From: Candidatus Rifleibacterium amylolyticum
GTDB lineage: Bacteria; Muiribacteriota; Ozemobacteria; Ozemobacterales; Ozemobacteraceae
Direction: 5' to 3'
DNA length: 64,000 nucleotides
Assembly (NCBI GenBank): GCA_009917695.1
Contig: JAACJG010000002.1
Span: 62,001 to 126,000 of the forward strand
Position numbers and translations under genes: made by a program. A model generated the notes under the pieces. That model saw nothing but the letters and a program-made list of their open reading frames with translations, was not told the origin of the DNA and searched no databases. Positions 1 to 64,000 of this stretch are shown piece by piece. The stretch's first letter is position 1, and every line of letters begins with the position of its first letter.

Positions 1-40
1 CTTCTAGCCTGCGCGCAATATTAATCTCAAACTTTCTCAA

Positions 41-197
41 AGCACCAGTTACCGATCCTGGCTCAAATCTGCTTACAGCACGGCCCGAAAAAATCTGCGG
101 CAATCGGCGAAATCACCGGATTTTCTTAATCAAAAGCTCTCTTAACAGCACCAGCTTAGCGATCTCGTCTCAAATCAACTTACAGCAAAGCCTGAAA
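41..197 (+). repeat. Imperfect direct repeat, two copies of about 50 bases
   Basis: Copy 1 is 41-90 and copy 2 is 147-197. Both begin AGCACCAG, share CTCAAATC and CTTACAGCA in the middle, and end near GCCYGAAA. Differences are scattered substitutions plus a one-base length change. The copies lie about 106 bases apart, so the unit may be longer and decayed. Confidence 0.7.
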
Positions 198-460
198 TTC
201 TTCGCTGTGTACTCGTGTGAGTATTCGATTACGATTACGATTACGAGCACGATTACGAGCACGATTACGAGCACGATTACGAGCACGAGCACGAGCACGA
301 ACCAGATTCTCTATCGCTGTCGCTATCGGGTCTCGGGATCGGGATCGACTTCTTTTCTTTATTCATATCTCTGCGTCTTTGTGTCTTTGTGCGAGTATCT
401 TCCCCCGTTTCCTCTCTGCTGCTCTCTTCAAAATCTGCGACAATCTGTGAAATCGGCGGA
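91..460 (+). repeat. Dispersed AAATCTGCG-type repeat, two copies
   Basis: Positions 91-120 and 431-460 match in about 25 of 30 bases. Both start AAATCTGCG, share CAATC and GAAATC, and end CGGA. Related text (ATCGGTG, ATCTGCGTAATC) occurs again near 5063-5090. Short strings of this type are familiar between genes of many environmental bacteria; their origin is not evident here. Confidence 0.6.
226..300 (+). repeat. Hexamer tandem array (CGATTA/CGAGCA)
   Basis: Twelve consecutive hexamers, each CGATTA or CGAGCA, followed by a partial CGA. The order is three CGATTA, then alternating units, then three CGAGCA. The six-base period continues loosely to 347 with TATCGC, TGTCGC, TATCGG, GTCTCG and two GGATCG units. 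The array gives open frames by chance because no stop codon occurs in the units. Confidence 0.9.
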
Positions 461-565
461 TAACTCTCTTCTGACCTGAAAGCTGCAATTCTTGTTCTTA
501 TAGACCCTGTCGATAACTGCGCAAAAATCTTCTCTGCGGCTTTGCGTCTTTGTGCGAGTATCTTC
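369..565 (+). repeat. Dispersed CTTTGTG...GTGCGAG repeat, two copies
   Basis: Positions 369-402 and 532-565 both run CTCTGCG, then GTCTTTGTG, then GCGAGTATCTTC. The same core returns in reverse orientation at 4984-5010 and in a looser form at 5129-5163. Confidence 0.75.
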
Positions 566-602
566 TCGCGAACGGCGGATAAATATTCTAATTTCAATAA
601 AA

Positions 603-632
603 TTGCAGCGGTTTTGCTGATTGTGATAGAAT
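603..632 (+). promoter_or_regulatory. Candidate sigma70-type promoter for ygfK-galE
   Basis: A -35 TTGCAG (603-608) and a -10 TAGAAT (627-632) are separated by 18 bases. The predicted start of transcription is near 639, about 37 bases before the ygfK start codon. Found by eye only. Confidence 0.4.
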
Positions 633-675
633 CGCCAGAAAGAAATTTGCCTCCCCCATAGGAAAGGAGACTATC

Positions 676-3600
676 ATGTCTAAAGAATTCAGCCGCATCT
701 CGATCGAGCACCTGTGCTCCTGGATCCTCAAAGAATACGACGAGACCCAGCAGATTTTCGGCATCCATAAAGACCTCTTCTTTACCCCGCGCGCCAACGA
801 CCCATTCACCATGAATCGCTACGGCCAGTTCATGGAAACTCCGATCGGCGTCGCAGCCGGCCCGCACACCCAGATGGCACAGAACCTTATCGCCGCCTGG
901 CTTTGCGGCTCGCGCTACCTCGAACTCAAAACCGTGCAGACGCTCGACGAACTCAACGTCAGCAAACCCTGCATCGACATTCAGGATGAAGGCTACAACT
1001 GCGAATGGTCGCAGGAACTGCGACTCGACGACAGTTTTGACGAATACCTCAACGCCTGGATCATGCTTCACCTGCTGCGCCACAAGTTCGGCTGGAGCAA
1101 CGAGCGTGGTCGCGGCTTCATCTTCAACATGAGCGTCGGCTATAACCTTGAAGGAATCTTAAAATCGAATGTACAGACATTCCTTGAGCGCATGAACGAC
1201 AGCAGTGCCCAGCTCAAGGAAAAGCTGCAGTCGATCCGCAAGATTTACCCGAAAATCGACGAAATCGATATTCCGGCACAGCTTTCCGACAACATCACAT
1301 TGTCGACCATGCACGGCTGCCCGCCCGACGAAATCGAAAAAATCGCGATGTATCTGGTCAAGGAACGCGGCTACCACACTACCATCAAGATGAACCCGAC
1401 TCTGCTCGGGCCCGATCAGCTGCGCCACATCCTCAACGACCGCCTCGGCTTCGAAACCAATGTTCCTGACGAAGCCTTCGGCCACGACCTCAAATACGCA
1501 GACGGTGTGCAGATCATCAAAAACATGCGCGCCGCCGCCGCCGAAAAAGGCGTAAAATTCGGCCTCAAGCTGACCAATACGCTCGAAAGCGTCAACCACA
1601 AAACGATTTTCCCGCCAAACGAAAAAATGATGTACATGAGCGGCCGCGCCCTGCACCCGATCAGCATCAACGTCGCTGCCAAGCTGCAGAACGAATTCGA
1701 CGGCATGCTCGACATCAGTTTCAGCGCCGGCGCCGACTGTTTCAACCTGCCCAAGATTATCGCTGCCGGCATCAAACCGATCACCGTCTGCTCCGACGTG
1801 CTCAAGCCGGGCGGCTACGGACGCCAGCTCCAGTATCTGCAGGAGCTCGACAAGGCAATGAAGGCCGAAAATGCCGGCAACATCGACGAATTTATCCTGA
1901 ATTTCGCTGGCTGCAGCTGTAAAAAAACGCACAAAGCCGCGCTCATCAACCTGCGCCGCTATGCCGGTGCCGCCATCAACAACCCCGCCTATCGCAAAGA
2001 CAGCAAAACCGGCGATTCGGTCAAGACCGACCGCAAGCTCACCGCTTTCGACTGCGTGCACGCACCCTGCATTCACACCTGCCCAGCCGGGCAGGACGTG
2101 CCTTCTTACATGTATTACACCGCGCAGGGCGACTACAAAAAAGCCTACGAAGTCATCATGCGCAACAACCCGATGCCCAACGTGCTCGGCATGGTCTGCG
2201 ACCACCAGTGCCAGCATCGCTGCACGCGCGCAAACTACGACAGCTCTCTGCTTATCCGAGAAATCAAGCGTTTCATCGCCGCAAAGTTCAATAACCGTCC
2301 AAAGCTCACTCCCGAAAAGCCGAACGGGAAAAAAGTAGCGATAATCGGTGCCGGCCCGAGCGGCCTTTCCTGCGCCTACTTCCTCGCTCTTGACGGCTTT
2401 GCCGTCGAAATGTTCGAAACCCGCGCCTTTGCCGGCGGCATGGTTTCTGACGCGATTCCGAGCTTTAGACTTACAGCTGAAGCCATCGAAAGAGATATCG
2501 AATACATCAAAAATCTCGGCGTTAAGATCAGCTACGAGCAGAAAATCGACAAAGCGCGCTTCGAACAGCTGCGCAAAGAGTATGACTACGTGTATATCGC
2601 TATCGGCGCTCAGGGAGCCAAGCTCATGGGCATTCCGGGTGAAGACACAAAGGGTGTTATCGATCAACTCGTGTTCCTGTCTGATGTCCGCCGTGGTAAA
2701 AAAGTGGAAATCGGACCAGACGTCGTCATCATCGGCGGCGGCAACTCAGCCATGGATGCGGCCCGCACCGCGCTGCGCCTCGTCGAAGGCAAGGGCCGGG
2801 TTCGCGTTGTTTACCGGCGCACTCGCTCCGAAATGCCCGCCGACGCTGAGGAAATCAAGGCTCTGCTCGATGAAGGCATCGAGGTTCTCGAACTGCATCA
2901 GCCGCTCGAAGTCGTCATTCAGGCCGGCCGCGTCGCCGGACTCAAGTGCCAGAAAATGAAACTCGGCGACAAAGACAGCAGTGGACGCCGCCGGCCGGTG
3001 CCGATCGACGGCGCCATCGTCGATGTATCATGTGATACCGTCATCGAAGCCATCGGCCAGGATGTTCAGCTCGACTTCATCGATGCCGCCGACTTCGTCA
3101 TCGACCCGGTTACCGGCTTGACAAAGCTTGCCAACGTGTTCGCCGGCGGCGACGCGGTGCGCGGCGCGTCAACCATCGTCAAAGCCGTAGGTGACGGCCA
3201 GAAAGCCGCCGCCAACATCGTCGCCCACGCCGGAAAAAGTCTCGATATCGCTCCTTCCCGCATCAAAAAAGGCCTGACTCCCGAGCAGTTCCAGGTGCGC
3301 AATGCCCGGAGAATAAAAGGCATGCACCTGCCCGAAATCGACCTTGGCATGCGCAAAGGCTTTGCTACCGTAATTCGCGAACTGAGCGAAGAAGAAGCCA
3401 GACGCGAAGCCGATCGCTGTCTCTACTGCAACGATATCTGCAGCGTCTGCGTCAGCGTCTGTCCGAATCGGGCCAACCGCAGCTATTTCATCAGGCCTGG
3501 TGACTACATGGTTCAAAAGGCTGTCGGCAAGAAGGGCAAATACAAGATCGAGCATGAAAAGACACTGCGCCTGACTCAGGACGTTCAGGTCATCAACATC

Positions 3601-3960
3601 GGCGACTTCTGCAACGAGTGCGGAAACTGCACGACCTTCTGCCCGTCCGCCGGCGATCCGTACAAGGACAAACCCAAGTTCTACCTGACCGACCAGAGCT
3701 TCAAACACGAGCAGAACGGTTACCGCCTCGTCGGCAAGGTTATCAAAGCCCGAGTTGATGGTCATGAATGCATGCTCGAAGAAAAAGACGACATGCTGCA
3801 TTTCCATGACGGCGCCATGCACGCCCGCATGAAGAAAGAAACCTTCGAAGTGGTCGCGGTCGAACCGCGCGGTGACAAGCCTCGCGAATACTCGTTCGAG
3901 CAGGCGCTCAAGATGGCCATTCTTTATACCTCGCTCAAAGCAGAAGGGTTCAACTACTGA
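676..3960 (+). CDS. ygfK: YgfK-like putative selenate reductase / Fe-S flavoprotein
   Basis: Large cytoplasmic oxidoreductase of the YgfK family, 1094 residues, close to the E. coli protein. The first ~400 residues form a dihydroorotate/dihydropyrimidine dehydrogenase-like barrel. A cysteine-rich glutamate-synthase-small-subunit-like region follows (CVHAPCIHTCP near 460). Two dinucleotide folds come next (GAGPSG near 557 for FAD, GGGNSA near 685 for NAD(P)H). The C-terminus has 4Fe-4S clusters (CLYCNDIC near 915, CNECGNC near 979). The ATG has an AAGGAG Shine-Dalgarno. YgfK has been linked to selenate reduction and purine-type ring chemistry, but its true substrate is unsettled. Here it lacks the usual molybdoenzyme partners and is instead coupled to galE. 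Confidence 0.9.
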   Translation: MSKEFSRISIEHLCSWILKEYDETQQIFGIHKDLFFTPRANDPFTMNRYGQFMETPIGVAAGPHTQMAQNLIAAWLCGSRYLELKTVQTLDELNVSKPCIDIQDEGYNCEWSQELRLDDSFDEYLNAWIMLHLLRHKFGWSNERGRGFIFNMSVGYNLEGILKSNVQTFLERMNDSSAQLKEKLQSIRKIYPKIDEIDIPAQLSDNITLSTMHGCPPDEIEKIAMYLVKERGYHTTIKMNPTLLGPDQLRHILNDRLGFETNVPDEAFGHDLKYADGVQIIKNMRAAAAEKGVKFGLKLTNTLESVNHKTIFPPNEKMMYMSGRALHPISINVAAKLQNEFDGMLDISFSAGADCFNLPKIIAAGIKPITVCSDVLKPGGYGRQLQYLQELDKAMKAENAGNIDEFILNFAGCSCKKTHKAALINLRRYAGAAINNPAYRKDSKTGDSVKTDRKLTAFDCVHAPCIHTCPAGQDVPSYMYYTAQGDYKKAYEVIMRNNPMPNVLGMVCDHQCQHRCTRANYDSSLLIREIKRFIAAKFNNRPKLTPEKPNGKKVAIIGAGPSGLSCAYFLALDGFAVEMFETRAFAGGMVSDAIPSFRLTAEAIERDIEYIKNLGVKISYEQKIDKARFEQLRKEYDYVYIAIGAQGAKLMGIPGEDTKGVIDQLVFLSDVRRGKKVEIGPDVVIIGGGNSAMDAARTALRLVEGKGRVRVVYRRTRSEMPADAEEIKALLDEGIEVLELHQPLEVVIQAGRVAGLKCQKMKLGDKDSSGRRRPVPIDGAIVDVSCDTVIEAIGQDVQLDFIDAADFVIDPVTGLTKLANVFAGGDAVRGASTIVKAVGDGQKAAANIVAHAGKSLDIAPSRIKKGLTPEQFQVRNARRIKGMHLPEIDLGMRKGFATVIRELSEEEARREADRCLYCNDICSVCVSVCPNRANRSYFIRPGDYMVQKAVGKKGKYKIEHEKTLRLTQDVQVINIGDFCNECGNCTTFCPSAGDPYKDKPKFYLTDQSFKHEQNGYRLVGKVIKARVDGHECMLEEKDDMLHFHDGAMHARMKKETFEVVAVEPRGDKPREYSFEQALKMAILYTSLKAEGFNY

Positions 3961-4979
3961 TGCGAGTCCTGCTGACCGGCGGAACCGGCTATATCGGCAG
4001 CCATACCTGCGTTCAGCTGATGGCTGCCGGTCACGAAGCCGTGATCATCGATAATCTCTACAATTCCCGCGAAGACGTTCTCGATCGCATCGCGCAGATA
4101 ACCGGGCAACGCCCGGTTTTCTACCGTGGCGATATCCTCGATGGCGACCTGCTGGCACGCATCTTCAGCGAACAGAAAATTGACGCCGTTGTGCATTTCG
4201 CCGGTCTCAAAGCTGTCGGAGAATCGGTCGAAAAACCCCTGTTCTACTACCACAACAACGTCGCCGGCACAATCAGCCTGTGCCAGGCCATGGAAGCAGC
4301 GCAGGTGCGCAACATGGTCTTCAGCTCGTCATGCACTGTATACGGTGACCCGAATGAAGTGCCAATTCGCGAAGACTTTCCGACCGGAGCCACGACCAAT
4401 CCCTATGGTCGCTCTAAGCATATCATCGAGCAGATCCTGACCGATCTGCACGCTGCGGGGCCGACCTGGAACATCAGGCTTCTGCGCTACTTCAACCCGG
4501 TTGGCGCCCATGCCAGCGGGCTGATCGGCGAAGACCCCAACGGCATACCCAACAACCTGATGCCCTATATCACCCAGGTCGCCATCGGGCAGCGCCCGCA
4601 TCTGAACGTGTTCGGCAACGACTACCCGACGCATGACGGCACTGGTATCCGCGATTACATCCATGTCGTCGATCTTGCTGACGGCCATGTCAAAGCCCTC
4701 GAAAGAATGGCGCAGAAACCTGGTCTCGAAGTCTACAACCTCGGAACCGGCTGCGGCTACAGCGTGCTCGACGTCGTTAAAGCCTTTGAAAAAGCCAGTG
4801 GCCGACCGGTGCCTTACCAGATAGCTCCCCGCCGCGCCGGTGACATTGCGCGCACCTTTGCCGATCCGGCCAAAGCGAACCGCGAACTTGGCTGGCGCGC
4901 CGAACGCGACATCGAGCAGATGTGTGCCGATTCCTGGCGCTGGCAGCAATACGCCGCCACCCTGGCCGCAAAACAATAA
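3960..4979 (+). CDS. galE: UDP-glucose 4-epimerase
   Basis: Interconverts UDP-glucose and UDP-galactose (possibly also the GlcNAc forms) to supply cell-surface sugars. The 339 residues are full length for an extended short-chain dehydrogenase. The N-terminal NAD loop reads GGTGYIGSH. The catalytic region has SSSCTVYG followed by NPYGRSK, giving the Ser/Tyr/Lys triad. The C-terminal region has the expected GTGCGYSVLDV and RRAGDIA motifs. The start codon overlaps the ygfK stop by one base (TGATG), so translation is probably coupled. Its role in LPS or exopolysaccharide is inferred from family knowledge and from rfbB and mutase genes nearby. Confidence 0.93.
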   Translation: MRVLLTGGTGYIGSHTCVQLMAAGHEAVIIDNLYNSREDVLDRIAQITGQRPVFYRGDILDGDLLARIFSEQKIDAVVHFAGLKAVGESVEKPLFYYHNNVAGTISLCQAMEAAQVRNMVFSSSCTVYGDPNEVPIREDFPTGATTNPYGRSKHIIEQILTDLHAAGPTWNIRLLRYFNPVGAHASGLIGEDPNGIPNNLMPYITQVAIGQRPHLNVFGNDYPTHDGTGIRDYIHVVDLADGHVKALERMAQKPGLEVYNLGTGCGYSVLDVVKAFEKASGRPVPYQIAPRRAGDIARTFADPAKANRELGWRAERDIEQMCADSWRWQQYAATLAAKQ

Positions 4980-4983
4980 ATTT

Positions 4984-5163
4984 CTCGCACAAAGACACAG
5001 AGGCACAAAGAAAGCCCGAAACCCGATCAGGTCATCTGGCTTTTCCTGTGTCAGGCCTTTAAAAAATCGGTGTCATCTGCGTAATCCACTCACATCCTGT
5101 GGGCGACTGCGGACTGCTCAGCCGATGGCCTTAGTGGCTTTGTGGCTTAGTGCGAAACTCTCT
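4984..5163. repeat. Dispersed repeats in the galE/rfbB convergent gap
   Basis: The 191-base gap between galE and rfbB is built largely from the same short repeats seen at 1-600. Positions 4984-5010 are the reverse complement of the CTTTGTG...GTGCGAG core. Positions 5063-5090 resemble the ATCTGCG type. Positions 5129-5163 carry a CTTTGTGGCTTAGTGCGAA variant. No clear rho-independent terminator was seen for either gene. Confidence 0.65.
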
Positions 5164-5170
5164 CTTCCGC

Positions 5171-6217
5171 TTACTTTGCCGCGAGGCCGAGGCGCTGGCG
5201 CTGGTATTTTTCGCGCAGGGGTTCCCACCACCACCTGTTATCGAGATACCACTGTACGGTTTTGCGCAAACCGGTAGCGAAAGTTTCGGCCGGCTTCCAG
5301 CCCAGTTCGCGTTCGATCTTGCCGGCATCGATGGCATAACGCAGATCATGCCCGGGACGGTCGGCAACGAAGGTTATCAGTTCAGAATATGATTTGATCG
5401 AACCTTTCGCTGGCGAAAGCTCGTCGAGAATACCACAGATACCTCTGACCACCTCGATATTTTTCTGCTCGTTGTGGCCACCGATGTTATAGGTTTCACC
5501 GGGTTTGCCGGTAAAAAGCACGGTGCACAGGGCGCGGGCGTGGTCTTCGACGTAGAGCCAGTCGCGAATCTGCTCACCCTTGCCGTATACCGGCAGTGGC
5601 TTGCCTTCGAGCGCATTGAGAATTACCAGCGGAATCAGCTTTTCAGGAAAATGATAAGGGCCGTAATTATTCGAGCAGTTGGTGATCAGCGCCTTGAGCC
5701 CATAAGTGCGCTGCCAGGCTCTGACCAGATGATCAGAAGAAGCCTTGCTGGCCGAATAAGGCGAGCTTGGGTCATAGGGAGTTTCTTCGGTGAAGAGACT
5801 GTCGTCAAGTTCTAAATCGCCGTATACTTCGTCGGTGCTGACGTGGTGAAACCGGAAATCCGGCTTTTCGCGCAGCTGGGCGCGGGCGGCTTCGAGCAGC
5901 GTATAGGTGCCGATGATATTCGTCTGAATGAAGGTGGCCGGCCCGTCGATCGAGCGATCGACATGTGATTCGGCGGCAAGATGCATTATGGCGTCGGGAT
6001 TGTGTTTTTTAAATACCTGCTCGACCGCATCGCGATCGCAGATATCAACCTGCTCGAAGCAGTAGCGCGCTGAATCGCTGATTTCGCGCAATGATTCGAG
6101 ATTTCCGGCATAGGTCAGCTTGTCGAGATTGACGACATGATGATCGGTATTTTTGATCAGATGCCTGATCACAGCCGAACCAATAAACCCTGCACCACCG
6201 GTAACGATTATCTTCAT
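5171..6217 (-). CDS. rfbB: dTDP-glucose 4,6-dehydratase
   Basis: Converts dTDP-glucose to dTDP-4-keto-6-deoxyglucose, the committed step toward dTDP-rhamnose and related LPS sugars. The start chosen is the ATG giving [14 protein letters not shown], preceded by AGGAG; this yields 348 residues, normal for RmlB. Further evidence is [18 protein letters not shown], the [10 protein letters not shown] catalytic block and NCSNNYGP. A longer frame upstream is unlikely because it crosses the promoter. No rfbA, rfbC or rfbD lies in the window, so the rest of the pathway must be elsewhere. It converges with galE. Confidence 0.93.
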
Positions 6218-6255
6218 CGCCTTCTCCTCAGCTTCCACAGCATTTAATACGCGCA

Positions 6256-6284
6256 TATATACCACATTCTCAAACGACAGGCAA
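6256..6284 (-). promoter_or_regulatory. Candidate promoter for rfbB
   Basis: On the minus strand TTGCCT (6284-6279) and TATATA (6261-6256) are separated by 17 bases. Transcription would start near 6249, giving a leader of about 30 bases that contains the Shine-Dalgarno. Confidence 0.6.
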
Positions 6285-6313
6285 ACAGTGTACAACCGAC
6301 TATGCCGACAATG

Positions 6314-6342
6314 TTGCTGAAAAGTGCGGGTTTCGGTAGAAT
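6314..6342 (+). promoter_or_regulatory. Candidate promoter for the comF-like gene
   Basis: TTGCTG (6314-6319), a 17-base spacer and TAGAAT (6337-6342). The predicted transcription start is near 6349, downstream of the ATG at 6345. This favours the GTG at 6366 as the translation start. Confidence 0.6.
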
Positions 6343-6365
6343 AAATGCACAGGAGAGGAAATACT

Positions 6366-7103
6366 GTGACCATAAGAGAGCTCATACTGGGGCTGCTGAA
6401 AGACCTTGGATCGGCTTTTATGCCGTTTTCCTGTCATCATTGCCGAGCCTCAACCGATTTCGGCGTAGTGCTCTGTCCGGACTGCCAGACAAAGCTGGCG
6501 ACAGCTCTGCATGCACCCAGACTTGTCGAAGACACGCGCTGCGACTTCAGGGTATATACCATGAGCAATTATAACAGCATCGTTTCTGATATGATCAGAA
6601 TAGTTAAATACAGGCCTTCGCCCAGACTGCTCAAAATTCTGGTAGCATCCTGCCAGAAGAACGGTCAGCTCAAAACTCTGCTGAAACCAGACGACCTGGT
6701 AGTGGCGGTTCCCATGCATAGCGCAAGATTATGCGAACGCGGTTTCAATCAGGCTGCTGAAATTGCGGCCGGCCTGGCCATAACGACCGGGTGTCAATGC
6801 CTGCCGATATTGCAGAGAGTAAGAGCAACCAGACCCCAGGCCGACTGCAACGAAGAAGAACGCAGCGACAATCTCAAAGACGCCTTTGGGCTCGACAACA
6901 GTCTGCAGATCGGCAACATCAGCAACAAGCGCATAATACTGGTCGATGACGTCGCGACCACCGGCAGCACTCTGCAACTATGCGCAAACAAGCTCAAAGA
7001 GCTCAAACCTGCCGAAATCTGTGCCCTCGTCGTCTCACACTCATACAGGCAGAAACCGGCGGCTGACAATCCTTCTGCCAATGGGATTGCTTCGTCGGGC
7101 TGA
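6366..7103 (+). CDS. comF: ComF-family phosphoribosyltransferase-like protein
   Basis: Member of the ComF/GntX family, linked to DNA uptake and to a type I phosphoribosyltransferase fold. The biochemical reaction is not firmly known. The N-terminus has a zinc-type CHHC...CPDC pair. The C-terminal half has the PRPP-binding loop [12 protein letters not shown] preceded by [16 protein letters not shown]. The GTG start at 6366 is preferred over the ATG at 6345: it has AGGAGAGG upstream and the candidate promoter would exclude the earlier ATG. This gives 245 residues. The last residues are encoded by a dispersed repeat (7081-7122), so the tail may not be ancestral. Confidence 0.82.
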
Positions 7104-7122
7104 CGCCCTCCTCGCAATGACG
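7081..7122 (+). repeat. Dispersed GGATTGCTTCGTCGG...CTCGCAATGACG repeat
   Basis: The segment reads GGATTGCTTCGTCGGGC, then TGACGCC, then CTCCTCGCAATGACGG, and can fold on itself (TTGC...GCAA). Near-identical strings are a familiar short interspersed element in many unrelated bacterial genomes. The stop codon of the comF-like gene lies inside it. Confidence 0.7.
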
Positions 7123-7208
7123 GTGAACCTTGAACTCATGTGTGACAGAGGCAGACTCAGCACCTGTCAGCGGAATCTGTGGTTTCTGCCCCCTGTATCT
7201 GCCCTGTT

Positions 7209-8567
7209 TTATGGCTGGCCGCCAATAAGCTGCAGCAACTCTTCGGTGCGGGTCTTCATGAGAGTTTCGTCGCCGCGAGATTCGACATTGAGGCGAACGA
7301 CCGGCTCGGTGTTGGATGAACGCAGATTAAAGCGCCAGTCCGGCATCTCAAGACTTATGCCATCGACCTCATCACTGGCAACCGCCTGAGTCGAATACTC
7401 CGCGCGAACTTTGGCGAATAAAGCAGCCGGGTCGTTGACGCGACGGTTTATTTCGCCGCTGGCCGGAAAAGCACGCATTCTCTCATCGACCAGCTGGCCG
7501 AGCGTTTTGCCGCTGCTGCTGATCAGACCGTAGACGAGCAGCCATGGAATCATTCCGCTGTCGCAATAGGCGAAGTCTTTAAAGTAATGATGAGCACTCA
7601 TCTCTCCGCCATATATAGCATCTTCTTCACGCATGCGCGCCTTGATGAAGGCATGGCCGGTCTTGCTCTGCACCGGCACACCGCCACAGCGAGTGACGAT
7701 GTCGATGGTATTCCATGTCAGACGCGGGTCATGAATTATTCGACTGCCAGGCTGACGCCGCAAAAAGCTTTCAGCCAGCAGCCCGACGATATAATAGCCT
7801 TCGATAAAGCGGCCGCGCTCATCAAAAAAGAAGCACCGGTCGAAATCGCCATCCCAGGCGATACCAAAAGCAGCATTTTCGGCAAGCACCGCAGCGGCTG
7901 TGGCCGAACGGTTTTCCGGCAACAGCGGGTTAGGTATGCCATTCGGGAAATTACCATCAGGTTCATGATGAACCTTGACAAAACGGCAGGGCAGATGCTG
8001 CTCGAGCCGGTCGATGATCGGGCCGGCGCAGCCATTTCCGGCATTTGCCACAATTTTAAGTGGTTGCAATGCTGACAGATCGACATAGCCGAGCAGATGC
8101 CTGATGTAATTGTCTTTGACATTGAGAATCTGGCGGGTGCCACTGTACATCGACTCACTGAACTCGCCGGCTATGGCGAGATCACGAATTTTGTGCAGCC
8201 CGTCGTCGCCACTGATTGGCCGTGAGCCCTGCCTGACAAATTTCATGCCGTTGTAATCGATCGGGTTATGACTGGCTGTGACCATGATACCGCCATCAAA
8301 GCCCTGACTGAAGGTGGCAAAGTAAATCTCTTCGGTGCCACACAGACCAATATCAAAAACATCGACACCACCGGCCATCAGGCCATCAGCCAGCGCACTG
8401 CAGAGTTCGGCGCTGCTGTGCCTGATGTCACGCCCGACCACGACACGCTCTGGCTTGAGAAACTCAGCACAGGCACGACCGATACGCTCAGCCGCATCGG
8501 GGTTGAGCTCGTCCGGCAGGCGCCCGCGCACATCATAGGCCTTGAAGCATCGCATTAACTCTTTCAT
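7209..8567 (-). CDS. manB: Phosphomannomutase/phosphoglucomutase
   Basis: Alpha-D-phosphohexomutase that interconverts hexose-6-phosphate and hexose-1-phosphate for nucleotide-sugar synthesis. The substrate loop starts FKAYDVRG. The phosphoserine loop is TASHNP, the magnesium loop is WDGDFDRC, a [10 protein letters not shown] sugar loop follows, and [14 protein letters not shown] forms the phosphate loop. These match the ManB/CpsG branch more than pure glucomutases. The ATG at 8567 is chosen because GGAGG sits just upstream, giving 452 residues. The gene lies just downstream of tRNA-Pro and its terminator. A second, different mutase is at 20951-22366. Confidence 0.88.
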
Positions 8568-8593
8568 GGCAACCTCCGCAAAATAATCGGCAA

Positions 8594-8619
8594 CAAAAAA
8601 GCCGCCTGTAACGGCGGCT
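8594..8619 (-). terminator. Rho-independent terminator after tRNA-Pro
   Basis: On the minus strand AGCCGCC and GGCGGCT form a 7-base stem around a six-base loop, followed by a run of T (8600-8594). It separates the tRNA transcript from the mutase gene. Confidence 0.85.
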
Positions 8620-8627
8620 CTTCGGCA

Positions 8628-8700
<73 letters not shown>

Positions 8701-8712
8701 TAACGCCTAGTC

Positions 8713-8741
8713 ACTATAGCAGAAACGCTTAAATAATGCAA
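8713..8741 (-). promoter_or_regulatory. Candidate promoter for tRNA-Pro
   Basis: TTGCAT (8741-8736), a 17-base spacer and TATAGT (8718-8713) on the minus strand. The predicted start is a few bases before the tRNA 5' end. Confidence 0.65.
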
Positions 8742-8791
8742 CAACTAAATCTTATGATGCAAATGTTCCAATTGAATGATATCATGGGAGA

Positions 8792-10024
8792 ATGAATGTA
8801 ACGACTTCCAGTTCCACGGGTTTGGATAAACTCAAAGCGGTGTTCTTCCTGGGCCTGAGCTGTAATCTGACTACCTTCACCGGATGTGCCATCACCTGGA
8901 TTGTAATGGCAAAAAACGGTTGGGTAAGCGGGATATGGCAGACTGCGCTCACGGTTCTCGCGTTCATTCCAGTATTCATGGCCGATGCCATCGACAATTA
9001 CGTTCTTGGCCGCATCCGACTCGAACACGAAAAAGGCTGGGACGACGTGCAAATCTCGGTGCATGGCCGCCAGAAAGTCGCCCGCTATTACCAGTTTTTC
9101 CGCTTTCTCTCGATCATTCCTGCCTATCTTCTGGCAGCAACCATGATCGTCAGTTTTTCCGAGCAGCCGCAAACCGCACAAAATCTCAAACTCGCCTTTC
9201 TGTTTGCTTTTGCCGTCCAATTTTATCGCAGTTACTGGCTGCTGAAACGACATATCGCAACGCGCCTGCCCTCTTTTGGCGGGCGCCGCCTGACCGGCCG
9301 CACCCTGATAATCGCCAGTATCTTCACTCTCTGGTTCATTTATTTCTGGAACCTGCCAGCGCAGCCCTTCAGCCTGAGCCAGATCGTCGGCTCCGGCCTG
9401 CTTTACTTCTTTATTTCCGCTATGCTGCATCCGCTGCCGACGAGATATTCACTGACCCGGCCCGGACGACCTATCGCCCGCGCTAATTTTTTCAAGGTTG
9501 AAGTCATCAACAGCGAACAACTCGATTCTCTACCTGGAGCGGCAGAAATCAACGACAACCTGCTGCAACCTTTTACAGCAGCCAGTTTTCGACATCTCGC
9601 CAACATCAGAATGCCACTGATCGAGTTACCACTTTTTCAGTGCTGGGGGCAGGCACATCTTGCCGAAGACGAAAAAACCCTTCTGCTTCTGCTTGCCTGC
9701 GAACCGCACAAGGGAATTCACCGCTGCCTGATCTCTCAAATTGCCGGTCAATACATTATTACCACTGACTTTGGCGCGCAACAGGCAAAATTTCCAGGTT
9801 CAATCAGCTATCAGCTGACCGATCGCAAAACCTCCGGCGAAGAAATTCTTCGCCAGCACCAGAACCGTATCACCGCTACAGCAGACAGCTTGAGTAACCA
9901 GCCCTGGCAGCATCTTGAAGCGATCATAAGGTCTGTAATCGCTTTTCTCGAATCTGAAAACAGCAGAACCCGGACAGCTGACATCTCAGACGGCATCATT
10001 ACCAACGAGGAGGCGGTAAGATGA
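8792..10024 (+). CDS. Multi-pass membrane protein of unknown function
   Basis: I do not recognise a family. The first ~220 of 410 residues hold about five or six hydrophobic segments (roughly 17-40, 48-65, 105-125, 140-155, 173-193, 203-220). The remaining ~180 residues look soluble and cytoplasmic. A conserved-looking acidic/aromatic stretch (MADAIDNYVLGR) follows the second segment. The ATG at 8792 has GGGAG only one base away, so the exact start is uncertain. It ends in a 4-base overlap (ATGA) with the HD-GYP gene, which makes co-expression with the c-di-GMP hydrolase very likely. It could be a membrane partner or sensor for that protein (inference). Confidence 0.75.
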   Translation: MNVTTSSSTGLDKLKAVFFLGLSCNLTTFTGCAITWIVMAKNGWVSGIWQTALTVLAFIPVFMADAIDNYVLGRIRLEHEKGWDDVQISVHGRQKVARYYQFFRFLSIIPAYLLAATMIVSFSEQPQTAQNLKLAFLFAFAVQFYRSYWLLKRHIATRLPSFGGRRLTGRTLIIASIFTLWFIYFWNLPAQPFSLSQIVGSGLLYFFISAMLHPLPTRYSLTRPGRPIARANFFKVEVINSEQLDSLPGAAEINDNLLQPFTAASFRHLANIRMPLIELPLFQCWGQAHLAEDEKTLLLLLACEPHKGIHRCLISQIAGQYIITTDFGAQQAKFPGSISYQLTDRKTSGEEILRQHQNRITATADSLSNQPWQHLEAIIRSVIAFLESENSRTRTADISDGIITNEEAVR

Positions 10025-12354
10025 GCCAGGACAAAGGAAAAGTTAATATATCGCGGCGGCCCGTGCTTAAACTGCGACTGTTTGTATTTCAGATCGTTGT
10101 ATTGACTGCAATATGCCTGATGATGAGCACCAGCGAGCTGAATCGCTGGCGAAAGCTGAGCGAAACTCATATCAACAGCAAAGGCGTCAGCCTGGTGCGT
10201 ACAATAGAACCTCACGTGATGAGGCTTATCGAAGAAAATAATCTTAGCGGGCTCAAAGTTCTCGCGCAATCACTGACTTCTTCAACAATTCCTCACAACG
10301 ATGTAATTTCCGTACAGATACTTGATGGCAGCCTGCAAAAACTTGCCGAATCGTCCAACGAAGCGCCGATGACCCGTGGTGGCCTGACACATCTGCCTGC
10401 GACTGTTGTGGTGGCGAATCCGATTTTCGACGCCAGAACCGACCAGCCGCGCGGCACTCTGCGCATGGTATTTTCCAACCGCTATTTCGAAGAAAAAAGC
10501 CAGGAAGTCGTTAACAGCACGGTGGTCTATTACATCATCGGCCTGTTACTGGCGCTTCTGTCAACCTGGCTGTTGTCGCGCATGGTGCAGACTCCGGTCG
10601 ATCTGCTGGCAGAAGCTGCCATCAGAATGTCAGAGGGCGAAGGCGACGTGCGTATCGAAATCGATGCCGACAACGAAATTGGCGTGCTCGTCGAGTCATT
10701 CAATCAGATGAGCACCCGTATCAATCAGCATCTCACCGAGCTTCGCCATAAAAATCTCAATCTCGAGCACAAAGTCTACGAGCTCTCGACACTACAGCAC
10801 ATCGGACGTTCACTCAGCAGTATCCTCGACCAGGAAATGGTTTACGAAACCATCGTTGACAACGTCATCAACGTGCTCAGCGGCGTAAAGCGCTGTTCGT
10901 TCCTGCTGATAGACGAAAAAAACAACGAATTCATCTTCAGAGTGGCCAAGGGCCTCGATCCAGAAATCATACCCGAAGGTGGCCGAATACCGATCGAAGG
11001 CGGCATTGCCGCCAAGGTTTGCCATACCGGCGAAGCTGTTCTGCTCAACGACATTGACGAAGATGACGATACCAGACTGCTCGAAGAGAGCAAAGTCGTG
11101 CGCAGTTCTATCTGCTCTCCGGTAAAGATTTCCGGCAAGGTTATCGGGGTCCTGTCACTGAGCAACCGCATATCAGGTATTCCCTTCAACGAGACCGATC
11201 TTCGTCTGGTTGAGGGCGTCTCGGCTGAAGCGGCGCTGGCGATCAAAAATGCCCGCCTCTGGCAGGATCTCAAACGCAAGGTGCTTGAACTGAACACCCT
11301 GCATGAAGTAGGCAAAAACCTCAGCCTGGTGCTTGACATCGGAAAACTGCTCGAACTGGTTCTCGATCTGACTGCCAATGTGCTTGGCGGCGTCAAAACA
11401 AGTTCGGTAATTCTTTATGACAATGAACTCGACTGCCTGCAGGTTATGCTCTACAAGGGCGAGCGCACCATTGCGTCCATGCAACCGATCAAACCGGGCG
11501 AAGGTATCGCCGGCAAGGTATTCAAGCGCGGCGAGCCAATCATCATCAACGATTTTCACAAACATGGCGAAGGCGAGACCGAGAGCGGCCGAAGCTCAAT
11601 CTGTGTACCCCTCAAGGTCAAGGAAAAAACTATCGGCGTACTGTCGGTATCCGACAAAAAGTCGGGCGAACCCTTTGACCAGAGTGATCTCGACATGCTG
11701 GTCACGCTGGCGTCGCAAATCTCGATTTCTCTGTATAACGCACAGCTCTACGAAGATCTCGAAGCCAGCTATCTCTCGGCGGTTCGCGCTCTGGCCAACT
11801 CTATCGATGCCAAAGACGCATATACCCGCGGTCACAGCGAACGCGTTGCCCGCTATTCCATGGAAATAGGCCGGGCCATGGGCCTCACGCCACTTGAAAT
11901 CAAAAACCTGCATATCGGCGCACTGTTGCACGATATCGGCAAAATCGGTATTTCCGAAGCCATTATCAACAAAGATTCGCGCCTGACCGACGAAGAATAT
12001 CAGGAAATCAAGACCCACCCGGCGCGGGGCGCTTCGATTATCGAACCGGCAAAATTCCTGCGCGAAAAGGTTCCACTGATTAAATACCATCACGAAAGAT
12101 TCGACGGAAAAGGTTACCCCGATGGACTCAAGGGCGACAACATCCCCCTGATGGCACGAATTATCTGCGCTGCCGACTCGTTCGATGCCATGACCAGCAA
12201 ACGCGCCTATCGTGACGTAATGCCACTCGAAGAAGCGCGCAAAGAATTACTCAGATGCAGCGGATCACAGTTTGATCCCCGCATCGTCAGCGCATTTCTC
12301 GAAGTGCTGGCGGACGAGAAAAAAGTCGAAGCAATAGCCAACCTCGGAAAATAA
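10021..12354 (+). CDS. HAMP-GAF-GAF-HD-GYP c-di-GMP phosphodiesterase
   Basis: Membrane-anchored signalling enzyme expected to hydrolyse cyclic di-GMP. Transmembrane segments lie at about 17-36 and 167-187 and enclose a periplasmic sensor region. A HAMP linker (187-240), two GAF domains (about 265-410 and 435-575) and a C-terminal HD-GYP domain (about 585-770) follow. The catalytic set looks complete: HSERVARYS, HDIGK at 637-641, a THP motif and HHERFDGKGYP at 690-700. Translation is coupled on both sides (4-base overlap upstream, 1-base downstream with recJ). The sensed ligands are unknown. Confidence 0.93.
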   Translation: MSQDKGKVNISRRPVLKLRLFVFQIVVLTAICLMMSTSELNRWRKLSETHINSKGVSLVRTIEPHVMRLIEENNLSGLKVLAQSLTSSTIPHNDVISVQILDGSLQKLAESSNEAPMTRGGLTHLPATVVVANPIFDARTDQPRGTLRMVFSNRYFEEKSQEVVNSTVVYYIIGLLLALLSTWLLSRMVQTPVDLLAEAAIRMSEGEGDVRIEIDADNEIGVLVESFNQMSTRINQHLTELRHKNLNLEHKVYELSTLQHIGRSLSSILDQEMVYETIVDNVINVLSGVKRCSFLLIDEKNNEFIFRVAKGLDPEIIPEGGRIPIEGGIAAKVCHTGEAVLLNDIDEDDDTRLLEESKVVRSSICSPVKISGKVIGVLSLSNRISGIPFNETDLRLVEGVSAEAALAIKNARLWQDLKRKVLELNTLHEVGKNLSLVLDIGKLLELVLDLTANVLGGVKTSSVILYDNELDCLQVMLYKGERTIASMQPIKPGEGIAGKVFKRGEPIIINDFHKHGEGETESGRSSICVPLKVKEKTIGVLSVSDKKSGEPFDQSDLDMLVTLASQISISLYNAQLYEDLEASYLSAVRALANSIDAKDAYTRGHSERVARYSMEIGRAMGLTPLEIKNLHIGALLHDIGKIGISEAIINKDSRLTDEEYQEIKTHPARGASIIEPAKFLREKVPLIKYHHERFDGKGYPDGLKGDNIPLMARIICAADSFDAMTSKRAYRDVMPLEEARKELLRCSGSQFDPRIVSAFLEVLADEKKVEAIANLGK

Positions 12355-14435
12355 TGGAAAAAGTCTGGAAAGTCAGAGAGTTTGATGCCGCGCAGCTCGA
12401 AAAGCTGCGCTCGACCGGCTTTCCGGAAATATTGCTGAAAATTCTGATAAATCGCGGAATCTGCGACGTTGCCAGTATCGAGCGTTATTTCACCCCACGC
12501 AGCCGTTATCTTTTTTCGCCTTTTGTCATCGATGGCGTGTGCACTGCGGTAGACCGCATATTCAAGGCGGTCGAAAACGAAGAGAGCGTCAGAATATATG
12601 GTGACCGCGATGTCGATGGCATTACTTCAACCGTAATAATGACAGAGACCATGCGCAGCTTTCACAAACTCGTCGATTACACGGTGCCGGTAATTGAAGA
12701 CGGCTATGGCCTCAACCCCGACTACATAGATGTTGCAGCACGAGATGGCATCAAGCTGATAGTAACTGTTGACTGCGGCATCAGCAATTTGAACGAAGTC
12801 GAATATGCCCGCAGCAAAGGCATAGATGTGATCATTACCGATCACCATGAACCGCCGAGCGAACTGCCCGAGGCCATTGCCATTGTCGATCCCAAGCTGC
12901 ACGATTCCTGCTGTCCGCAAAAGAACATCGCAGGAGTTGGCGTGGCATTTAAACTTGCCATGGCCCTTGAAATGGCGAGATGCAATCGCCTCAGCAAGCC
13001 TCTTGTCGCCTTTGACCTCAGCGACCATGATATTGCAGCCGTTCGCTTTGCGCCGCGCGAAGGCTTTCAACCACTGCGCAACATCGACCGCACAAGCCTG
13101 GCAGGCTGTGTACCAGTTTTTTACAGTGAGGAAGAGCGCCGCACCATCGGCGAGCTTATGCCGGAAATACTTTCCTGCACCAGCTCAGATCCCGCTCTCA
13201 AGCCGGTTTTCGTTGACAAAGTCATCGCCGCCTGTATTCCCGATGAGGCGACATTAAGCAAGGCAGAAATCAAAAAAAGCCTGAATCTCGAAGAAATCGA
13301 GGGTGGCCGCGCACTGCTGCTGATTTATCTCAAATGCATCGAAGCCAAACTTCCTGCGGTAAAAGCACTGTGGCACCGTTGTCTCGACATTTTGACCATC
13401 GGCACCATTGCCGACATGGTGCCATTGCACGGTGAGAACCGCACCTTTGCCCAGATGGGGCTCAAATTTGTCGGAAAGAGCCGTCGCATGGGCTTGAACA
13501 GTCTGTTTAACGCTCTCGGCTGGAAAAACCGCCAGGTCACAGAACGTGACATCAGCTTCAGCATAGCACCTATTCTCAACTCATCCGGCAGACTGCGAAC
13601 AGCCGAACTGGCAATAGAACTGCTGTCAACCAGCTTCGCGCCCAAGGCCGACGAACTGGCAAAACAGTTGTTCGAGCTCAATAACGAGCGCAAACGTCTG
13701 GGTGAAGATTGCTACAATACGGTCAAAGGCTACCTTATCGAGCAGAACGACCTCGAAAACGACCGCATTCTGCTGGTTGTGGCTCCGATCAAGAACCAGG
13801 GCGTAACCGGCATTGTGGCCACCCGACTGATGCTCGATTATTGCCGCCCCGTAATTGTGCTGCTCGAAGACCAGGGCAAATATCTGGGCTCAGCCAGAAG
13901 TTTCAAAGATATCAACATCATCGAAGCGCTCAACCACTGCTCCCAGCACCTTGAGAAGTATGGCGGTCATATTGGTGCAGCCGGCCTGACCATGCCGGTT
14001 GGCAATGAACATTCTTTCAGAGCCTGTCTGCGCGAGTATGCCAACGCCAACATTCTGCAATCTGACCTGCAGCCGGAATGGCTGATCGATTCAGAACTTC
14101 CGATAGACATGATCGACGAGCAGTTTCTCAAGGATATTCTCAATTTTGCCCCGTTCGGAATCGACAATCCGGCACCGGTATTCATGGCTGAAGCTGCCGT
14201 ATTTCAAGAAATCCGCAAGGTTGGCGAAGGTAAAAACCATCTTCGCTTCAAGTTTCGCCGCCAGAATGGGCGAAGTATTTTCGGCATTGGATTCAATCTC
14301 GGCGATATAATGGCTCCAGATGTGTTGCGCGATGGCACCTGCGATCTGGTGTTCCATGTCGAACCCAACGATTACAACGGCGTCAGATCAGCTCAGCTGA
14401 TGGTGCTCGACTGCCGGATAAGAGGTTTCAAGTAA
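12354..14435 (+). CDS. recJ: Single-stranded-DNA-specific exonuclease RecJ
   Basis: 5'-3' single-strand exonuclease of recombination and mismatch repair. DHH-family motifs are present: YGDRDVDG at 82-89 (family norm GDYDVDG; both Asp kept, Tyr replaced by Arg), TVDCGIS at 138-144, TDHH at 162-165, GVGVAFK, and a C-terminal DHHA1-type GGHIGAAG. At 693 residues it is longer than E. coli RecJ (577). The extra length is mainly an insertion at about 205-335 between GVAFKLA and the IGTIADMVPL motif. The start overlaps the HD-GYP stop by one base. Confidence 0.92.
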   Translation: MEKVWKVREFDAAQLEKLRSTGFPEILLKILINRGICDVASIERYFTPRSRYLFSPFVIDGVCTAVDRIFKAVENEESVRIYGDRDVDGITSTVIMTETMRSFHKLVDYTVPVIEDGYGLNPDYIDVAARDGIKLIVTVDCGISNLNEVEYARSKGIDVIITDHHEPPSELPEAIAIVDPKLHDSCCPQKNIAGVGVAFKLAMALEMARCNRLSKPLVAFDLSDHDIAAVRFAPREGFQPLRNIDRTSLAGCVPVFYSEEERRTIGELMPEILSCTSSDPALKPVFVDKVIAACIPDEATLSKAEIKKSLNLEEIEGGRALLLIYLKCIEAKLPAVKALWHRCLDILTIGTIADMVPLHGENRTFAQMGLKFVGKSRRMGLNSLFNALGWKNRQVTERDISFSIAPILNSSGRLRTAELAIELLSTSFAPKADELAKQLFELNNERKRLGEDCYNTVKGYLIEQNDLENDRILLVVAPIKNQGVTGIVATRLMLDYCRPVIVLLEDQGKYLGSARSFKDINIIEALNHCSQHLEKYGGHIGAAGLTMPVGNEHSFRACLREYANANILQSDLQPEWLIDSELPIDMIDEQFLKDILNFAPFGIDNPAPVFMAEAAVFQEIRKVGEGKNHLRFKFRRQNGRSIFGIGFNLGDIMAPDVLRDGTCDLVFHVEPNDYNGVRSAQLMVLDCRIRGFK

Positions 14436-14449
14436 TGGCCGGAGGAAAA

Positions 14450-14758
14450 ATGGATATTCTCGATCGCCCGCCTCTTGACAGGTATGATTTTTCGCGCATG
14501 GCCAACATGTGGGAAAAACTGGTGCTCGAAATTGTCGCCGACATGATCGAACGGCGCGAAATGTGTGACTGTCAGGACTGCGTTCTCGACACTTCCGCAC
14601 TGGCACTTAACAGTCTGCCGACACGCTACTGGATTCTCGGCAGCTACGATGCTTTTTGCCCACCGGAAAAGTTCACGGAAGATTCGATGAACGTTCGACT
14701 CGCTCAGGAAGCCGTAATGCGAGCTTATCAGCTGGTTTCACAAAATCCGCACCACTGA
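14450..14758 (+). CDS. ComFB-family small protein (possible c-di-nucleotide receptor)
   Basis: Short protein with the ComFB signature: MCDCQDCVLDTSALALNSLP followed by TRYW. In this family a C-x-C-x2-C cluster precedes D-x-A-LALN-LP-xY. ComFB proteins have been reported as cyclic-di-nucleotide receptors in cyanobacteria and others. The ATG at 14450 is preferred over the one at 14435 because GGAGG (14441-14445) precedes it; this gives 102 residues. It is the fourth gene of the operon with the HD-GYP phosphodiesterase, a setting that fits a c-di-GMP link (inference). It may bind a metal through its cysteines. Confidence 0.8.
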   Translation: MDILDRPPLDRYDFSRMANMWEKLVLEIVADMIERREMCDCQDCVLDTSALALNSLPTRYWILGSYDAFCPPEKFTEDSMNVRLAQEAVMRAYQLVSQNPHH

Positions 14759-14940
14759 TAATTATTTTGTCATAATCGCCAATATTATGTAAATCAGCAT
14801 AAGATTTTCCTGAATGATTGTGCGATGTCTGCCGATACTCTGTCTGAATGAGGCTTAAAAATTTACAAGACAAATTCAGACCGTTCTGATAACCTGATGG
14901 GTTAAAGGAACCACTCAGCAAGAAATTCTCGGAGGTCTCT

Positions 14941-17900
14941 ATGCAGTGTCCCGGATGTGGATTCGAAAACGAAAAAGATAACAAATTCTGCAATATGTGC
15001 GGAATGGGGTTGCCGGGTAGCGGCGACGCCATGGATAATCCCGCCGAAAGAGAACCTCTCGATCTCGACCTCTCGCTTGACCTTACCGATTCATCGGATC
15101 AGGCTGACTCAGCGATGTCTTTTGATCTTGACAGCAGCGAAACCGGAGGCCTCGACCTCTCGTCCGATTTTGCCGGCAGCCTTGATAAAACTGCTGAAAT
15201 GGATCTGAACCTCGGCAGTTCGGGCGAAGACACTGGTCTCGACAACGATTTCTCGCTCGATCTCGACAGCAAGACAGAGCAGACAGACGACCTGAATATT
15301 GATCTGTCTGGCGCAGAGTCCAATATGGATTTCAGCCTCGATCTCGGAAACGCCGAATCTGATGCCACTGCCCCGACTAACGATCTTGATCTCACCGCCG
15401 ACAGCCTGAATGAATCTCAGGATCTGAGCCTCAGCCTGGATGACGATGAAGACCCTTTTGCCGCGCCAAGCGGAGCCGAAATATCTCTTGAACAACCCTC
15501 TTCTGACGACTTCGACCTTACCCCGGCCGAAGAGCCGGCAACTCTTGATATAGGAACTCCGACAACATCTGAATTCGAACTTGAAGTCGACGAAAGTCCC
15601 GATACCCTGCAGATTGACGCACAGACCGCAGCTGTCGAAACCGAAAGTTTCGATTTTGGCGATCTTGACAGTGGCGTTGAATCTGAATCGGTAAACATTG
15701 AAGAAACCTCGGATGACGGCTTCGGTGATCTTATTGTCGAAACAGATTCCGGCCCGGCCGCCGATACGTTTGACGTTACCGAACCAGAGGCTGACAGCGA
15801 AGACGTCAGCTTTGACATTACCACTGAAAATGCTGAGGAATTCAACATCGATGTTGGCGACGACCTCGGCGTTACCGCGGTTGAAACTACTGAAGTCAGC
15901 CTTGATGACGAAGGCGACGACTTTCTTGATGGACTGGTTATCAGTAATGAACCGGCCCCTCCCGCCAAACCAGCCGCACAGGCCATGCCTGCCAAAAAGA
16001 CGGCTCCCGCTGCTCCAGCTAAACCGCCGGCAAAACAGCAACCTGAGCCCGTAATCGAAGAAACCGATAACGATGATGATCTCAGTAATCTGATTCTCGG
16101 AATCGAAGGCAAAGCTGCTCCGGCCAAGGCCAAAGCCTTAGAAGAGGAGCCGGTTTTCACCGAATCCGAACCAGAAACAGAAGAACTTGCCATAAGCGAA
16201 ACAGCTGACAGCGAAGACGATTTCGATATGTCGACAATAGCCGCCCTTGGCGGAACCGCACACCCGACAGTTGCATCAGAACACTCAGACAGCGAAAACA
16301 TACATGAGCCGGCTGTTCTCGAAGAAGCTCCCCCGCTTTCTCCGCTTGAACAGTTATCTGAACTCAGGCAGCTGCTTGCCGACGGCAATGACCCGGATGA
16401 GCGTTATTCTCTGGCTCTTCGCATGCGCGACCTCGGACTCAACGAGTCAGCCGGAGATTTCATAAAACTTCTGAACGACGACCTCAAAGATATCAGAGAA
16501 ATCGCAGCCGGATTTCTTGGCGATATCGCTGCCGTAGAAGCAGTCAGGCCGCTGGTTCAGTGCCTGAGCACCGATCATGCCCAGCTCAAGTTTATCGCCG
16601 CCAGAGCGCTTGGCCGCATCGGCCAGGAAGAAGCGGTTGTGCCGCTGATTAAATTACTCGAAGAAGACAATGAAGATCTGCGTTACGTCGCGCTTGAAGC
16701 CCTGGGCAAAATTGGTGCCGGTTCGGCTCTCAAGGCGGTAAGCGCATTTCTCAAGAGCCGCAACAACGACCTTCGTTACATAGCCTGCGAAGCTATCGGC
16801 AGCATTGCCGATCCGAAGTCGGTAACGGTCGTGTTGCCGATGCTTAAAGACCCCGAGTTCGAGGTTCGCCTCAAGGCAATCGAAGCTCTTGGCCGTATCG
16901 GTTCGACAGCTGCATGTGATCAACTGCTGGTAGTGCTCAGCGAAGAAAACGAGCGCATCCGCATGGCGACAATACAGGCCCTTGGCCAGATTCGCAACGC
17001 CAATGCCGTAGACCCGCTCGTCGATATCTTCCAGGTCAGCAACCCGCAGATAAAGGAAAAAATCGTCTGGGCACTCGGCGAAATCGGCGATGCACGCGCC
17101 GTCGAGCCATTGCTCAAACTTTCCAACAGTTTTAACACCAGACTCACACTTCTTGCACTTGAAGCCTTTGCCAGTATCAAATCTGCAAAAGCCAGTCGTT
17201 ACGTTCTTTCGATTCTCGAAAAAGACGATCCGATGCTGACCCTGAAAGCCATTCAGGCTCTCGGCGAAATCGGCGAAAAGGCAACCGCCGGTAACCTGGT
17301 AAAATATCTCGAAGCCAGCGAAAGCGAGCATAAAATCGCGGCCGCCAGAGCCATCGGCAAAATCGGCAACCCGATCGCCATCGAACCGCTGGTGCTTCGA
17401 CTGACCGACTCCGAACGCGATGTAAGACTGGCCGCCATCGAAGCTCTTGGCTGTATCAAAGGCGCCAAGGCAATTGAACCACTTATCCGCTCTCTCAGCG
17501 AACTTGATACTCAGATTATTGAAAAAGCGGAATGGGCGATCTGCGAAATGGGCGAAATGGCGGTTGACCAGATTACCCGAGCAATCGAAAGCGAAGAGAA
17601 TCATGCGACTCTGGTTTCGCTGGTTCGCGTGCTCGGCAAAATCGGCAGCATCAGAGCCATTTTCCCGCTGCTGAAGGTTCTTGACAGCACTGATGACAAG
17701 AAGCTCAGCCTAGTTATCGCCGACAGCCTGCTGGCAATCGACGAATTTCTGACAACTTCGAACCCGATCTCGGTCATTCTCAAAGAAGGCTACGCCTGGT
17801 CGCAGTTCTCGATCGCCCAGGCCCTGAGCACACTACAGGACGACCGTGCCTTCGCTCTACTCATCAAAATTGCCAGAGAAACCCTTACGGATAAAGACAT

Positions 17901-19233
17901 CAAAAAGCTGGCCGGCATTCCTGACCGCCGCATTCTCGAATGCAGCAGCGAAATTCTGCACCTGATCAGGCTGAATGTCGCCCATCTGTTCGCCAAGGTC
18001 GGCAACGACAAAGCTATTCCGATCATCATGAACTATTTCATCGAAAGCGACCAGGCCCAGCGCCAGTGGTGCGTTGAAGCACTCGGCGGTATCAAGACCG
18101 AAGGCGCGCTCGATGCTCTCATCGACATTCTCAAAAAGCCTGAATACCAGATTCCGCTCGAACTGCTGTCAAAACAGCTCATATCGAATCAGAGTCGCAA
18201 ACTCGTTGAGAAGCTTATTCTCGGCGCGTCACATCCGGCCGAACCAGTACGTATCGCAATTGCCACGGTGCTCGGCGACACCCGCGACCCGCGCGCAATC
18301 CGAACCCTCTCCAATCTGGTCAAAGACAGCGCAGAAAAAGTCAGAAGCGCTGCCATCGAAGCGATTGGCAAGATCGGCACAACGGCAGCGGTACAGCCCG
18401 CAATTGAAGCACTGCGCGACTCGGTCGAAACCGTGCGCGCCAAAGCTGCCGAAGTTCTTGGCGAACTCAAAGACACCGCCGCTGTCGAGTTTTTGCAGAA
18501 AACCACCAAAGACGGCTCCGAGCTGGTACGCCGGCTTGCCGTAAAATCTCTCGCCCAGATGGCAGATGCCCGCGTTCCCGATATCATTATCGCTGCACTC
18601 TCCGACAAAGCTGAGTCTGTTCGCAGCACAGCTGTGATGGTTCTCGGCGAGCGCCGCGATCGCATTGCCCTGCCCCACCTGGTCAAATCATTGGAAGACC
18701 CCGCCGAAAAGGTGCGCGAATCTGCGGCTGAAGCACTGGCCAAAATCGGTGATCCGATGGCGATCATGCCAATGCTCGGCCGCCTCGACGACCCGTCCCC
18801 GATTGTACCCCTCGCCTGCAGTGAAGCTATCGTCAGCTTCGGCGAAAATTCATACGATGTACTGATTGAAGCACTCAAGCATGCTGAAGAACGCATAAGA
18901 CGCCATGCCTGCGACATTCTCATCAGAATCGGCGAAAACAACCTGATCAACCGCCTCGTGCGCATAGCCCAGGATCGCAACAACTTCCTGCGCGAAAACA
19001 TTGCCCGCATTCTCGGCCGAATCGGTAACAGCAGCGTTGTCGAAACCCTCATGCGCATGCTTGCCGACCGCAGCAGTGCCGTGCGCAAAACTGCCGCCGA
19101 AGCTCTTGGCTCCTTGCGCGACATCAGATGTCTCGTTGCCCTCAAACAGACGACCCGCGACCAGAGCAAAGAAGTCCGTCAGGCCGCCAACATGGCACTA
19201 CAGGAGATCTTCAAGGCGCACAAACTCGCCTGA
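14941..19233 (+). CDS. Giant zinc-ribbon / acidic / HEAT-repeat protein
   Basis: A 1430-residue protein with no signal peptide, so probably cytoplasmic. Residues 3-21 form a zinc ribbon (CPGC...CNMC). Residues ~30-330 are strongly acidic and low complexity, with recurring LDLSLDL and FDL-type motifs. A Pro/Ala/Lys-rich linker lies at ~335-375, then more acidic sequence to ~465. From ~475 to the end there are about 30 HEAT (PBS-lyase type) repeats of ~31 residues, with a recurring A-x-E-A-L-G-x-I-G core. GGAGG precedes the ATG. Such proteins usually act as scaffolds. No enzyme domain is visible and the partner is unknown. A terminator follows, so it is probably monocistronic. Confidence 0.9.
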   Translation: MQCPGCGFENEKDNKFCNMCGMGLPGSGDAMDNPAEREPLDLDLSLDLTDSSDQADSAMSFDLDSSETGGLDLSSDFAGSLDKTAEMDLNLGSSGEDTGLDNDFSLDLDSKTEQTDDLNIDLSGAESNMDFSLDLGNAESDATAPTNDLDLTADSLNESQDLSLSLDDDEDPFAAPSGAEISLEQPSSDDFDLTPAEEPATLDIGTPTTSEFELEVDESPDTLQIDAQTAAVETESFDFGDLDSGVESESVNIEETSDDGFGDLIVETDSGPAADTFDVTEPEADSEDVSFDITTENAEEFNIDVGDDLGVTAVETTEVSLDDEGDDFLDGLVISNEPAPPAKPAAQAMPAKKTAPAAPAKPPAKQQPEPVIEETDNDDDLSNLILGIEGKAAPAKAKALEEEPVFTESEPETEELAISETADSEDDFDMSTIAALGGTAHPTVASEHSDSENIHEPAVLEEAPPLSPLEQLSELRQLLADGNDPDERYSLALRMRDLGLNESAGDFIKLLNDDLKDIREIAAGFLGDIAAVEAVRPLVQCLSTDHAQLKFIAARALGRIGQEEAVVPLIKLLEEDNEDLRYVALEALGKIGAGSALKAVSAFLKSRNNDLRYIACEAIGSIADPKSVTVVLPMLKDPEFEVRLKAIEALGRIGSTAACDQLLVVLSEENERIRMATIQALGQIRNANAVDPLVDIFQVSNPQIKEKIVWALGEIGDARAVEPLLKLSNSFNTRLTLLALEAFASIKSAKASRYVLSILEKDDPMLTLKAIQALGEIGEKATAGNLVKYLEASESEHKIAAARAIGKIGNPIAIEPLVLRLTDSERDVRLAAIEALGCIKGAKAIEPLIRSLSELDTQIIEKAEWAICEMGEMAVDQITRAIESEENHATLVSLVRVLGKIGSIRAIFPLLKVLDSTDDKKLSLVIADSLLAIDEFLTTSNPISVILKEGYAWSQFSIAQALSTLQDDRAFALLIKIARETLTDKDIKKLAGIPDRRILECSSEILHLIRLNVAHLFAKVGNDKAIPIIMNYFIESDQAQRQWCVEALGGIKTEGALDALIDILKKPEYQIPLELLSKQLISNQSRKLVEKLILGASHPAEPVRIAIATVLGDTRDPRAIRTLSNLVKDSAEKVRSAAIEAIGKIGTTAAVQPAIEALRDSVETVRAKAAEVLGELKDTAAVEFLQKTTKDGSELVRRLAVKSLAQMADARVPDIIIAALSDKAESVRSTAVMVLGERRDRIALPHLVKSLEDPAEKVRESAAEALAKIGDPMAIMPMLGRLDDPSPIVPLACSEAIVSFGENSYDVLIEALKHAEERIRRHACDILIRIGENNLINRLVRIAQDRNNFLRENIARILGRIGNSSVVETLMRMLADRSSAVRKTAAEALGSLRDIRCLVALKQTTRDQSKEVRQAANMALQEIFKAHKLA

Positions 19234-19246
19234 TCCGTACCCAACG

Positions 19247-19279
19247 CCGGGAAAGAGCGCACGCCCTTTCCCGGTTTTT
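19247..19279 (+). terminator. Rho-independent terminator after the HEAT-repeat gene
   Basis: CCGGGAAAG (19247-19255) pairs with CTTTCCCGG (19266-19274) around a 10-base loop, followed by five T. Confidence 0.9.
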
Positions 19280-19611
19280 CTTTGCCAGTTTTTGCCAAAC
19301 CTGTGCAGATGTTTCTCGTGAAACCGAAATCCGCCTCTAGCGAGGCTATTTTTGTTGATAATTTTTCACGGCCCAGATCTTGAATTATGTAAACCAAACA
19401 ATTGAGCTGGCAAGGGTGACTGCACTAAAAATCTGGATTTATTCATACATATAGAGAACGTGGGCGGGCGTTCTCCTCTGTTAACTGAGATTCGCTGCGA
19501 AATCATTTGCCATGTCGCATGGTTGGAAGTATGTTTATAGTGTAGTGTTTTACTGAAATTCAGGCCAGATGGCGCAGCTAAAGCGCTCATGTGTATGGAG
19601 GTGGTAAAAAT
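19280..19611. other. Leader/intergenic region before the aminotransferase-like gene
   Basis: No gene is seen. The first half is AT-rich. A GAACG...CGTTC hairpin lies near 19455-19472. A candidate promoter is at 19507-19535. The leader from there to the start codon is about 70 bases. I looked for known riboswitch cores and could not support one. Confidence 0.5.
19507..19535 (+). promoter_or_regulatory. Candidate promoter for the aminotransferase-like gene
   Basis: TTGCCA (19507-19512), a 17-base spacer and TATGTT (19530-19535). Confidence 0.4.
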
Positions 19612-20820
19612 ATGCGTGATTTTCTGATGCGACCAATGTCAGTATTACCATGTTCGCGCAATCTCACCTTTGTACGCGCTGACGCCTGCAATCTTTACGA
19701 CAGCGACGGCAGATCCTACATCGATACCTTTGCCGCCAACGGCAACGTTCTGGCCGGCCATGCCCAGCCGCTGATTCTCGAAGCATATAACCAGCCCGAC
19801 GAAATGTCGCCACAGATACTTTTCGATGACCTCAGCCAGCTGCTGCCCAGCTATTTCACCGGATTTCAGCTGTTTCCATCAGGAGTTGCCGCCCTGCAGC
19901 AGGCCTGTCGACTGTCACGCAAACGCCGCAATCGCCCACACATAATTGCCATCTCTGAAGACATGGTGCAAAATTCATTTCTGGTCATGTCATCTTCTGA
20001 TAACAATCATTTTTCGCCATTATTCTCGATAGACACACATTTCGAGCTGATCAGCCACAATCTCAGCCATCCCCCGGTAACCGGCGACAAAAAACTTTCA
20101 CAACTGGGAAAATCGTGCAAAGGCGCATGTCTGTGCTCGCTTGAAAACTTTTTTGCCGAGCTGGCCGACCAGACAGCTGCCATAATAATCGAACCCTCTA
20201 TTGGAGTGGGAGGCTCGATCGAACCCTGCCGAAATTTTTTCGGCCGCCTCAACGAATTCTGTCTGGCCTCAGGCATAGATCTGATCGCTAACGAAACCCA
20301 GTGCGGTATTGGCCGTACCGGTAGTCGCCTGTTCGGCTTCCAGCTGCTCAATATACACCCGGACATCGTCTGCGCCGGACCCAGCATTGCCAATGGCTAC
20401 CCGATCGGCGTTGCTATCTATGCCGATCACTTTGCCGACCTCGTCGAGAAGGTCACTAAAACAGCCTGTTCAGCCTGTTCTGCCGCAAGCGCTACTCTCA
20501 AACTTATTGCCGAGCAGAACCTGTTAAGGCGCTCCGAGCAGCTGGGCCTGTTTTTGCGTGAGCGACTGCATGAGGCTCTTGGCAATCACCCGCTGCTGCG
20601 CCATATTCGCGGTCTCGGTCTGATGATTGAAGTTGAACTGATAAACCAGGAATCAGCCCTGGCGACGCATCATCGCGCCAGCCGGGCTGGCCTTATCACC
20701 GGCACCGGCAATGTCAGACCCGGTATTCTGCGTCTGACCCCGCCGTTGATTTTTACTGCCGACATGGCCGAAGAAACAGTTAGAATTCTGGTAGACGCCA
20801 TCGCTTCATCTGACGACTGA
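19612..20820 (+). CDS. Class III aminotransferase-fold protein lacking PLP residues
   Basis: The 402-residue sequence follows the fold of class III (acetylornithine/GSA-type) aminotransferases end to end: NLYDSDGRSYIDTFAANGNVLAGHA, IIIEPSIGVGG, GIGRTGSRLFGF, PDIV...NGYPIGV, RGLGLMIEVEL. The key PLP contacts are changed. The Asp of the family DE-x-Q-x-G-x-GRTG motif is Asn227. The Schiff-base Lys expected in the AKG-type motif is Pro257 (GPSIANGYP). The G-T/S-E-A phosphate-binding turn is also degenerate (FPSGVAALQQA). The frame is intact, so this is probably a pseudoenzyme, not a decaying pseudogene. GGAGGTGG precedes the ATG. A GTG at 19591 is possible but less likely. Confidence 0.85.
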   Translation: MRDFLMRPMSVLPCSRNLTFVRADACNLYDSDGRSYIDTFAANGNVLAGHAQPLILEAYNQPDEMSPQILFDDLSQLLPSYFTGFQLFPSGVAALQQACRLSRKRRNRPHIIAISEDMVQNSFLVMSSSDNNHFSPLFSIDTHFELISHNLSHPPVTGDKKLSQLGKSCKGACLCSLENFFAELADQTAAIIIEPSIGVGGSIEPCRNFFGRLNEFCLASGIDLIANETQCGIGRTGSRLFGFQLLNIHPDIVCAGPSIANGYPIGVAIYADHFADLVEKVTKTACSACSAASATLKLIAEQNLLRRSEQLGLFLRERLHEALGNHPLLRHIRGLGLMIEVELINQESALATHHRASRAGLITGTGNVRPGILRLTPPLIFTADMAEETVRILVDAIASSDD

Positions 20821-20883
20821 TAGCGCCTCCTCTGAGCAGATAAAACAAACTGTTCTGACATATCACCTACGACAATAATTTTG

Positions 20884-20913
20884 TTGCCTGATGGTGACTT
20901 CGAGGGTTAAACT
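20884..20913 (+). promoter_or_regulatory. Candidate promoter for the phosphohexomutase gene
   Basis: TTGCCT (20884-20889), an 18-base spacer and TAAACT (20908-20913). Weak at the -10. Confidence 0.35.
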
Positions 20914-20950
20914 TGGCAGATACGATACATCTTCAACCTCGGAGGGAATC

Positions 20951-22366
20951 ATGGAAATCAAGTTTGGGACATCTGGCTGGCGCGCGATTATCGCTGATGA
21001 ATTCACTTTTGCCAACGTGCGCATCTGTACCCAGGCGATAGCTGACCATCTCAGAAGCATTGGCCAGACCCAGGGCGTAATAATCGGCTCTGACGCCCGC
21101 TTCATGTCTTCGCGCTTCATGGAAGTCGCTGCCGAAATCTTCGCCGGCAACGACATCAAGGCTTATCTCTGCACCCGTGACACGCCGACTCCGGTCATCA
21201 GTTTTGAAATTCTCAGACGTAAGCTTTCCGGCGGCATAAATTTTACCGCCAGCCACAATCCGCCAGAATATCAGGGCCTCAAGTTTTCACCGGCCTGGGG
21301 CGGCCCGGCTCTGCCGGAAACCACCAGCGATATCGAAAAGCGTGCCAACGAAATCATGAAGAATGGCAACGTAAAAAAACTGCCACTCCAGGAAGCTCTG
21401 GAAAAGGGCCTGATCGAAAAAATAAACCCGATGAATACCTATCTTGACGAATTGCGCCGCAAAATCAACCTTGCTGCAATCAAAGCCGCAAATCTCAAGA
21501 TTCTCGTCAACCCGCTGTACGGAACTGCCCGCGGCTACCTCGACCAGATTCTCAAAGAGGCAGGCTGCGAAGTTACCGTCATGAACGACAACCTTGATCC
21601 ATACTTCGGCAATCAGCCACCAGAACCATCTGAAGCTCATATCCCCGATATGATCGCCCGCATGAAACAGGGCAATTTCGATCTTGGACTGGCTACCGAC
21701 GGCGATGCCGACCGCTTTGGTGTGCTTGGTCCGAATGGCAGATTCTACGAACCAAATCAGATACTCGGCATGCTTCTCGACCATCTCAAGACCACTCGCG
21801 ACTGGCCAGGTGCGGCAGCCAGATCTGTTGCCACTTCGCACCTCGTCGATGCAGTGGCAAAGCATCATAAAATCGAGCTCATCGAGACAGCCGTCGGCTT
21901 CAAGTTTCTCGGCGATCTGATCGCACACGACAAAATCATCATGGGCGGCGAAGAATCTGCCGGCATGAGCATTCGCGGCCATGTTCCCGAGAAAGACGGC
22001 ATTATCGCCTGCCTGCTCGTTGCCGAAATGGTAGCCATGCAGAAAAAGCCAATTGCACAGATCCTCGACGACCTCTACGCCAAGGTTGGCACCTACCTGA
22101 CCCGACGCGTCAATTTCCGACTGACTGAAGCTGAAAAGGCCAAAGCTGTCGCCAATATGAAGAATGACCCCAAAGAAGTTGCCGGGTACAAGGTGAAACA
22201 GGTCGTCAGAATCGATGGTACCAAGTGCATTCTTGAAAACGACGCATGGGTTCTCGTCAGGTTTTCAGGCACCGAACCAGTCGTGCGATTCTACGCCGAA
22301 GCCCACGATGAAGCCACCCTCGACCAGCTTTGCAGCCAGGGCGAAACCTTCGTAAAAGGCGCCTGA
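20951..22366 (+). CDS. Phosphoglucomutase/phosphomannomutase family protein
   Basis: Alpha-D-phosphohexomutase, 471 residues, of the archaeal/PgcA-like glucomutase branch. Motifs: FGTSGWRAII at the start, the phosphoserine loop TASHNPPEYQG, the metal loop TDGDADRFG, GGEESAGMS for sugar binding, and RFSGTEPVVRFY for phosphate binding. It differs clearly from the ManB-like gene at 7209-8567, so the two probably serve different sugars. The ATG at 20951 has GGAGG directly upstream. It is followed by a strong terminator, which indicates a single-gene transcript. Confidence 0.88.
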   Translation: MEIKFGTSGWRAIIADEFTFANVRICTQAIADHLRSIGQTQGVIIGSDARFMSSRFMEVAAEIFAGNDIKAYLCTRDTPTPVISFEILRRKLSGGINFTASHNPPEYQGLKFSPAWGGPALPETTSDIEKRANEIMKNGNVKKLPLQEALEKGLIEKINPMNTYLDELRRKINLAAIKAANLKILVNPLYGTARGYLDQILKEAGCEVTVMNDNLDPYFGNQPPEPSEAHIPDMIARMKQGNFDLGLATDGDADRFGVLGPNGRFYEPNQILGMLLDHLKTTRDWPGAAARSVATSHLVDAVAKHHKIELIETAVGFKFLGDLIAHDKIIMGGEESAGMSIRGHVPEKDGIIACLLVAEMVAMQKKPIAQILDDLYAKVGTYLTRRVNFRLTEAEKAKAVANMKNDPKEVAGYKVKQVVRIDGTKCILENDAWVLVRFSGTEPVVRFYAEAHDEATLDQLCSQGETFVKGA

Positions 22367-22381
22367 TCTAAATCCAGAAGC

Positions 22382-22414
22382 CCGGCGGGTACAAAGCTGC
22401 CCGCCGGTTTTTTT
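22382..22414 (+). terminator. Rho-independent terminator after the phosphohexomutase gene
   Basis: CCGGCGGG (22382-22389) pairs with CCCGCCGG (22400-22407) around a 10-base loop, followed by seven T. Confidence 0.93.
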
Positions 22415-22485
22415 GTGCCTGTTTCACGAGCTTTAAGCTGCCCGAAAAACAGCTTGATCGCAAGCCTGACCGGTTACGACCCCAC

Positions 22486-22515
22486 TTGATTTCGCATGGA
22501 TTTTGCCGATATTAT
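22486..22515 (+). promoter_or_regulatory. Candidate promoter for the small charged protein
   Basis: TTGATT (22486-22491), an 18-base spacer and TATTAT (22510-22515), immediately before the AGGAGG ribosome site. Confidence 0.45.
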
Positions 22516-22534
22516 ATATAGGAGGATCGGTAAA

Positions 22535-22873
22535 ATGTCAGTGCGTCCGATTGATATTAAGACTAATATCATGGGAAACGACGAAGCCAGCCGCCTGCGC
22601 GAAAACCAGAAAGCACAGGAAGCCGGCCTGGCAGAGCAGCTTGCCCAGAACAAAAACGCGCACACGCAAAAAACCGAGACGGTACAGAAAACCGAATCTA
22701 CAGAAGGCAAGGTTATACGCAAAGAGGACGAGGAATCGGAAAAGAAAAACCGCAATAACCCTGCGCAGACAGCAAAAGGTAAAGACAAGGACGAAAAAAC
22801 AGAAGAGGAAGAGGTTAAGCACCCGCAGATTCCCGACGGAACCAGAGGGCTTAAAATCGACATCAAGGTATGA
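22535..22873 (+). CDS. Small highly charged protein of unknown function
   Basis: 112 residues starting MSVRPIDIK. The middle is Lys/Glu/Gln-rich and probably disordered or coiled, and the end is GLKIDIKV. A short RP(I/V)D-type N-terminus with a hydrophilic body and an IDIKV-type tail recalls small hypothetical proteins of Clostridia and related groups, but I cannot name a family. AGGAGG lies 10 bases upstream. The last 4 bases overlap the start of the exported TPR protein (ATGA), so the two are co-translated. Confidence 0.75.
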   Translation: MSVRPIDIKTNIMGNDEASRLRENQKAQEAGLAEQLAQNKNAHTQKTETVQKTESTEGKVIRKEDEESEKKNRNNPAQTAKGKDKDEKTEEEEVKHPQIPDGTRGLKIDIKV

Positions 22874-24228
22874 GCCGATTTTTGAACGGTCGAATATTCA
22901 TGCTGACACTTGCCGGCCTGCTCGCATTAGCTGCACGCTGCTACGCCAGTTATGAAGAAGATTCCTGGGCCTACAACCGCCAGGGTATGCTCAAAGTTTC
23001 ACAGGGCCGAATAAAAGAAGCAATTCATGATTTTGAAAAGGCCTGCCAGCTCAACCCATATAACGATACCGCCCTGGCAAATCTCGCCTGTGCACACAAC
23101 AACCTTGGCGTCATCATGGCGCAGCAGAAAAAGTTCGACGAAGCAATCAGACAGTTTACCGCAGCCAAAGCACAAAAACCCGAAGACATATCCATCAGGC
23201 TCAATCTCCTCTCGGTTCTGGTTAATCTCAAAAACGCCGTAGCAGTAGAACAGGAAGCCCGCGAAATCATCCTTCTGCGGCCAAACGATGTAGAAACAGG
23301 CCTGAAAGTGGCAGCAGCATTACAGAAAACCGAGAACAACGGCGCTGCGATACTGACATTACAGGATCTGGCCAGTCGCGTCGATGACGATGCCGAATTG
23401 CATGCGGCACTTGGCAGAATGCTCTATCGCAGTGGGCAACTCGACGAGAGTGCTTACCATTTAAAGAGAAGCCTCGAGCTGAACCCTGACGACAAAGAAC
23501 TGGTGTCAATGCTGGAGCAACTCGACAGAGAAACCAGCGTTGAAGATGGCACCTCTACCTATACCGGCCTGCACTTCAACCTGACCTGCCCCGACAGTTT
23601 CAGCCAGGCCTGGGCCAACGAGGTTCTTGACCTGCTCGAAGAAGCATATGATCAGGTTGGCCAGCAACTTGCCTTTTATCCGAATCAGCGTTCGCAGGTC
23701 ATAATTCTTCAAACAGATGCCTTTCGCAAGGTTCACGATCTGCCTGAATGGGCTGGCGGCCTGTATGATGGCAAAATACGACTGCCGGTGCCGGCACGCG
23801 ATATCAGACCGGCGGCGATAAAAGGCGCGATAATGCATGAATACACCCATCACATCGTCTATCTGATCACCGCCGGCAACTGTCCGATCTGGCTCAATGA
23901 AGGGCTCGCACAGATTTTTGAAAACGATCATGAAAAGCTCGATCAATTTTTGACTCTGGAACCTGGCGATTTTGCATCATTAAGCGAAATAGACCTCAGG
24001 TTTCGCCAGAACCCGGATCGCGCAACTGCGGCAGTTCTCTACCAGACCGCATTGTCAGTAAGCGCGCGCATAGTCGAGAATCATACCTGGGCAAGAGTAG
24101 CGGCTTTTCTTGAATATCTTGGCATGGGCTACGATACCAGTCAGGCTGCCAGCGAAGCATTTGCCGTTGAATTCGCCGAGCTCGAAAAAACCTGCCTGCC
24201 AGAAGAAGAAATCGAAAAAATACAGTGA
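22870..24228 (+). CDS. Exported TPR protein with a peptidase-MA-like (gluzincin) domain
   Basis: An N-terminal signal peptide (hydrophobic stretch at about 10-24 ending LAARCYA) predicts export. TPR repeats cover roughly 35-215 (for example AYNRQGMLKVSQGRIKEAI, LHAALGRMLYRSGQLDES). The C-terminal ~200 residues carry HEYTHH followed about 20 residues later by NEGLAQ. This matches the HEXXH plus downstream Glu pattern of the peptidase_MA_2 family. Zinc peptidase activity is therefore likely but unproven. No transmembrane anchor is seen after the signal. It converges with yggT with only 11 bases between the stops and no visible terminator. Confidence 0.85.
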   Translation: MSRFLNGRIFMLTLAGLLALAARCYASYEEDSWAYNRQGMLKVSQGRIKEAIHDFEKACQLNPYNDTALANLACAHNNLGVIMAQQKKFDEAIRQFTAAKAQKPEDISIRLNLLSVLVNLKNAVAVEQEAREIILLRPNDVETGLKVAAALQKTENNGAAILTLQDLASRVDDDAELHAALGRMLYRSGQLDESAYHLKRSLELNPDDKELVSMLEQLDRETSVEDGTSTYTGLHFNLTCPDSFSQAWANEVLDLLEEAYDQVGQQLAFYPNQRSQVIILQTDAFRKVHDLPEWAGGLYDGKIRLPVPARDIRPAAIKGAIMHEYTHHIVYLITAGNCPIWLNEGLAQIFENDHEKLDQFLTLEPGDFASLSEIDLRFRQNPDRATAAVLYQTALSVSARIVENHTWARVAAFLEYLGMGYDTSQAASEAFAVEFAELEKTCLPEEEIEKIQ

Positions 24229-24239
24229 AGATGCTCCTG

Positions 24240-24509
24240 TCAGTATGGCAGATAACCACCTGAGAAGGCCAGAGTGATCAGAATGCGGTTGATCACTTCT
24301 ATCAACAGCAGAAAAAGCATCGGCCCCAGATCTATATAGCCAGGACCTGCCGGGATGAGCACCTGAAAGCGTTTAAGAACTTTATCAATCTGACGGGTGA
24401 GCGGCTGAATTGCACGGGGAGGATTTCCCGGCATGATCCAGGTCAGCAGAACTCTTATCAGCACGACAAACTGCAGCGCGCGCAGTATGTTAATCACAAT
24501 AACAAGCAT
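24240..24509 (-). CDS. yggT: YggT-family membrane protein
   Basis: An 89-residue inner-membrane protein with two hydrophobic segments (about 3-25 and 62-84) around a basic loop containing NPPRAIQPLTRQIDKVLKRF. This is the usual single-repeat YggT layout. The family is linked to osmotic tolerance and, in cyanobacteria and plastids, to nucleoid or cytochrome assembly. It follows yggS by two bases, the common yggS-yggT pairing, at the end of the pseudopilin operon. Confidence 0.88.
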   Translation of the reverse strand: MLVIVINILRALQFVVLIRVLLTWIMPGNPPRAIQPLTRQIDKVLKRFQVLIPAGPGYIDLGPMLFLLLIEVINRILITLAFSGGYLPY

Positions 24510-24511
24510 GG

Positions 24512-25207
24512 TCAGTCTCCAGATTCAGAGAAGAGTGCGGTACCGATGCGCACGATGGTGGCGCCCTCGGCTATGGCTATTGCAAAATCGCCTGACATGC
24601 CCATGGAAAGATGCTCGGCCCGGTAGGCTGAACCTTGCAGTTCCCGACTGCGCTCAAAAATCTCACGCAGGCGTCTGAAACAATCTCTGACCACAGTTTC
24701 ATCGGCGACAAATGGCGCCATACCCATCAGACCTCGAATATCAAGGTTCTGGCTGCTGCGATAATCTTTGATGACATCGAGTATTTCTTCGCAGGCAAAG
24801 CCCTGTTTGGCTTCTTCGCCCGAGATATGAACTTCAAGCAGTACCGGGCAGAGCTTGCCTGTCTTCTGGTGCCATGAAGCGAACTGGTCCAGCAGTTCAC
24901 GGCGATCGATCGAATGAACAAGCTCAGCCACCGGATAGACATACTTGATTTTATTGGACTGAAGATGGCCGATAAAATGCCAGCTCAAATCAGTTCCGGC
25001 AAGCGCAGCCGACTTGTCACGCAGTGATTGCGGACGGTTTTCGCCAAAAATGTTCTGGCCACAGGCATGCATGGCAGCAATGACATCATGATCGACTGTT
25101 TTAGAGACAGCACACAGCTTGACTGAACCGGCAGGCCGGCCGGCGCGTTGTTCGGCCTGTGCTATTTTTTCTCTGATACTGGCAAGGTTTCTCGCGAGAT
25201 ATTCCAT
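24512..25207 (-). CDS. yggS: YggS-family PLP homeostasis protein
   Basis: Non-catalytic PLP-binding protein that buffers pyridoxal phosphate. Its 231 residues cover the alanine-racemase-type barrel. The PLP lysine lies in CAVSKTV. Other family blocks are FGENRPQSLRDK, WHFIGHLQSNKI, SIDRRELLDQF, GLMGMAPF and LSMGMSGDFAIAI, with the final RIGTALF. It starts 3 bases after the PilX-like gene ends and sits two bases before yggT. Its place behind pseudopilin genes is probably transcriptional convenience. Confidence 0.93.
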   Translation of the reverse strand: MEYLARNLASIREKIAQAEQRAGRPAGSVKLCAVSKTVDHDVIAAMHACGQNIFGENRPQSLRDKSAALAGTDLSWHFIGHLQSNKIKYVYPVAELVHSIDRRELLDQFASWHQKTGKLCPVLLEVHISGEEAKQGFACEEILDVIKDYRSSQNLDIRGLMGMAPFVADETVVRDCFRRLREIFERSRELQGSAYRAEHLSMGMSGDFAIAIAEGATIVRIGTALFSESGD

Positions 25208-25210
25208 GCT

Positions 25211-26971
25211 TTAAAGATCCGGGCGGGTGCGCTGCCGTAAAAGGTTAAGCGACAGCGGCCTTACCGCCAGTCGTTCAACCGCCTGCGGGTTATGGGTAAT
25301 CCTGAGACTGCCTTCTTCGGTATTATCGATCCAGCGCTGCAGATTACCATCGATACAGGCACCATGCACGTGAATTTTCAAACTGCGACCGGAAAACAGC
25401 CGTCTGAAATTAACCGGCTCCCCTTTTTGCGGGCGGGAAGTACTGGTATAAACTCCGGCGCCAGGCTTATAAACAGCTGCGCGAATCTGCCATTCGCGGG
25501 CAGCATCGATAAACTCGTCGTTGGCACTGTTCTCTTTGATATAACGTTCGAGATCCACTGTCGAAAGAGCAGTGCCCTCACCAGCCACCAGCAGCAGATT
25601 CATGTTCGAATCGATATTGGTCGGTCCGGTAATGAAAATGTGGCCAGGCGTGACCACGACCAGGTCAGTACCAATATCGCCGCGCAGATAAACCGAGCGC
25701 TCAGAAAACAATATTCGTGCTCCACGCAGATTTTCGCCGCTGATATTGTTGTAGCCGCCAAAGTTATTCTCAGAAGAGAGAACAATATACTTTTTCTTGA
25801 ATTCATCCTGCTCGAGACGTACCGAGGTCGGGCCACGATAACTGTCTGAATAGAGTTGAGCCTCGCCCGGATGATAATCGACGTCAAGCGCTGCATTGCT
25901 GATAAAACCACGACCGTCAGCATCGATGTAAATGCCGCGTTCGCGGCTGATCTCGCGCAAAGCGTTAAAATCAGGCCGCCATGGCGGAATATAGGCGCGA
26001 TAATAGTCTGAATCACGATCGATCAATATATCACCGGGATTCCGGCCTTCGAGACTGTCAACCGCATGCTGTATGCGCAGACTTGAATTCATCGCCACGG
26101 CAGTATTGCCAAGACTGATACGCGGCTGACTCGTTCCCCGACGATAAAAATAAAGAGCGGTCTGCACCGGGCCAAAAAAGTTATGAGTATCCATAACTAC
26201 CGGACTTTCACAATAAAGCGGACCGATACAGGGCGAATCGCCAGTTCTCGCATAAATTCTGCCATAATTGCCAGACAGCTGGTGAGTGCCGCCGATAGGA
26301 TTGAAGGGGTCTTCTCCTTCCGGCTTATAGAACTGATGCAAAAGAACGGGATCGTGGCAGACGCCAAGTCTCGTAAGCCGGCCACTGTCAAACAACTCCG
26401 AATTGGCATCGACGAATTCTTCAAGACCACCCGAACGCTCTACCCATGGCTGAATCGGCAAGCCGTAGTAGTATTCGTCAAGACTGCCTGAAACGGCAAA
26501 AGTCTTGACCAGATCGTAAAATTGCACAACTGCCACCGTCGAATAGCGGAAACCGCCGCAGCGGCCTTCTGCGATAACCTGATATTGCAGACCTTCGTTG
26601 AGCAGAGCGGTTCTCTCATTATCGCCATCTGCCATTCTACGAATAGATATGATCCGAAAGGCAGCCATACTCTTCTGCCCATACTTTATCCATTCAGTGC
26701 TCTCAAGATTTTCTGAAAAGAATAACGAGGTCAACGCCGCCGGATCAGCGGATCTATCGGAAGCAGTCACTATGGCGCGCATCTTTTCGAGCGCGTAGTT
26801 CACACCGGCTTCGGCGGCAAGCCTGGCCTGGCGACCGGCTACGCGCATCAGACCGAGATCGCGGTCAGCCTGATAAACCCTGTAAAACAGGGCCAGAACC
26901 AGTGACAGCGTGAAACATATCATGACTATCAAAGGAATCAGCGATTGTTTTTCGTCTGGAATTCTGTTCAT
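25211..26971 (-). CDS. PilX-like pilus/secretion assembly protein
   Basis: 586 residues with one N-terminal transmembrane helix (about 11-33) followed by RQARLAAEAGVNYALEKMRAI. That helix plus AEAG-NYAL arrangement is typical of PilX N-terminal proteins, which join minor pilins in type IV pilus or type II secretion tips. The remaining ~520 residues are extracytoplasmic with no domain that I recognise. They include beta-rich stretches with repeated GDI/GNT motifs, like a surface beta-helix (inference). The start overlaps the upstream pseudopilin by 4 bases. It is much larger than PilX (about 200 residues). Confidence 0.7.
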   Translation of the reverse strand: MNRIPDEKQSLIPLIVMICFTLSLVLALFYRVYQADRDLGLMRVAGRQARLAAEAGVNYALEKMRAIVTASDRSADPAALTSLFFSENLESTEWIKYGQKSMAAFRIISIRRMADGDNERTALLNEGLQYQVIAEGRCGGFRYSTVAVVQFYDLVKTFAVSGSLDEYYYGLPIQPWVERSGGLEEFVDANSELFDSGRLTRLGVCHDPVLLHQFYKPEGEDPFNPIGGTHQLSGNYGRIYARTGDSPCIGPLYCESPVVMDTHNFFGPVQTALYFYRRGTSQPRISLGNTAVAMNSSLRIQHAVDSLEGRNPGDILIDRDSDYYRAYIPPWRPDFNALREISRERGIYIDADGRGFISNAALDVDYHPGEAQLYSDSYRGPTSVRLEQDEFKKKYIVLSSENNFGGYNNISGENLRGARILFSERSVYLRGDIGTDLVVVTPGHIFITGPTNIDSNMNLLLVAGEGTALSTVDLERYIKENSANDEFIDAAREWQIRAAVYKPGAGVYTSTSRPQKGEPVNFRRLFSGRSLKIHVHGACIDGNLQRWIDNTEEGSLRITHNPQAVERLAVRPLSLNLLRQRTRPDL

Positions 26972-27489
26972 CTGTTTCTCAGGTTAATTCGCCGCAGAAA
27001 TTCGCGACTGCCACTGAAAGCGCCGGGAGCCTGGGCTAAAAATCTAATTTCCAGCAGGTCTGAACTGATACGGGTGAATCTGCCTTCCCGGCAGTTTATC
27101 ACCAGAGGATTTTCGAAGCTGCCAAAGCGGCGTAGGTTGCTGGTTGAATCGCCACTGCGTGAAACATAAAGCAGATTGTTATCGACAAAGGCAAATCCTT
27201 CCTGACTTTCCTCGGGCAAAAGAGTGCCGGCATCGCCTGCGACTCTGAAGAAACACTCACGCGAACTGCCGTTGAAAGGATGCTCGAACTGAGCTGAGTT
27301 GGAGACTTCCAGACAGATTGCGTCGAGAACCCGGTTTATATCCTGCACCCACTCATATTTTCGCTGAGCATACTGAACGTCCTCTGAGTTGAGAAAAAAG
27401 AAAAATACCGAAGCCCCGCCGGCAACCGCAAGAAATACGGTGAACAGCACAACTTCCCAGACAGTCATACCAGCTCTGTGCGCACTCAT
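26968..27489 (-). CDS. Type IV pilin-like (PilW/pseudopilin) protein
   Basis: 173 residues. The N-terminus, MSAHRAG followed by MTVWEVVLF and a hydrophobic helix, fits a prepilin: short basic leader, Gly before the cut, and Glu at position 5 of the mature protein. The rest is a soluble domain with two Cys. It overlaps its neighbours by 4 bases on each side. Size and place suggest a minor pseudopilin (PilW-type) acting with the PilX-like protein. No PilD peptidase, PilB ATPase or secretin is in the window. Confidence 0.72.
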   Translation of the reverse strand: MSAHRAGMTVWEVVLFTVFLAVAGGASVFFFFLNSEDVQYAQRKYEWVQDINRVLDAICLEVSNSAQFEHPFNGSSRECFFRVAGDAGTLLPEESQEGFAFVDNNLLYVSRSGDSTSNLRRFGSFENPLVINCREGRFTRISSDLLEIRFLAQAPGAFSGSREFLRRINLRNR

Positions 27490-27866
27490 GGTCTTGTCCT
27501 CGCTCTCAGATACTCAAGACTCAGACTCTTGCCGAGAGGAAACATTCCCCAGCGCACTGTTGCCCTGATCATCACATTAGCGGGCATATCAGGATGCGGA
27601 AAAATCTCGATTCTCCCCTGTAATCCAATATCTTCACAACCTTTTACCGGCTTGAATGAACTTCGTGGAATACCACGCTCGTATGGGCGCGACAAAGCTT
27701 CTTCCATAAGGTTTTCCAGAGCCACTGAAGCTCGCAGATGCGTATCGGTATCAAACACCGGAATTGCCTTGATCGACCACAGCTGAACGAACGGCCACAG
27801 AAAAAACGTGGCTATTCCCAGATAAATCAGCTTTTCGAATATCGATCTCGAACTGGTTTCCGACAT
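27486..27866 (-). CDS. Small pseudopilin-like membrane protein
   Basis: 126 residues with one N-terminal hydrophobic helix (about 12-30, LIYLGIATFFLWPFVQLW) and an extracytoplasmic remainder. A clear Gly/Glu5 prepilin cleavage site is not visible, so the assignment rests on its place as first of three overlapping genes (pseudopilin, PilX-like) and on its size. The segment SVALENLMEEALSRPYE resembles the post-helix region of PilV-type minor pilins. It could equally be a bitopic accessory protein. Confidence 0.55.
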   Translation of the reverse strand: MSETSSRSIFEKLIYLGIATFFLWPFVQLWSIKAIPVFDTDTHLRASVALENLMEEALSRPYERGIPRSSFKPVKGCEDIGLQGRIEIFPHPDMPANVMIRATVRWGMFPLGKSLSLEYLRARTRP

Positions 27867-27878
27867 TTACCCTTCCAT

Positions 27879-28946
27879 TCAGTTCAGCGCGGCATAATCG
27901 CGCAACTCGCGCATGAAGCGCTCAGCCATAACGATCTTCTCTTCATCCTTGGCGACAGTCACATAGTGTTTCCATGTGTCGATCGCTTCCTTGTGCATAC
28001 CGAGGCGCTCATATATTACAGCGAGATTATACAAAGCCTTGTCCAGATAAGGATCCTGTTTGAGAGCGGCGTTGTAAACATCGATCGCCTCTTCGTAACA
28101 ACGTTCCATGTCGAGCAGACAGGCAAGATTGTAAAGCGCCTGAGTATTTGTCGGGTAGATATTGAGAATCTGACGGTAGGCTTCGGTTGCGCCTTCGATG
28201 TCGCTGTTGTTGAAGAGTTCGTAGGCTTTTGCCAGTCTCTTCGAGAGATCGCTGTGAACGACGGGAATCACCCGCGATTTCTTGCCGGCTTTGCGGACTT
28301 CGGTTTTGGCCAGAGCCGGATTAACGGCATACTGCTTGTAGTAATGCTTTACTTTGCGCACGTAATTCTGGGTCTCGCGAAATGGTGGGATCCCCTGATA
28401 TTTTTCAACATTGCCAGGTCCGGCATTATAGGCGGCCAGAGCATAATCGAGTTTGCCATCGAAGCGTTTAAGCATCATTCTCAGGTAGTTTGCGCCACCA
28501 AGAATATTCTGGCGCGGATCGTAGGCATCAGAACAACCGACCAGACGGGCTGTTGATGGAATAAGCTGCATCAGGCCCTGAGCGCCCTTCGATGAACGCA
28601 CAGTCGGGTCAAAATCAGATTCCACCTTGATGACTGACTTAATCAGATATGGGTCAAGATCATGTGTTTTTGCGGCTTCATTGATGTATCTGCTGTAGGT
28701 CTCATCATTTGGCAGCATAAACTTCTGCGCCGAGGCCTGGGCACTCACAGCAAAGGTAGCCTGAGTCGGTGAATCCGGGCCTTCTCGTTCTTTACGACTG
28801 GTCACAACAATCTTGTAGTTGCGATTAGGCGGGCTGTCGGTCAGAAACAGACGACCATGCTCATCACGGTAAGAATAGATTGCGGCACCGGCTTCTACTG
28901 CCAGTGTCAGCATCATTAAACCTGCAAGCCAGATTGAACGCTTCAA
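27879..28946 (-). CDS. Lytic transglycosylase with DUF4124 and TPR domains
   Basis: Periplasmic murein hydrolase. The TTG at 28946 is the chosen start: GAGGAGG lies just upstream and the next residues (KRSIWLAGLMMLTLAVEAGA) form a signal peptide. A DUF4124 segment (IYSYRDEHGRLFLTDSPP) comes next. The SLT domain shows VESDFDP, the catalytic Glu in IKVESDF, GAQGLMQLIPSTA, NILGGANYL and ALAAYNAGPGNVEKY. Two or three TPR repeats close the protein (ALYNLACLLDMERCYEEAI, ALYNLAVIYERLGMHKEAI). It heads the operon with the pseudopilins, so it may open the cell wall for a pilus or secretion apparatus (inference). Confidence 0.9.
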   Translation of the reverse strand: MKRSIWLAGLMMLTLAVEAGAAIYSYRDEHGRLFLTDSPPNRNYKIVVTSRKEREGPDSPTQATFAVSAQASAQKFMLPNDETYSRYINEAAKTHDLDPYLIKSVIKVESDFDPTVRSSKGAQGLMQLIPSTARLVGCSDAYDPRQNILGGANYLRMMLKRFDGKLDYALAAYNAGPGNVEKYQGIPPFRETQNYVRKVKHYYKQYAVNPALAKTEVRKAGKKSRVIPVVHSDLSKRLAKAYELFNNSDIEGATEAYRQILNIYPTNTQALYNLACLLDMERCYEEAIDVYNAALKQDPYLDKALYNLAVIYERLGMHKEAIDTWKHYVTVAKDEEKIVMAERFMRELRDYAALN

Positions 28947-29028
28947 CCGGGTCCTCCTCAAAATGAGAATTGAATAGATTATACTCTTACTGCATCGGAC
29001 GGATGTTAAAGTTTCATTATAGCCAGAC

Positions 29029-29060
29029 AAAAAAAAGAACCGCCGGAGCAGTTCTTTTTT
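29029..29060. terminator. Bidirectional rho-independent terminator
   Basis: AAAAAAGAAC (29031-29040) pairs with GTTCTTTTTT (29051-29060) around a 10-base loop. It follows the small minus-strand gene at 29087-29386 and precedes the transglycosylase gene. Confidence 0.8.
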
Positions 29061-29086
29061 GATGACCTGATAAATTTACTGAGATT

Positions 29087-29386
29087 TCAGTTGCGGTGCA
29101 GATGTTCCCAGCTCAGTACGCACGAGGTAAAGTGCCAGTTATCGTCTTCTGAAATTTCCCGGCCAGCTGCTATCTTTTTGGAAATACCTTCGCACAACCA
29201 GCATTCCCGCTGCTGCGCAGCATACAAAGAGACCAGTTCTTCCAGTGTAGGCGGTTCAGCCGGAACAGAGGGCACGACTTTAAGGACGGGCTTTTGCACC
29301 ACTTCATTGGCTGTTGCACTCTCATGCGCGTCAGTCTGTTCATTGAAAATCGGGTTAATATTCGGCACGGCTACGGAGTTACTCAT
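29087..29386 (-). CDS. Small protein with a possible metal-binding CxxC...H motif
   Basis: I do not recognise this 99-residue protein. The N-terminal half is polar and Pro/Val-rich, and probably flexible. The C-terminal half has CWLCEG, then HFTSC and a final HLH, which could bind zinc or a cluster. The ATG at 29386 is preferred because the candidate promoter at 29423-29452 excludes the longer frame and AGAGG precedes it. A terminator follows, so the gene appears monocistronic. Confidence 0.65.
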   Translation of the reverse strand: MSNSVAVPNINPIFNEQTDAHESATANEVVQKPVLKVVPSVPAEPPTLEELVSLYAAQQRECWLCEGISKKIAAGREISEDDNWHFTSCVLSWEHLHRN

Positions 29387-29422
29387 TACTACCTCTTCTG
29401 ATATCACTGCCAGGGTGTCGCA

Positions 29423-29452
29423 ATTATATGGATAAAGACCATCGATATGCAA
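29423..29452 (-). promoter_or_regulatory. Candidate promoter for the small CxxC gene
   Basis: TTGCAT (29452-29447), an 18-base spacer and TATAAT (29428-29423) on the minus strand. The leader to the ATG would be about 30 bases. Confidence 0.65.
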
Positions 29453-29600
29453 GTGGTTAATAATTTCTCAATCATCATCCAAGGCGACTTACAAACAAAA
29501 TACACACTCCAGACTCTCTAAACATTAGAAAAAACAACTTTTTTCAGTGCCCTATGCACGGTGCACAATATTATCAGCTGAAAATTCGATCAGAATGCAG

Positions 29601-29813
29601 TCAGCTGATCAAAAATTTTTCTTCGGGAACTTCATCGGAATAAAAATTTTTGAGAGCGGTCTGTAATTGCATCTGAATATGCTCCCGCAGAGCCGTACGA
29701 GCTGTAGCAACTGCTTTGCGATGACGGCTCACGACCTTGTCCGGATCAACTTCGGGGTCGTCATAATTTTTCAACGAACTGTTTCTTTTCAGCCAGCTCC
29801 TGATGTCGTCCAT
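29601..29813 (-). CDS. Small basic/acidic protein of unknown function
   Basis: A 70-residue protein, MDDIRSWLKRNSSLKNYDD then a predicted helical segment (SRHRKAVATARTALREHIQMQLQ is helix-like), ending VPEEKFLIS. No known motif is visible. AGGCGG lies upstream of the ATG as a weak ribosome site. It stands alone between terminators. An inverted TCAGCTGA element sits just at its stop codon. Confidence 0.5.
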   Translation of the reverse strand: MDDIRSWLKRNSSLKNYDDPEVDPDKVVSRHRKAVATARTALREHIQMQLQTALKNFYSDEVPEEKFLIS

Positions 29814-29876
29814 GATTTACCGCCTGTTTATGGGATGTTACGACAACTTATCGGATAAGAACGTCAGTTTGTTGAC

Positions 29877-29912
29877 AAAAAAAACCGCCCACGACAACAA
29901 GTCGGGGCGGTC
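29877..29912 (-). terminator. Rho-independent terminator after ilvE
   Basis: On the minus strand ACCGCCC (29911-29905) pairs with GGGCGGT (29890-29884) and a run of eight T follows. An inner CGAC/GTCG pairing extends the stem. Confidence 0.88.
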
Positions 29913-29922
29913 TTTCTGATTA

Positions 29923-31026
29923 TCAGAGCGAAAGAACTTTTTCCTGTGGCTCCTGGAGCGGAACAACCCAGCCAAAGGGGTCCTCGATTTCGCCATACTG
30001 AATACCCCGCAGAGTATCGAACAGCTGCTGGCTGACCGGGCCTACATTGCGGTTGTTGACGATATAGTCGTTCTCCTTGAACTGCAGGCTGCCGACCGGA
30101 GAGATGCTGGCAGCCGTGCCGGTGCCAAAAATCTCCGTTATCGAGCCGGTGGTAATGCCACCGATTACTTCGTCAATCGAGATCTTGCGCTCTTCAGCAC
30201 GCAGACCGAGCATAGAGGCCAGTCTGAGCACGCTGTCACGGGTTACCCCGGCCAGAATGCTGCCGTTGAGCTGCGGCGTCACCAGCTGATTACCATTGAA
30301 TACAAAGAAAATATTCATGGCGCCAACTTCTTCGATATAACGATGTTCAGCTCCATCGAGCCAGAGAACCTGAGCGCAGCCCTTTTTGCGGGCAATACGG
30401 CCGGCCAGCAGGCTGGCGGCGTAGTTTGCTCCTGTCTTGGCTTCGCCGAGACCGCCCTTGGCGGCACGGGTCAGCTCATCTGAAACAAACAGACTGACAG
30501 GGCTGAAGCCTTCCTGGTAATAGGGCCCTACCGGGCTCAAAATCACACAATAGACATAAGTAGAAGAAGCCCGCACACCCAGAGCTTTGTCGGTGGCAAA
30601 CATAAAAGGTCTTATGTAAAGGGCGGCGCCCTTGCTGTCAGGCACCCATCTCTTTTCAAGATTTACGAGAGCATAAATACTCTCAAGAAAATCGTTTTCG
30701 AGAAAATGTGGCATACACAAGCGATCAGCCGAGCGATTGAAACGCTTGGCATTCATTTCGGGCCGAAAAAATCTGACGGCTCCATCCTTGCCCTTGAATG
30801 CCTTGAGACCTTCGAAGATTTCCTGTGCATAATGCAGCACGAGTGACGAAGGGTCTACCTCAAAAGGCCTGAACGGGCCTATTTGAGGGTTTGTCCAGCC
30901 TTCTTCCTCGTTGTAATCCATGGTAAACATGCGATCGGTAAAAAACTTGCAGAAGCCCAGTTTACTTGTATCTGTTATCAGGGGCTTGAGCTCGCTATCA
31001 GAAACCGGATGAACAGCGATTTTCAT
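29923..31026 (-). CDS. ilvE: Branched-chain amino acid aminotransferase
   Basis: Class IV PLP aminotransferase for the last step of Leu, Ile and Val synthesis (or the first step of breakdown). The chosen ATG at 31026 (GGAAAGG upstream) gives 367 residues, typical of the eukaryote-like BCAT2 branch. Motifs are LHYAQEIFEGLKAFK, the PLP lysine in GLGEAKTGANYA, the LWLDGAEHRYIEEVGAMNIFF strand and TGTAASISPVG. It is monocistronic, bounded by a terminator. A TATAAT -10 box lies at 31093-31088, but its -35 is not clear. Confidence 0.93.
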   Translation of the reverse strand: MKIAVHPVSDSELKPLITDTSKLGFCKFFTDRMFTMDYNEEEGWTNPQIGPFRPFEVDPSSLVLHYAQEIFEGLKAFKGKDGAVRFFRPEMNAKRFNRSADRLCMPHFLENDFLESIYALVNLEKRWVPDSKGAALYIRPFMFATDKALGVRASSTYVYCVILSPVGPYYQEGFSPVSLFVSDELTRAAKGGLGEAKTGANYAASLLAGRIARKKGCAQVLWLDGAEHRYIEEVGAMNIFFVFNGNQLVTPQLNGSILAGVTRDSVLRLASMLGLRAEERKISIDEVIGGITTGSITEIFGTGTAASISPVGSLQFKENDYIVNNRNVGPVSQQLFDTLRGIQYGEIEDPFGWVVPLQEPQEKVLSL

Positions 31027-31201
31027 AACCTTTCCTTCCTTGTGTTTGATCTGGCATAGGCAGTTATTACAAAATACACCAAAGGCCATTATAAGACTTA
31101 TTTCAAGCGCGAGGCAAGCAATTTTCCCGCGATGTTTTTTCTTATTCGTTAAAAATTCTGCCGCGACTGCCGATATGGCCCTAAAAAAAGGCAGGCAAAT
31201 C

Positions 31202-31561
31202 ATGAATGAGATTACAGCTTTCGGAATGCTGGCGGAAAATGCCGGCGCCAGCATCGAATTTTATCGCAGAGTTCTAGCGCTCGAACGGGTTTTGCCTGTC
31301 GGAAATTTTCAGAAAATGACACTTTTACGCATTGAGAGCCCACGCGTAGAGATAGAACAAACCTGTATCGAGATCATCGACCGCCCCAATCGGCCCTACA
31401 GAAATGACAGACAACGGTTGCGCCTGATCTGCGATCTTGCTGAAACAACGAGAGCGCTGGCAGATGCCGGCTTCGAAATCGGCGACAACAACGAATTCAC
31501 CGACATCAATGGGGTCTCATGGCAACTCAGCGACCGGCTGCGGCGCCAGCTGGAAAACTGA
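31202..31561 (+). CDS. VOC-superfamily (glyoxalase-like) small protein
   Basis: 119 residues with the glyoxalase/dioxygenase beginning (ENAGASIEFYRRVLALE) and a terminal GVSWQL strand, so roughly one beta-alpha-beta-beta-beta module pair. VOC proteins often bind a metal. The usual first ligand near the N-terminus is not obvious here, so activity is doubtful. The ribosome site (GGCAGG) is weak. Its last 45 bases overlap, tail to tail, the end of waaA on the other strand, which limits drift of both C-termini. Confidence 0.65.
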   Translation: MNEITAFGMLAENAGASIEFYRRVLALERVLPVGNFQKMTLLRIESPRVEIEQTCIEIIDRPNRPYRNDRQRLRLICDLAETTRALADAGFEIGDNNEFTDINGVSWQLSDRLRRQLEN

Positions 31562-32845
31562 CAGACACTCTTTAACCAGCTGCAAAGTCGCCGGCAGAAC
31601 TCCACGGTTTACAGCAAGAACCTGGCTGGCATTCGCAATCATCGCATCAGCCAGATTTTTGTCGGCCAGAACCCTTTCGATAGCGGCTGAGACCGCATCT
31701 GCATCATCGCAGCTCAGCATCGCATCGGCAGCTTTGAGTTCTTCGACGAGGTCAGCAAAATTTCGGCAATTTGGGCCCATCAATAATGGAACCGACTGTT
31801 GAATCACTTCGAGAGGGTTATGCCCGCCCACGTCTCCGACCAGACTTCCGCCGACAAAAGCAGCGTCGGCAAGAGAGTAGACAGCAGCAAGCTCGCCCAT
31901 TGTGTCTAGCAGCATCAGCGGCGCATCAGTCGTTCCCAGGCTGCGACGACAGCAAGCGACACCAGAAGACTCCAGCTGTTGCTGCCAGGCTTCAGCCAGA
32001 GCCGGGTTCCGCGGTGCCAGAATGACAGCTCGCCCCTGCTTTATCTGCGCGCAAAATACCGGCAGCAGCAGATTGAATTCGCCAGGATGCAGAGAGCCGA
32101 CAACTACAGTCTGGCGCTGCGCCAGCCAGCTTTTGATGGCAGCAAGATCAACACTGCCAGGAGCAACAGTCAGGTCAGCCTTCATGTTGCCAAGAACCTT
32201 GACACGAGAAGCTTCGACCCCGGCTGCCAGCAGACGCCGGGCATCGACTGCGCTCTGAACTGCCAGCATTGTATAAGCGCCAAAAACCAGTTCTGCCAGG
32301 CCGGCAAAATTTTGATAAAACTCGGCAAGCTTGCTGCTGATGCGGCCATTAATCAGAAACAAAGGAATGCGCCGCTGCCGGCACTGCGTCGAAAACTCAG
32401 GCCAGAAATCGGTTTCGCAGACAAAAACCGCTGTCGGATGGCAGCGCTCAAATACACGATGCATGCTTACCTGTGTATCAAGAGGAAAATAACTTGCCAG
32501 AAAGCCCCGCCGGCGTGCCCCGGCAATAACATCCGGATGAGTGCTGGTAAAAATCATCTGATAATCGGGGAATTCACGTTGAAGACCGGCAGCAAAGCCA
32601 TAAGCCACCATGGACTCTCCCATCGAGACCGCGTGAATCCAGAAGACACGAGGATTTCGACAACGCGGCACCAGGCCGAGATAATGAGCGAAGCCTTCTT
32701 TTACACGGCGGCTGTAAAAACCCAGCCATGGAGCGGCAGCGGCAGCCGTCAGACCGGCCAGCCCGAAGCTGAGACGATAGAGAGCCAGCGTTGCCCGTGC
32801 CCGCAGGCTGAGAGATTTCGCGCGCGCAACTGGCTCAGCTCCCAT
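31517..32845 (-). CDS. waaA: 3-deoxy-D-manno-octulosonic acid transferase
   Basis: Adds Kdo from CMP-Kdo to the lipid A precursor at the inner membrane (GT30). Family blocks: IHAVSMGES near the N-terminus, FVCETDFWPEF, LINGRISSK, GSLHPGE, and the C-terminal FVGGSLVGDVGGHNPLE. An N-terminal hydrophobic anchor is present. The ATG at 32845 is chosen (GGAG about nine bases upstream, 442 residues); it overlaps the upstream acyltransferase gene by 11 bases. It is the last gene of the lipid A operon. Whether it adds one or more Kdo residues cannot be told from sequence. Confidence 0.93.
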   Translation of the reverse strand: MGAEPVARAKSLSLRARATLALYRLSFGLAGLTAAAAAPWLGFYSRRVKEGFAHYLGLVPRCRNPRVFWIHAVSMGESMVAYGFAAGLQREFPDYQMIFTSTHPDVIAGARRRGFLASYFPLDTQVSMHRVFERCHPTAVFVCETDFWPEFSTQCRQRRIPLFLINGRISSKLAEFYQNFAGLAELVFGAYTMLAVQSAVDARRLLAAGVEASRVKVLGNMKADLTVAPGSVDLAAIKSWLAQRQTVVVGSLHPGEFNLLLPVFCAQIKQGRAVILAPRNPALAEAWQQQLESSGVACCRRSLGTTDAPLMLLDTMGELAAVYSLADAAFVGGSLVGDVGGHNPLEVIQQSVPLLMGPNCRNFADLVEELKAADAMLSCDDADAVSAAIERVLADKNLADAMIANASQVLAVNRGVLPATLQLVKECLSVFQLAPQPVAELP

Positions 32846-33791
32846 AACGCGGCACTCCGTGATACATCTGGCCGTTTTTATGCTTTTCAGCTGCCAGCCA
32901 GCTCTCATGCCTCGGCCTGAAGCGGTCGTAAAACCAGAGATACTGATCAGGATGCTGTAAAATCAGCTCTTCCATCCAACGCGCAACCGCAACAGTGCGG
33001 GCAATAACACGCTGATTATAGCTCTCCGCCAGATCTTCTTCGACTGGCGGCAGGAAGGCGGCAGTAAACACCGGTGAAAAACCCTGGCGCAAAGAATACA
33101 ATGGCAGCACGCTGGCGCCGGTCTTAAGACTCCAGTTGGCCGGACCGGCCGGCATGCTGACCCAATGTCCAAGAAAGTTCATGTAAACGCCATTGCGGGA
33201 GCCATCCTGATCGCCGATCATACCTAGAATCTCGCCGTTTTTAAGTGCGCGCAGGGCTTTAATACCGCCGCGGTCACGGTCATGCAGAATAATACCGGAA
33301 TAAGTTCTGAAATGATCGAGCAGACCACCGATCTCGTCCTCTTTCTGGGCCAGATAAAAAGAATTCAGCGGGTAACCGGCCTGCACTATCGCCGCCCCAA
33401 GAATTTCCCAGTTGCCGATATGAGGCAGCACCAGAATGACTCCCCTGCCCTTCTGCAGCTCGCGGTCGATAACGTCACGCCCCTGTAAAATAACGCGCTG
33501 CTCGAGCAAAGAACTGTTCAACACAGGAAAACGCAGGAGCTCGTAAGTAACCAGTGAAAAATGGAGAAAGGCGCGACGGACAATTTCATTTACTGGCCGG
33601 GGTGGCTGACGATGCATACGAAAATAGATGCGATCGACTGAGTTTTCGATACGACGCCGTTCGCCATGCCAGGCCTGCCAGGCGGCAAGGCCTAAAGCTG
33701 CGGCCAGAGTTCGCCCAGGTTTTTCCGGCAGGCGACAGAGAATGTGCGAACAGCCGATAACAGCCTTTTTAAGGTATGCCAGCCCTGACAT
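32835..33791 (-). CDS. LpxL/HtrB-type lysophospholipid/lipid A acyltransferase
   Basis: Membrane-associated late acyltransferase of the LpxL/LpxM family, 318 residues. The HX4(D/E) catalytic motif is PHIGNWE. Downstream blocks LGMIGDQDGSRNGVYMNFLG and FYDRFRPR match the family. It should transfer a secondary acyl chain to Kdo-lipid A. A second, distinct family member is at 45324-46205 beside kdsC, so two secondary acylations are plausible. It lies between an lpxB-like gene (5-base gap) and waaA (overlap). Confidence 0.88.
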   Translation of the reverse strand: MSGLAYLKKAVIGCSHILCRLPEKPGRTLAAALGLAAWQAWHGERRRIENSVDRIYFRMHRQPPRPVNEIVRRAFLHFSLVTYELLRFPVLNSSLLEQRVILQGRDVIDRELQKGRGVILVLPHIGNWEILGAAIVQAGYPLNSFYLAQKEDEIGGLLDHFRTYSGIILHDRDRGGIKALRALKNGEILGMIGDQDGSRNGVYMNFLGHWVSMPAGPANWSLKTGASVLPLYSLRQGFSPVFTAAFLPPVEEDLAESYNQRVIARTVAVARWMEELILQHPDQYLWFYDRFRPRHESWLAAEKHKNGQMYHGVPRYGS

Positions 33792-33796
33792 GACTT

Positions 33797-34984
33797 TCAG
33801 TCGGCTGAATGGCAGCCGAGCATTTCGACAACCATAGCGGCAACTCGTTCATGGGCTCCCGGCTCGCCAAGATGCGCCACGACGTCGGCAAAATCCTTTT
33901 TCTGCTGGTTGTATGCGTCTTCTGATTCCAGCAGCTCGAACGCTTTTTCGGCCAGCTTTTCAGGTGTAAGGTCGTGCTGAATGAGCTCAGGCACAGCCAT
34001 TCGGTTGATAATGATATTCGGCAACCCGATGAATTTGGGGAGATGGTAGAACAGGCGCGCCTGAATCTCGGTAAAGGTCGAAACCCGATAACAGATGACC
34101 ATTGGCGTGCCGACATAGCTGGCTTCGAGAGTAGCAGTGCCAGAGCTGATCAGCAGCAGACGCGACAGGCGCATGAGATCGTAGATCTGACCTTCGGCCA
34201 GGGTAACCGGGATGCCGCTGGCAGCCAGCTGATTGCGCAAACACTGCTTGGAAACACCAAAAACCTCGCTGCCTTCGGTTTTAATTACCGGAACAACGAA
34301 CTGGTATTGCGGATATTTCTGGTGAATCAGGCGGCCGGCACGCAACATTACCGGCAGCAGCAGTTCAAGTTCACTGCGACGCGAACCCGGGCACAGTCCG
34401 ATCACCGGTTTTACCGGGTCAAGACCATATTTGGCGCAGGTTTCACCTGGAGTCAAGCCCGGCTTGGCATGATCGAGCAGCGGGTGGCCGACAAACTCAA
34501 CATTGGCTCCAGCGGCGCGATAAACTTCATAGGTCGAAGCAAAATTGGCTGCCACGCGAGTTATCGAACTGGCGGCATCGGTGATACTGGCCGGGTCTGT
34601 GGCAAACTTGCTGGGCGGGAAATAATAGAGGGTCGGAATACCGAGCTTGTTGGCAGCATGCACAAGTCGCATGTTGAAACCCGGGTAATCGACGAGAATG
34701 AGCAGATCAGGGCGGTTGTCGCGCATGAATCTTTTAAGGCGCGAAAGCACCAGAAGCAGACGGGGAACCTGCTTTATCGCCTCGATAAGACCGATAGCAG
34801 CCCAGTTGCTGCTGTCGTAAAGCAGCTTTACATCACGCCGGGCTGTCTGAATGCCGCCTACGGCATATATATCAAGCTCACCGCACTTCTTGAGCACATC
34901 GATCAACGAAGCTGCGTAAAAATCACCGGAAGTTTCGCCGGCTACTATCAGCAGCTTTTTTTTGTCGTGCACCTGCAGATTCAA
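33797..34984 (-). CDS. Divergent LpxB paralogue (lipid-A-disaccharide synthase-like)
   Basis: 395 residues aligned over the whole GT19 fold: AGETSGDFYAASL, AIGLIEAI, LILVDYPGFN, LCPGSRRSELELLLP, SSGTATLEASYVGTPMVICYR, LPNIIINR. The block after the first domain that reads CPQVWAW in LpxB (and in the paralogue at 37483-38640) is instead YYFPPSKFATDPAS. Acceptor or partner may therefore differ. It is unlikely to be the housekeeping LpxB. It is embedded in the same operon, two bases from the DUF374 gene, so a role in a modified glycolipid is possible (inference). Confidence 0.82.
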   Translation of the reverse strand: MNLQVHDKKKLLIVAGETSGDFYAASLIDVLKKCGELDIYAVGGIQTARRDVKLLYDSSNWAAIGLIEAIKQVPRLLLVLSRLKRFMRDNRPDLLILVDYPGFNMRLVHAANKLGIPTLYYFPPSKFATDPASITDAASSITRVAANFASTYEVYRAAGANVEFVGHPLLDHAKPGLTPGETCAKYGLDPVKPVIGLCPGSRRSELELLLPVMLRAGRLIHQKYPQYQFVVPVIKTEGSEVFGVSKQCLRNQLAASGIPVTLAEGQIYDLMRLSRLLLISSGTATLEASYVGTPMVICYRVSTFTEIQARLFYHLPKFIGLPNIIINRMAVPELIQHDLTPEKLAEKAFELLESEDAYNQQKKDFADVVAHLGEPGAHERVAAMVVEMLGCHSAD

Positions 34985-34985
34985 T

Positions 34986-35753
34986 TTATGCCACCTGTTT
35001 CTCGATTATACAACTATTGAGGCGTCCTGATGCAAGATATTCACGCGCATCGGCCTCACACGCCATGATACGTTTTCCGATAAGATCGCATCCCGCCTGA
35101 ATATCGGTTTCTGGTGAGATGGTAAAAGGTTCGCCGGTAATCATTACAGCCCGACTGCCGGGCAGAGGAATTTCGGTGCGATCCCAGTTGTTGAGGGTAA
35201 CACAGCGCGAATAACCGACTCCGATCGGCACCAGCAGGGCGCCGGTCTTCTGAGCCAATAAAGCGGCGCCGGGCTTAACCTCATGACGTGGCCCGCGTGG
35301 GCCATCGACAGTAATCGCACCGGTGTAGCCAGATTGCATAAGCCGCATCATTTCAAGCAGACCACGCATTCCACCACGTGAAGACGAGCCTCTGACACAC
35401 TTGTAACCCAGATTATAAAGAATCTGCGTGAGCAGATCGCCATCTTCAGAAAGCGAGGTCATGATAGCCACATTCCGTCGGCGATGGCAATAAATCGAAG
35501 TCAGCAAAGAAGCGTGCCAGGCTACGATAACGACTGGTCTGCCATCTTTGCGCGCCTGAATGAAACGATTGAAGGTTGGTCGCTCGATCATGACCAGGCG
35601 AGAAAGCGACAGAATCAGCGCAGCACCGCCAAAAGCCTTGAGCTTGAGAGCAGCGACCCATAACGGATCGTTCCAGCGGCCATCAGAGAGGCGCATCGAG
35701 CCTCGTAAAGTCTCGATATCGCGCTGATCTATTGTCTGGCTGAATTTCTGCAT
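34986..35753 (-). CDS. DUF374 acyltransferase-like protein
   Basis: 255 residues of the DUF374 branch of the LPLAT superfamily. Key features are VVIVAWHASLL (a WH-x4 site replacing the usual HX4D), SEDGDLLTQIL, RGSSSRGG and the substrate-binding TVDGPRGPRHEVKPG. The C-terminal ~60 residues are less conserved. The ATG at 35753 overlaps the msbA stop by one base. A GTG one codon earlier is also possible. DUF374 genes commonly sit next to lpx and waa genes; the acyl acceptor is not known. Confidence 0.85.
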   Translation of the reverse strand: MQKFSQTIDQRDIETLRGSMRLSDGRWNDPLWVAALKLKAFGGAALILSLSRLVMIERPTFNRFIQARKDGRPVVIVAWHASLLTSIYCHRRRNVAIMTSLSEDGDLLTQILYNLGYKCVRGSSSRGGMRGLLEMMRLMQSGYTGAITVDGPRGPRHEVKPGAALLAQKTGALLVPIGVGYSRCVTLNNWDRTEIPLPGSRAVMITGEPFTISPETDIQAGCDLIGKRIMACEADAREYLASGRLNSCIIEKQVA

Positions 35754-37483
35754 CACATGGCCACCTGTTCGGAAAACTGCGACCGGTAAAGCTGCGAATA
35801 AAGCCCCTGCTTACCGAGCAGCTGATTATGCGAGCCGATTTCGACGATCTCGCCCTTCTGCAATACCAGTATCTTGTCGGCATTTACAATTGTCGAAAGG
35901 CGATGCGCAATCATGAATGTTGTGCGATTGCTCATCAGGCGATTGAGCGATTCCTTGATCAGGTTTTCGGTTTCTGAGTCAAGGGCACTGGTCGCTTCGT
36001 CGAGGATCAGAATGCCGGGGTCTTTGAGAAACGCCCGCGAAAGCGCGATGCGCTGACCCTGGCCACCCGAAAGATTTACCCCACGCTCACCCAGAATCGT
36101 CTCGTAACCATCTGGCTGTGCCATGATGAAATCGTGAGCATTGGCAAGTTTTGCGGCCTCGACAATTTCTTCGTGCGTTGCGTCGAGTCTGCCGAACCTG
36201 ATGTTATCTTCAATTGTGCCTGAAAAAAGCAGGGTTTCCTGCGGAACCATGGCGATAAAGCGCCTCATACTGGCGGTACTCAGCTGCTTAACATCAGTTC
36301 CATCAATTTTGACAACCCCGGAAGAGGCATCAAAAAAGCGGGGGATCAGATTGATAAAGGTTGTCTTGCCTGCACCGGACGGGCCTACCAGAGCGACAAC
36401 CTCGCCGGGAGCGACCTTGATGTTGACATTGCGCAAAACCGGTTCATTCTGGTTATAGGCAAAAAACACTTCACTGAACTCGACTTCGCCACGGCAACTG
36501 GTCATTTCGACAGCATCAACCGACTCTTCGACATCAACCGGGGCGTCGATTATTTCAAACACGCGCTCGCCGGCACCAACCGACTGCGAAATCACGTTGC
36601 TCATTTTGGACAGGTTTTTTATCGGCACGAACAAACCGACCAGGGCAGTCAAAAAGCTGATCAGCTGGCCGGCGTCGAGATTCCCCCGGATTACCTCATA
36701 ACCGCCATACCAGAAAATAATGGCAAGACCACAGGTATTGATGAACTCGATAATCGGTGTCGTCGCTGCATTTATCCGGCCACCACGCATGGTTTCGGCA
36801 AAATTGGCACCGTTAGCCTGCTCGAAGCGATCTTTAACGAATTCTTCGAGGGTGAAAGACTTGACCACCTTTACGCCGGTAATGAATTCCTGCAGAACTG
36901 TCGAAAGGTCGCCAATTCGGCTCTGCATGCGCGATCCGATCTTCTTCATCTTTCGCGAGAATTTGTTGATCAGGGCTCCAATGAAAGGAATAATGATGAT
37001 CGAGATGACGGCAAGTTTCCAGTGCAGATAGAAGATGTAGCAGCAGAAACCGACAAAAGCGATGAAATCACCGATAAGCGAGGTAAAACTGGCAAGCAGA
37101 TTCTGTAGAATGAGAACATCGGCGGTGATTCGGCTCATCAACTGCCCCGTGCGCTGTTTTTCGTAATAGGAAAGCGACAAGCGCAACAGGCGGTCAAAAC
37201 ATGATGTGCGGATGGTTCGCAGAATGCTCTGCGAGACGTAGTGCATCAGATAACCCCTGATGAAATCGGCGACGCCCTTGAGAAACATCACGACAACCAG
37301 AGCGAGGGCGATCCAGTGCAGAGCTGCAATGTTGCGATTCACCAGCACATCGTTGACGACGCTCTTCATTATCCAGGCCGGGAAGATGGTGCAGACGGCC
37401 ACCATGGCGCTGCAGATTATGCCGAACGCCAGAGCCGCCTTGTAGTCGCTGAAATAGCTGAGAATACGTTTGAAGGTTACCAT
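35753..37483 (-). CDS. msbA: MsbA-like lipid A export ABC transporter
   Basis: Half-size exporter, 576 residues, that should flip Kdo-lipid A across the inner membrane. The N-terminal half holds six transmembrane segments. The ATPase domain has Walker A GPSGAGKTT, the Q-loop MVPQETLLFSG, the signature LSGGQGQRIALSRA, Walker B ILILDEATSALD and the H-loop AHRLST. It overlaps lpxB (upstream) and the DUF374 gene (downstream) by one base each, so the assignment as lipid A flippase rests on context as well as sequence. Confidence 0.93.
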   Translation of the reverse strand: MVTFKRILSYFSDYKAALAFGIICSAMVAVCTIFPAWIMKSVVNDVLVNRNIAALHWIALALVVVMFLKGVADFIRGYLMHYVSQSILRTIRTSCFDRLLRLSLSYYEKQRTGQLMSRITADVLILQNLLASFTSLIGDFIAFVGFCCYIFYLHWKLAVISIIIIPFIGALINKFSRKMKKIGSRMQSRIGDLSTVLQEFITGVKVVKSFTLEEFVKDRFEQANGANFAETMRGGRINAATTPIIEFINTCGLAIIFWYGGYEVIRGNLDAGQLISFLTALVGLFVPIKNLSKMSNVISQSVGAGERVFEIIDAPVDVEESVDAVEMTSCRGEVEFSEVFFAYNQNEPVLRNVNIKVAPGEVVALVGPSGAGKTTFINLIPRFFDASSGVVKIDGTDVKQLSTASMRRFIAMVPQETLLFSGTIEDNIRFGRLDATHEEIVEAAKLANAHDFIMAQPDGYETILGERGVNLSGGQGQRIALSRAFLKDPGILILDEATSALDSETENLIKESLNRLMSNRTTFMIAHRLSTIVNADKILVLQKGEIVEIGSHNQLLGKQGLYSQLYRSQFSEQVAM

Positions 37484-38640
37484 CAGCGCCTCAGCTCCTG
37501 AATTCTGGCAGCAATATGCTCAGCCACCCTATGGCTTGCCCCGGGTTCGCCAAGACTTCTGCGCACCTGGTCGAGATCTTCACGCATTTTTGCCTGCCTC
37601 TGCGGGTCGCCAAGAATGGCCAGCGCTTCAGCCGCAATAAGCGAAGCCTTGAAGTCACCCCTGATAAACTCAGGAACGATGCGGCGACCGGCAATTACAT
37701 TGGGCAGACCAATGTGTTCGGCCTGGATGACGAACTTGGAAATGAGTGAAGTCAGCCAGTTAACCCGGTATACCACGACCATGGGCGTTCCGATAATAGC
37801 CGACTCCAGAGTCGCCGTGCCTGAGGCGACCAGACAGAGATCGGAAGCGGCTATTGCATCATAGGTCTGGCCGCGCAGCATGGTAATGGGAAGATTACGC
37901 CCTTTGAGATGCGGCAGGATCAGAGAATCATCTATTGCACCGGCCACCGGCAGGAGAAATCTGGCAGCCGGACGCTTTTGCAGTATCAGTTCAGCAGCGT
38001 CGAGCAGTTCCGGGAGGATATAATAGATCTCCTGGGTGCGGCTGCCGGGCAGAAGGCTGATAAGCGAGTCGGCATCACCCTTCAGCGCCGGTCTGAGATC
38101 TTCACTGGCACCAGAAGGTTTGGCAAAACCGATCAACGGGTGGCCGAACCAGTTTACTGTAGCGCCAGCACGAGCCCAGATATCGACTTCAAAAGGAAAC
38201 ACAACAACCGCCTCGTTGATCAGGCGCGTGATCTTTTCGACCCGGCTGGCATGCCAGGCCCAGACCTGCGGGCAAATATAATAAAGCACATGAATGTTGA
38301 GGGATCGGGCTATTTCGGCGACACGCTGATTGAAACCAGGGTAATCGATGAGCACTATCATATCTGGCCGGGTTTTTGCCAGCCAGTGCTTAACATCTTT
38401 CAAAATGCGCGCCAGATGGCGTATATTTTTCAATACCTCGACAAAGCCGATTACTGCCAGCTCATCACTGCTGTGAATACAGTGCATGCCGGCAGCTTTC
38501 ATCATCGGGCCACCAATTCCATCGACTATGACATCGGGGGCAACCTGACGAAGATGGCTGATTACCAGAGATCCATGCAGATCTCCGCTCTGTTCGCCGG
38601 CTAGAAAGAATATCCGCCCGGGGCGCTTCAGATCACTCAC
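37483..38640 (-). CDS. lpxB: Lipid-A-disaccharide synthase
   Basis: Condenses UDP-2,3-diacylglucosamine with lipid X to form the disaccharide (GT19). 385 residues with all family blocks: FLAGEQSGDLHG, VIGFVEVL, LIDYPGFN, YICPQVWAWHASRVEKI, LLPGSRTQEI, SGTATLESAIIGTPMVVVYR and LPNVIAGR. This is the canonical copy, in contrast to the paralogue at 33797-34984. It overlaps the ICMT-like gene (4 bases) and msbA (1 base). Confidence 0.95.
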   Translation of the reverse strand: MSDLKRPGRIFFLAGEQSGDLHGSLVISHLRQVAPDVIVDGIGGPMMKAAGMHCIHSSDELAVIGFVEVLKNIRHLARILKDVKHWLAKTRPDMIVLIDYPGFNQRVAEIARSLNIHVLYYICPQVWAWHASRVEKITRLINEAVVVFPFEVDIWARAGATVNWFGHPLIGFAKPSGASEDLRPALKGDADSLISLLPGSRTQEIYYILPELLDAAELILQKRPAARFLLPVAGAIDDSLILPHLKGRNLPITMLRGQTYDAIAASDLCLVASGTATLESAIIGTPMVVVYRVNWLTSLISKFVIQAEHIGLPNVIAGRRIVPEFIRGDFKASLIAAEALAILGDPQRQAKMREDLDQVRRSLGEPGASHRVAEHIAARIQELRR

Positions 38641-39230
38641 GCAACCCGCTCCTTTCGCATGGCTGCAGCCAGTGCAACCGTCAAAAGAATCAGCGAAGTG
38701 GAAGCAAATGTTCGTTTTTCTGAGCGCAAAGCCTCACTCAGCGAGAAGTTGGCAGCGGCAGCAAAGCGGCTGTTTGCCTGCAAAGTCGGAATAAAGGCAG
38801 GTACAGCTTCGCGATAACAGCGATGGGCATCGGGAAATTTCTCAGCCAGAAAGCCTTCTTCGTAAGGAATCATTGTCGAAAATTCGATCAGATAGAAAAA
38901 GGCTACCACCAGAGCAAAGCCGGCATTTCCAGAAATCACCATGAACCCGAGAATCTTGAGGAAGTTGGCAAGATAAAGCGGGTTGCGACAATGCGCATAG
39001 GGCCCAGATGTAATCAAGCGCTCGGCACAGATCTCACGGGTGCGGGTTTTTGGGCCAATGTGCATGAGAGCCCATATTCTCAGGCTTTCACCAAGCACAA
39101 TGAACGGCAGCCCCAGCAACCAGCCGAGCAGCCGTGGCCTGGCGCAACCGGCCATGGCAAGAACCAGAGGAACCGGCAATTTATCGCGCCAGACAAAAAA
39201 GAAATGTCCCGTTCGTTTGATAAAACCCAT
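38637..39230 (-). CDS. ICMT/PEMT-like membrane methyltransferase
   Basis: 197 residues with hydrophobic segments at about 17-30, 33-50 and 93-115 and the isoprenylcysteine-methyltransferase signature: ERLITSGPYAHCRNPLYLANFLKILG (first part GPYAHCRNP) followed by EEGFLAEKFPDAHRCY. These elements bind SAM in ICMT/PEMT-family membrane enzymes. The ~45 residues after the domain form a tail with a final hydrophobic stretch. Its position between a Gfo/Idh gene and lpxB, with a 4-base overlap into lpxB, suggests methylation of a lipid A or phospholipid group. That is inference, as the substrate is unknown. Confidence 0.8.
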   Translation of the reverse strand: MGFIKRTGHFFFVWRDKLPVPLVLAMAGCARPRLLGWLLGLPFIVLGESLRIWALMHIGPKTRTREICAERLITSGPYAHCRNPLYLANFLKILGFMVISGNAGFALVVAFFYLIEFSTMIPYEEGFLAEKFPDAHRCYREAVPAFIPTLQANSRFAAAANFSLSEALRSEKRTFASTSLILLTVALAAAMRKERVA

Positions 39231-39243
39231 CAGATTGTCTGTT

Positions 39244-40185
39244 TCAGCGGCGGGCGGGAAGATTATGCTTAACCTGCTCGAGAATTTCTACAGCAACTTC
39301 AAGAGCATTTTTGCCATCTTCAATTGTTACCAGAGGTTTTTTGCGTTCCTTGATACAGCTGATGAAATGCTCCAGTTCAAGCCGGAGCGGCTCAGCCTTG
39401 TGAACTTCGAGTTCTTCGCGAATGATCTTTTCTTCGAGATTCGACTTACGGCGCAAGGTTATCGCCTGATTGGCGTAGTCAAGCGAGCAATACTTATCGA
39501 GTTCGAATATACGCAATTTTCTGATGCGTTCTTCGCTGATACGCGAAGCTGTGAGATTAGCGATACAACCGTTTTCAAAAACGATATGAGCGTTGGCGAT
39601 GTCTTCGTTGTCGGTAAGAACAGGTATGCCAACCGCATCAATATGCTTGATCGGAGACCGAACCAGCGAGAGAACGATATCGATGTCATGAATCATCAGA
39701 TCCTGGACGACGCCAACATCCTGTATACGCGGCGAGAAAGGCCCCATGCGCTGACATTCAATAAAGCGCGGGCTTTCGCAGAGCGACTGCAGCTTGAGAA
39801 TAGCCGCATTGAAGCGCTCAACATGGCCAACCTGCAAAGTGAGCTGCTTTTTCCCGGCAAGCGAAACCAGATCGTTGGCTTCATCCAATGTCTTGGTGCA
39901 GGGTTTTTCAATAAAGGTATGCACATTACGTTCGAGAAAATATCTGGCGATCTCGTGATGCAGCACAGTCGGCACTACTACAGTTACTGCATCGACTTTG
40001 CCTTCGAGCTCGCGATAATTGTTATAAAATGGCACCGAATATTTCTCTGCCAGCTCGCGACCAGCTTCATTTACATCGCATATTCCAACCAGCTTCGCGC
40101 CTTCAATCTCGGTTAAAAGCCTGGCGTGGTGCTGCCCGAGATGACCTACTCCGATGACTCCGATCTTAACTTCCTGAGTGCTCAT
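39244..40185 (-). CDS. Gfo/Idh/MocA-family oxidoreductase (GnnA-like)
   Basis: 313-residue NAD(P)-dependent dehydrogenase. The N-terminal Rossmann loop is GVIGVGHLGQHHARLL, followed by CDVN and the family EKPCTKTLDEA (catalytic Lys region of EKP). A GVVQDLMIHDIDIV block holds the expected DxxxHDID. It sits between lpxI and the ICMT-like gene. In other bacteria such a gene near lpx loci is GnnA, which oxidises UDP-GlcNAc at C3 so that GnnB can aminate it and give amide-linked lipid A. No GnnB is in this window, so that role is only a hypothesis. Confidence 0.85.
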   Translation of the reverse strand: MSTQEVKIGVIGVGHLGQHHARLLTEIEGAKLVGICDVNEAGRELAEKYSVPFYNNYRELEGKVDAVTVVVPTVLHHEIARYFLERNVHTFIEKPCTKTLDEANDLVSLAGKKQLTLQVGHVERFNAAILKLQSLCESPRFIECQRMGPFSPRIQDVGVVQDLMIHDIDIVLSLVRSPIKHIDAVGIPVLTDNEDIANAHIVFENGCIANLTASRISEERIRKLRIFELDKYCSLDYANQAITLRRKSNLEEKIIREELEVHKAEPLRLELEHFISCIKERKKPLVTIEDGKNALEVAVEILEQVKHNLPARR

Positions 40186-40220
40186 AATTACCTCTTCTTA
40201 TCTCAATCTTTACAGTGGCG

Positions 40221-41021
40221 TCAGATGACCATTATGGCAATGCCGGCTTCATCGGCCATGGCAATAACCTCTTCGCGGTCGAGAAGCAGTGTTTTCATTT
40301 CTTCGAATGCCAGACAACGAGCGCGCGCTTCAATGAGCGTTCTGATTGTATCCACTCCGACGGTTGGAATGTCAAAACGCATATCCTGATTTGGTCTGGC
40401 TACCTTAACGACAGTGGCATCACCGTTGCCAAGCTGACCGCCACGCAAAATGGCCTTGTCAGTTCCTTCGATAGCCTCTACCGCCAGAATGGCGCGATTC
40501 TTTACCACCACCGTCTGCCCGATATCGAGACCGGCTATCTGCTTGGCAATATCATAACCATACCTGATGTCGAGCATTTCTTCTTCAGTGGGCTGGCGAC
40601 GGGTAAGAATACCTTTTTCCGGCAGCAGAACCGAAAGAAAGGTCGTTGAATCGCAGACATGTATGCCTTCGGCAATGAATTCCTCGGCCAGAGTACGCAA
40701 TAATGCGTCATCATTGCGAATAGGCGTCTTCTCAAACACCTTCATCAGCCTGGCATCAGGTCTGATGCGCTCGAACATGAGCGTCTTGGTGATCTTTCCC
40801 GCCATGACGAGTCTTTCGACGCCGGCCTTGAGAAATGTATCGATCATGCCCTGAAGTTCTCCGACATGAAACCAGTGGATCTGGCTGACCAGTTTCTCGA
40901 GTTCTGGCGACGTCTCTTCACGGATAGCCACAGCAACAACCTCATTGCCGCCCAGCTTTGCCGCCTGTGCGAAATAAATGGGAAACCGTCCGTTCCCGGC
41001 AATCAAACCTATACGTGACAC
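40221..41021 (-). CDS. lpxI: UDP-2,3-diacylglucosamine pyrophosphatase LpxI
   Basis: Hydrolyses UDP-2,3-diacylglucosamine to lipid X, the role that LpxH fills in E. coli. The GTG at 41021 is chosen because GGGAG precedes it and the protein then starts SRIGLIAGNGRFP, the family's usual beginning (266 residues). Other blocks: HVGELQGMIDTFLKAGVERLVMAGKI (for example VMAGKITK), QTVVVKNRAILAVEAIEGTD and RFDIPTVGVDTI. It is the first gene of the nine-gene envelope operon, behind an extended -10 promoter. Confidence 0.93.
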   Translation of the reverse strand: MSRIGLIAGNGRFPIYFAQAAKLGGNEVVAVAIREETSPELEKLVSQIHWFHVGELQGMIDTFLKAGVERLVMAGKITKTLMFERIRPDARLMKVFEKTPIRNDDALLRTLAEEFIAEGIHVCDSTTFLSVLLPEKGILTRRQPTEEEMLDIRYGYDIAKQIAGLDIGQTVVVKNRAILAVEAIEGTDKAILRGGQLGNGDATVVKVARPNQDMRFDIPTVGVDTIRTLIEARARCLAFEEMKTLLLDREEVIAMADEAGIAIMVI

Positions 41022-41085
41022 GTTACTCCCTCGCTTTTCTGCCCCGGCAGTATATGGCCGACCCGGAGCCGAGCATGGTGCCAAG

Positions 41086-41094
41086 ATTATATCA
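41086..41094 (-). promoter_or_regulatory. Candidate extended -10 promoter for the lipid A operon
   Basis: Minus strand TGA-TATAAT (41094-41086) is a TGn extended -10 element with a perfect TATAAT. The -35 region is weak. The leader to the lpxI GTG would be about 58 bases. Confidence 0.5.
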
Positions 41095-41103
41095 TGAATT
41101 GGC

Positions 41104-41133
41104 AAAAAAAGCCCTAGAATCTGGCATTTTTTT
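41104..41133. terminator. Candidate bidirectional terminator between ricT and lpxI
   Basis: A7 (41104-41110) with GCC (41111-41113) faces GGC (41123-41125) with a downstream T7 (41127-41133). There is one mismatch. The GC part is short, so strength is uncertain. Confidence 0.45.
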
Positions 41134-41189
41134 GCTGCAATCGCAAGATTTTGTTTAATTTCGCACAAATTGGCCGCAAGCAGACAAAA

Positions 41190-42263
41190 TCAATCTTCAT
41201 CCTGTCCGTCGATACGATCGTCGTCGTCAGGGTCATTTTGATCATTCTGCGCTGCCGGCTCTTCTGGCTTGGCTCTGGGCTCGTCCCGCCTGCGGCTATC
41301 ATTATGACCGGTATTTTCATTACGTGCAGGCGAGTCTGATTTTTTCTTTTTCTTGCCTGAACCTGGCGGGTTGAGATTTTTAAGCAGAATGCTCAAATCG
41401 GGCTCACCTTCGCCAGGCAGGCTTATCCACCAGAGATTGCGGCCTGTCGCCTGATCTTTGCGGCCATTGACCTGATCGAGGCTGTAGTGAACCTTTCGGC
41501 GATCGGCAAAACTCAGCAGGATTTTACTGGTAATGTAATTGATATCCATGACCCTTGCAGTTTCGCTGCCAACGACAATCTCGGCATTGAGTTTGGGAAA
41601 CTTGCCATGAAAAGAAGCATAATATTCATGCTCATGCGCAAGGCAACAAAGCAGGCGCCCGCAGATTCCCGAAAGCTTGGCCGGATTGAGACTGAGGTTC
41701 TGCTCTTTAGCCATTTTTGTCGAGACCGGGTAAAATGTGCTCATGAACTGCGCGCAACAGACAGCCTTGCCACAACAACCAATGCCGCCGAGCAAGCGTG
41801 TTTCGTCGCGAACCCCGATCTGGCGAAGCTCAATACGAGTTTTGAACTGTGAGGCCAGACTTTTCAGAAGATCGCGAAAATCCACCTTGTTTTCAGATTT
41901 GAAGTAGAGAATAAGACGACTGTAATCAAAAAGGTATTCAGCCTTGAGCAGCTTCATGCTCAGCTGATGATGCTGAATCTTGTCGCGGGCCTGAAGAAAG
42001 GCTTCACGCTCCTTCGCCTTCAGCTCAAGGATTTTATTGCGGTCGTCTTCATTCACCGGCCGAAGAATTTCGATGATAAAAGGATCCGACTCGCCTTTAA
42101 GACCCGCCGGTTTACTATCGACAATGCGCACAGCTTTGGCTATTTCGCAGCCATGCTGGGTAGTCACCACCAGATCCTGGGGTGGTTCAATTTCCATGTC
42201 AGGCATGATGGTCCAATGCAGGTTGGGCAGCTTGCGCAGCCTCAGAGAAACATATTGACTCAA
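41190..42263 (-). CDS. ricT: RicT/YaaT (PSP1-domain) regulator
   Basis: 357 residues. The PSP1 domain carries the family's cysteines in GIGCCGKAVCCAQF and GICGRLLCCL, which bind an iron-sulfur cluster in the Bacillus Ric (Y) complex that guides RNase Y and affects competence and biofilm. Other conserved text is DYSRLILYFKSENKVDFR and RIELRQIGVRDE. The last ~55 residues are a Lys- then Asp/Glu-rich disordered tail. It overlaps holB by 4 bases; yaaT beside holB is also the Bacillus order. RicA and RicF are not in this window. Confidence 0.9.
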   Translation of the reverse strand: MSQYVSLRLRKLPNLHWTIMPDMEIEPPQDLVVTTQHGCEIAKAVRIVDSKPAGLKGESDPFIIEILRPVNEDDRNKILELKAKEREAFLQARDKIQHHQLSMKLLKAEYLFDYSRLILYFKSENKVDFRDLLKSLASQFKTRIELRQIGVRDETRLLGGIGCCGKAVCCAQFMSTFYPVSTKMAKEQNLSLNPAKLSGICGRLLCCLAHEHEYYASFHGKFPKLNAEIVVGSETARVMDINYITSKILLSFADRRKVHYSLDQVNGRKDQATGRNLWWISLPGEGEPDLSILLKNLNPPGSGKKKKKSDSPARNENTGHNDSRRRDEPRAKPEEPAAQNDQNDPDDDDRIDGQDED

Positions 42264-43567
42264 GGTTCGAGACCTCCGATCTGCGTTATAAGGTTTTCTA
42301 TGACCAGAGCCGGCTGAACGTGACGACGCAGCAGACCGGCGGATTTTTCGACAAGTTCGATACGTGCGCGCAGCAGAGTGATATCATCAACTGCAGCGAG
42401 TGTTATGATATCTTCTTTACGGTCAAGGTTCAACAACAAGGTTTCGTCTGCACCACATGCGATTTTGAGTGTATCAGAATACCAGTTGAGCAGACACAAC
42501 AACAGTTCTTCGAGCTGCTGACCCGACCAGGCGTTCAGCATGCTGGAAATGGCGCCATCGAGATCCTTGATTACCGCAGCCGGGTAAGCCTTCTTCGCCT
42601 CGGCGAACAGCGGCTCAAAACTTTTCTGCATGGCCCGCACCGCACTGTCGAGGCGATCGATCAGCATATCGGCGAAAATAATCGGAAACGAAACCGGCAA
42701 TGCGACAGACATCAGCAGAGAACGACAAAACTCCTTGCGGCTGGCCAGCAGCGGGGCATAAAACTCGCGGCATGGCAAGGCCGCCAGACGCATGGCTTCT
42801 TCGAGCGAAGAGGCGACGGCAAAAACTTCCTGCCAATGTCGTGAAGTTGTCTCTATAGTGTTGAGATAATCTGTATGACTGTATTTTAGGCCTGAATTAG
42901 AAATCTCCGGCAAAGACGATTCTGCCAGCAGCAGGGCGTGACCAAGCCGCCCTTCGCCAAGAGAGCAGCAGATTGCGGCATTTTCGGCTGACAAAGAATA
43001 TTTTTCCGCCAGAGTGGAACGAATCTCTGACGGAGCCGGTGAAGCGAATCTCACTATTTCACTGCGACTGAGGACGGTGGGAAGAATTGCACCGGTTTCT
43101 CGGGCGATAAGAATAAAAACAACGTGCGATGGCGCCTCTTCAAGAATTTTGAGCAGACTGTTGGCAGAAGACTGATTGAGACGATCGGCAGGGTCGAGAA
43201 TAAAAATCAGCCAGCGCCCGGTACCGGGTTTGAGAGCAGCGGCATCCTGCAGAGCGCGCACCTGATCTATACGAATCTCATAACCGTCTGGCCTGACTAT
43301 AGTGACATCGGGGTGACTGTCGGCTGCGATACGCAGACAGGATTCGCAGGCACCACAGGCATCTGCCGCCAGGCCGTCAACCGCAAGTGGTTCAGCACAT
43401 TGCAACAAGGCGGCAAAGGCTTTGGCTGATGGCAGGCGGCCGGTAGATTCGCTGCCGGCAAACAGATAGGTCTGAGCGATTCGACCCCTGCTGAACGAGT
43501 GGCTCAGCTGCCTGGCGACTGTATCCTGCAAAAGCAGATTTCTGAAACAGACTTTACTTGTTGACAC
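42260..43567 (-). CDS. holB: DNA polymerase III delta-prime subunit
   Basis: AAA+ clamp-loader subunit, 435 residues. N-terminal QDTVARQLSHSFSRGRIAQTYLFAGS is followed by a degenerate P-loop (ESTGRLPSAK), normal for delta-prime. A zinc module (CGACESCLRI), PDGYEIRIDQVR, SANSLLKILEEAPSHVVFIL and the sensor-1 region TVLSRSEIVRF follow. The start is GTG at 43567 with GAGG upstream; it lies inside the wecA 3' end (14-base overlap). It overlaps ricT by 4 bases. Confidence 0.9.
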   Translation of the reverse strand: MSTSKVCFRNLLLQDTVARQLSHSFSRGRIAQTYLFAGSESTGRLPSAKAFAALLQCAEPLAVDGLAADACGACESCLRIAADSHPDVTIVRPDGYEIRIDQVRALQDAAALKPGTGRWLIFILDPADRLNQSSANSLLKILEEAPSHVVFILIARETGAILPTVLSRSEIVRFASPAPSEIRSTLAEKYSLSAENAAICCSLGEGRLGHALLLAESSLPEISNSGLKYSHTDYLNTIETTSRHWQEVFAVASSLEEAMRLAALPCREFYAPLLASRKEFCRSLLMSVALPVSFPIIFADMLIDRLDSAVRAMQKSFEPLFAEAKKAYPAAVIKDLDGAISSMLNAWSGQQLEELLLCLLNWYSDTLKIACGADETLLLNLDRKEDIITLAAVDDITLLRARIELVEKSAGLLRRHVQPALVIENLITQIGGLEP

Positions 43568-44600
43568 CGGTTTTCCTCAAAAAGAACGATACACACAAAA
43601 GAATCATGATCACCAGAAAAATCGCGGAAAAGATCTGAATTCCGCGGTGGGGAATATCAGCAGCCAGAACAGCGACAAAACCGAAACAGGCGGAGACCAT
43701 CCATAAAAAGCGCGTGGTATCACGCTGCGAAAACCCTTTTTGCAAAAGGCGATGATGCAGATGTTCCTTGTCCGCCTGAAAAATCGGAACCTTTTTTGAA
43801 TAGCGCCGCAAAATGGCAAAAAACACATCCAGAACTGGCAGACCCAGGGCAATCAAAGGCACTACAAGCGGAAAAAGAATAGAGCCCTTGGTCGCGCCGG
43901 CCACCGATAAAGCTGCAGTCATAAAGCCAAGAAAATAGGCGCCGGAATCGCCCATGAAGATAACGGCGGGATAAATATTGTATCGCAGAAAAGCCAGCAG
44001 CGCGCCCATGGTTGAAGCTGTCAGCACAAGCACATTGCCGATCAGCTCCGGGTCATGCAGATGTGGCGTCACCAGCCGCACCGCCAGCAATGTTGAGAGT
44101 GCAATAAAAACGATTCCGCCGGCAAGTCCGTCGACACCATCAACAAGATTTACCGTGTTGGTGAGCCCGATAACCCACAGGAGCGTCAGAGGCCAGGTCA
44201 GAAGACCAAGCGCTACCAGGCCCTTTCCCGCAATGAAATCGGTGACGAAGTCAATCTTAACGCCTGCTGCCAGAAGAATCAGGCAACCGATTATCTGTCC
44301 GGCAAGCTTGATGCGAGCCTGCAGGTCGATCAGGTCATCGAGTAATCCGATCAGCATTACAAAGGTAGCAGCCAGCAGAAGCCCCACGGTCTCATGGTTA
44401 TCGCTGAGAAAAGGCAAGGCTCCGATCAACCCGCCGAAGTACAGAGCAATACCACCAACCCGCGGCACCGGCGATTTGTGAATCTTGCGACCACCGGGAC
44501 GGTCTACCAGACCGAGGTTGAGAGCTACGCGCCTGACCATGGGAACCAGCAAAGTTCCCGCCAGCCAGGCGATCAGAAATGGAAATATGACCTGTTTCAA
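43554..44600 (-). CDS. wecA: WecA-type undecaprenyl-phosphate sugar-1-phosphate transferase
   Basis: Polyprenyl-phosphate HexNAc-1-phosphate transferase that starts O-antigen, enterobacterial-common-antigen or teichoic-type polymers. 348 residues with about ten transmembrane helices. Catalytic blocks: GLVDRPGGRKIHKSPVPRVGG, IGLLDDLIDL (the DD pair), NLVDGVDGLAGG, FMGDSGAYFLGF and the HIHH-type motif DKEHLHHRLL. The only possible start is TTG at 44600, since an in-frame TAA lies four codons upstream. There is no well-spaced ribosome site, so translation may be leaderless. MraY is excluded by the GRKIHK block. Confidence 0.92.
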   Translation of the reverse strand: MKQVIFPFLIAWLAGTLLVPMVRRVALNLGLVDRPGGRKIHKSPVPRVGGIALYFGGLIGALPFLSDNHETVGLLLAATFVMLIGLLDDLIDLQARIKLAGQIIGCLILLAAGVKIDFVTDFIAGKGLVALGLLTWPLTLLWVIGLTNTVNLVDGVDGLAGGIVFIALSTLLAVRLVTPHLHDPELIGNVLVLTASTMGALLAFLRYNIYPAVIFMGDSGAYFLGFMTAALSVAGATKGSILFPLVVPLIALGLPVLDVFFAILRRYSKKVPIFQADKEHLHHRLLQKGFSQRDTTRFLWMVSACFGFVAVLAADIPHRGIQIFSAIFLVIMILLCVSFFLRKTGVNK

Positions 44601-44608
44601 GCCCTGCG

Positions 44609-44614
44609 ATTATA
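44609..44614 (-). promoter_or_regulatory. Perfect -10 box just before wecA
   Basis: Minus strand TATAAT (44614-44609). Transcription would start about two bases before the TTG start codon. The -35 (TGGCAA at 17 bases) is weak. Confidence 0.5.
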
Positions 44615-44683
44615 GCAGATAAAATGCCCCCTTGCCAGCCATTTTTGCCGCCGGCACAATGCAAAATGCCTGCGCGCTGATGT

Positions 44684-44712
44684 TTGCGTCAAAGCGCAAT
44701 CTATGCTATACC
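44684..44712 (+). promoter_or_regulatory. Candidate promoter for the kdsC-lpt operon
   Basis: TTGCGT (44684-44689), a 17-base spacer and TATACC (44707-44712). The leader to kdsC would be about 54 bases. Confidence 0.6.
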
Positions 44713-44772
44713 TGAATCTCTACTGAAGACAGACAAGCTCTGTCTTAATCTGCTGCAAAGGAATCATGCCCG

Positions 44773-45327
44773 ATGACCGGTTCTTCGCCCACAAAGCACG
44801 ACAACTTCGCCCAGACCTGCCGTAAAATCAGAATGCTGCTGTTCGACTGCGACGGCGTGATGACTGATGGTCATGTGGTGCTCGGCAATGACGGACTGGA
44901 GCTTAAATTTTTTGCCGCAGCCGACGGCATTGGGCTGAAAATGTGGAAAAAAGCTGGCCTGCTCTCAGGCTGCATCACCGGCCGAGCCTCACAGGGTCTC
45001 GAACGCCGCGCCAGCGAGCTCAAGTTCGATGAACTGCATCAGGGTGTTACCCGCAAGGGCGATGTGCTGGCAGATATCATGAAAAGGCACGGACTCGCAC
45101 GCGAAGAGGTTGCCTACATAGGTGATGACCTGAACGACCTTTCGGTTGGAACCCGGGTTGGGCTTTTTTTCGTACCGGCAAACCATCACCCTTCCGTTCG
45201 CCCTTACGCCGATTACGTTTTGTCCAGCCGAGGCGGCGATGGCGCCGTGCGTGAAGCACTTGACCTGATCCTGGACCATAAAGGGCTGATCGAAGGTCTT
45301 ATCGAAGGCTTTATCAATCAGGAATGA
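44773..45327 (+). CDS. kdsC: 3-deoxy-D-manno-octulosonate 8-phosphate phosphatase
   Basis: HAD-family phosphatase that releases Kdo from Kdo-8-phosphate. 184 residues, full length. The nucleophile motif is LLFDCDGVMTDG. Next come the KdsC-type FFAADGIGLKMWKKAG, SGCITGRAS, and the acidic IGDDLNDLSV. The end is FVPANHHPSVRPYADYVLSSRGGDGAVREAL, as in KdsC. It opens the plus-strand operon with an acyltransferase and lptC, lptA and lptB, mirroring the E. coli kdsC-lptCAB order. AAGGA lies about ten bases before the ATG. Confidence 0.93.
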   Translation: MTGSSPTKHDNFAQTCRKIRMLLFDCDGVMTDGHVVLGNDGLELKFFAAADGIGLKMWKKAGLLSGCITGRASQGLERRASELKFDELHQGVTRKGDVLADIMKRHGLAREEVAYIGDDLNDLSVGTRVGLFFVPANHHPSVRPYADYVLSSRGGDGAVREALDLILDHKGLIEGLIEGFINQE

Positions 45328-46205
45328 TGCGCGACAAATTCAAAAAAATAAAGCGAACATTGCGAGCCTGGCTGATAAAGGGCCTGGTCTCGCTGATAAC
45401 CAGGCTCGATGCCAGGGCGGTGCCTAAACTGAAACGCCTTCTTCTCAAGGTGTTTCCGCTGATTTTTGCCAGAGAAATCCAACGGGCACGCGAGCTTCTG
45501 CCGACGGAATTCGCCGACAGAAAAGATGAGATCATTGCCGGCATGGCCGAAAACCAGGTCATGACTCTGCTGGAAGTATTCTTTTATGAAAAGCTGCTGG
45601 CCGCTGACCCTGACTTTGTGCAGATCGAGGGCCGCGAAAATATTGAAGAAGCACTGGCCGGCAAGCGCGGCATCATTATTCTTTCCGGTCATTTTGGCAA
45701 CTGGGAAGTCATGGGCTATACGCTGACAAAAATGGGGATACCCATGCACGTGATGGCACGGGCGCAGGCTGTCGATCAGATGACAGAATTCATGAACAGC
45801 TTTCGCGAAAAGCGTGGCGAAGTCGTGATAATGGACAACACTCTTCCAGCGGCTCTCAAGCTGCTGGCGCAAAACAAGACGGTAGGCCTTCTCGCCGACC
45901 TCAACGCTAAAGAGCGCGGTTATCAGGTGCGTTTTTTTGGCCGGGCTGCCTCTTTTTACAGCGCCCCGGTAATAATGGCCCTGCGCAGCAAAGCGCCTTT
46001 GATTCCGTCATTTGCCGAGCGTCAGAAAAACGGGCGACTGCTGCTGCGTTTTGAAAAGCCGGTCGAATTCGACCGCAATGACAGCATGTGCAACAACATT
46101 CAGCGTTATGTCGATCGCTATGAAACCGCTTATCGACGCCGGCCCGATCTATGGTGCTGGTTCCATGAACGCTACGAATTTGCCAGCCTCGGGAGAACCG
46201 GCTGA
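45324..46205 (+). CDS. Second LpxL-type lipid A acyltransferase
   Basis: 293 residues of the HtrB/LpxL family. The catalytic motif is GHFGNWE, followed by LLADLNAKERGYQVRFFG and, at the end, WCWFHERYEF. It differs much from the family member at 32835-33791. Either ATG at 45324 (4-base overlap with kdsC) or at 45327 can serve as start. The downstream lptC start overlaps its stop by one base. It should add a secondary acyl chain to Kdo-lipid A just before export. Confidence 0.88.
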   Translation: MMRDKFKKIKRTLRAWLIKGLVSLITRLDARAVPKLKRLLLKVFPLIFAREIQRARELLPTEFADRKDEIIAGMAENQVMTLLEVFFYEKLLAADPDFVQIEGRENIEEALAGKRGIIILSGHFGNWEVMGYTLTKMGIPMHVMARAQAVDQMTEFMNSFREKRGEVVIMDNTLPAALKLLAQNKTVGLLADLNAKERGYQVRFFGRAASFYSAPVIMALRSKAPLIPSFAERQKNGRLLLRFEKPVEFDRNDSMCNNIQRYVDRYETAYRRRPDLWCWFHERYEFASLGRTG

Positions 46206-46948
46206 TGAAAAACATATTGCTCAGTTACTGGCTGTGGGCCGCTGTTCTTGTCGGATTTATCGTAATCATTCTCTGGGATGACAAGCTCGAACAGGGAACG
46301 ACCAGTTATGTTAAGCATCGCATGGTACTCAAAAACGTTAACTTCAGCCAGGTCGAAGGCGGCTTCGAACATGCGCGACTTTACGCAGACATCTGCGATA
46401 TGGACGACAACCAGAACAACATGAACGCATCGAACGTGCGCACAATATTCTTCAAACAGGATCAGGCCACCTGGACAGGTCGGCTGATTTCTGAGCGGGC
46501 CCTCAAAAATCCTTTCGAAGCTAAGTTCTGGGGCGACGTAAGAGGCTGGAACACCGACAACGAAAGAATCAGAACTGATGAGCTCCGCTATTATTTCAAT
46601 CGCAAGGAACTGCATACGCAAAAGCCAGTGACAATCTGGAAAGATGATGCAGTACTGACCGGCCTTGGATTGCGTTACAACACGGTCGATAAAGAGGCTC
46701 AGATCAACCAGCAGGTTGTCATCAGGATCTGGGAAACTGCCAGTAAAACAGCCACGACCGACGACAACCCCAGGCAGGTCAATGGCCTGCCGGTCGCGCC
46801 GCCCATCTCGGAGATTATGATACCTCTGAATATCGCATCATCGACAGCGCCAGCAAATGTGACTTCGAATACTTCAGACGTTGCATCATTGCCGGCAACA
46901 GCGGCGACTGAAACAAGTAATGAACCCAGCAAGGAACAACAACCATGA
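46205..46948 (+). CDS. lptC: LptC-like LPS export protein
   Basis: 247 residues: a single N-terminal transmembrane anchor (about 8-24) and a periplasmic beta-jellyroll resembling LptC (RMVLKNVNFSQVEGG, ARLYADICDMDD, TDELRYYFNRKELHTQKPVTIW). It should link the LptB ATPase complex to LptA. The last ~60 residues (from about 190) are a Ser/Thr/Ala-rich, probably disordered tail that normal LptC (about 190 residues) lacks. It overlaps lptA by 4 bases. Confidence 0.85.
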   Translation: MKNILLSYWLWAAVLVGFIVIILWDDKLEQGTTSYVKHRMVLKNVNFSQVEGGFEHARLYADICDMDDNQNNMNASNVRTIFFKQDQATWTGRLISERALKNPFEAKFWGDVRGWNTDNERIRTDELRYYFNRKELHTQKPVTIWKDDAVLTGLGLRYNTVDKEAQINQQVVIRIWETASKTATTDDNPRQVNGLPVAPPISEIMIPLNIASSTAPANVTSNTSDVASLPATAATETSNEPSKEQQP

Positions 46949-47985
46949 AAAGATTAGCTCTGACCATTTTATTCATGAGCGCCGCCGCGGTCTTTGCCCA
47001 GACTTCGATCACGGCAGGCGACATGGTTATCACCAGCAAACTCATGACCTTTTTCAAGAATGTTTATGTGGCAAGAGGCGGTCTGACAGCGGAGCAGAAA
47101 GATTCGACCCTGACCGCCGACCGCGGCATCTATGACCGTGAACTCGAAATAGTAAAGGCCATAGATAACGTCAAGGTTGTCCAGCCCGGTTCAGTCCTCA
47201 CTTCAGATTACCTTGAAGCCTATGTTAAGGAAGATCGCATACTGGCCCGCGGTAATCCCAAACTGGTGCGCATCGTCGAACGCGCCAGCCCGGGCGGCGA
47301 AGAAGGCACCACAAAGATTCGCAAAACCAGAGTCATTCTGACCTGCAACGAAGTAGAAGGTTTCAACAAAGAAAGCCGATTTCTCGCCAAAGGCGACGTT
47401 CGCGTCATCGAAGTACCTTATCGCGATGGCGAAACCGAGGAAGAAGCTGCCGAGAACGAAAAGTCGCCAGTTTCAGATATAATCTGCGAGACGCTCGAGC
47501 TTTTCAGCAACGAAGATAAAGCGATTGCGCGCAATGACGTCGAGATTGTCACTGAAACTCTGCGGGCAACCGGAGATAAGGCAATTTATCTCAACCGCGA
47601 AAATAGAATGATCATCGTCGGCCGCGCCCACGCTTTCCAGACGACCAAAGAAGCCGGCACCAACGCCGAACAGGTTTCTGAACTCTTTGCCAATAAAATA
47701 ATCTACTACCCGGACGAAGACCGAACCATAGCGGTTGGCAACGTTCAGGCCACGGTTTACCCGACAAGCGGCGGTGCTTCGCGCGACAAGGACAAAGATA
47801 AGAAAAAGAAAAAGCGCGAAAAAAAGAAAGTCAGTGAAAATGAGAAAGAAACAATTGCAGTCAAAGAGGCCGGCAAAAGCAATGAAGAGCTGCCAGACAG
47901 CCTTCCCGCCGGCGAGTATCTTAAAATCGAAAACGACGACGACTATGTAGATGAAGAATACATTGCAGCAACTGAAGAAGACTGA
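46945..47985 (+). CDS. lptA: LptA/OstA-like periplasmic LPS bridge protein
   Basis: 346 residues with a signal peptide (MKRLALTILFMSAAAVFAQ). Repeated OstA beta-strand motifs follow (STLTADRGIYDRE, VLTSDYLEAYVKEDRILARGNPKLV, DKAIARNDVEIV, DKAIYLNRENRMIIVGRA, DRTIAVGNVQATV). It forms the periplasmic slide for LPS. It is about twice the size of E. coli LptA, so it may hold two jellyroll modules. A Lys/Arg/Asp-rich segment near 272-300 and an acidic tail end the protein. Confidence 0.87.
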   Translation: MKRLALTILFMSAAAVFAQTSITAGDMVITSKLMTFFKNVYVARGGLTAEQKDSTLTADRGIYDRELEIVKAIDNVKVVQPGSVLTSDYLEAYVKEDRILARGNPKLVRIVERASPGGEEGTTKIRKTRVILTCNEVEGFNKESRFLAKGDVRVIEVPYRDGETEEEAAENEKSPVSDIICETLELFSNEDKAIARNDVEIVTETLRATGDKAIYLNRENRMIIVGRAHAFQTTKEAGTNAEQVSELFANKIIYYPDEDRTIAVGNVQATVYPTSGGASRDKDKDKKKKKREKKKVSENEKETIAVKEAGKSNEELPDSLPAGEYLKIENDDDYVDEEYIAATEED

Positions 47986-48003
47986 AACGGAGAGCATCAA
48001 CAG

Positions 48004-48810
48004 ATGAAGATCACCGAAGCGGAAGCACCAGCACCAGCAGCGTCGTTCCTGGCGCCGGACAAGCCCGATGAGATTACGGTAGAGCTGGTGTGCAAGGCCT
48101 ACAAAGGCCGAACCGTTGCCGATCATGTCTCGCTCAACATCAAAAAGGGCGAGATCGTGGGACTGCTTGGCCCGAATGGAGCCGGCAAAACAACGACCTT
48201 CTACATGGTAGTCGGTTTGATCAAGCCTGACAGCGGCAGGGTTCTCTACAACAACCACGACATTACCAAAAAAGCCATGTATCAGCGCGCCCGCATGGGA
48301 ATTGGCTATCTACCCCAGGAAGCCAGTGTCTTCCGCAAACTTACCGTGCGCGAAAATATCTGGCTGATTCTCGAAGGCATTGACATCAGCGACAAAGAAA
48401 GGCATGAGCGCCTCGACAAGCTGATGCACGACCTCGACATCGCACGTCTCGCAGACAGCCTCGGCTACTCGCTGTCGGGCGGAGAAAGACGCCGCGTCGA
48501 AATCGCGCGCGCGCTGGCGGCGGAACCGAGTTTCATACTTCTGGACGAGCCCTTTGCCGGAGTCGACCCGATAGCAGTCCAGGACATCCAAAGCATTGTT
48601 ATCGCGCTGCAGAAAAAGGGTCTCGGCCTTCTGATCACCGACCACAATGTTCGAGAAACCCTGGCAATAGTTGACCGCGCTTATATCATGAGTCTCGGCA
48701 AAATTCTGGTGTCGGGCTCGGCGCAGTTCGTCGCCAAAGATGAAACCGCACGCAAGTTTTATCTCGGCGACCGCTTTCAACTCGATCAGATCGAGAAAAT
48801 CAGCCAATGA
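48004..48810 (+). CDS. lptB: LPS export ABC transporter ATP-binding protein LptB
   Basis: ATPase that powers LPS extraction. After a ~25-residue Ala/Pro/acidic N-terminal extension come Walker A GPNGAGKTT, the Q-loop GYLPQEASVFRKLTVREN, the signature LSGGERRRVEIARALA, Walker B FILLDEPFAGVDPIA and the H-loop TDHNVRETL. All match LptB, including the LptB-type FAGVDPI. The ATG has GGAGAG nine bases upstream. LptF and LptG are not in the window. It overlaps the DUF3084 gene by 4 bases. Confidence 0.95.
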   Translation: MKITEAEAPAPAASFLAPDKPDEITVELVCKAYKGRTVADHVSLNIKKGEIVGLLGPNGAGKTTTFYMVVGLIKPDSGRVLYNNHDITKKAMYQRARMGIGYLPQEASVFRKLTVRENIWLILEGIDISDKERHERLDKLMHDLDIARLADSLGYSLSGGERRRVEIARALAAEPSFILLDEPFAGVDPIAVQDIQSIVIALQKKGLGLLITDHNVRETLAIVDRAYIMSLGKILVSGSAQFVAKDETARKFYLGDRFQLDQIEKISQ

Positions 48811-49841
48811 TCTATATTCTCATACTTGTTCTCATCAGCGGTCTGATAGCCTATATCGGCGACGTTCTCGGCACCTATGTCGGCAAACGCAGACTGACGG
48901 TACTCGGCCTGCGCCCGCGCATAACTGCGCTGGTTGTAGCGATCACGACCGGCATTCTTATCACCCTGCTGACACTTGGCGCCATGACGATAATCTCAGA
49001 CGACGTCAGAACCGCACTGTTTCACATGAATACCCTGCGTCAGGACATAGAAAACCTGCAAAACGAGACTCGCAGTCTCGAACAGGTAAAACTCCAGCTC
49101 GAAAAAGAGAAGGCGGCACTGACTAATGATGTCGAGCGCCTGACCTCGACGGTAAGAATAAAGGAAACCGGCAACGTGGTGTTCCGTAAAGACGAGCCGC
49201 TGGCAGTAGTAGTGGTAGCAGCAAAACAGAGCGCCAGCGAAGTGATGAAGGAACTGACGACACTTATCATCAATCTCACCGCCAAAGTGCGCCGCCGCGG
49301 TGTGAACGTGCAGGATGAAATCGACTTCTTTACCGCCAATCGCGACCAGCTCAACGGCATGGCAGCTCATATAGCGAGTTCGTCGCAGGACATGGTCGTC
49401 GGCGCTATTGCCGCCGAAAACATCAATGCCGGCGAACAGCTCGGAGATGTCCGTTTTATTCTGCTTCCCAACAATCTCATTTTCAGAAAAGATCAGGAGA
49501 TAGCTTCAGTTCAGATTGACGGGCAGCTGAGTCGCGGCGAGATTGCCCGCAACCTTAAACAGTTCATGGATGAAATCAACCAGGAAGTGGTCAGACTGGG
49601 AATGATCGAGAATCCGCTTACCGGCCGATTTGGCGACCTGTCATCCGATTCGATGCTGTCTTTCTACGACATGGTGAATCGTATCAAAGAGCTTAATCGC
49701 AAGTTCATACTGATTGCGGCAGTTCCCGAAGATACCTATGCCATAGGTCCGCTCAACGTAACGTTCAGATTCGAAGAAACCGGCGAGCGCATTTTCTCGA
49801 CGCAGCCTGAGCAACCGGATGCCGCTGATGGCGAAGAATAA
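48807..49841 (+). CDS. DUF3084 membrane protein
   Basis: 344 residues. The family N-terminus is present: IAYIGDVLGTYVGKRRLTVLGLRPR, with its first hydrophobic helix at about 3-22 and a second at 41-63. A coiled coil follows (about 72-115). The rest is an extracytoplasmic domain with GAIAAENINAGEQLGDVRF. The function of DUF3084 is unknown. Here the gene is locked to lptB by an ATGA overlap, at the end of the Lpt operon, which suggests an envelope role. Confidence 0.85.
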   Translation: MIYILILVLISGLIAYIGDVLGTYVGKRRLTVLGLRPRITALVVAITTGILITLLTLGAMTIISDDVRTALFHMNTLRQDIENLQNETRSLEQVKLQLEKEKAALTNDVERLTSTVRIKETGNVVFRKDEPLAVVVVAAKQSASEVMKELTTLIINLTAKVRRRGVNVQDEIDFFTANRDQLNGMAAHIASSSQDMVVGAIAAENINAGEQLGDVRFILLPNNLIFRKDQEIASVQIDGQLSRGEIARNLKQFMDEINQEVVRLGMIENPLTGRFGDLSSDSMLSFYDMVNRIKELNRKFILIAAVPEDTYAIGPLNVTFRFEETGERIFSTQPEQPDAADGEE

Positions 49842-49843
49842 TC

Positions 49844-49873
49844 TTGCGTGAATTAAGCGCACCTGTACATAAT
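49844..49873 (+). promoter_or_regulatory. Candidate promoter for the MBL-fold hydrolase gene
   Basis: TTGCGT (49844-49849), an 18-base spacer and CATAAT (49868-49873), 16 bases before the GGAG ribosome site would be reached. Confidence 0.5.
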
Positions 49874-49895
49874 TGTCGAGCATGGAGAAAACTTT

Positions 49896-50735
49896 GTGAA
49901 AACCGGAAAATATCAGGTTGACATACTACAGGAAGGTAGAATGCTGGTAGATGGCGGTACCGCCTTTGCCGGACTGCCACGCTCCGAATGGGAAGCGTTC
50001 GCCATGCCCGACGCCAGAAACCGCATTCAGCTCGGCATTAATTTTCTGCTGATCCGGGGTGACGGCTTGAATATGCTCGTCGACACCGGCACCGGCCGAA
50101 AAATCAGACCGGAACGTCTTAAAATGATGGGGCTTGAGAATTCAACGACAGTAACAGGTCATCTCAAAAATTTTGGACTGTCACCGGATGACATCACTCA
50201 TGTAGTATTCACCCATCTGCATTTTGACCATTGCGGCGGCTCAACCGAAATCAACGGTGATGAAACCACCGCAATTTTCCGCCGGGCGGCCATTTTCATT
50301 CAACGTGACGAGTGGTCGGCAGCATGCCGACCCGACGATTTTTCGCGCAGCAGTTACCACGTGCATGATTTTCTGCCGCTGTTCGAAACCGGCAACCTGC
50401 ATTTCATCAGTGGCGATTGTGAAATCGCAGATGGAATAAGTGTCGAAGTCAGTGGTGGCCATACTGCCGCGCATCAGATCGTGAGAATCAAAGACAGCAT
50501 GCGTAACATCATTTACCCGGCTGATATCTGTCCGACGCCGCTGCACTTGAATCCTAAGCGACATGAGGCTTTCGATCTTTACCCGATCGAAACGCTTCAG
50601 GCACGCAACACCCTTTTGCGCAGGGCCATGCGCCCCGACACCCTGGTTGCCTTTTCGCACGCACAGGATGCAGTATTTTATCGAATTGCCCTGCAAGACA
50701 ATTTATACAAAGCGGTTGCCACTGATGAATGCTGA
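49896..50735 (+). CDS. Metallo-beta-lactamase-fold hydrolase
   Basis: 279 residues of the MBL superfamily, in the AHL-lactonase/quorum-quenching-like layout. The zinc motif is THLHFDHCGG. Further metal ligands are in SGGHTAAHQ and the DICPT region, with a final FSHAQD. No signal peptide. The GTG start has GGAG eight bases upstream. The substrate is unknown. It overlaps the kinase gene that follows by 11 bases. Confidence 0.87.
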   Translation: MKTGKYQVDILQEGRMLVDGGTAFAGLPRSEWEAFAMPDARNRIQLGINFLLIRGDGLNMLVDTGTGRKIRPERLKMMGLENSTTVTGHLKNFGLSPDDITHVVFTHLHFDHCGGSTEINGDETTAIFRRAAIFIQRDEWSAACRPDDFSRSSYHVHDFLPLFETGNLHFISGDCEIADGISVEVSGGHTAAHQIVRIKDSMRNIIYPADICPTPLHLNPKRHEAFDLYPIETLQARNTLLRRAMRPDTLVAFSHAQDAVFYRIALQDNLYKAVATDEC

Positions 50736-51603
50736 AAACCATGGCAAAATTTATATTCTCGCCAATGCCGGCGCCAGAACGCTTGATTTTAAAGGGCTGG
50801 AAACAGCATGCGAAAAGCTTGCCCGCCACACAGCCGTTGAGATCATCAAAACTACCAGCCAGGAACAGGCCAGCAGCGAAACCGCCCGACTAAGTGCCAT
50901 ACCGGGCAATATCGTCGCCGCTGCCGGAGGCGATGGCACCATCAACAATCTGCTCAACGCCATGACGCCAGGCGGAGTGCTCGGCATTATCCCGGCCGGC
51001 ACTGCCAATGTAATTGGTCGCGAACTTGGCATACCTCTTAAAATCGGTGAAGCGGTAAAAGTACTGCTGACCGGGGCTGTCCAGAATGTAGATACGGCGG
51101 TATGCAACGGCCGCAAGTATCTGTTTGTCGCAGGTTTCGGCTTTGACGCTGCGGTAGCAGGCTCGGTTGGCGGCTGGCGCAAAAAGCTGCTGGGTCGGGC
51201 CGCTTACCACATTGCCGGTCTTGCAAGCTTCATCACTTACCGCCCGCCGAAGCTGAAAATCACCTGTGATGACAGAGTATATCGGGGCAGTTACGCGCTG
51301 ATCGCGAATATGCGCCGTTATGGTGGCGAGCTGTTCTTCGCTCCCCAGGCCAGATTCGATGACGGAATTCTCGATCTGGTTCTGCTCAAGCGTTTTTCGG
51401 TTGGCAGTATGCTGCGACTTCTCAACTTTGCCCGCGGTAATGGCAGATTTCCTGCTGATGTTGCCGAATCGGTTCAGGGCAGACATTTTGTCGTCGAAGC
51501 CGACCGCCCCACGCCTTATCAGCTTGACGGCGAAGTTTTTCCCGAAGCCGAACGTTTTGAAATCACTCTGGCTCCGCAACCGACCAGCCTGATCACACCC
51601 TGA
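50725..51603 (+). CDS. Diacylglycerol kinase-like lipid kinase
   Basis: 292 residues of the DagK/YegS catalytic family. The nucleotide-binding motif is AAAGGDGTINNLLNA, followed by LGIIPAGTANVIGRELGIP, GFGFDAAV and the C-terminal YQLDGEVFPEAE. The start is ATG at 50725 inside the end of the MBL gene. A longer frame upstream is antisense-like in composition and lies inside the MBL gene. It should phosphorylate diacylglycerol or a related lipid alcohol. The next gene starts with a one-base overlap. Confidence 0.9.
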   Translation: MNAENHGKIYILANAGARTLDFKGLETACEKLARHTAVEIIKTTSQEQASSETARLSAIPGNIVAAAGGDGTINNLLNAMTPGGVLGIIPAGTANVIGRELGIPLKIGEAVKVLLTGAVQNVDTAVCNGRKYLFVAGFGFDAAVAGSVGGWRKKLLGRAAYHIAGLASFITYRPPKLKITCDDRVYRGSYALIANMRRYGGELFFAPQARFDDGILDLVLLKRFSVGSMLRLLNFARGNGRFPADVAESVQGRHFVVEADRPTPYQLDGEVFPEAERFEITLAPQPTSLITP

Positions 51604-52781
51604 TGGATATACTCGCAACAATCTGGCAGATAATCTGGATATTGCTGCTGCTGGCAGTGGCTACCGGCTCTGTCATATTGCTTGCCGCTCTGTTTCACCC
51701 GCTGCGCTTCGATTTAAAACTGCGTGGTTCAGTCAAAGGACAGCGCGCCGAAGTCTGGTTCGTTTATCTGTTTCGCACGTTAAGAATAGGTATAATAGCC
51801 ACTCCGCACACCCAGGATGTTGTAATCAGCTTTTTAGGCTGGAAAAAGCGGCTCGAACGTATGACCCGGCGCAAGCCTGTCGCCCCACCCCATGACTCAC
51901 CACCGTCAGCCCCGCCAGTAGCCGCTGGCGACGTGACGAGCAAAACTTCCAGCGAAGAACCGACAGACAATCTGGCCGCAGAAGCCGTATCAAAACCGGT
52001 TGAGCCGCCGGATTTTTCGGCTGCCGACGCCACCAAAACAGATCAGGCGCAACCAGAACCTGAAAAGGCGGTCGAGGCTGAGCAGACAAGAGAACCGGCA
52101 GCTCCTGTCACTATATCCGAGGCGGCAACAGACGCCGCGCGACCAGAGACAAAAGAGTCAGCGCCAGCGGCAATTGACGAAGCCGAAACGATTGAGCCTG
52201 TTGCCGTCGCCGGCCAGCCTGATGCACCAGTAGACACTCGTCCGCTCAAACCGCTGAATGAAGTCGAAGAAGAATACCGGGCAGCCAAAAGCGCCGAAAC
52301 GGTAACACCAGAGCCGCAAAGCGGCGCCGGTAAGCAGGGCGCATCGCTAAAACAGTTGTTACGCAAATTCAAACGCGATGCCTCACGCCGTTTCAGCCAG
52401 GTAAAAGGATATTTACGTCTTTTCAGGCGCAAATGGCGGGCTCTGTCACCGGTCTTCAAAAGATTCTGGCAACGCGGCAAAAAGGGGTTTGGTCTGCCGC
52501 GCCTCGATCTTCTGCTGCGTTACGCTCTGCACGAACCATATCTTACCGGCATGAGCCATGCTACTCTGGCTGTAGCAAGCGGCATGGTCGGACAATGGGG
52601 CATAAATTTCGTGCCGATTCCGCATTTCGGCGCGCCCATGTTGTACAGCAAGGCCTGGGTGACAGGGGTTATCAGACCATGGCGCCTGGTCTTCGCTACT
52701 GGCGCTCTTCTCTTCGAAAAGCAGCTATATCTTGAACTCTGGCAGTTATTCAAATGGTACCGCGCCAAAAAACAACATTAA
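51603..52781 (+). CDS. DUF2953-like (YtfI-type) membrane protein
   Basis: 392 residues. One transmembrane helix lies at about 10-32, then a short conserved piece (FHPLRFDLKLRGSVKGQRAEVWFVYLF). Residues ~90-240 are Pro/Ala/Glu/Thr-rich and disordered. The C-terminal ~130 residues (LHEPYLTGMSHATLAVASGMVGQ, HFGAPMLYSKAWVTGVIRP) resemble DUF2953. In Bacillus ytfI (DUF2953) lies directly before ytfJ (GerW); here the same order is kept, which is the strongest support for the call. Confidence 0.6.
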   Translation: MDILATIWQIIWILLLLAVATGSVILLAALFHPLRFDLKLRGSVKGQRAEVWFVYLFRTLRIGIIATPHTQDVVISFLGWKKRLERMTRRKPVAPPHDSPPSAPPVAAGDVTSKTSSEEPTDNLAAEAVSKPVEPPDFSAADATKTDQAQPEPEKAVEAEQTREPAAPVTISEAATDAARPETKESAPAAIDEAETIEPVAVAGQPDAPVDTRPLKPLNEVEEEYRAAKSAETVTPEPQSGAGKQGASLKQLLRKFKRDASRRFSQVKGYLRLFRRKWRALSPVFKRFWQRGKKGFGLPRLDLLLRYALHEPYLTGMSHATLAVASGMVGQWGINFVPIPHFGAPMLYSKAWVTGVIRPWRLVFATGALLFEKQLYLELWQLFKWYRAKKQH

Positions 52782-52847
52782 AAATTTGTTTCTACCTGAC
52801 GCAGTTTCTGGTAAGATGTTCTCGAAATTCAGGAGGTTCCAGCGCAA

Positions 52848-53243
52848 ATGGCAATTGATACCTTAATCAAAACAGTATTATCAGAGCTTAAAGTGGCGAT
52901 CAACTCCAAGACCGTCATCGGCGAACCGACCACTTTCAAGAACTGGACTGTAATACCGGTCACCAGAGTCTCTTTTGGCTTTGGCGCGGGCGGCGGTCAG
53001 GGCAAGAACGACTCCGTCGGCTTTGGTGGCGGATCTGGCGGCGGTGCGACTATTGAGCCGGTAGCTTTTATTGCCATCAGCGAAAAGGAAGTTAAGCTGA
53101 TTTCACTGAAAGAGAAAGAAACGATCTGGGAAAAGATTCTGAAACCCGAGGTTGGCGAAAAAATTTACAACAAGCTCATGGGAATAGCCGAAACCACTGC
53201 AGAAACAGCTGAAAACGCAACAGAGGGCAACAAGAAAGAATAA
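52848..53243 (+). CDS. GerW/YtfJ-family protein
   Basis: 131 residues with the GerW-type pattern: VIGEPTTFKNWTVIPVTRVSFGFGAGGG, a Gly-rich loop (FGGGSGGGATIEPVAFIAI) and a final helix. In Bacillus GerW is a spore-germination protein of unknown mechanism. The family is wider than spore formers. AGGAGG lies 16 bases before the ATG, a long spacing. No sporulation genes are seen in the window. Confidence 0.85.
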   Translation: MAIDTLIKTVLSELKVAINSKTVIGEPTTFKNWTVIPVTRVSFGFGAGGGQGKNDSVGFGGGSGGGATIEPVAFIAISEKEVKLISLKEKETIWEKILKPEVGEKIYNKLMGIAETTAETAENATEGNKKE

Positions 53244-53276
53244 ACTGTCCGAACCTGAAATTTTCTGAAAGAGGGT

Positions 53277-54533
53277 GTGATTACTATTATCAGCATAGAG
53301 GCAATTAAACAGATAAAACTTTTTTCGGGTCTCGAAGACCATGATCTCAAAAAGATTGCAGAAGTAGTCAAGGAGCGTGTGCTCCCCGCCGGAACCACTC
53401 TGTTCAAAGAAGGCGACGTCGGAGATGCCTTTTATCTGCTGAAAGAGGGCATCGTTGAAGTCAACAAAGAGAACAGCCCGGCAATCAACGATATCAAAAG
53501 CACAGATGAAAGCAATTTCTTCGGAGAAATGGCCCTGGTAGAAGGCGCGCCCCGCAATGCCACCATCAAGACCAAGGTCGAATGCACGCTGCTCGAAATC
53601 GACAAGGTGAATTTTGACATGCTGCTGCGCCTGAATTCGTTCATCGCGCTGCGCATCATGACTGCTCTGACTCAGCGCATCCGCAAAACAACTTCTGTTA
53701 TGAAAGCTGTCACCATCGAAGAAGAAAAGTGCGGCAAGCTGATCACACTGTTCAGCCCCAAGGGTGGCGCCGGAAAAAGCGTAACAGCAGCCAACATGAG
53801 CGCCGGCATCGCCAAGCTCACCGGCAAAAAAGCTTTGCTGATCGATCTTGATCTGCAATTCGGCGACCTCGCCTTCATGCTCGGTCTCAAACCCAAGCGC
53901 AGCATCGCTGATCTCGTCGAAGCCGAACCCGAAACCGCCGATGACCTTAAAAAGTTTCTGAGCGAACACCCGCACGGATTCTCGGTATTGCCCTCGCCTT
54001 TCAAACCTGAACAGTCCGAAATGGTGACCTCAAATCACCTGCGCAAGCTTGTAAAAATAGCCAAAACTGTTTTCGACTATATAATTGTCGATACCCATTC
54101 GCTGTTCCAGGATCTGACCATCAATTCTCTCGACATCTCCGACTATATCTGCCTGATCATGGCGCCTGAACTCACTCATATCAAGAGCATGATGCAGTGC
54201 ATGAAGGTTGTCGAGACGCTCAAATACCCGCCCGAAAAGATCAGAATGATTCTCAACCGCGAAGAGTGCATGTATGCAATCGCGCGCGCCGAGATCGAAG
54301 CCAGCCTCAAACGCAAGTTTGACTTCAGTCTGCACGATGACTGGAAAAATGCTCTGAGCATGGTCAATGAACAGAAAACCATATTCGACACCACCAATGA
54401 ATCGACCTACCGCACTGATTTCGTGCATCTGATAACCGGGCTGACCGGCGAAAAGATCAGCGAAGAAGCGCAAAAAAGCGGCCTGCTCGGCACTCTTAAA
54501 GGCTGGTTTGGCAGCAAAGAAAAAGGGAAATAA
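53277..54533 (+). CDS. Cyclic-nucleotide-binding domain fused to a MinD/CpaE-like ATPase
   Basis: 418 residues. Residues ~12-120 form a cNMP-binding domain; the phosphate-binding cassette FFGEMALVEGAPRNATI keeps the Glu and Arg that contact the cyclic phosphate. Residues ~152-390 form a MinD/ParA-type ATPase with the deviant Walker A FSPKGGAGKS, ALLIDLDLQFGDLAFMLGL and DYIIVDTHSL, closest to CpaE/MinD. No transmembrane helix. The GTG at 53277 has GAGG too close, so the start is unsure. It is followed by a strong terminator. It could place a pilus or chemosensory machine under cNMP control (inference). Confidence 0.87.
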   Translation: MITIISIEAIKQIKLFSGLEDHDLKKIAEVVKERVLPAGTTLFKEGDVGDAFYLLKEGIVEVNKENSPAINDIKSTDESNFFGEMALVEGAPRNATIKTKVECTLLEIDKVNFDMLLRLNSFIALRIMTALTQRIRKTTSVMKAVTIEEEKCGKLITLFSPKGGAGKSVTAANMSAGIAKLTGKKALLIDLDLQFGDLAFMLGLKPKRSIADLVEAEPETADDLKKFLSEHPHGFSVLPSPFKPEQSEMVTSNHLRKLVKIAKTVFDYIIVDTHSLFQDLTINSLDISDYICLIMAPELTHIKSMMQCMKVVETLKYPPEKIRMILNREECMYAIARAEIEASLKRKFDFSLHDDWKNALSMVNEQKTIFDTTNESTYRTDFVHLITGLTGEKISEEAQKSGLLGTLKGWFGSKEKGK

Positions 54534-54555
54534 CAGTTCAACCGTTTTGCCAAAG

Positions 54556-54586
54556 ACGCGGGGGCCAACAGTCCCCGCGTTTTTTT
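54556..54586. terminator. Terminator between the cNMP-MinD gene and moaB
   Basis: ACGCGGGG (54556-54563) pairs with CCCCGCGT (54573-54580), followed by a run of T to 54586. The moaB stop codon (minus) lies at its edge, so it may serve the plus-strand gene mainly. Confidence 0.9.
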
Positions 54587-55091
54587 ATTGGCGGCGGACT
54601 TCCCAGATCATGTGGGGAAGTTGCGGCACGATCAACCGTGCTGTTGCCAGCCTGACTGCCTTGCTGCTGCCCGGCAGACATATCAGCATCTTATCACCGA
54701 CCACACCGGCACAGGCCCGACTCAGCATGGCTGCCGCACCAATCTGGTGATACGAGATCAGGCGAAATATCTCGCCAAATCCTTCCATTTCTTTTTTAAA
54801 AAAAGAACGCGCAACCTCAACCGTGCTGTCGCGAGCGGTAAGACCGGTTCCGCCATTGGTTATCACAGCATCGTATTCTCCACTCTGCAGCCATTCTGCC
54901 AGAGCCTGCCGCATCAGCTCAGGATCTTCACGCACAACCCGGTAACCAGCAATCTTATGCCCGGCAGCTGCCAGCATTTCTTTCAGGATCCCGCCCGATT
55001 TGTCGCTGCTTTCATCACGAGTGTCGGTGAAGGTCATTACACCCAGCCTGAGGCTGGCGCTGGCCAGCTTTTCGTGTTCGTGATTGCCCAT
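54585..55091 (-). CDS. moaB: MoaB/Mog-family molybdopterin biosynthesis protein
   Basis: 168 residues of the MoCF_biosynth fold. Motifs are LGVMTFTDTRDESSDKSGG, the family TNGGTGLTARDSTVE, and CLPGSSKAVRLA, which bind molybdopterin and catalyse or assist its adenylylation. AAAGGA precedes the ATG. No other moa or moe genes are in the window. It follows coaE by 22 bases. Confidence 0.92.
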   Translation of the reverse strand: MGNHEHEKLASASLRLGVMTFTDTRDESSDKSGGILKEMLAAAGHKIAGYRVVREDPELMRQALAEWLQSGEYDAVITNGGTGLTARDSTVEVARSFFKKEMEGFGEIFRLISYHQIGAAAMLSRACAGVVGDKMLICLPGSSKAVRLATARLIVPQLPHMIWEVRRQ

Positions 55092-55113
55092 ATTTACATC
55101 CTTTCAGGCTTGA

Positions 55114-56088
55114 TTAACGGTTGAGATTGACTTTCGGACTTACCGAGGCAACGATCTGGCGCAGTTCTTCGTTGTCTATCACCATAAAATCAAGAACCTC
55201 ACGATCGTGAATATGCGCCTCTACCCCCTCAAGAACCAGAAAAGAAAGACGATCTACTTCGAGTCCGGCAAGAGGGCGCGAAGGCTCAAGACCGATCACC
55301 AGCGTCGTTTCGCGATCTCCAGCTTTGCAGGTGTCAAACAGATATACCGCGGCAATTTCCTCCAGTGGCCCGAAAACGGTGCCGAGAAATTCGAGAAAAC
55401 CACCGGGAACTTCAGGATCAGGCGACGCAAAAATCATCTGCTCGCCTTCATCAATATTGATAACTGTATAGGGGTATCTGGCCGAAAGCTTGCTGTCACC
55501 GACACTGGTGAGCAACCTGGCGGCGAGATTGCCGGCCACTTCAGCCAGTGACTCTTCCGGGCCGTCATTGTCAACGACGATGATATTCGGGTTATCCGGC
55601 AGCTCATCCTGGGCATAAAGGCGCTCTTTTGCGCTTTCCTGGCTCCAGTTTCGACTTTCGACCAGTCGGTGCAGACGCAGTTCAGGGTTGGCGCGCACAT
55701 AAATTACACGGTCACAAAGACTGTCCAGGCCCATTTTAAACAGCAGGGCGGCATTGATGATGATAGCCCTGGCGCCGGCGGTGCGGGCAAGTTCGATCTT
55801 ATGCTTAACTTCGTTGATCATGGCCGGATGCATTATGCTGTTGAGAGCATTTATCTTTTCTTCACCGGCAAACGCGATCCGTCCGAGAGCGCGACGGCAG
55901 ATGGCGCCATCGACCATGATGCCAGGCCCGAAAGTTTTTACCAGTATATGCTGCATTGCCGGCTGCTTAAGCAGTTTGTGACCTATTGCATCTACTTCGA
56001 CATTTTCACCGAGGCCGCGTCGCGACAGCAGGTTGGCGAGTGTCGATTTGCCGGCACCGGTTTGTCCTGAAATTCCAATTACCAGCAT
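55114..56088 (-). CDS. coaE: Dephospho-CoA kinase fused to an SseB-C-like domain
   Basis: Final step of CoA synthesis. The first ~200 residues are CoaE: P-loop GISGQTGAGKST, VEVDAIGHKLL, HPAMINEVKHKIELA, NAALLFKMGLDSLCDRVIYV and RLVESRNWSQESAKERLYAQDELP. A further ~120 residues follow that no normal CoaE (about 200) has. They read LEFLGTVFGPLEEIAAVYLFD, TLVIGLE, and DFMVIDNEELRQIV, resembling the C-terminal domain of SseB. The ATG is one base after the histidine kinase stop, with AGGAA upstream. Confidence 0.88.
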   Translation of the reverse strand: MLVIGISGQTGAGKSTLANLLSRRGLGENVEVDAIGHKLLKQPAMQHILVKTFGPGIMVDGAICRRALGRIAFAGEEKINALNSIMHPAMINEVKHKIELARTAGARAIIINAALLFKMGLDSLCDRVIYVRANPELRLHRLVESRNWSQESAKERLYAQDELPDNPNIIVVDNDGPEESLAEVAGNLAARLLTSVGDSKLSARYPYTVINIDEGEQMIFASPDPEVPGGFLEFLGTVFGPLEEIAAVYLFDTCKAGDRETTLVIGLEPSRPLAGLEVDRLSFLVLEGVEAHIHDREVLDFMVIDNEELRQIVASVSPKVNLNR

Positions 56089-56089
56089 G

Positions 56090-58072
56090 TTATTCCTGCT
56101 TTCTCGGTAAATAGACGGTAAAAATAGAACCTTCGTCTACCACGCTCTGAACCTCGATCTTGCCGCCATGTTCTTCAACGATGCGCAGCGCCATCGAAAG
56201 CCCCAGCCCGGTACCGTCTTCTTTGGTGGTCATGAAAGGATTGAAAATATCGGGCAGGCGGCTGGCAGGAATGCCAGTACCGGTGTCTTCAAAAGCTATG
56301 GTAACAAAATCATCGCGCAGATCGATGTTGACGCGCAGTTCACCCTCTGTCTGAAGCGCCTGCACGGCGTTGGTAAGTATATTTATGAATACCTGTTTGA
56401 GCTGGTCGGGATCGCCGACTATTTTTGGACAGTTCGGCACGACGTTCTTGCTGAATTTTATATTCTGCTTTTTAAGCTGGTTTTTGATGAGCAGAAAGCA
56501 GTCTTCGACGACCTTTTCGGGTTCGACATCGATGGCTTTGGGTTTGCTGGGCCGGGCAAAATCGAGCAAATTGCCGATAATGCTTTCCAACCGGTCAATT
56601 TCGCTCTGAATGATGTGCAGAGGCTCACTGCGCGGGTCTTTTACGCCAAATTCACTTTGCAGCAGCTGTACTATCATTTTCATGCCGGTGAGCGGATTTC
56701 TGATTTCATGCGCAATGCCGGCAGCCAGAACGCCGAGCGCCGACAGTTTATCTGCACGTTTGAGCTGTTCTTCGAGCGCGCTGATCTGGGTCACATCCTT
56801 GATAAACACGGCCGTACCGAGCATTCCGCCGGTTTCGTTACGAAACGGGAATGCGTTGACCTCAACGATGCGGGCCGGGTTACTGTTGCGAATTTTGACC
56901 TTCTCACTTTCCAGAGTGATATTGGTGGTCAAGGCTTCGACCATAAGTTCATTGAGGCGACCCGGCAACTTGTCACTGCTGTCAAACGGGCTCCAGCCTT
57001 CCGGGAACTGCCTTCCCATGATCGTTCTTATTTCGGGATTGGCGTAGGTAACCCTGCCTTCAGGGTTGAAGATGAGCACCCCCGAGGTCATACTCTCTAG
57101 AATACGTTCAGTAAAACCTTTCAAACGTATAAGGTCTTTGAACATATGATCGATCGAGGCGATCTGAGTCGCTATGATGCGCAGGCCGATAATATCTTCG
57201 TCGCGGTAGGCGTATGGCTTGCGGCTTCCAATCGTCAGAACCCCGATCAGACGACCGGAGACCTCTATCGGCAGAATAAGTACCGAATTGAATTCTCGCG
57301 TGTAAGTCAGATAAGGCTTGAGTTCTTTGGCAGCAAGTCCGACCGGGCCTTCTCCGACCGGTATCGAACGTGGAAACGATTCAGAGATATTCTGATCGAT
57401 TCTTGCTTCGAGGGTTTTGCCATCAGCTGAAACGAAGTAGAGCAGATAAACGTCGAAGTTGATGAAACTGCGCGCTACCTTGCCGAGAGCATCGTATATG
57501 TCGCGAAAGTCGATGAGCGATTCGGCCTGCTGTGAAATTTCATATAGCGCTGACAGACGCGAATTCTTGTGAATCATCTCATTGTTGAGTCTGAGATTCT
57601 CGAACAGAGAGCCCATGAATGGCGTAATGATCTCTAGTACGCTGCGCTGTTCAACCGAAAATTCACTGCGATCTTCGGGTTTAAACATGACCAGCAAACC
57701 CACCGGCTTGCCAGAAAGCATGACCGGCCAGGCCGACATTTTTTTGACCGGATAATTCTCAGATATTTCATATTCACTGGCCGGGGTGCCCAGAGCGTTG
57801 TTGCGCAAACGTATGAATACGCTGAAGCAGTCACTGAGAAAATCGCCAGAGATATCGGGTTCAGGCGTCGATTCCTGAAAGCTCCTGACAAAAGGAATCA
57901 TTGTATTGCTTTTTTCATGCGGCGTGAGCAGAAGAGCTCCGGCTGATTCGGTTACCGATACCGCGCTTTCGGTCAAAAAAAGCAGGGCGCGATCGGCATT
58001 AAGGTGCGAGATTGCCTGAGCGATTTCGCTCAACAGTGATATTGCAATAACCGGACGCTGCTCGATACCCAT
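56090..58072 (-). CDS. GAF-GAF-PAS sensor histidine kinase
   Basis: About 660 residues, no membrane helix, so a cytoplasmic sensor. Two GAF domains (about 15-160 and 180-315), a PAS domain (about 320-430), HisKA with the phospho-acceptor His in GIAHEIRNPLTG (residue 455) and a HATPase_c with NILTNAVQAL, DTGTGIP, and GTGLGLS. This NtrB-like kinase output fits sigma54-type or other response regulators, but no partner regulator is in the window. The ATG at 58072 has a better-spaced GGAG than the one at 58078. It heads the coaE-moaB operon. Confidence 0.92.
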   Translation of the reverse strand: MGIEQRPVIAISLLSEIAQAISHLNADRALLFLTESAVSVTESAGALLLTPHEKSNTMIPFVRSFQESTPEPDISGDFLSDCFSVFIRLRNNALGTPASEYEISENYPVKKMSAWPVMLSGKPVGLLVMFKPEDRSEFSVEQRSVLEIITPFMGSLFENLRLNNEMIHKNSRLSALYEISQQAESLIDFRDIYDALGKVARSFINFDVYLLYFVSADGKTLEARIDQNISESFPRSIPVGEGPVGLAAKELKPYLTYTREFNSVLILPIEVSGRLIGVLTIGSRKPYAYRDEDIIGLRIIATQIASIDHMFKDLIRLKGFTERILESMTSGVLIFNPEGRVTYANPEIRTIMGRQFPEGWSPFDSSDKLPGRLNELMVEALTTNITLESEKVKIRNSNPARIVEVNAFPFRNETGGMLGTAVFIKDVTQISALEEQLKRADKLSALGVLAAGIAHEIRNPLTGMKMIVQLLQSEFGVKDPRSEPLHIIQSEIDRLESIIGNLLDFARPSKPKAIDVEPEKVVEDCFLLIKNQLKKQNIKFSKNVVPNCPKIVGDPDQLKQVFINILTNAVQALQTEGELRVNIDLRDDFVTIAFEDTGTGIPASRLPDIFNPFMTTKEDGTGLGLSMALRIVEEHGGKIEVQSVVDEGSIFTVYLPRKQE

Positions 58073-58205
58073 AAACATTGCTCCTGAATTTATGCAGATA
58101 AATTAACATGACCGCCCGGCAAACGCATCAATTTTTCGTGATGATCTTGAAAAGATAGCATAAGTGTATTAAGTTTGAACGAAAAGAACGCCAAGGAGAT
58201 CTTAA

Positions 58206-59777
58206 ATGGCAAAGGAAATGAAAAAGCCCGCGAAGTCAGCTAAACCGGTTACCACCACGCGCAAGCCCGCTACCAGCAAAACCGTTAAACCATCTGAAAC
58301 CGTAAAACCGGCAGTGGCGAAATCTGGCAACAAGCTGGATGCAACCGCACAACGGATCATCGATACCTTTGCTCAGATAAGTGCGATTCCGCGCGGTTCA
58401 GGCAATGAAGAGCAGATCCGGCACTTCCTGATTGACTGGGCGCGCAGCAACAAATTTCTTTACATCACCGACCGCGTCGGCAACCTTATCATTAAGATAG
58501 CTGCCAGCAAAGGCATGGAAAAGCATGCTCCCATAGTTCTTCAGGGGCACCTCGACATGGTCTGCGAAAAGACTCCTGATTCAGATCATGACTTTCTCAA
58601 GGATCCGATCCGTTTTGTTTACGATGGCGAATGGCTCAAGGCCGACCGAACCACACTCGGCGCCGACAACGGCATCGCCATTGCCATGGCAATGTGTCTG
58701 GCTACCGACAGCAAGGTCAAGCACGGGCCGCTCGAACTTCTCTTCACTGTCGAGGAAGAAACCGGCCTGACCGGAGCAAGAGGTCTTGAAACCGGTATTC
58801 TCAATGCAAAATATCTCATCAATATTGATTCTGAAAGAGACGATGTCTTTACTGTAGGCTGTGCCGGCGGCAAAGACAGCCATATCGAATTCGATCTCGG
58901 CTACGAAGAAGTCCCCTACGATTACCGGGGCATGCACCTGAAGGTCAGTGGTCTCACCGGCGGCCATTCTGGCGAGAACATAATCGATGAACGCGCCAAT
59001 GCAATTCGCCTGGTCACCCGCATCCTGCACAGCATCCGCGACATCTGCGATCTGCGACTGACCTGGATCAAGGGTGGAACCGCACACAATGCGATTCCGC
59101 GCGACGCTGAAGCCACTTTTTTCGTGCCGATCGATCGCCTTGATGATATCAAGAGTCATGTTGCAAAGACCGAAGAATTTCTCAAATCAGAGTTTGCCCG
59201 CACCGATCCGGAACTCAGAGTTTACCTGGCCGAAATGGCGGTTACTCCTGACCGGCGCGCCATGATGAGTTATATCACCATGAAAGCACTCGACCTGCTT
59301 TATGCCATGCCACACGGAGTCGTCGCGCGATCCACTGACATGCCGCATCTGGTAGAAACCTCTTCAAACCTGGCAAAAGCCTGGGTAGATAACGGCAAGC
59401 TCATGATTCATTCAAGCCAGCGCAGTTCGGTAATGACCAGGCTCGATGCCATCACTCACCGCATCGAAGCAATCGCCCGGCTGGCCGGCGCCCGCGTCCA
59501 GAGCGGCAGCGGCTACCCGTCATGGCGACCGGATTTTGATTCAAAACTGCTGGCAGCCTGTAGAAAGATTTATAAATCACTGTTTGGCAGTGAAGTAAAG
59601 GTCGAAGCCATTCATGCCGGTCTCGAATGTGGACTGATCGGCAATCTGCACCCTGGCATGGAAATGTTGTCGCTCGGGCCTACGATCAAAAATCCGCATT
59701 CTCCCGACGAACGCATGTATCTGCCGTCATTGCCAAAGGTTTACAGCCTGCTCACCCATATTCTGTCTGAATTGTGA
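58206..59777 (+). CDS. pepD: Aminoacyl-histidine dipeptidase (M20C, PepD-like)
   Basis: 523 residues. The first ~45 residues are a Lys/Thr/Pro-rich tail not found in E. coli PepD. The M20 peptidase follows: PRGSGNEEQIRHFL, metal ligands QGHLDMVCEK, LGADNGIAIAMAM, the catalytic VEEETGLTGA, and NIDSE. The lid or dimerisation domain includes GLTGGHSGENI. The C-terminal metal ligand is in HAGLECGLIG...SLGPTIKNPHSPDE. It should split Xaa-His and other dipeptides in the cytosol. AAGGAG precedes the ATG. Confidence 0.93.
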   Translation: MAKEMKKPAKSAKPVTTTRKPATSKTVKPSETVKPAVAKSGNKLDATAQRIIDTFAQISAIPRGSGNEEQIRHFLIDWARSNKFLYITDRVGNLIIKIAASKGMEKHAPIVLQGHLDMVCEKTPDSDHDFLKDPIRFVYDGEWLKADRTTLGADNGIAIAMAMCLATDSKVKHGPLELLFTVEEETGLTGARGLETGILNAKYLINIDSERDDVFTVGCAGGKDSHIEFDLGYEEVPYDYRGMHLKVSGLTGGHSGENIIDERANAIRLVTRILHSIRDICDLRLTWIKGGTAHNAIPRDAEATFFVPIDRLDDIKSHVAKTEEFLKSEFARTDPELRVYLAEMAVTPDRRAMMSYITMKALDLLYAMPHGVVARSTDMPHLVETSSNLAKAWVDNGKLMIHSSQRSSVMTRLDAITHRIEAIARLAGARVQSGSGYPSWRPDFDSKLLAACRKIYKSLFGSEVKVEAIHAGLECGLIGNLHPGMEMLSLGPTIKNPHSPDERMYLPSLPKVYSLLTHILSEL

Positions 59778-59785
59778 GGTCTGCC

Positions 59786-61363
59786 ATGAATTCTCTGCGC
59801 TTCCGGCTGGCAGCAGCCATGCTGCTGGTTTTTGTCACCCTGCTGCCGGCGCTGACCGCCGACAGAGCCGTGACAATTCTTCATACCAACGACATACATT
59901 CGCATATACTGCCCTTTGACAGCAAAAGCAAAGGCGAGAATGTCGGAGGCGTGGTTCGCCGCGCCGCGCTCGTGCGCAAGATTAAAAGCGCGGCCCCTTA
60001 TGCTCTTTATCTCGATGCCGGCGACATTTTTCAGGGAACTCCTTTCTACAGCGTTTTTAAAGGCGAAGCCTGCCATCTGCTTGCTGTTGCTGCCGGCATC
60101 GAAGCAACAACCATTGGCAATCACGAGCTCGATAACGGCATCGACAACCTTAAAAAACAGATCGCAAATTCCGGAATACGCATATTGTGCTGCAACGTCT
60201 ACGACCGCTCCAGCGGACGACTGGTGTTTCCGGCATATCATGTCTTCGTACGCAACGGTGTTAAGATTGCAGTTATAGGCAGCATCGGAGACGAAGCCTG
60301 GCTCGATGCCGACCGCAAATACTGTGAACCCATGGAATGCCGCGACAGAAACAGCGAAGTAAGAAAGGTGGCAAGACGCATACGCCCTTACGTCGATCTT
60401 ATCGTGGTCTTATCACATGCCGGCATCGAATTTGACGAGAGATTGGCGGCTGAAGTTGGCGAAATCGATGTAGTTGTCGGTGGCCACACCCACGTAGAAC
60501 TCACTCAGCCGAAACTGGTAGCCAACAATCCAGGCGTCGGCACCTGTCATAACGGGCTCGGCGGCACTCTGGTCGTTCAGGCAGGTGAGCATGGCGTTTT
60601 TCTTGGCCGTCTCGATCTGATGATCAACGAAGCTGGTTATATTTCGACCTACAGCGGCAGCCTGGAAAAAATCACCTCAGCGCATGAACCGGCGGCAGAT
60701 GATCCGGTACAGCATCTGGTGGACAGTTACAACGAACGTCTGGATGCCAGTATGCGTGTCGTCGCCGGTCACACTGACCATGAGCTTTCTCTGCCCAAAG
60801 AAAAGAAGAAAACCCACATTCTCCCGATGGGAACTTTTACAGCACAAAGCATGCTTGAAGCGGGCAAGGCTGACATCTGTCTGGTTAACTCTGGAGCGAT
60901 TAGAGCCGCAATACCAGCGGGTGATATAACCGTCGGCCAGATTTATGAGGCACTGCCCTATGACAATACGGTGGTAACATTCATGATGCCGGGCGTGGCA
61001 GTTCAGGCGATGTTCGACCATATCTGCACAAATTACGGCAGCCTCGATGGTTACCAGTATGCCGGCTTTTCCGCTGACTTCGATGTCAAAACCGGTCGGG
61101 CCAGCAACCTGCTTATCGGTGGTCAGCCGCTCGACCCGGCAAAGACCTACCGGGTCTCGACCTCATCATTCATAGCCAATGGCAATCTCGAAGGCGACAA
61201 GATGTTCGTTGGCTCACTCGGTTCTGATGATTCAGGAGTGCTGATGCGTGAGGCAGCTCTTGCTTATCTCGAAAGAGTAAAAAACCTCCCTGATTTTTCG
61301 CAGCCACTGGTCAATCTCATTGGCCTCGAAACAGTCAAAAGAGAAAGCAAGTATTATAACTGA
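59786..61363 (+). CDS. Exported 5'-nucleotidase / 2',3'-cyclic phosphodiesterase family
   Basis: 525 residues with a signal peptide (RLAAAMLLVFVTLLPALTA). The two-metal phosphoesterase domain has LHTNDIHSHI, DAGDIFQGTPF, IGNHELDNG, VVLSHAGIE and GGHTHVEL. The C-terminal UshA-type substrate domain begins near 330 (MGTFTAQSMLEAGKADICLVNSGAIR) and includes LPYDNTVVTFMMPG and GFSADFDV. It should salvage nucleotides in the periplasm. The ATG at 59786 with GAGG is preferred; a GTG at 59774 would overlap pepD by 4 bases. Confidence 0.92.
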   Translation: MNSLRFRLAAAMLLVFVTLLPALTADRAVTILHTNDIHSHILPFDSKSKGENVGGVVRRAALVRKIKSAAPYALYLDAGDIFQGTPFYSVFKGEACHLLAVAAGIEATTIGNHELDNGIDNLKKQIANSGIRILCCNVYDRSSGRLVFPAYHVFVRNGVKIAVIGSIGDEAWLDADRKYCEPMECRDRNSEVRKVARRIRPYVDLIVVLSHAGIEFDERLAAEVGEIDVVVGGHTHVELTQPKLVANNPGVGTCHNGLGGTLVVQAGEHGVFLGRLDLMINEAGYISTYSGSLEKITSAHEPAADDPVQHLVDSYNERLDASMRVVAGHTDHELSLPKEKKKTHILPMGTFTAQSMLEAGKADICLVNSGAIRAAIPAGDITVGQIYEALPYDNTVVTFMMPGVAVQAMFDHICTNYGSLDGYQYAGFSADFDVKTGRASNLLIGGQPLDPAKTYRVSTSSFIANGNLEGDKMFVGSLGSDDSGVLMREAALAYLERVKNLPDFSQPLVNLIGLETVKRESKYYN

Positions 61364-61368
61364 AGGGC

Positions 61369-62748
61369 TCAGCGGTAATACCAGAGATGGGCGACGAATA
61401 CCAGGCTTGATGCAATCAACACTGAAGCCATGCCCATGCGCAAGAAGGCAACTCGGCTCCAGCTGCCATGAAATCGGCTGCCGACACCCCAATAAATCAG
61501 GTCTGATATCATTATTCCGACCAGGCAGCTGACAGCTGAAAAAGCCAGATTGAGCTCAAGCCCGAGCAGAAGGTTGGCGCTGATAAAAATCAGGGTCAGA
61601 AACGCGGCCCGGATAAACGAATTGCCGGCGGCAAGCCATTGTGGAACCAGGCGACGCCGACTGACCGAAATCAGGTTGCCTTCGCGTTGGTACCAGCGCC
61701 ATCTGATGCTGAGAATCGCTGCGAAACTGACAACATAAGGAATGAAAAACAGCCGGTCTTCTGTCAGATTGAAGTTAGCGCCGCAGATCCAGCCAAAAGA
61801 CACGATGAACATGTAGAAAATCGGGCGCACGCGCAGGCGCTCATCCTGACTGCCGGGCATTTCGAGAAAAAGATCGAACAGCGAAATCAGAATGGTGCAG
61901 ATAAGAACCGGAATATACCACTCGGGCCCAACCAGACTCCAGGCCGCATAGCCAGCCAGAGCGACTCCGATTATGCCTGAATGGCCGAGTCGGCCAGAAA
62001 TATTGCCGAACAGATAGGTTGCCAGAAAAATCATGCCGATCGAGCACAGCTGCATGATAATCTCGGGAATTGGCTTGGTAGTGATTTTCATTATGATGAA
62101 AAGCGTGCCGAAAGGTATGAATATGTTGTCGGCGCCGCCGAGCGATATCGCCTCAAAGCAGGTTACCAGCACAGAAATCAGCAGGGCAGACAGCACGCAT
62201 TCCATTCTTCCAACATCTGTCAGTAGCAGCAGACCAAGATGAACGATAAGGAAGGTCGAGAGCAGAAAGATGAATGAGCCTTCGATACTCTTGTTTTCTT
62301 CTTCGACGTTATACACCTTGAAACCGTAAGAAATACCGATCAAGGCCGCCAGCGCATCTGAGACCGAAAGAACCGCAATCGAAATCAGATAAAAATATGG
62401 CTTTTCGAGATAACTGGTCATCGAAAAAGTCAGATAAATCGCGAGAGGATGCAGAATGTCGCCGCTTGATTTGCGCTTTACCCCGTGGACAGAAGGCAGC
62501 AGACCAAGCTTTTTGGTGGAAGCCATCAGAACGATGAATACAATGCCAAGTCCGAGGACCGTCCAGTGAGAAGTAAAAACATAGGCGAAACTCAGCGAAA
62601 CCACGCCGCCGCTGAAATGAACGAACTTGCGGGTTCCTTCCTGCGAGCAGGCTCCGCTGCCGCGCAACAACTCGCCGAGCCCGACCAGAATGAGGAAAAT
62701 GGCGGCAACGATCAGTGCCGAACCGAATTCGCTCTCCCAGTTAACCAT
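61369..62748 (-). CDS. Polyprenol/phytol kinase-like membrane protein with an extra C-terminal half
   Basis: 459 residues with about twelve hydrophobic segments. The N-terminal half (about 1-220) resembles the dolichol kinase/VTE5 family: TRKFVHFSGG, KRKSSGD, SVSDALAALIGISYG and the KSIEGSFIF loop. The C-terminal half begins GRLGHSGIIGVALAGYAAW, recalling the DUF92/VTE6 family, followed by less familiar membrane sequence. It may phosphorylate a prenol or diacylglycerol using CTP. The start at 62748 has a GGCGG site; a GTG at 62760 is possible. It converges with the nucleotidase gene 5 bases away. Confidence 0.68.
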   Translation of the reverse strand: MVNWESEFGSALIVAAIFLILVGLGELLRGSGACSQEGTRKFVHFSGGVVSLSFAYVFTSHWTVLGLGIVFIVLMASTKKLGLLPSVHGVKRKSSGDILHPLAIYLTFSMTSYLEKPYFYLISIAVLSVSDALAALIGISYGFKVYNVEEENKSIEGSFIFLLSTFLIVHLGLLLLTDVGRMECVLSALLISVLVTCFEAISLGGADNIFIPFGTLFIIMKITTKPIPEIIMQLCSIGMIFLATYLFGNISGRLGHSGIIGVALAGYAAWSLVGPEWYIPVLICTILISLFDLFLEMPGSQDERLRVRPIFYMFIVSFGWICGANFNLTEDRLFFIPYVVSFAAILSIRWRWYQREGNLISVSRRRLVPQWLAAGNSFIRAAFLTLIFISANLLLGLELNLAFSAVSCLVGIMISDLIYWGVGSRFHGSWSRVAFLRMGMASVLIASSLVFVAHLWYYR

Positions 62749-62851
62749 ATTTACCGCCACAAATGACTTTCAGTAGATTCTAATCAGGGTGACGGCTAAA
62801 TGCAAGGTTGACTTTGCTGCACTCAGGCAGATCATGTGATATAATTTTCTC

Positions 62852-64000
62852 ATGCGAATTAATGACATACTGGTCTGTTGTCTGGTCTCGGCTTTGATGG
62901 TGCTTCTCGCCTCAGGGCAGATCATCGCCGGCAATTCTTCTGCACATGACAGACTCGGATCGATAGTAGTAACCTTCGATGCGCCGATAATAGAGCGATG
63001 CAATCAGTCGCAGGAATTTTACAACCTGCTGGTAACCACCATCAAGTCGCCGACGAATGGCATCATGCAACAGATTAAGAACAGCGGAGCTCTCTGGTCG
63101 GTAAGTTACAGTCGATGTGGTATTCAATTCGCCATTTATCATTTTGATGATCCTGGCGTAGCTGTTAAGATCTGCAAAGATATCCTCACCAGCCTCAAAC
63201 GATCATTGCGTGATAATTTTGCCAAAAGAAGCAGCCATGAATTCGCTGACTACATTCATTCGCTGCCCTCGCAAAGCGGATTCGTTACGGCATTCCGCCA
63301 CAAACCGGTAACTGTCGATCTTTCAGAGAACATGTCGGCTTATGCAAACGAACTTGCCGGCGCCGACGAACTTGGTTCTTTTTTCACGCAAGCATCGACT
63401 CCCGACAGCGACACAAATGTTCTGCCCAACGTTCAGCCGACGGTATACACGGTATTCAGCTGGCCAGACAATAATTCAGCGGCCTTTTTCACGGCAAAAT
63501 ATCTGGGCGAAAAGTTCATCAGAGAAGCCGGGCTCGAAGATCTGCTCAACTACGAGATTGTTTTTAATGACGCGGCGATCAGTCTGATTGTTTATCTTAC
63601 CGGCAGTGAAGAAATGCTGGCTGAAAATATGGCGAAGTTCAGACAGATCGATCAGTATCGGCTGGGTCGCGAACCACCGACAGACTGGCTGCAATTCAGT
63701 CGTTCGCTCAGCGAAATAATGAGTGATGATCTGCGCGACATTGCAAAAAAAGCGCTCTTTGAAGCCTGGCAGAAGCACTGGCATGGCGACTTTGCCAACC
63801 TGCGCATCGATGTTCCCGTCGCGCCAGGGCATCAGACCACTGGCATCTGCATGCCGACAGCGCATCAACATCTTGTGAGTTTTTCCAATGGAATTTTCCC
63901 GAATTTCGCCGCCACGCGCCATGAAAATGCCAGCAATACATGCGATATAACGATTGCCATTGGCGGCAACAACCGCAAAATCGTTGATGAGATTCGCAAC
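62852..64000 (+). CDS. Secreted M16-peptidase-like protein (partial, right edge)
   Basis: Open for 383 codons from the ATG at 62852 to the window end with no stop, so the gene is truncated only by the window. A signal peptide (ILVCCLVSALMVLLASGQIIAG) leads. Then come segments with the M16 C-domain pattern: GIMQQIKNSGALWSVSYSRCGIQFAIYHFDDPGVAVKICKDIL, and SRSLSEIMSDDLRDIAKKALFEAWQKHWHGDFANLRI. Near the end VSFSNGIFPNFAATRHENASNTCDITIAIGG looks like the start of a second M16 module. No HXXEH zinc motif is present so far. Family assignment is tentative; the gene itself is well supported. Confidence 0.55.
   Translation, partial: MRINDILVCCLVSALMVLLASGQIIAGNSSAHDRLGSIVVTFDAPIIERCNQSQEFYNLLVTTIKSPTNGIMQQIKNSGALWSVSYSRCGIQFAIYHFDDPGVAVKICKDILTSLKRSLRDNFAKRSSHEFADYIHSLPSQSGFVTAFRHKPVTVDLSENMSAYANELAGADELGSFFTQASTPDSDTNVLPNVQPTVYTVFSWPDNNSAAFFTAKYLGEKFIREAGLEDLLNYEIVFNDAAISLIVYLTGSEEMLAENMAKFRQIDQYRLGREPPTDWLQFSRSLSEIMSDDLRDIAKKALFEAWQKHWHGDFANLRIDVPVAPGHQTTGICMPTAHQHLVSFSNGIFPNFAATRHENASNTCDITIAIGGNNRKIVDEIRN

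Follow-up and report, generated by a model that had tools for sequence, protein, structure and literature searches.

We asked what kind of protein is encoded by a single frame, at 19612-20820, of the window (the whole stretch of 64,000 nucleotides that was analysed). The first-pass annotation had described the product as a class III aminotransferase homologue in which the PLP lysine and the PLP-N1 aspartate are replaced, and had read it as an intact pseudoenzyme. Such a gene could be decaying, could encode an enzyme of altered chemistry or a dead partner of an active one, or could have taken on another job.

Gene and predicted fold

19612..20820, + strand: pseudo-aminotransferase open reading frame, 402 aa, class III fold (PF00202, Foldseek)
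19597..19604, + strand: ribosome-binding site GGAGGTGG, 7 nt 5' of ATG 19612 (read directly)

The frame is open throughout, as first described, and starts at ATG 19612, 3' of GGAGGTGG. Residues 18-397 match PF00202 (Aminotran_3) with E=1e-53 and 183 bits, against a curated cut-off of 30.5, and none of the NCBIfam equivalogs scored above its own cut-off for this product. AlphaFold2 returned a model with pLDDT 79 and pTM 0.81 from 50 sequences, and pLDDT 47 from the six orthologues alone. A Foldseek search with the model retrieved class III enzymes (7jh3 and others; E about 1e-28, TM about 0.8), a match that is supportive rather than independent because the input alignment consisted of class III sequences. 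By profile and model, the predicted fold is that of class III (fold-type I). Residues 118-175, the expected place of the F/Y-H-G motif, are modelled unreliably.

Fate of the cofactor site

20290..20292, + strand: codon of Asn227, where the family has the PLP-N1 Asp (D239 in E. coli GabT; alignments)
20380..20382, + strand: codon of Pro257, where the family has the Schiff-base Lys (K268 in E. coli GabT; alignments)
19960..19983, + strand: residues 117-124 (DMVQNSFL), replacing the family G-[FY]-H-G-x-T motif (alignment)
20458..20490, + strand: residues 283-293 (KTACSACSAAS), replacing S-T-F-G-G-N-P, with GGNP deleted (alignment)
19804..19809, + strand: 14 residues missing after residue 65 by comparison with every active relative aligned
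20731..20733, + strand: codon of Arg374 (LRLTPPL), an Arg conserved in the family and retained here (alignment)

In a profile alignment with E. coli GabT (1SF2), Asn227 falls on chain residue 239 (Asp) and Pro257 on residue 268 (Lys), as counted from the printed alignment. We take D239 to be the N1 Asp of GabT and K268 its Schiff-base Lys. Our main comparison aligned six orthologues, hereafter the clade, with a set of 43 other class III sequences drawn from both related and distant genomes, one further homologue (L012, see below) being set apart. Asp and Lys occupy the two positions in 43/43 of the other proteins and Asn and Pro in 6/6 clade members, so the pattern is not a matter of chance. 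Both substitutions (codons at 20290 and 20380) thus lie where they had been placed. The sequence alignment offers no replacement lysine at the Schiff-base position; K160 and K167 are the sole invariant Lys among the five full-length members, and both sit in a poorly modelled segment.

The changes extend well beyond these two residues. Positions that are strictly or nearly invariant in the 43 proteins and altered in the clade comprise E93, H119, G120, T122, D227, K257, T286, Q62 and the whole G-G-N-P; among positions held less strictly by the family, G25, G33, E194 and R333 are altered. Retained are D30, D38, G49, H50, G91, P195, G198, G201, E228, G232, G234, R235, G237, F241, P250, G262, P264, G334, G336, G360, R374, P377 and P378, together with D251, which is Asn in the sixth species. 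The lost family-invariant positions are mostly cofactor contacts, whereas structural Gly and Pro, E228, R235 and R374 stay. In the class III family, the G-[FY]-H-G-x-T motif stacks on PLP, and the Thr-Phe-Gly-Gly-Asn-Pro loop acts in trans, reaching across the dimer to hold the phosphate of PLP. All five full-length members have Cys or Ser for the Thr of this loop and lack GGNP. An altered phosphate-binding turn had also been proposed; its first residues, Ser90-Gly91, are in fact intact, and what is lost is Glu93, the F/Y-H-G-x-T motif (H119, G120, T122) and the trans loop (T286 changed, GGNP deleted).

Compared with acetylornithine, GABA and ornithine aminotransferases and class III racemases, the clade thus shares the fold, most backbone Gly and Pro, the E-x-Q-x-G-x-G-R-T-G motif and the Arg of R-x-x-P-P-L. 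It differs from them in having no Schiff-base Lys, N1 Asp, F/Y-H-G motif or trans phosphate loop, and in the 14-residue deletion in its N-terminal part. Residue by residue, these losses point to a cofactor site dismantled as a whole around a scaffold that stayed, including Arg374, the counterpart of the family's substrate-carboxylate-binding Arg. Judged by the alignments, the loss covers most of the cofactor-binding parts. From what is known of fold-type I enzymes, a protein lacking the Lys, the N1 Asp and the phosphate loop is very unlikely to carry out PLP chemistry.

Distribution and selection

Each of the genus's six species (Ca. Riflebacteria MAGs) has the gene, at 66-85% identity, and all six products carry N227 and P257, so the substitutions are conserved across a clade, as the first-pass annotation had suggested might be checked. 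All six genomes are metagenome assemblies, and the L038 copy is cut by a contig end, which leaves five full-length members. The contig of that copy (SABV01000024.1) is titled 'Erysipelotrichia bacterium'; its genes are 47-81% identical to those of this Riflebacteria genus, in conserved order, and it is probably misnamed. No orthologue was found among 34 other genomes of the phylum that were searched, and two clade-conserved peptides, used to scan 84,980 species, matched nothing beyond the five congeners and a pair of very distant proteins (22-23% identity). Every homologue with the normal residues is 36% identical or less.

The dN/dS ratio among congeners is 0.06-0.10 for most pairs with measurable dS, and 0.11 and 0.18 in two pairs involving the most distant species. 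The neighbouring HEAT-repeat gene gives similar values (0.08-0.11) and the neighbouring mutase gene lower ones (0.03-0.04). When neutral drift was simulated to the observed divergence, copies accumulated a mean of about 17 stops, and none of the 500 runs gave fewer than 5; the clade copies have no stops. A maximum-likelihood tree groups the six as one clade (100/100); its stem measures 2.31 changes per site, and the branches within the clade measure 0.06-0.34. The very long stem and short inner branches argue for a burst of change followed by constraint: on the tree and the substitution rates, catalysis is what was lost first, and the protein was constrained again afterwards. GC content of the gene (53.3%) equals that of its neighbours, and recent lateral transfer therefore lacks a compositional sign.

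A loss fixed across species in a protein under purifying selection places the clade among conserved pseudoenzymes. We consider it likely that its members are catalytically dead, and very probably PLP-free, homologues of class III aminotransferases. The proposal of an intact pseudoenzyme is strongly supported by these data, and the gain of another role would follow from selection on a protein unable to use PLP in the usual way.

Active relatives and a second loss

The closest relatives, L010, L011 and L041, come from other genera of Riflebacteria, are 33-36% identical to the clade and keep all catalytic residues. They share with it Cys26, Cys99, Cys254 and part of a CxxC...CxxxC segment. A metal site formed by H149/H153/C169/C173 in place of this segment was considered and rejected as not general, since the sixth species has A150/N153/P169.

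Unlike the clade genes, those of the three relatives stand beside genes for a SPASM-type radical SAM maturase-like protein and an AmmeMemoSam radical SAM protein and an ORF of 97-107 aa. This radical-SAM/class III aminotransferase set is conserved in other Riflebacteria genera (L047:7610-12991, L044:8914-13080, L045:7052-11535) and is possibly an undescribed peptide- or metabolite-modifying cluster; its short ORF has no Pfam match and ends in ...DDRAYYPTE-F. A retained radical-SAM partner of the clade protein was also considered and rejected: the window's genome holds no relative of the SPASM maturase-like gene, an empty result and as such a weak one.

L012, from a genome of another genus in the same family (G010), has Ser for the Asp and Asn for the Lys in an intact ORF. 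Unlike the clade, it keeps H-G, Glu93 and the GGNP loop. It groups with the active L010 (94/94) and sits on a long branch (1.1 versus 0.26). By its residues and its place in the tree, L012 is a separate and independent double loss, known from one genome. Its gene (L043:9259-10614) adjoins a nitroreductase-family gene, and a congener (G017) has an active copy at that place.

Gene neighbourhood

14941..19233, + strand: upstream neighbour, HEAT-repeat protein with zinc-ribbon-like N-terminus, syntenic
19247..19279, + strand: intrinsic terminator-like hairpin CCGGGAAAG...CTTTCCCGG-TTTTT between the HEAT gene and the pseudo-aminotransferase gene (read directly)
19507..19535, + strand: promoter-like TTGCCA-17-TATGTT 5' of the pseudo-aminotransferase gene, recurring in other species including L037
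20884-20912: the mutase gene's own conserved promoter-like TTGCCT-17-TTAAAC
20951..22366, + strand: downstream neighbour, phosphoglucomutase/phosphomannomutase

As far as the congeners' contigs reach, they keep the order RecJ, ComFB-like, HEAT, pseudo-aminotransferase, phosphomannomutase. The mutase gene comes straight after the HEAT gene in a sister genus (G009, L062), where the site is empty. Judged by this gene order, the pseudo-aminotransferase gene is an insertion between the HEAT-repeat and phosphomannomutase genes.

The terminator-like hairpin 3' of the HEAT gene, which an automated scan with a loop limit of 8 had missed, occurs in the window and in most congeners. In one congener (L037:3314-5126), genes for a HindVP-like restriction endonuclease and a C5 methylase separate the pseudo-aminotransferase gene from the mutase gene, which argues against an operon. 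Together, the hairpin, the separate promoter-like elements and the restriction-modification insertion led us to reject an operon with the HEAT or mutase gene, and the gene, best read as monocistronic, appears to have a promoter-like element of its own. A partner gene for the pseudo-aminotransferase was looked for and not found, and Rfam yielded no RNA element.

The interval between the HEAT and pseudo-aminotransferase genes also contains a parS-like palindrome, GTTTCTCGTGAAAC, at 19311-19324 of the window. We take the consensus of the ParB site parS to be TGTTTCACGTGAAACA. All six species have a parS-like palindrome at this position, in forms that include GTTTCCCGTGAAAC and GTTTCATGTGAAAC, and a variant, GTTTCTTGGGAAAC, occurs at the empty site of the sister genus.

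Possible roles of the protein

We propose that the clade protein arose once, in the common ancestor of the genus, and that its source was the aminotransferase subfamily found beside radical-SAM genes in sister genera. Its PLP site would have been dismantled in the burst of change, and the product kept under purifying selection afterwards. The protein may fold as a class III-type dimer and may work by binding instead of catalysis. Residues 195-206 and 230-254 and the clade-specific runs FLMRPMS, PLFSIDTHFEL and GACLCSLE stand above the clade average in conservation. The retained scaffold, with Arg374, and the clade segments FLMRPMS-LPCSR (N-terminal), PLFSIDTHFEL and GACLCSLE could bind a small carboxylate or a protein partner. 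The former PLP contacts show no extra conservation within the clade (7/14 are invariant, a level reached in 78% of random draws); being no better conserved than the average site, they lend no support to ligand binding in the old pocket.

The best-surviving alternative is a dead subunit of a hetero-oligomer that pairs with an active class III paralogue, HemL or HemL-like, and stabilises or regulates it. There is precedent for this in SPTLC1, the non-catalytic subunit of serine palmitoyltransferase (SPT), a fold-type I protein without the Lys that works with SPTLC2. Class III enzymes form dimers whose subunits share active sites, and HemL and HemL-like paralogues are present in the genus, with their Lys intact in the window's genome. 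However, these two are the only other class III proteins of that genome and belong to the GSA-aminomutase branch, a different subfamily from the clade protein; SPTLC1 has SPTLC2, whereas a close active paralogue, or any partner of the same subfamily, is absent here. Nor does the gene share an operon with either. Moreover, the GGNP loop and the N-terminal stretch that aminotransferases lend to their partner's active site are both deleted, so the clade protein could not complete a partner's site. We regard pairing of this kind as unlikely.

Less likely again is an enzyme of altered chemistry that uses PMP or another cofactor and dispenses with the Lys. The 3-dehydratases ColD, E1 and SpnQ are real fold-type I enzymes that have His for the catalytic Lys and bind PMP (PMC8987622). 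The clade protein also lacks the catalytic Lys and keeps Ser90-Gly91, Gln230, Arg374 and, in 5/6 members, Glu194. It differs in having Pro, which supplies no acid/base group, and Asn for the N1 Asp, in a dismantled cofactor site that lacks the phosphate loop and the F/Y-H-G motif and whose former contacts are not specially conserved. A decaying pseudogene or an assembly error in a single MAG is barely credible, even with all sequences drawn from metagenome assemblies and one copy ending at a contig edge, given six concordant independent assemblies free of the stops that the neutral simulation produced in every run, and a dN/dS that lies at 0.06-0.10 in most pairs whose dS exceeds 0.8; on these comparisons the clade is a real conserved pseudoenzyme, neither artefact nor decaying gene.

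Since Pro cannot replace the chemistry of His and the partner-completing segments are deleted, a stand-alone binding or regulatory role is favoured, and we put it forward tentatively. In its more specific form, which we hold with similar reserve, the clade protein could be a stand-alone regulator or sensor that works without PLP and whose remodelled dimer binds either a protein or a carboxylate metabolite. That this genus-wide protein has a new, non-catalytic job is very probable.

Significance

Kinases and other folds include well-known pseudoenzymes. For class III aminotransferases, we found no paper on a pseudoenzyme in the open-access literature, subscription journals lying largely outside the search. 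With active cousins at 36% identity, an origin within one genus, a sister genus whose insertion site is empty and a second loss that happened independently, the clade offers a tidy system for learning what an aminotransferase scaffold can do without its cofactor. The case also calls for caution in annotation, as profile searches label the clade protein an aminotransferase with high confidence. Given the second loss, in L012, conversions of this kind would come readily to this aminotransferase subfamily. If the clade protein is indeed a regulator or sensor that works without PLP, it would represent a new functional class for the class III aminotransferase fold.
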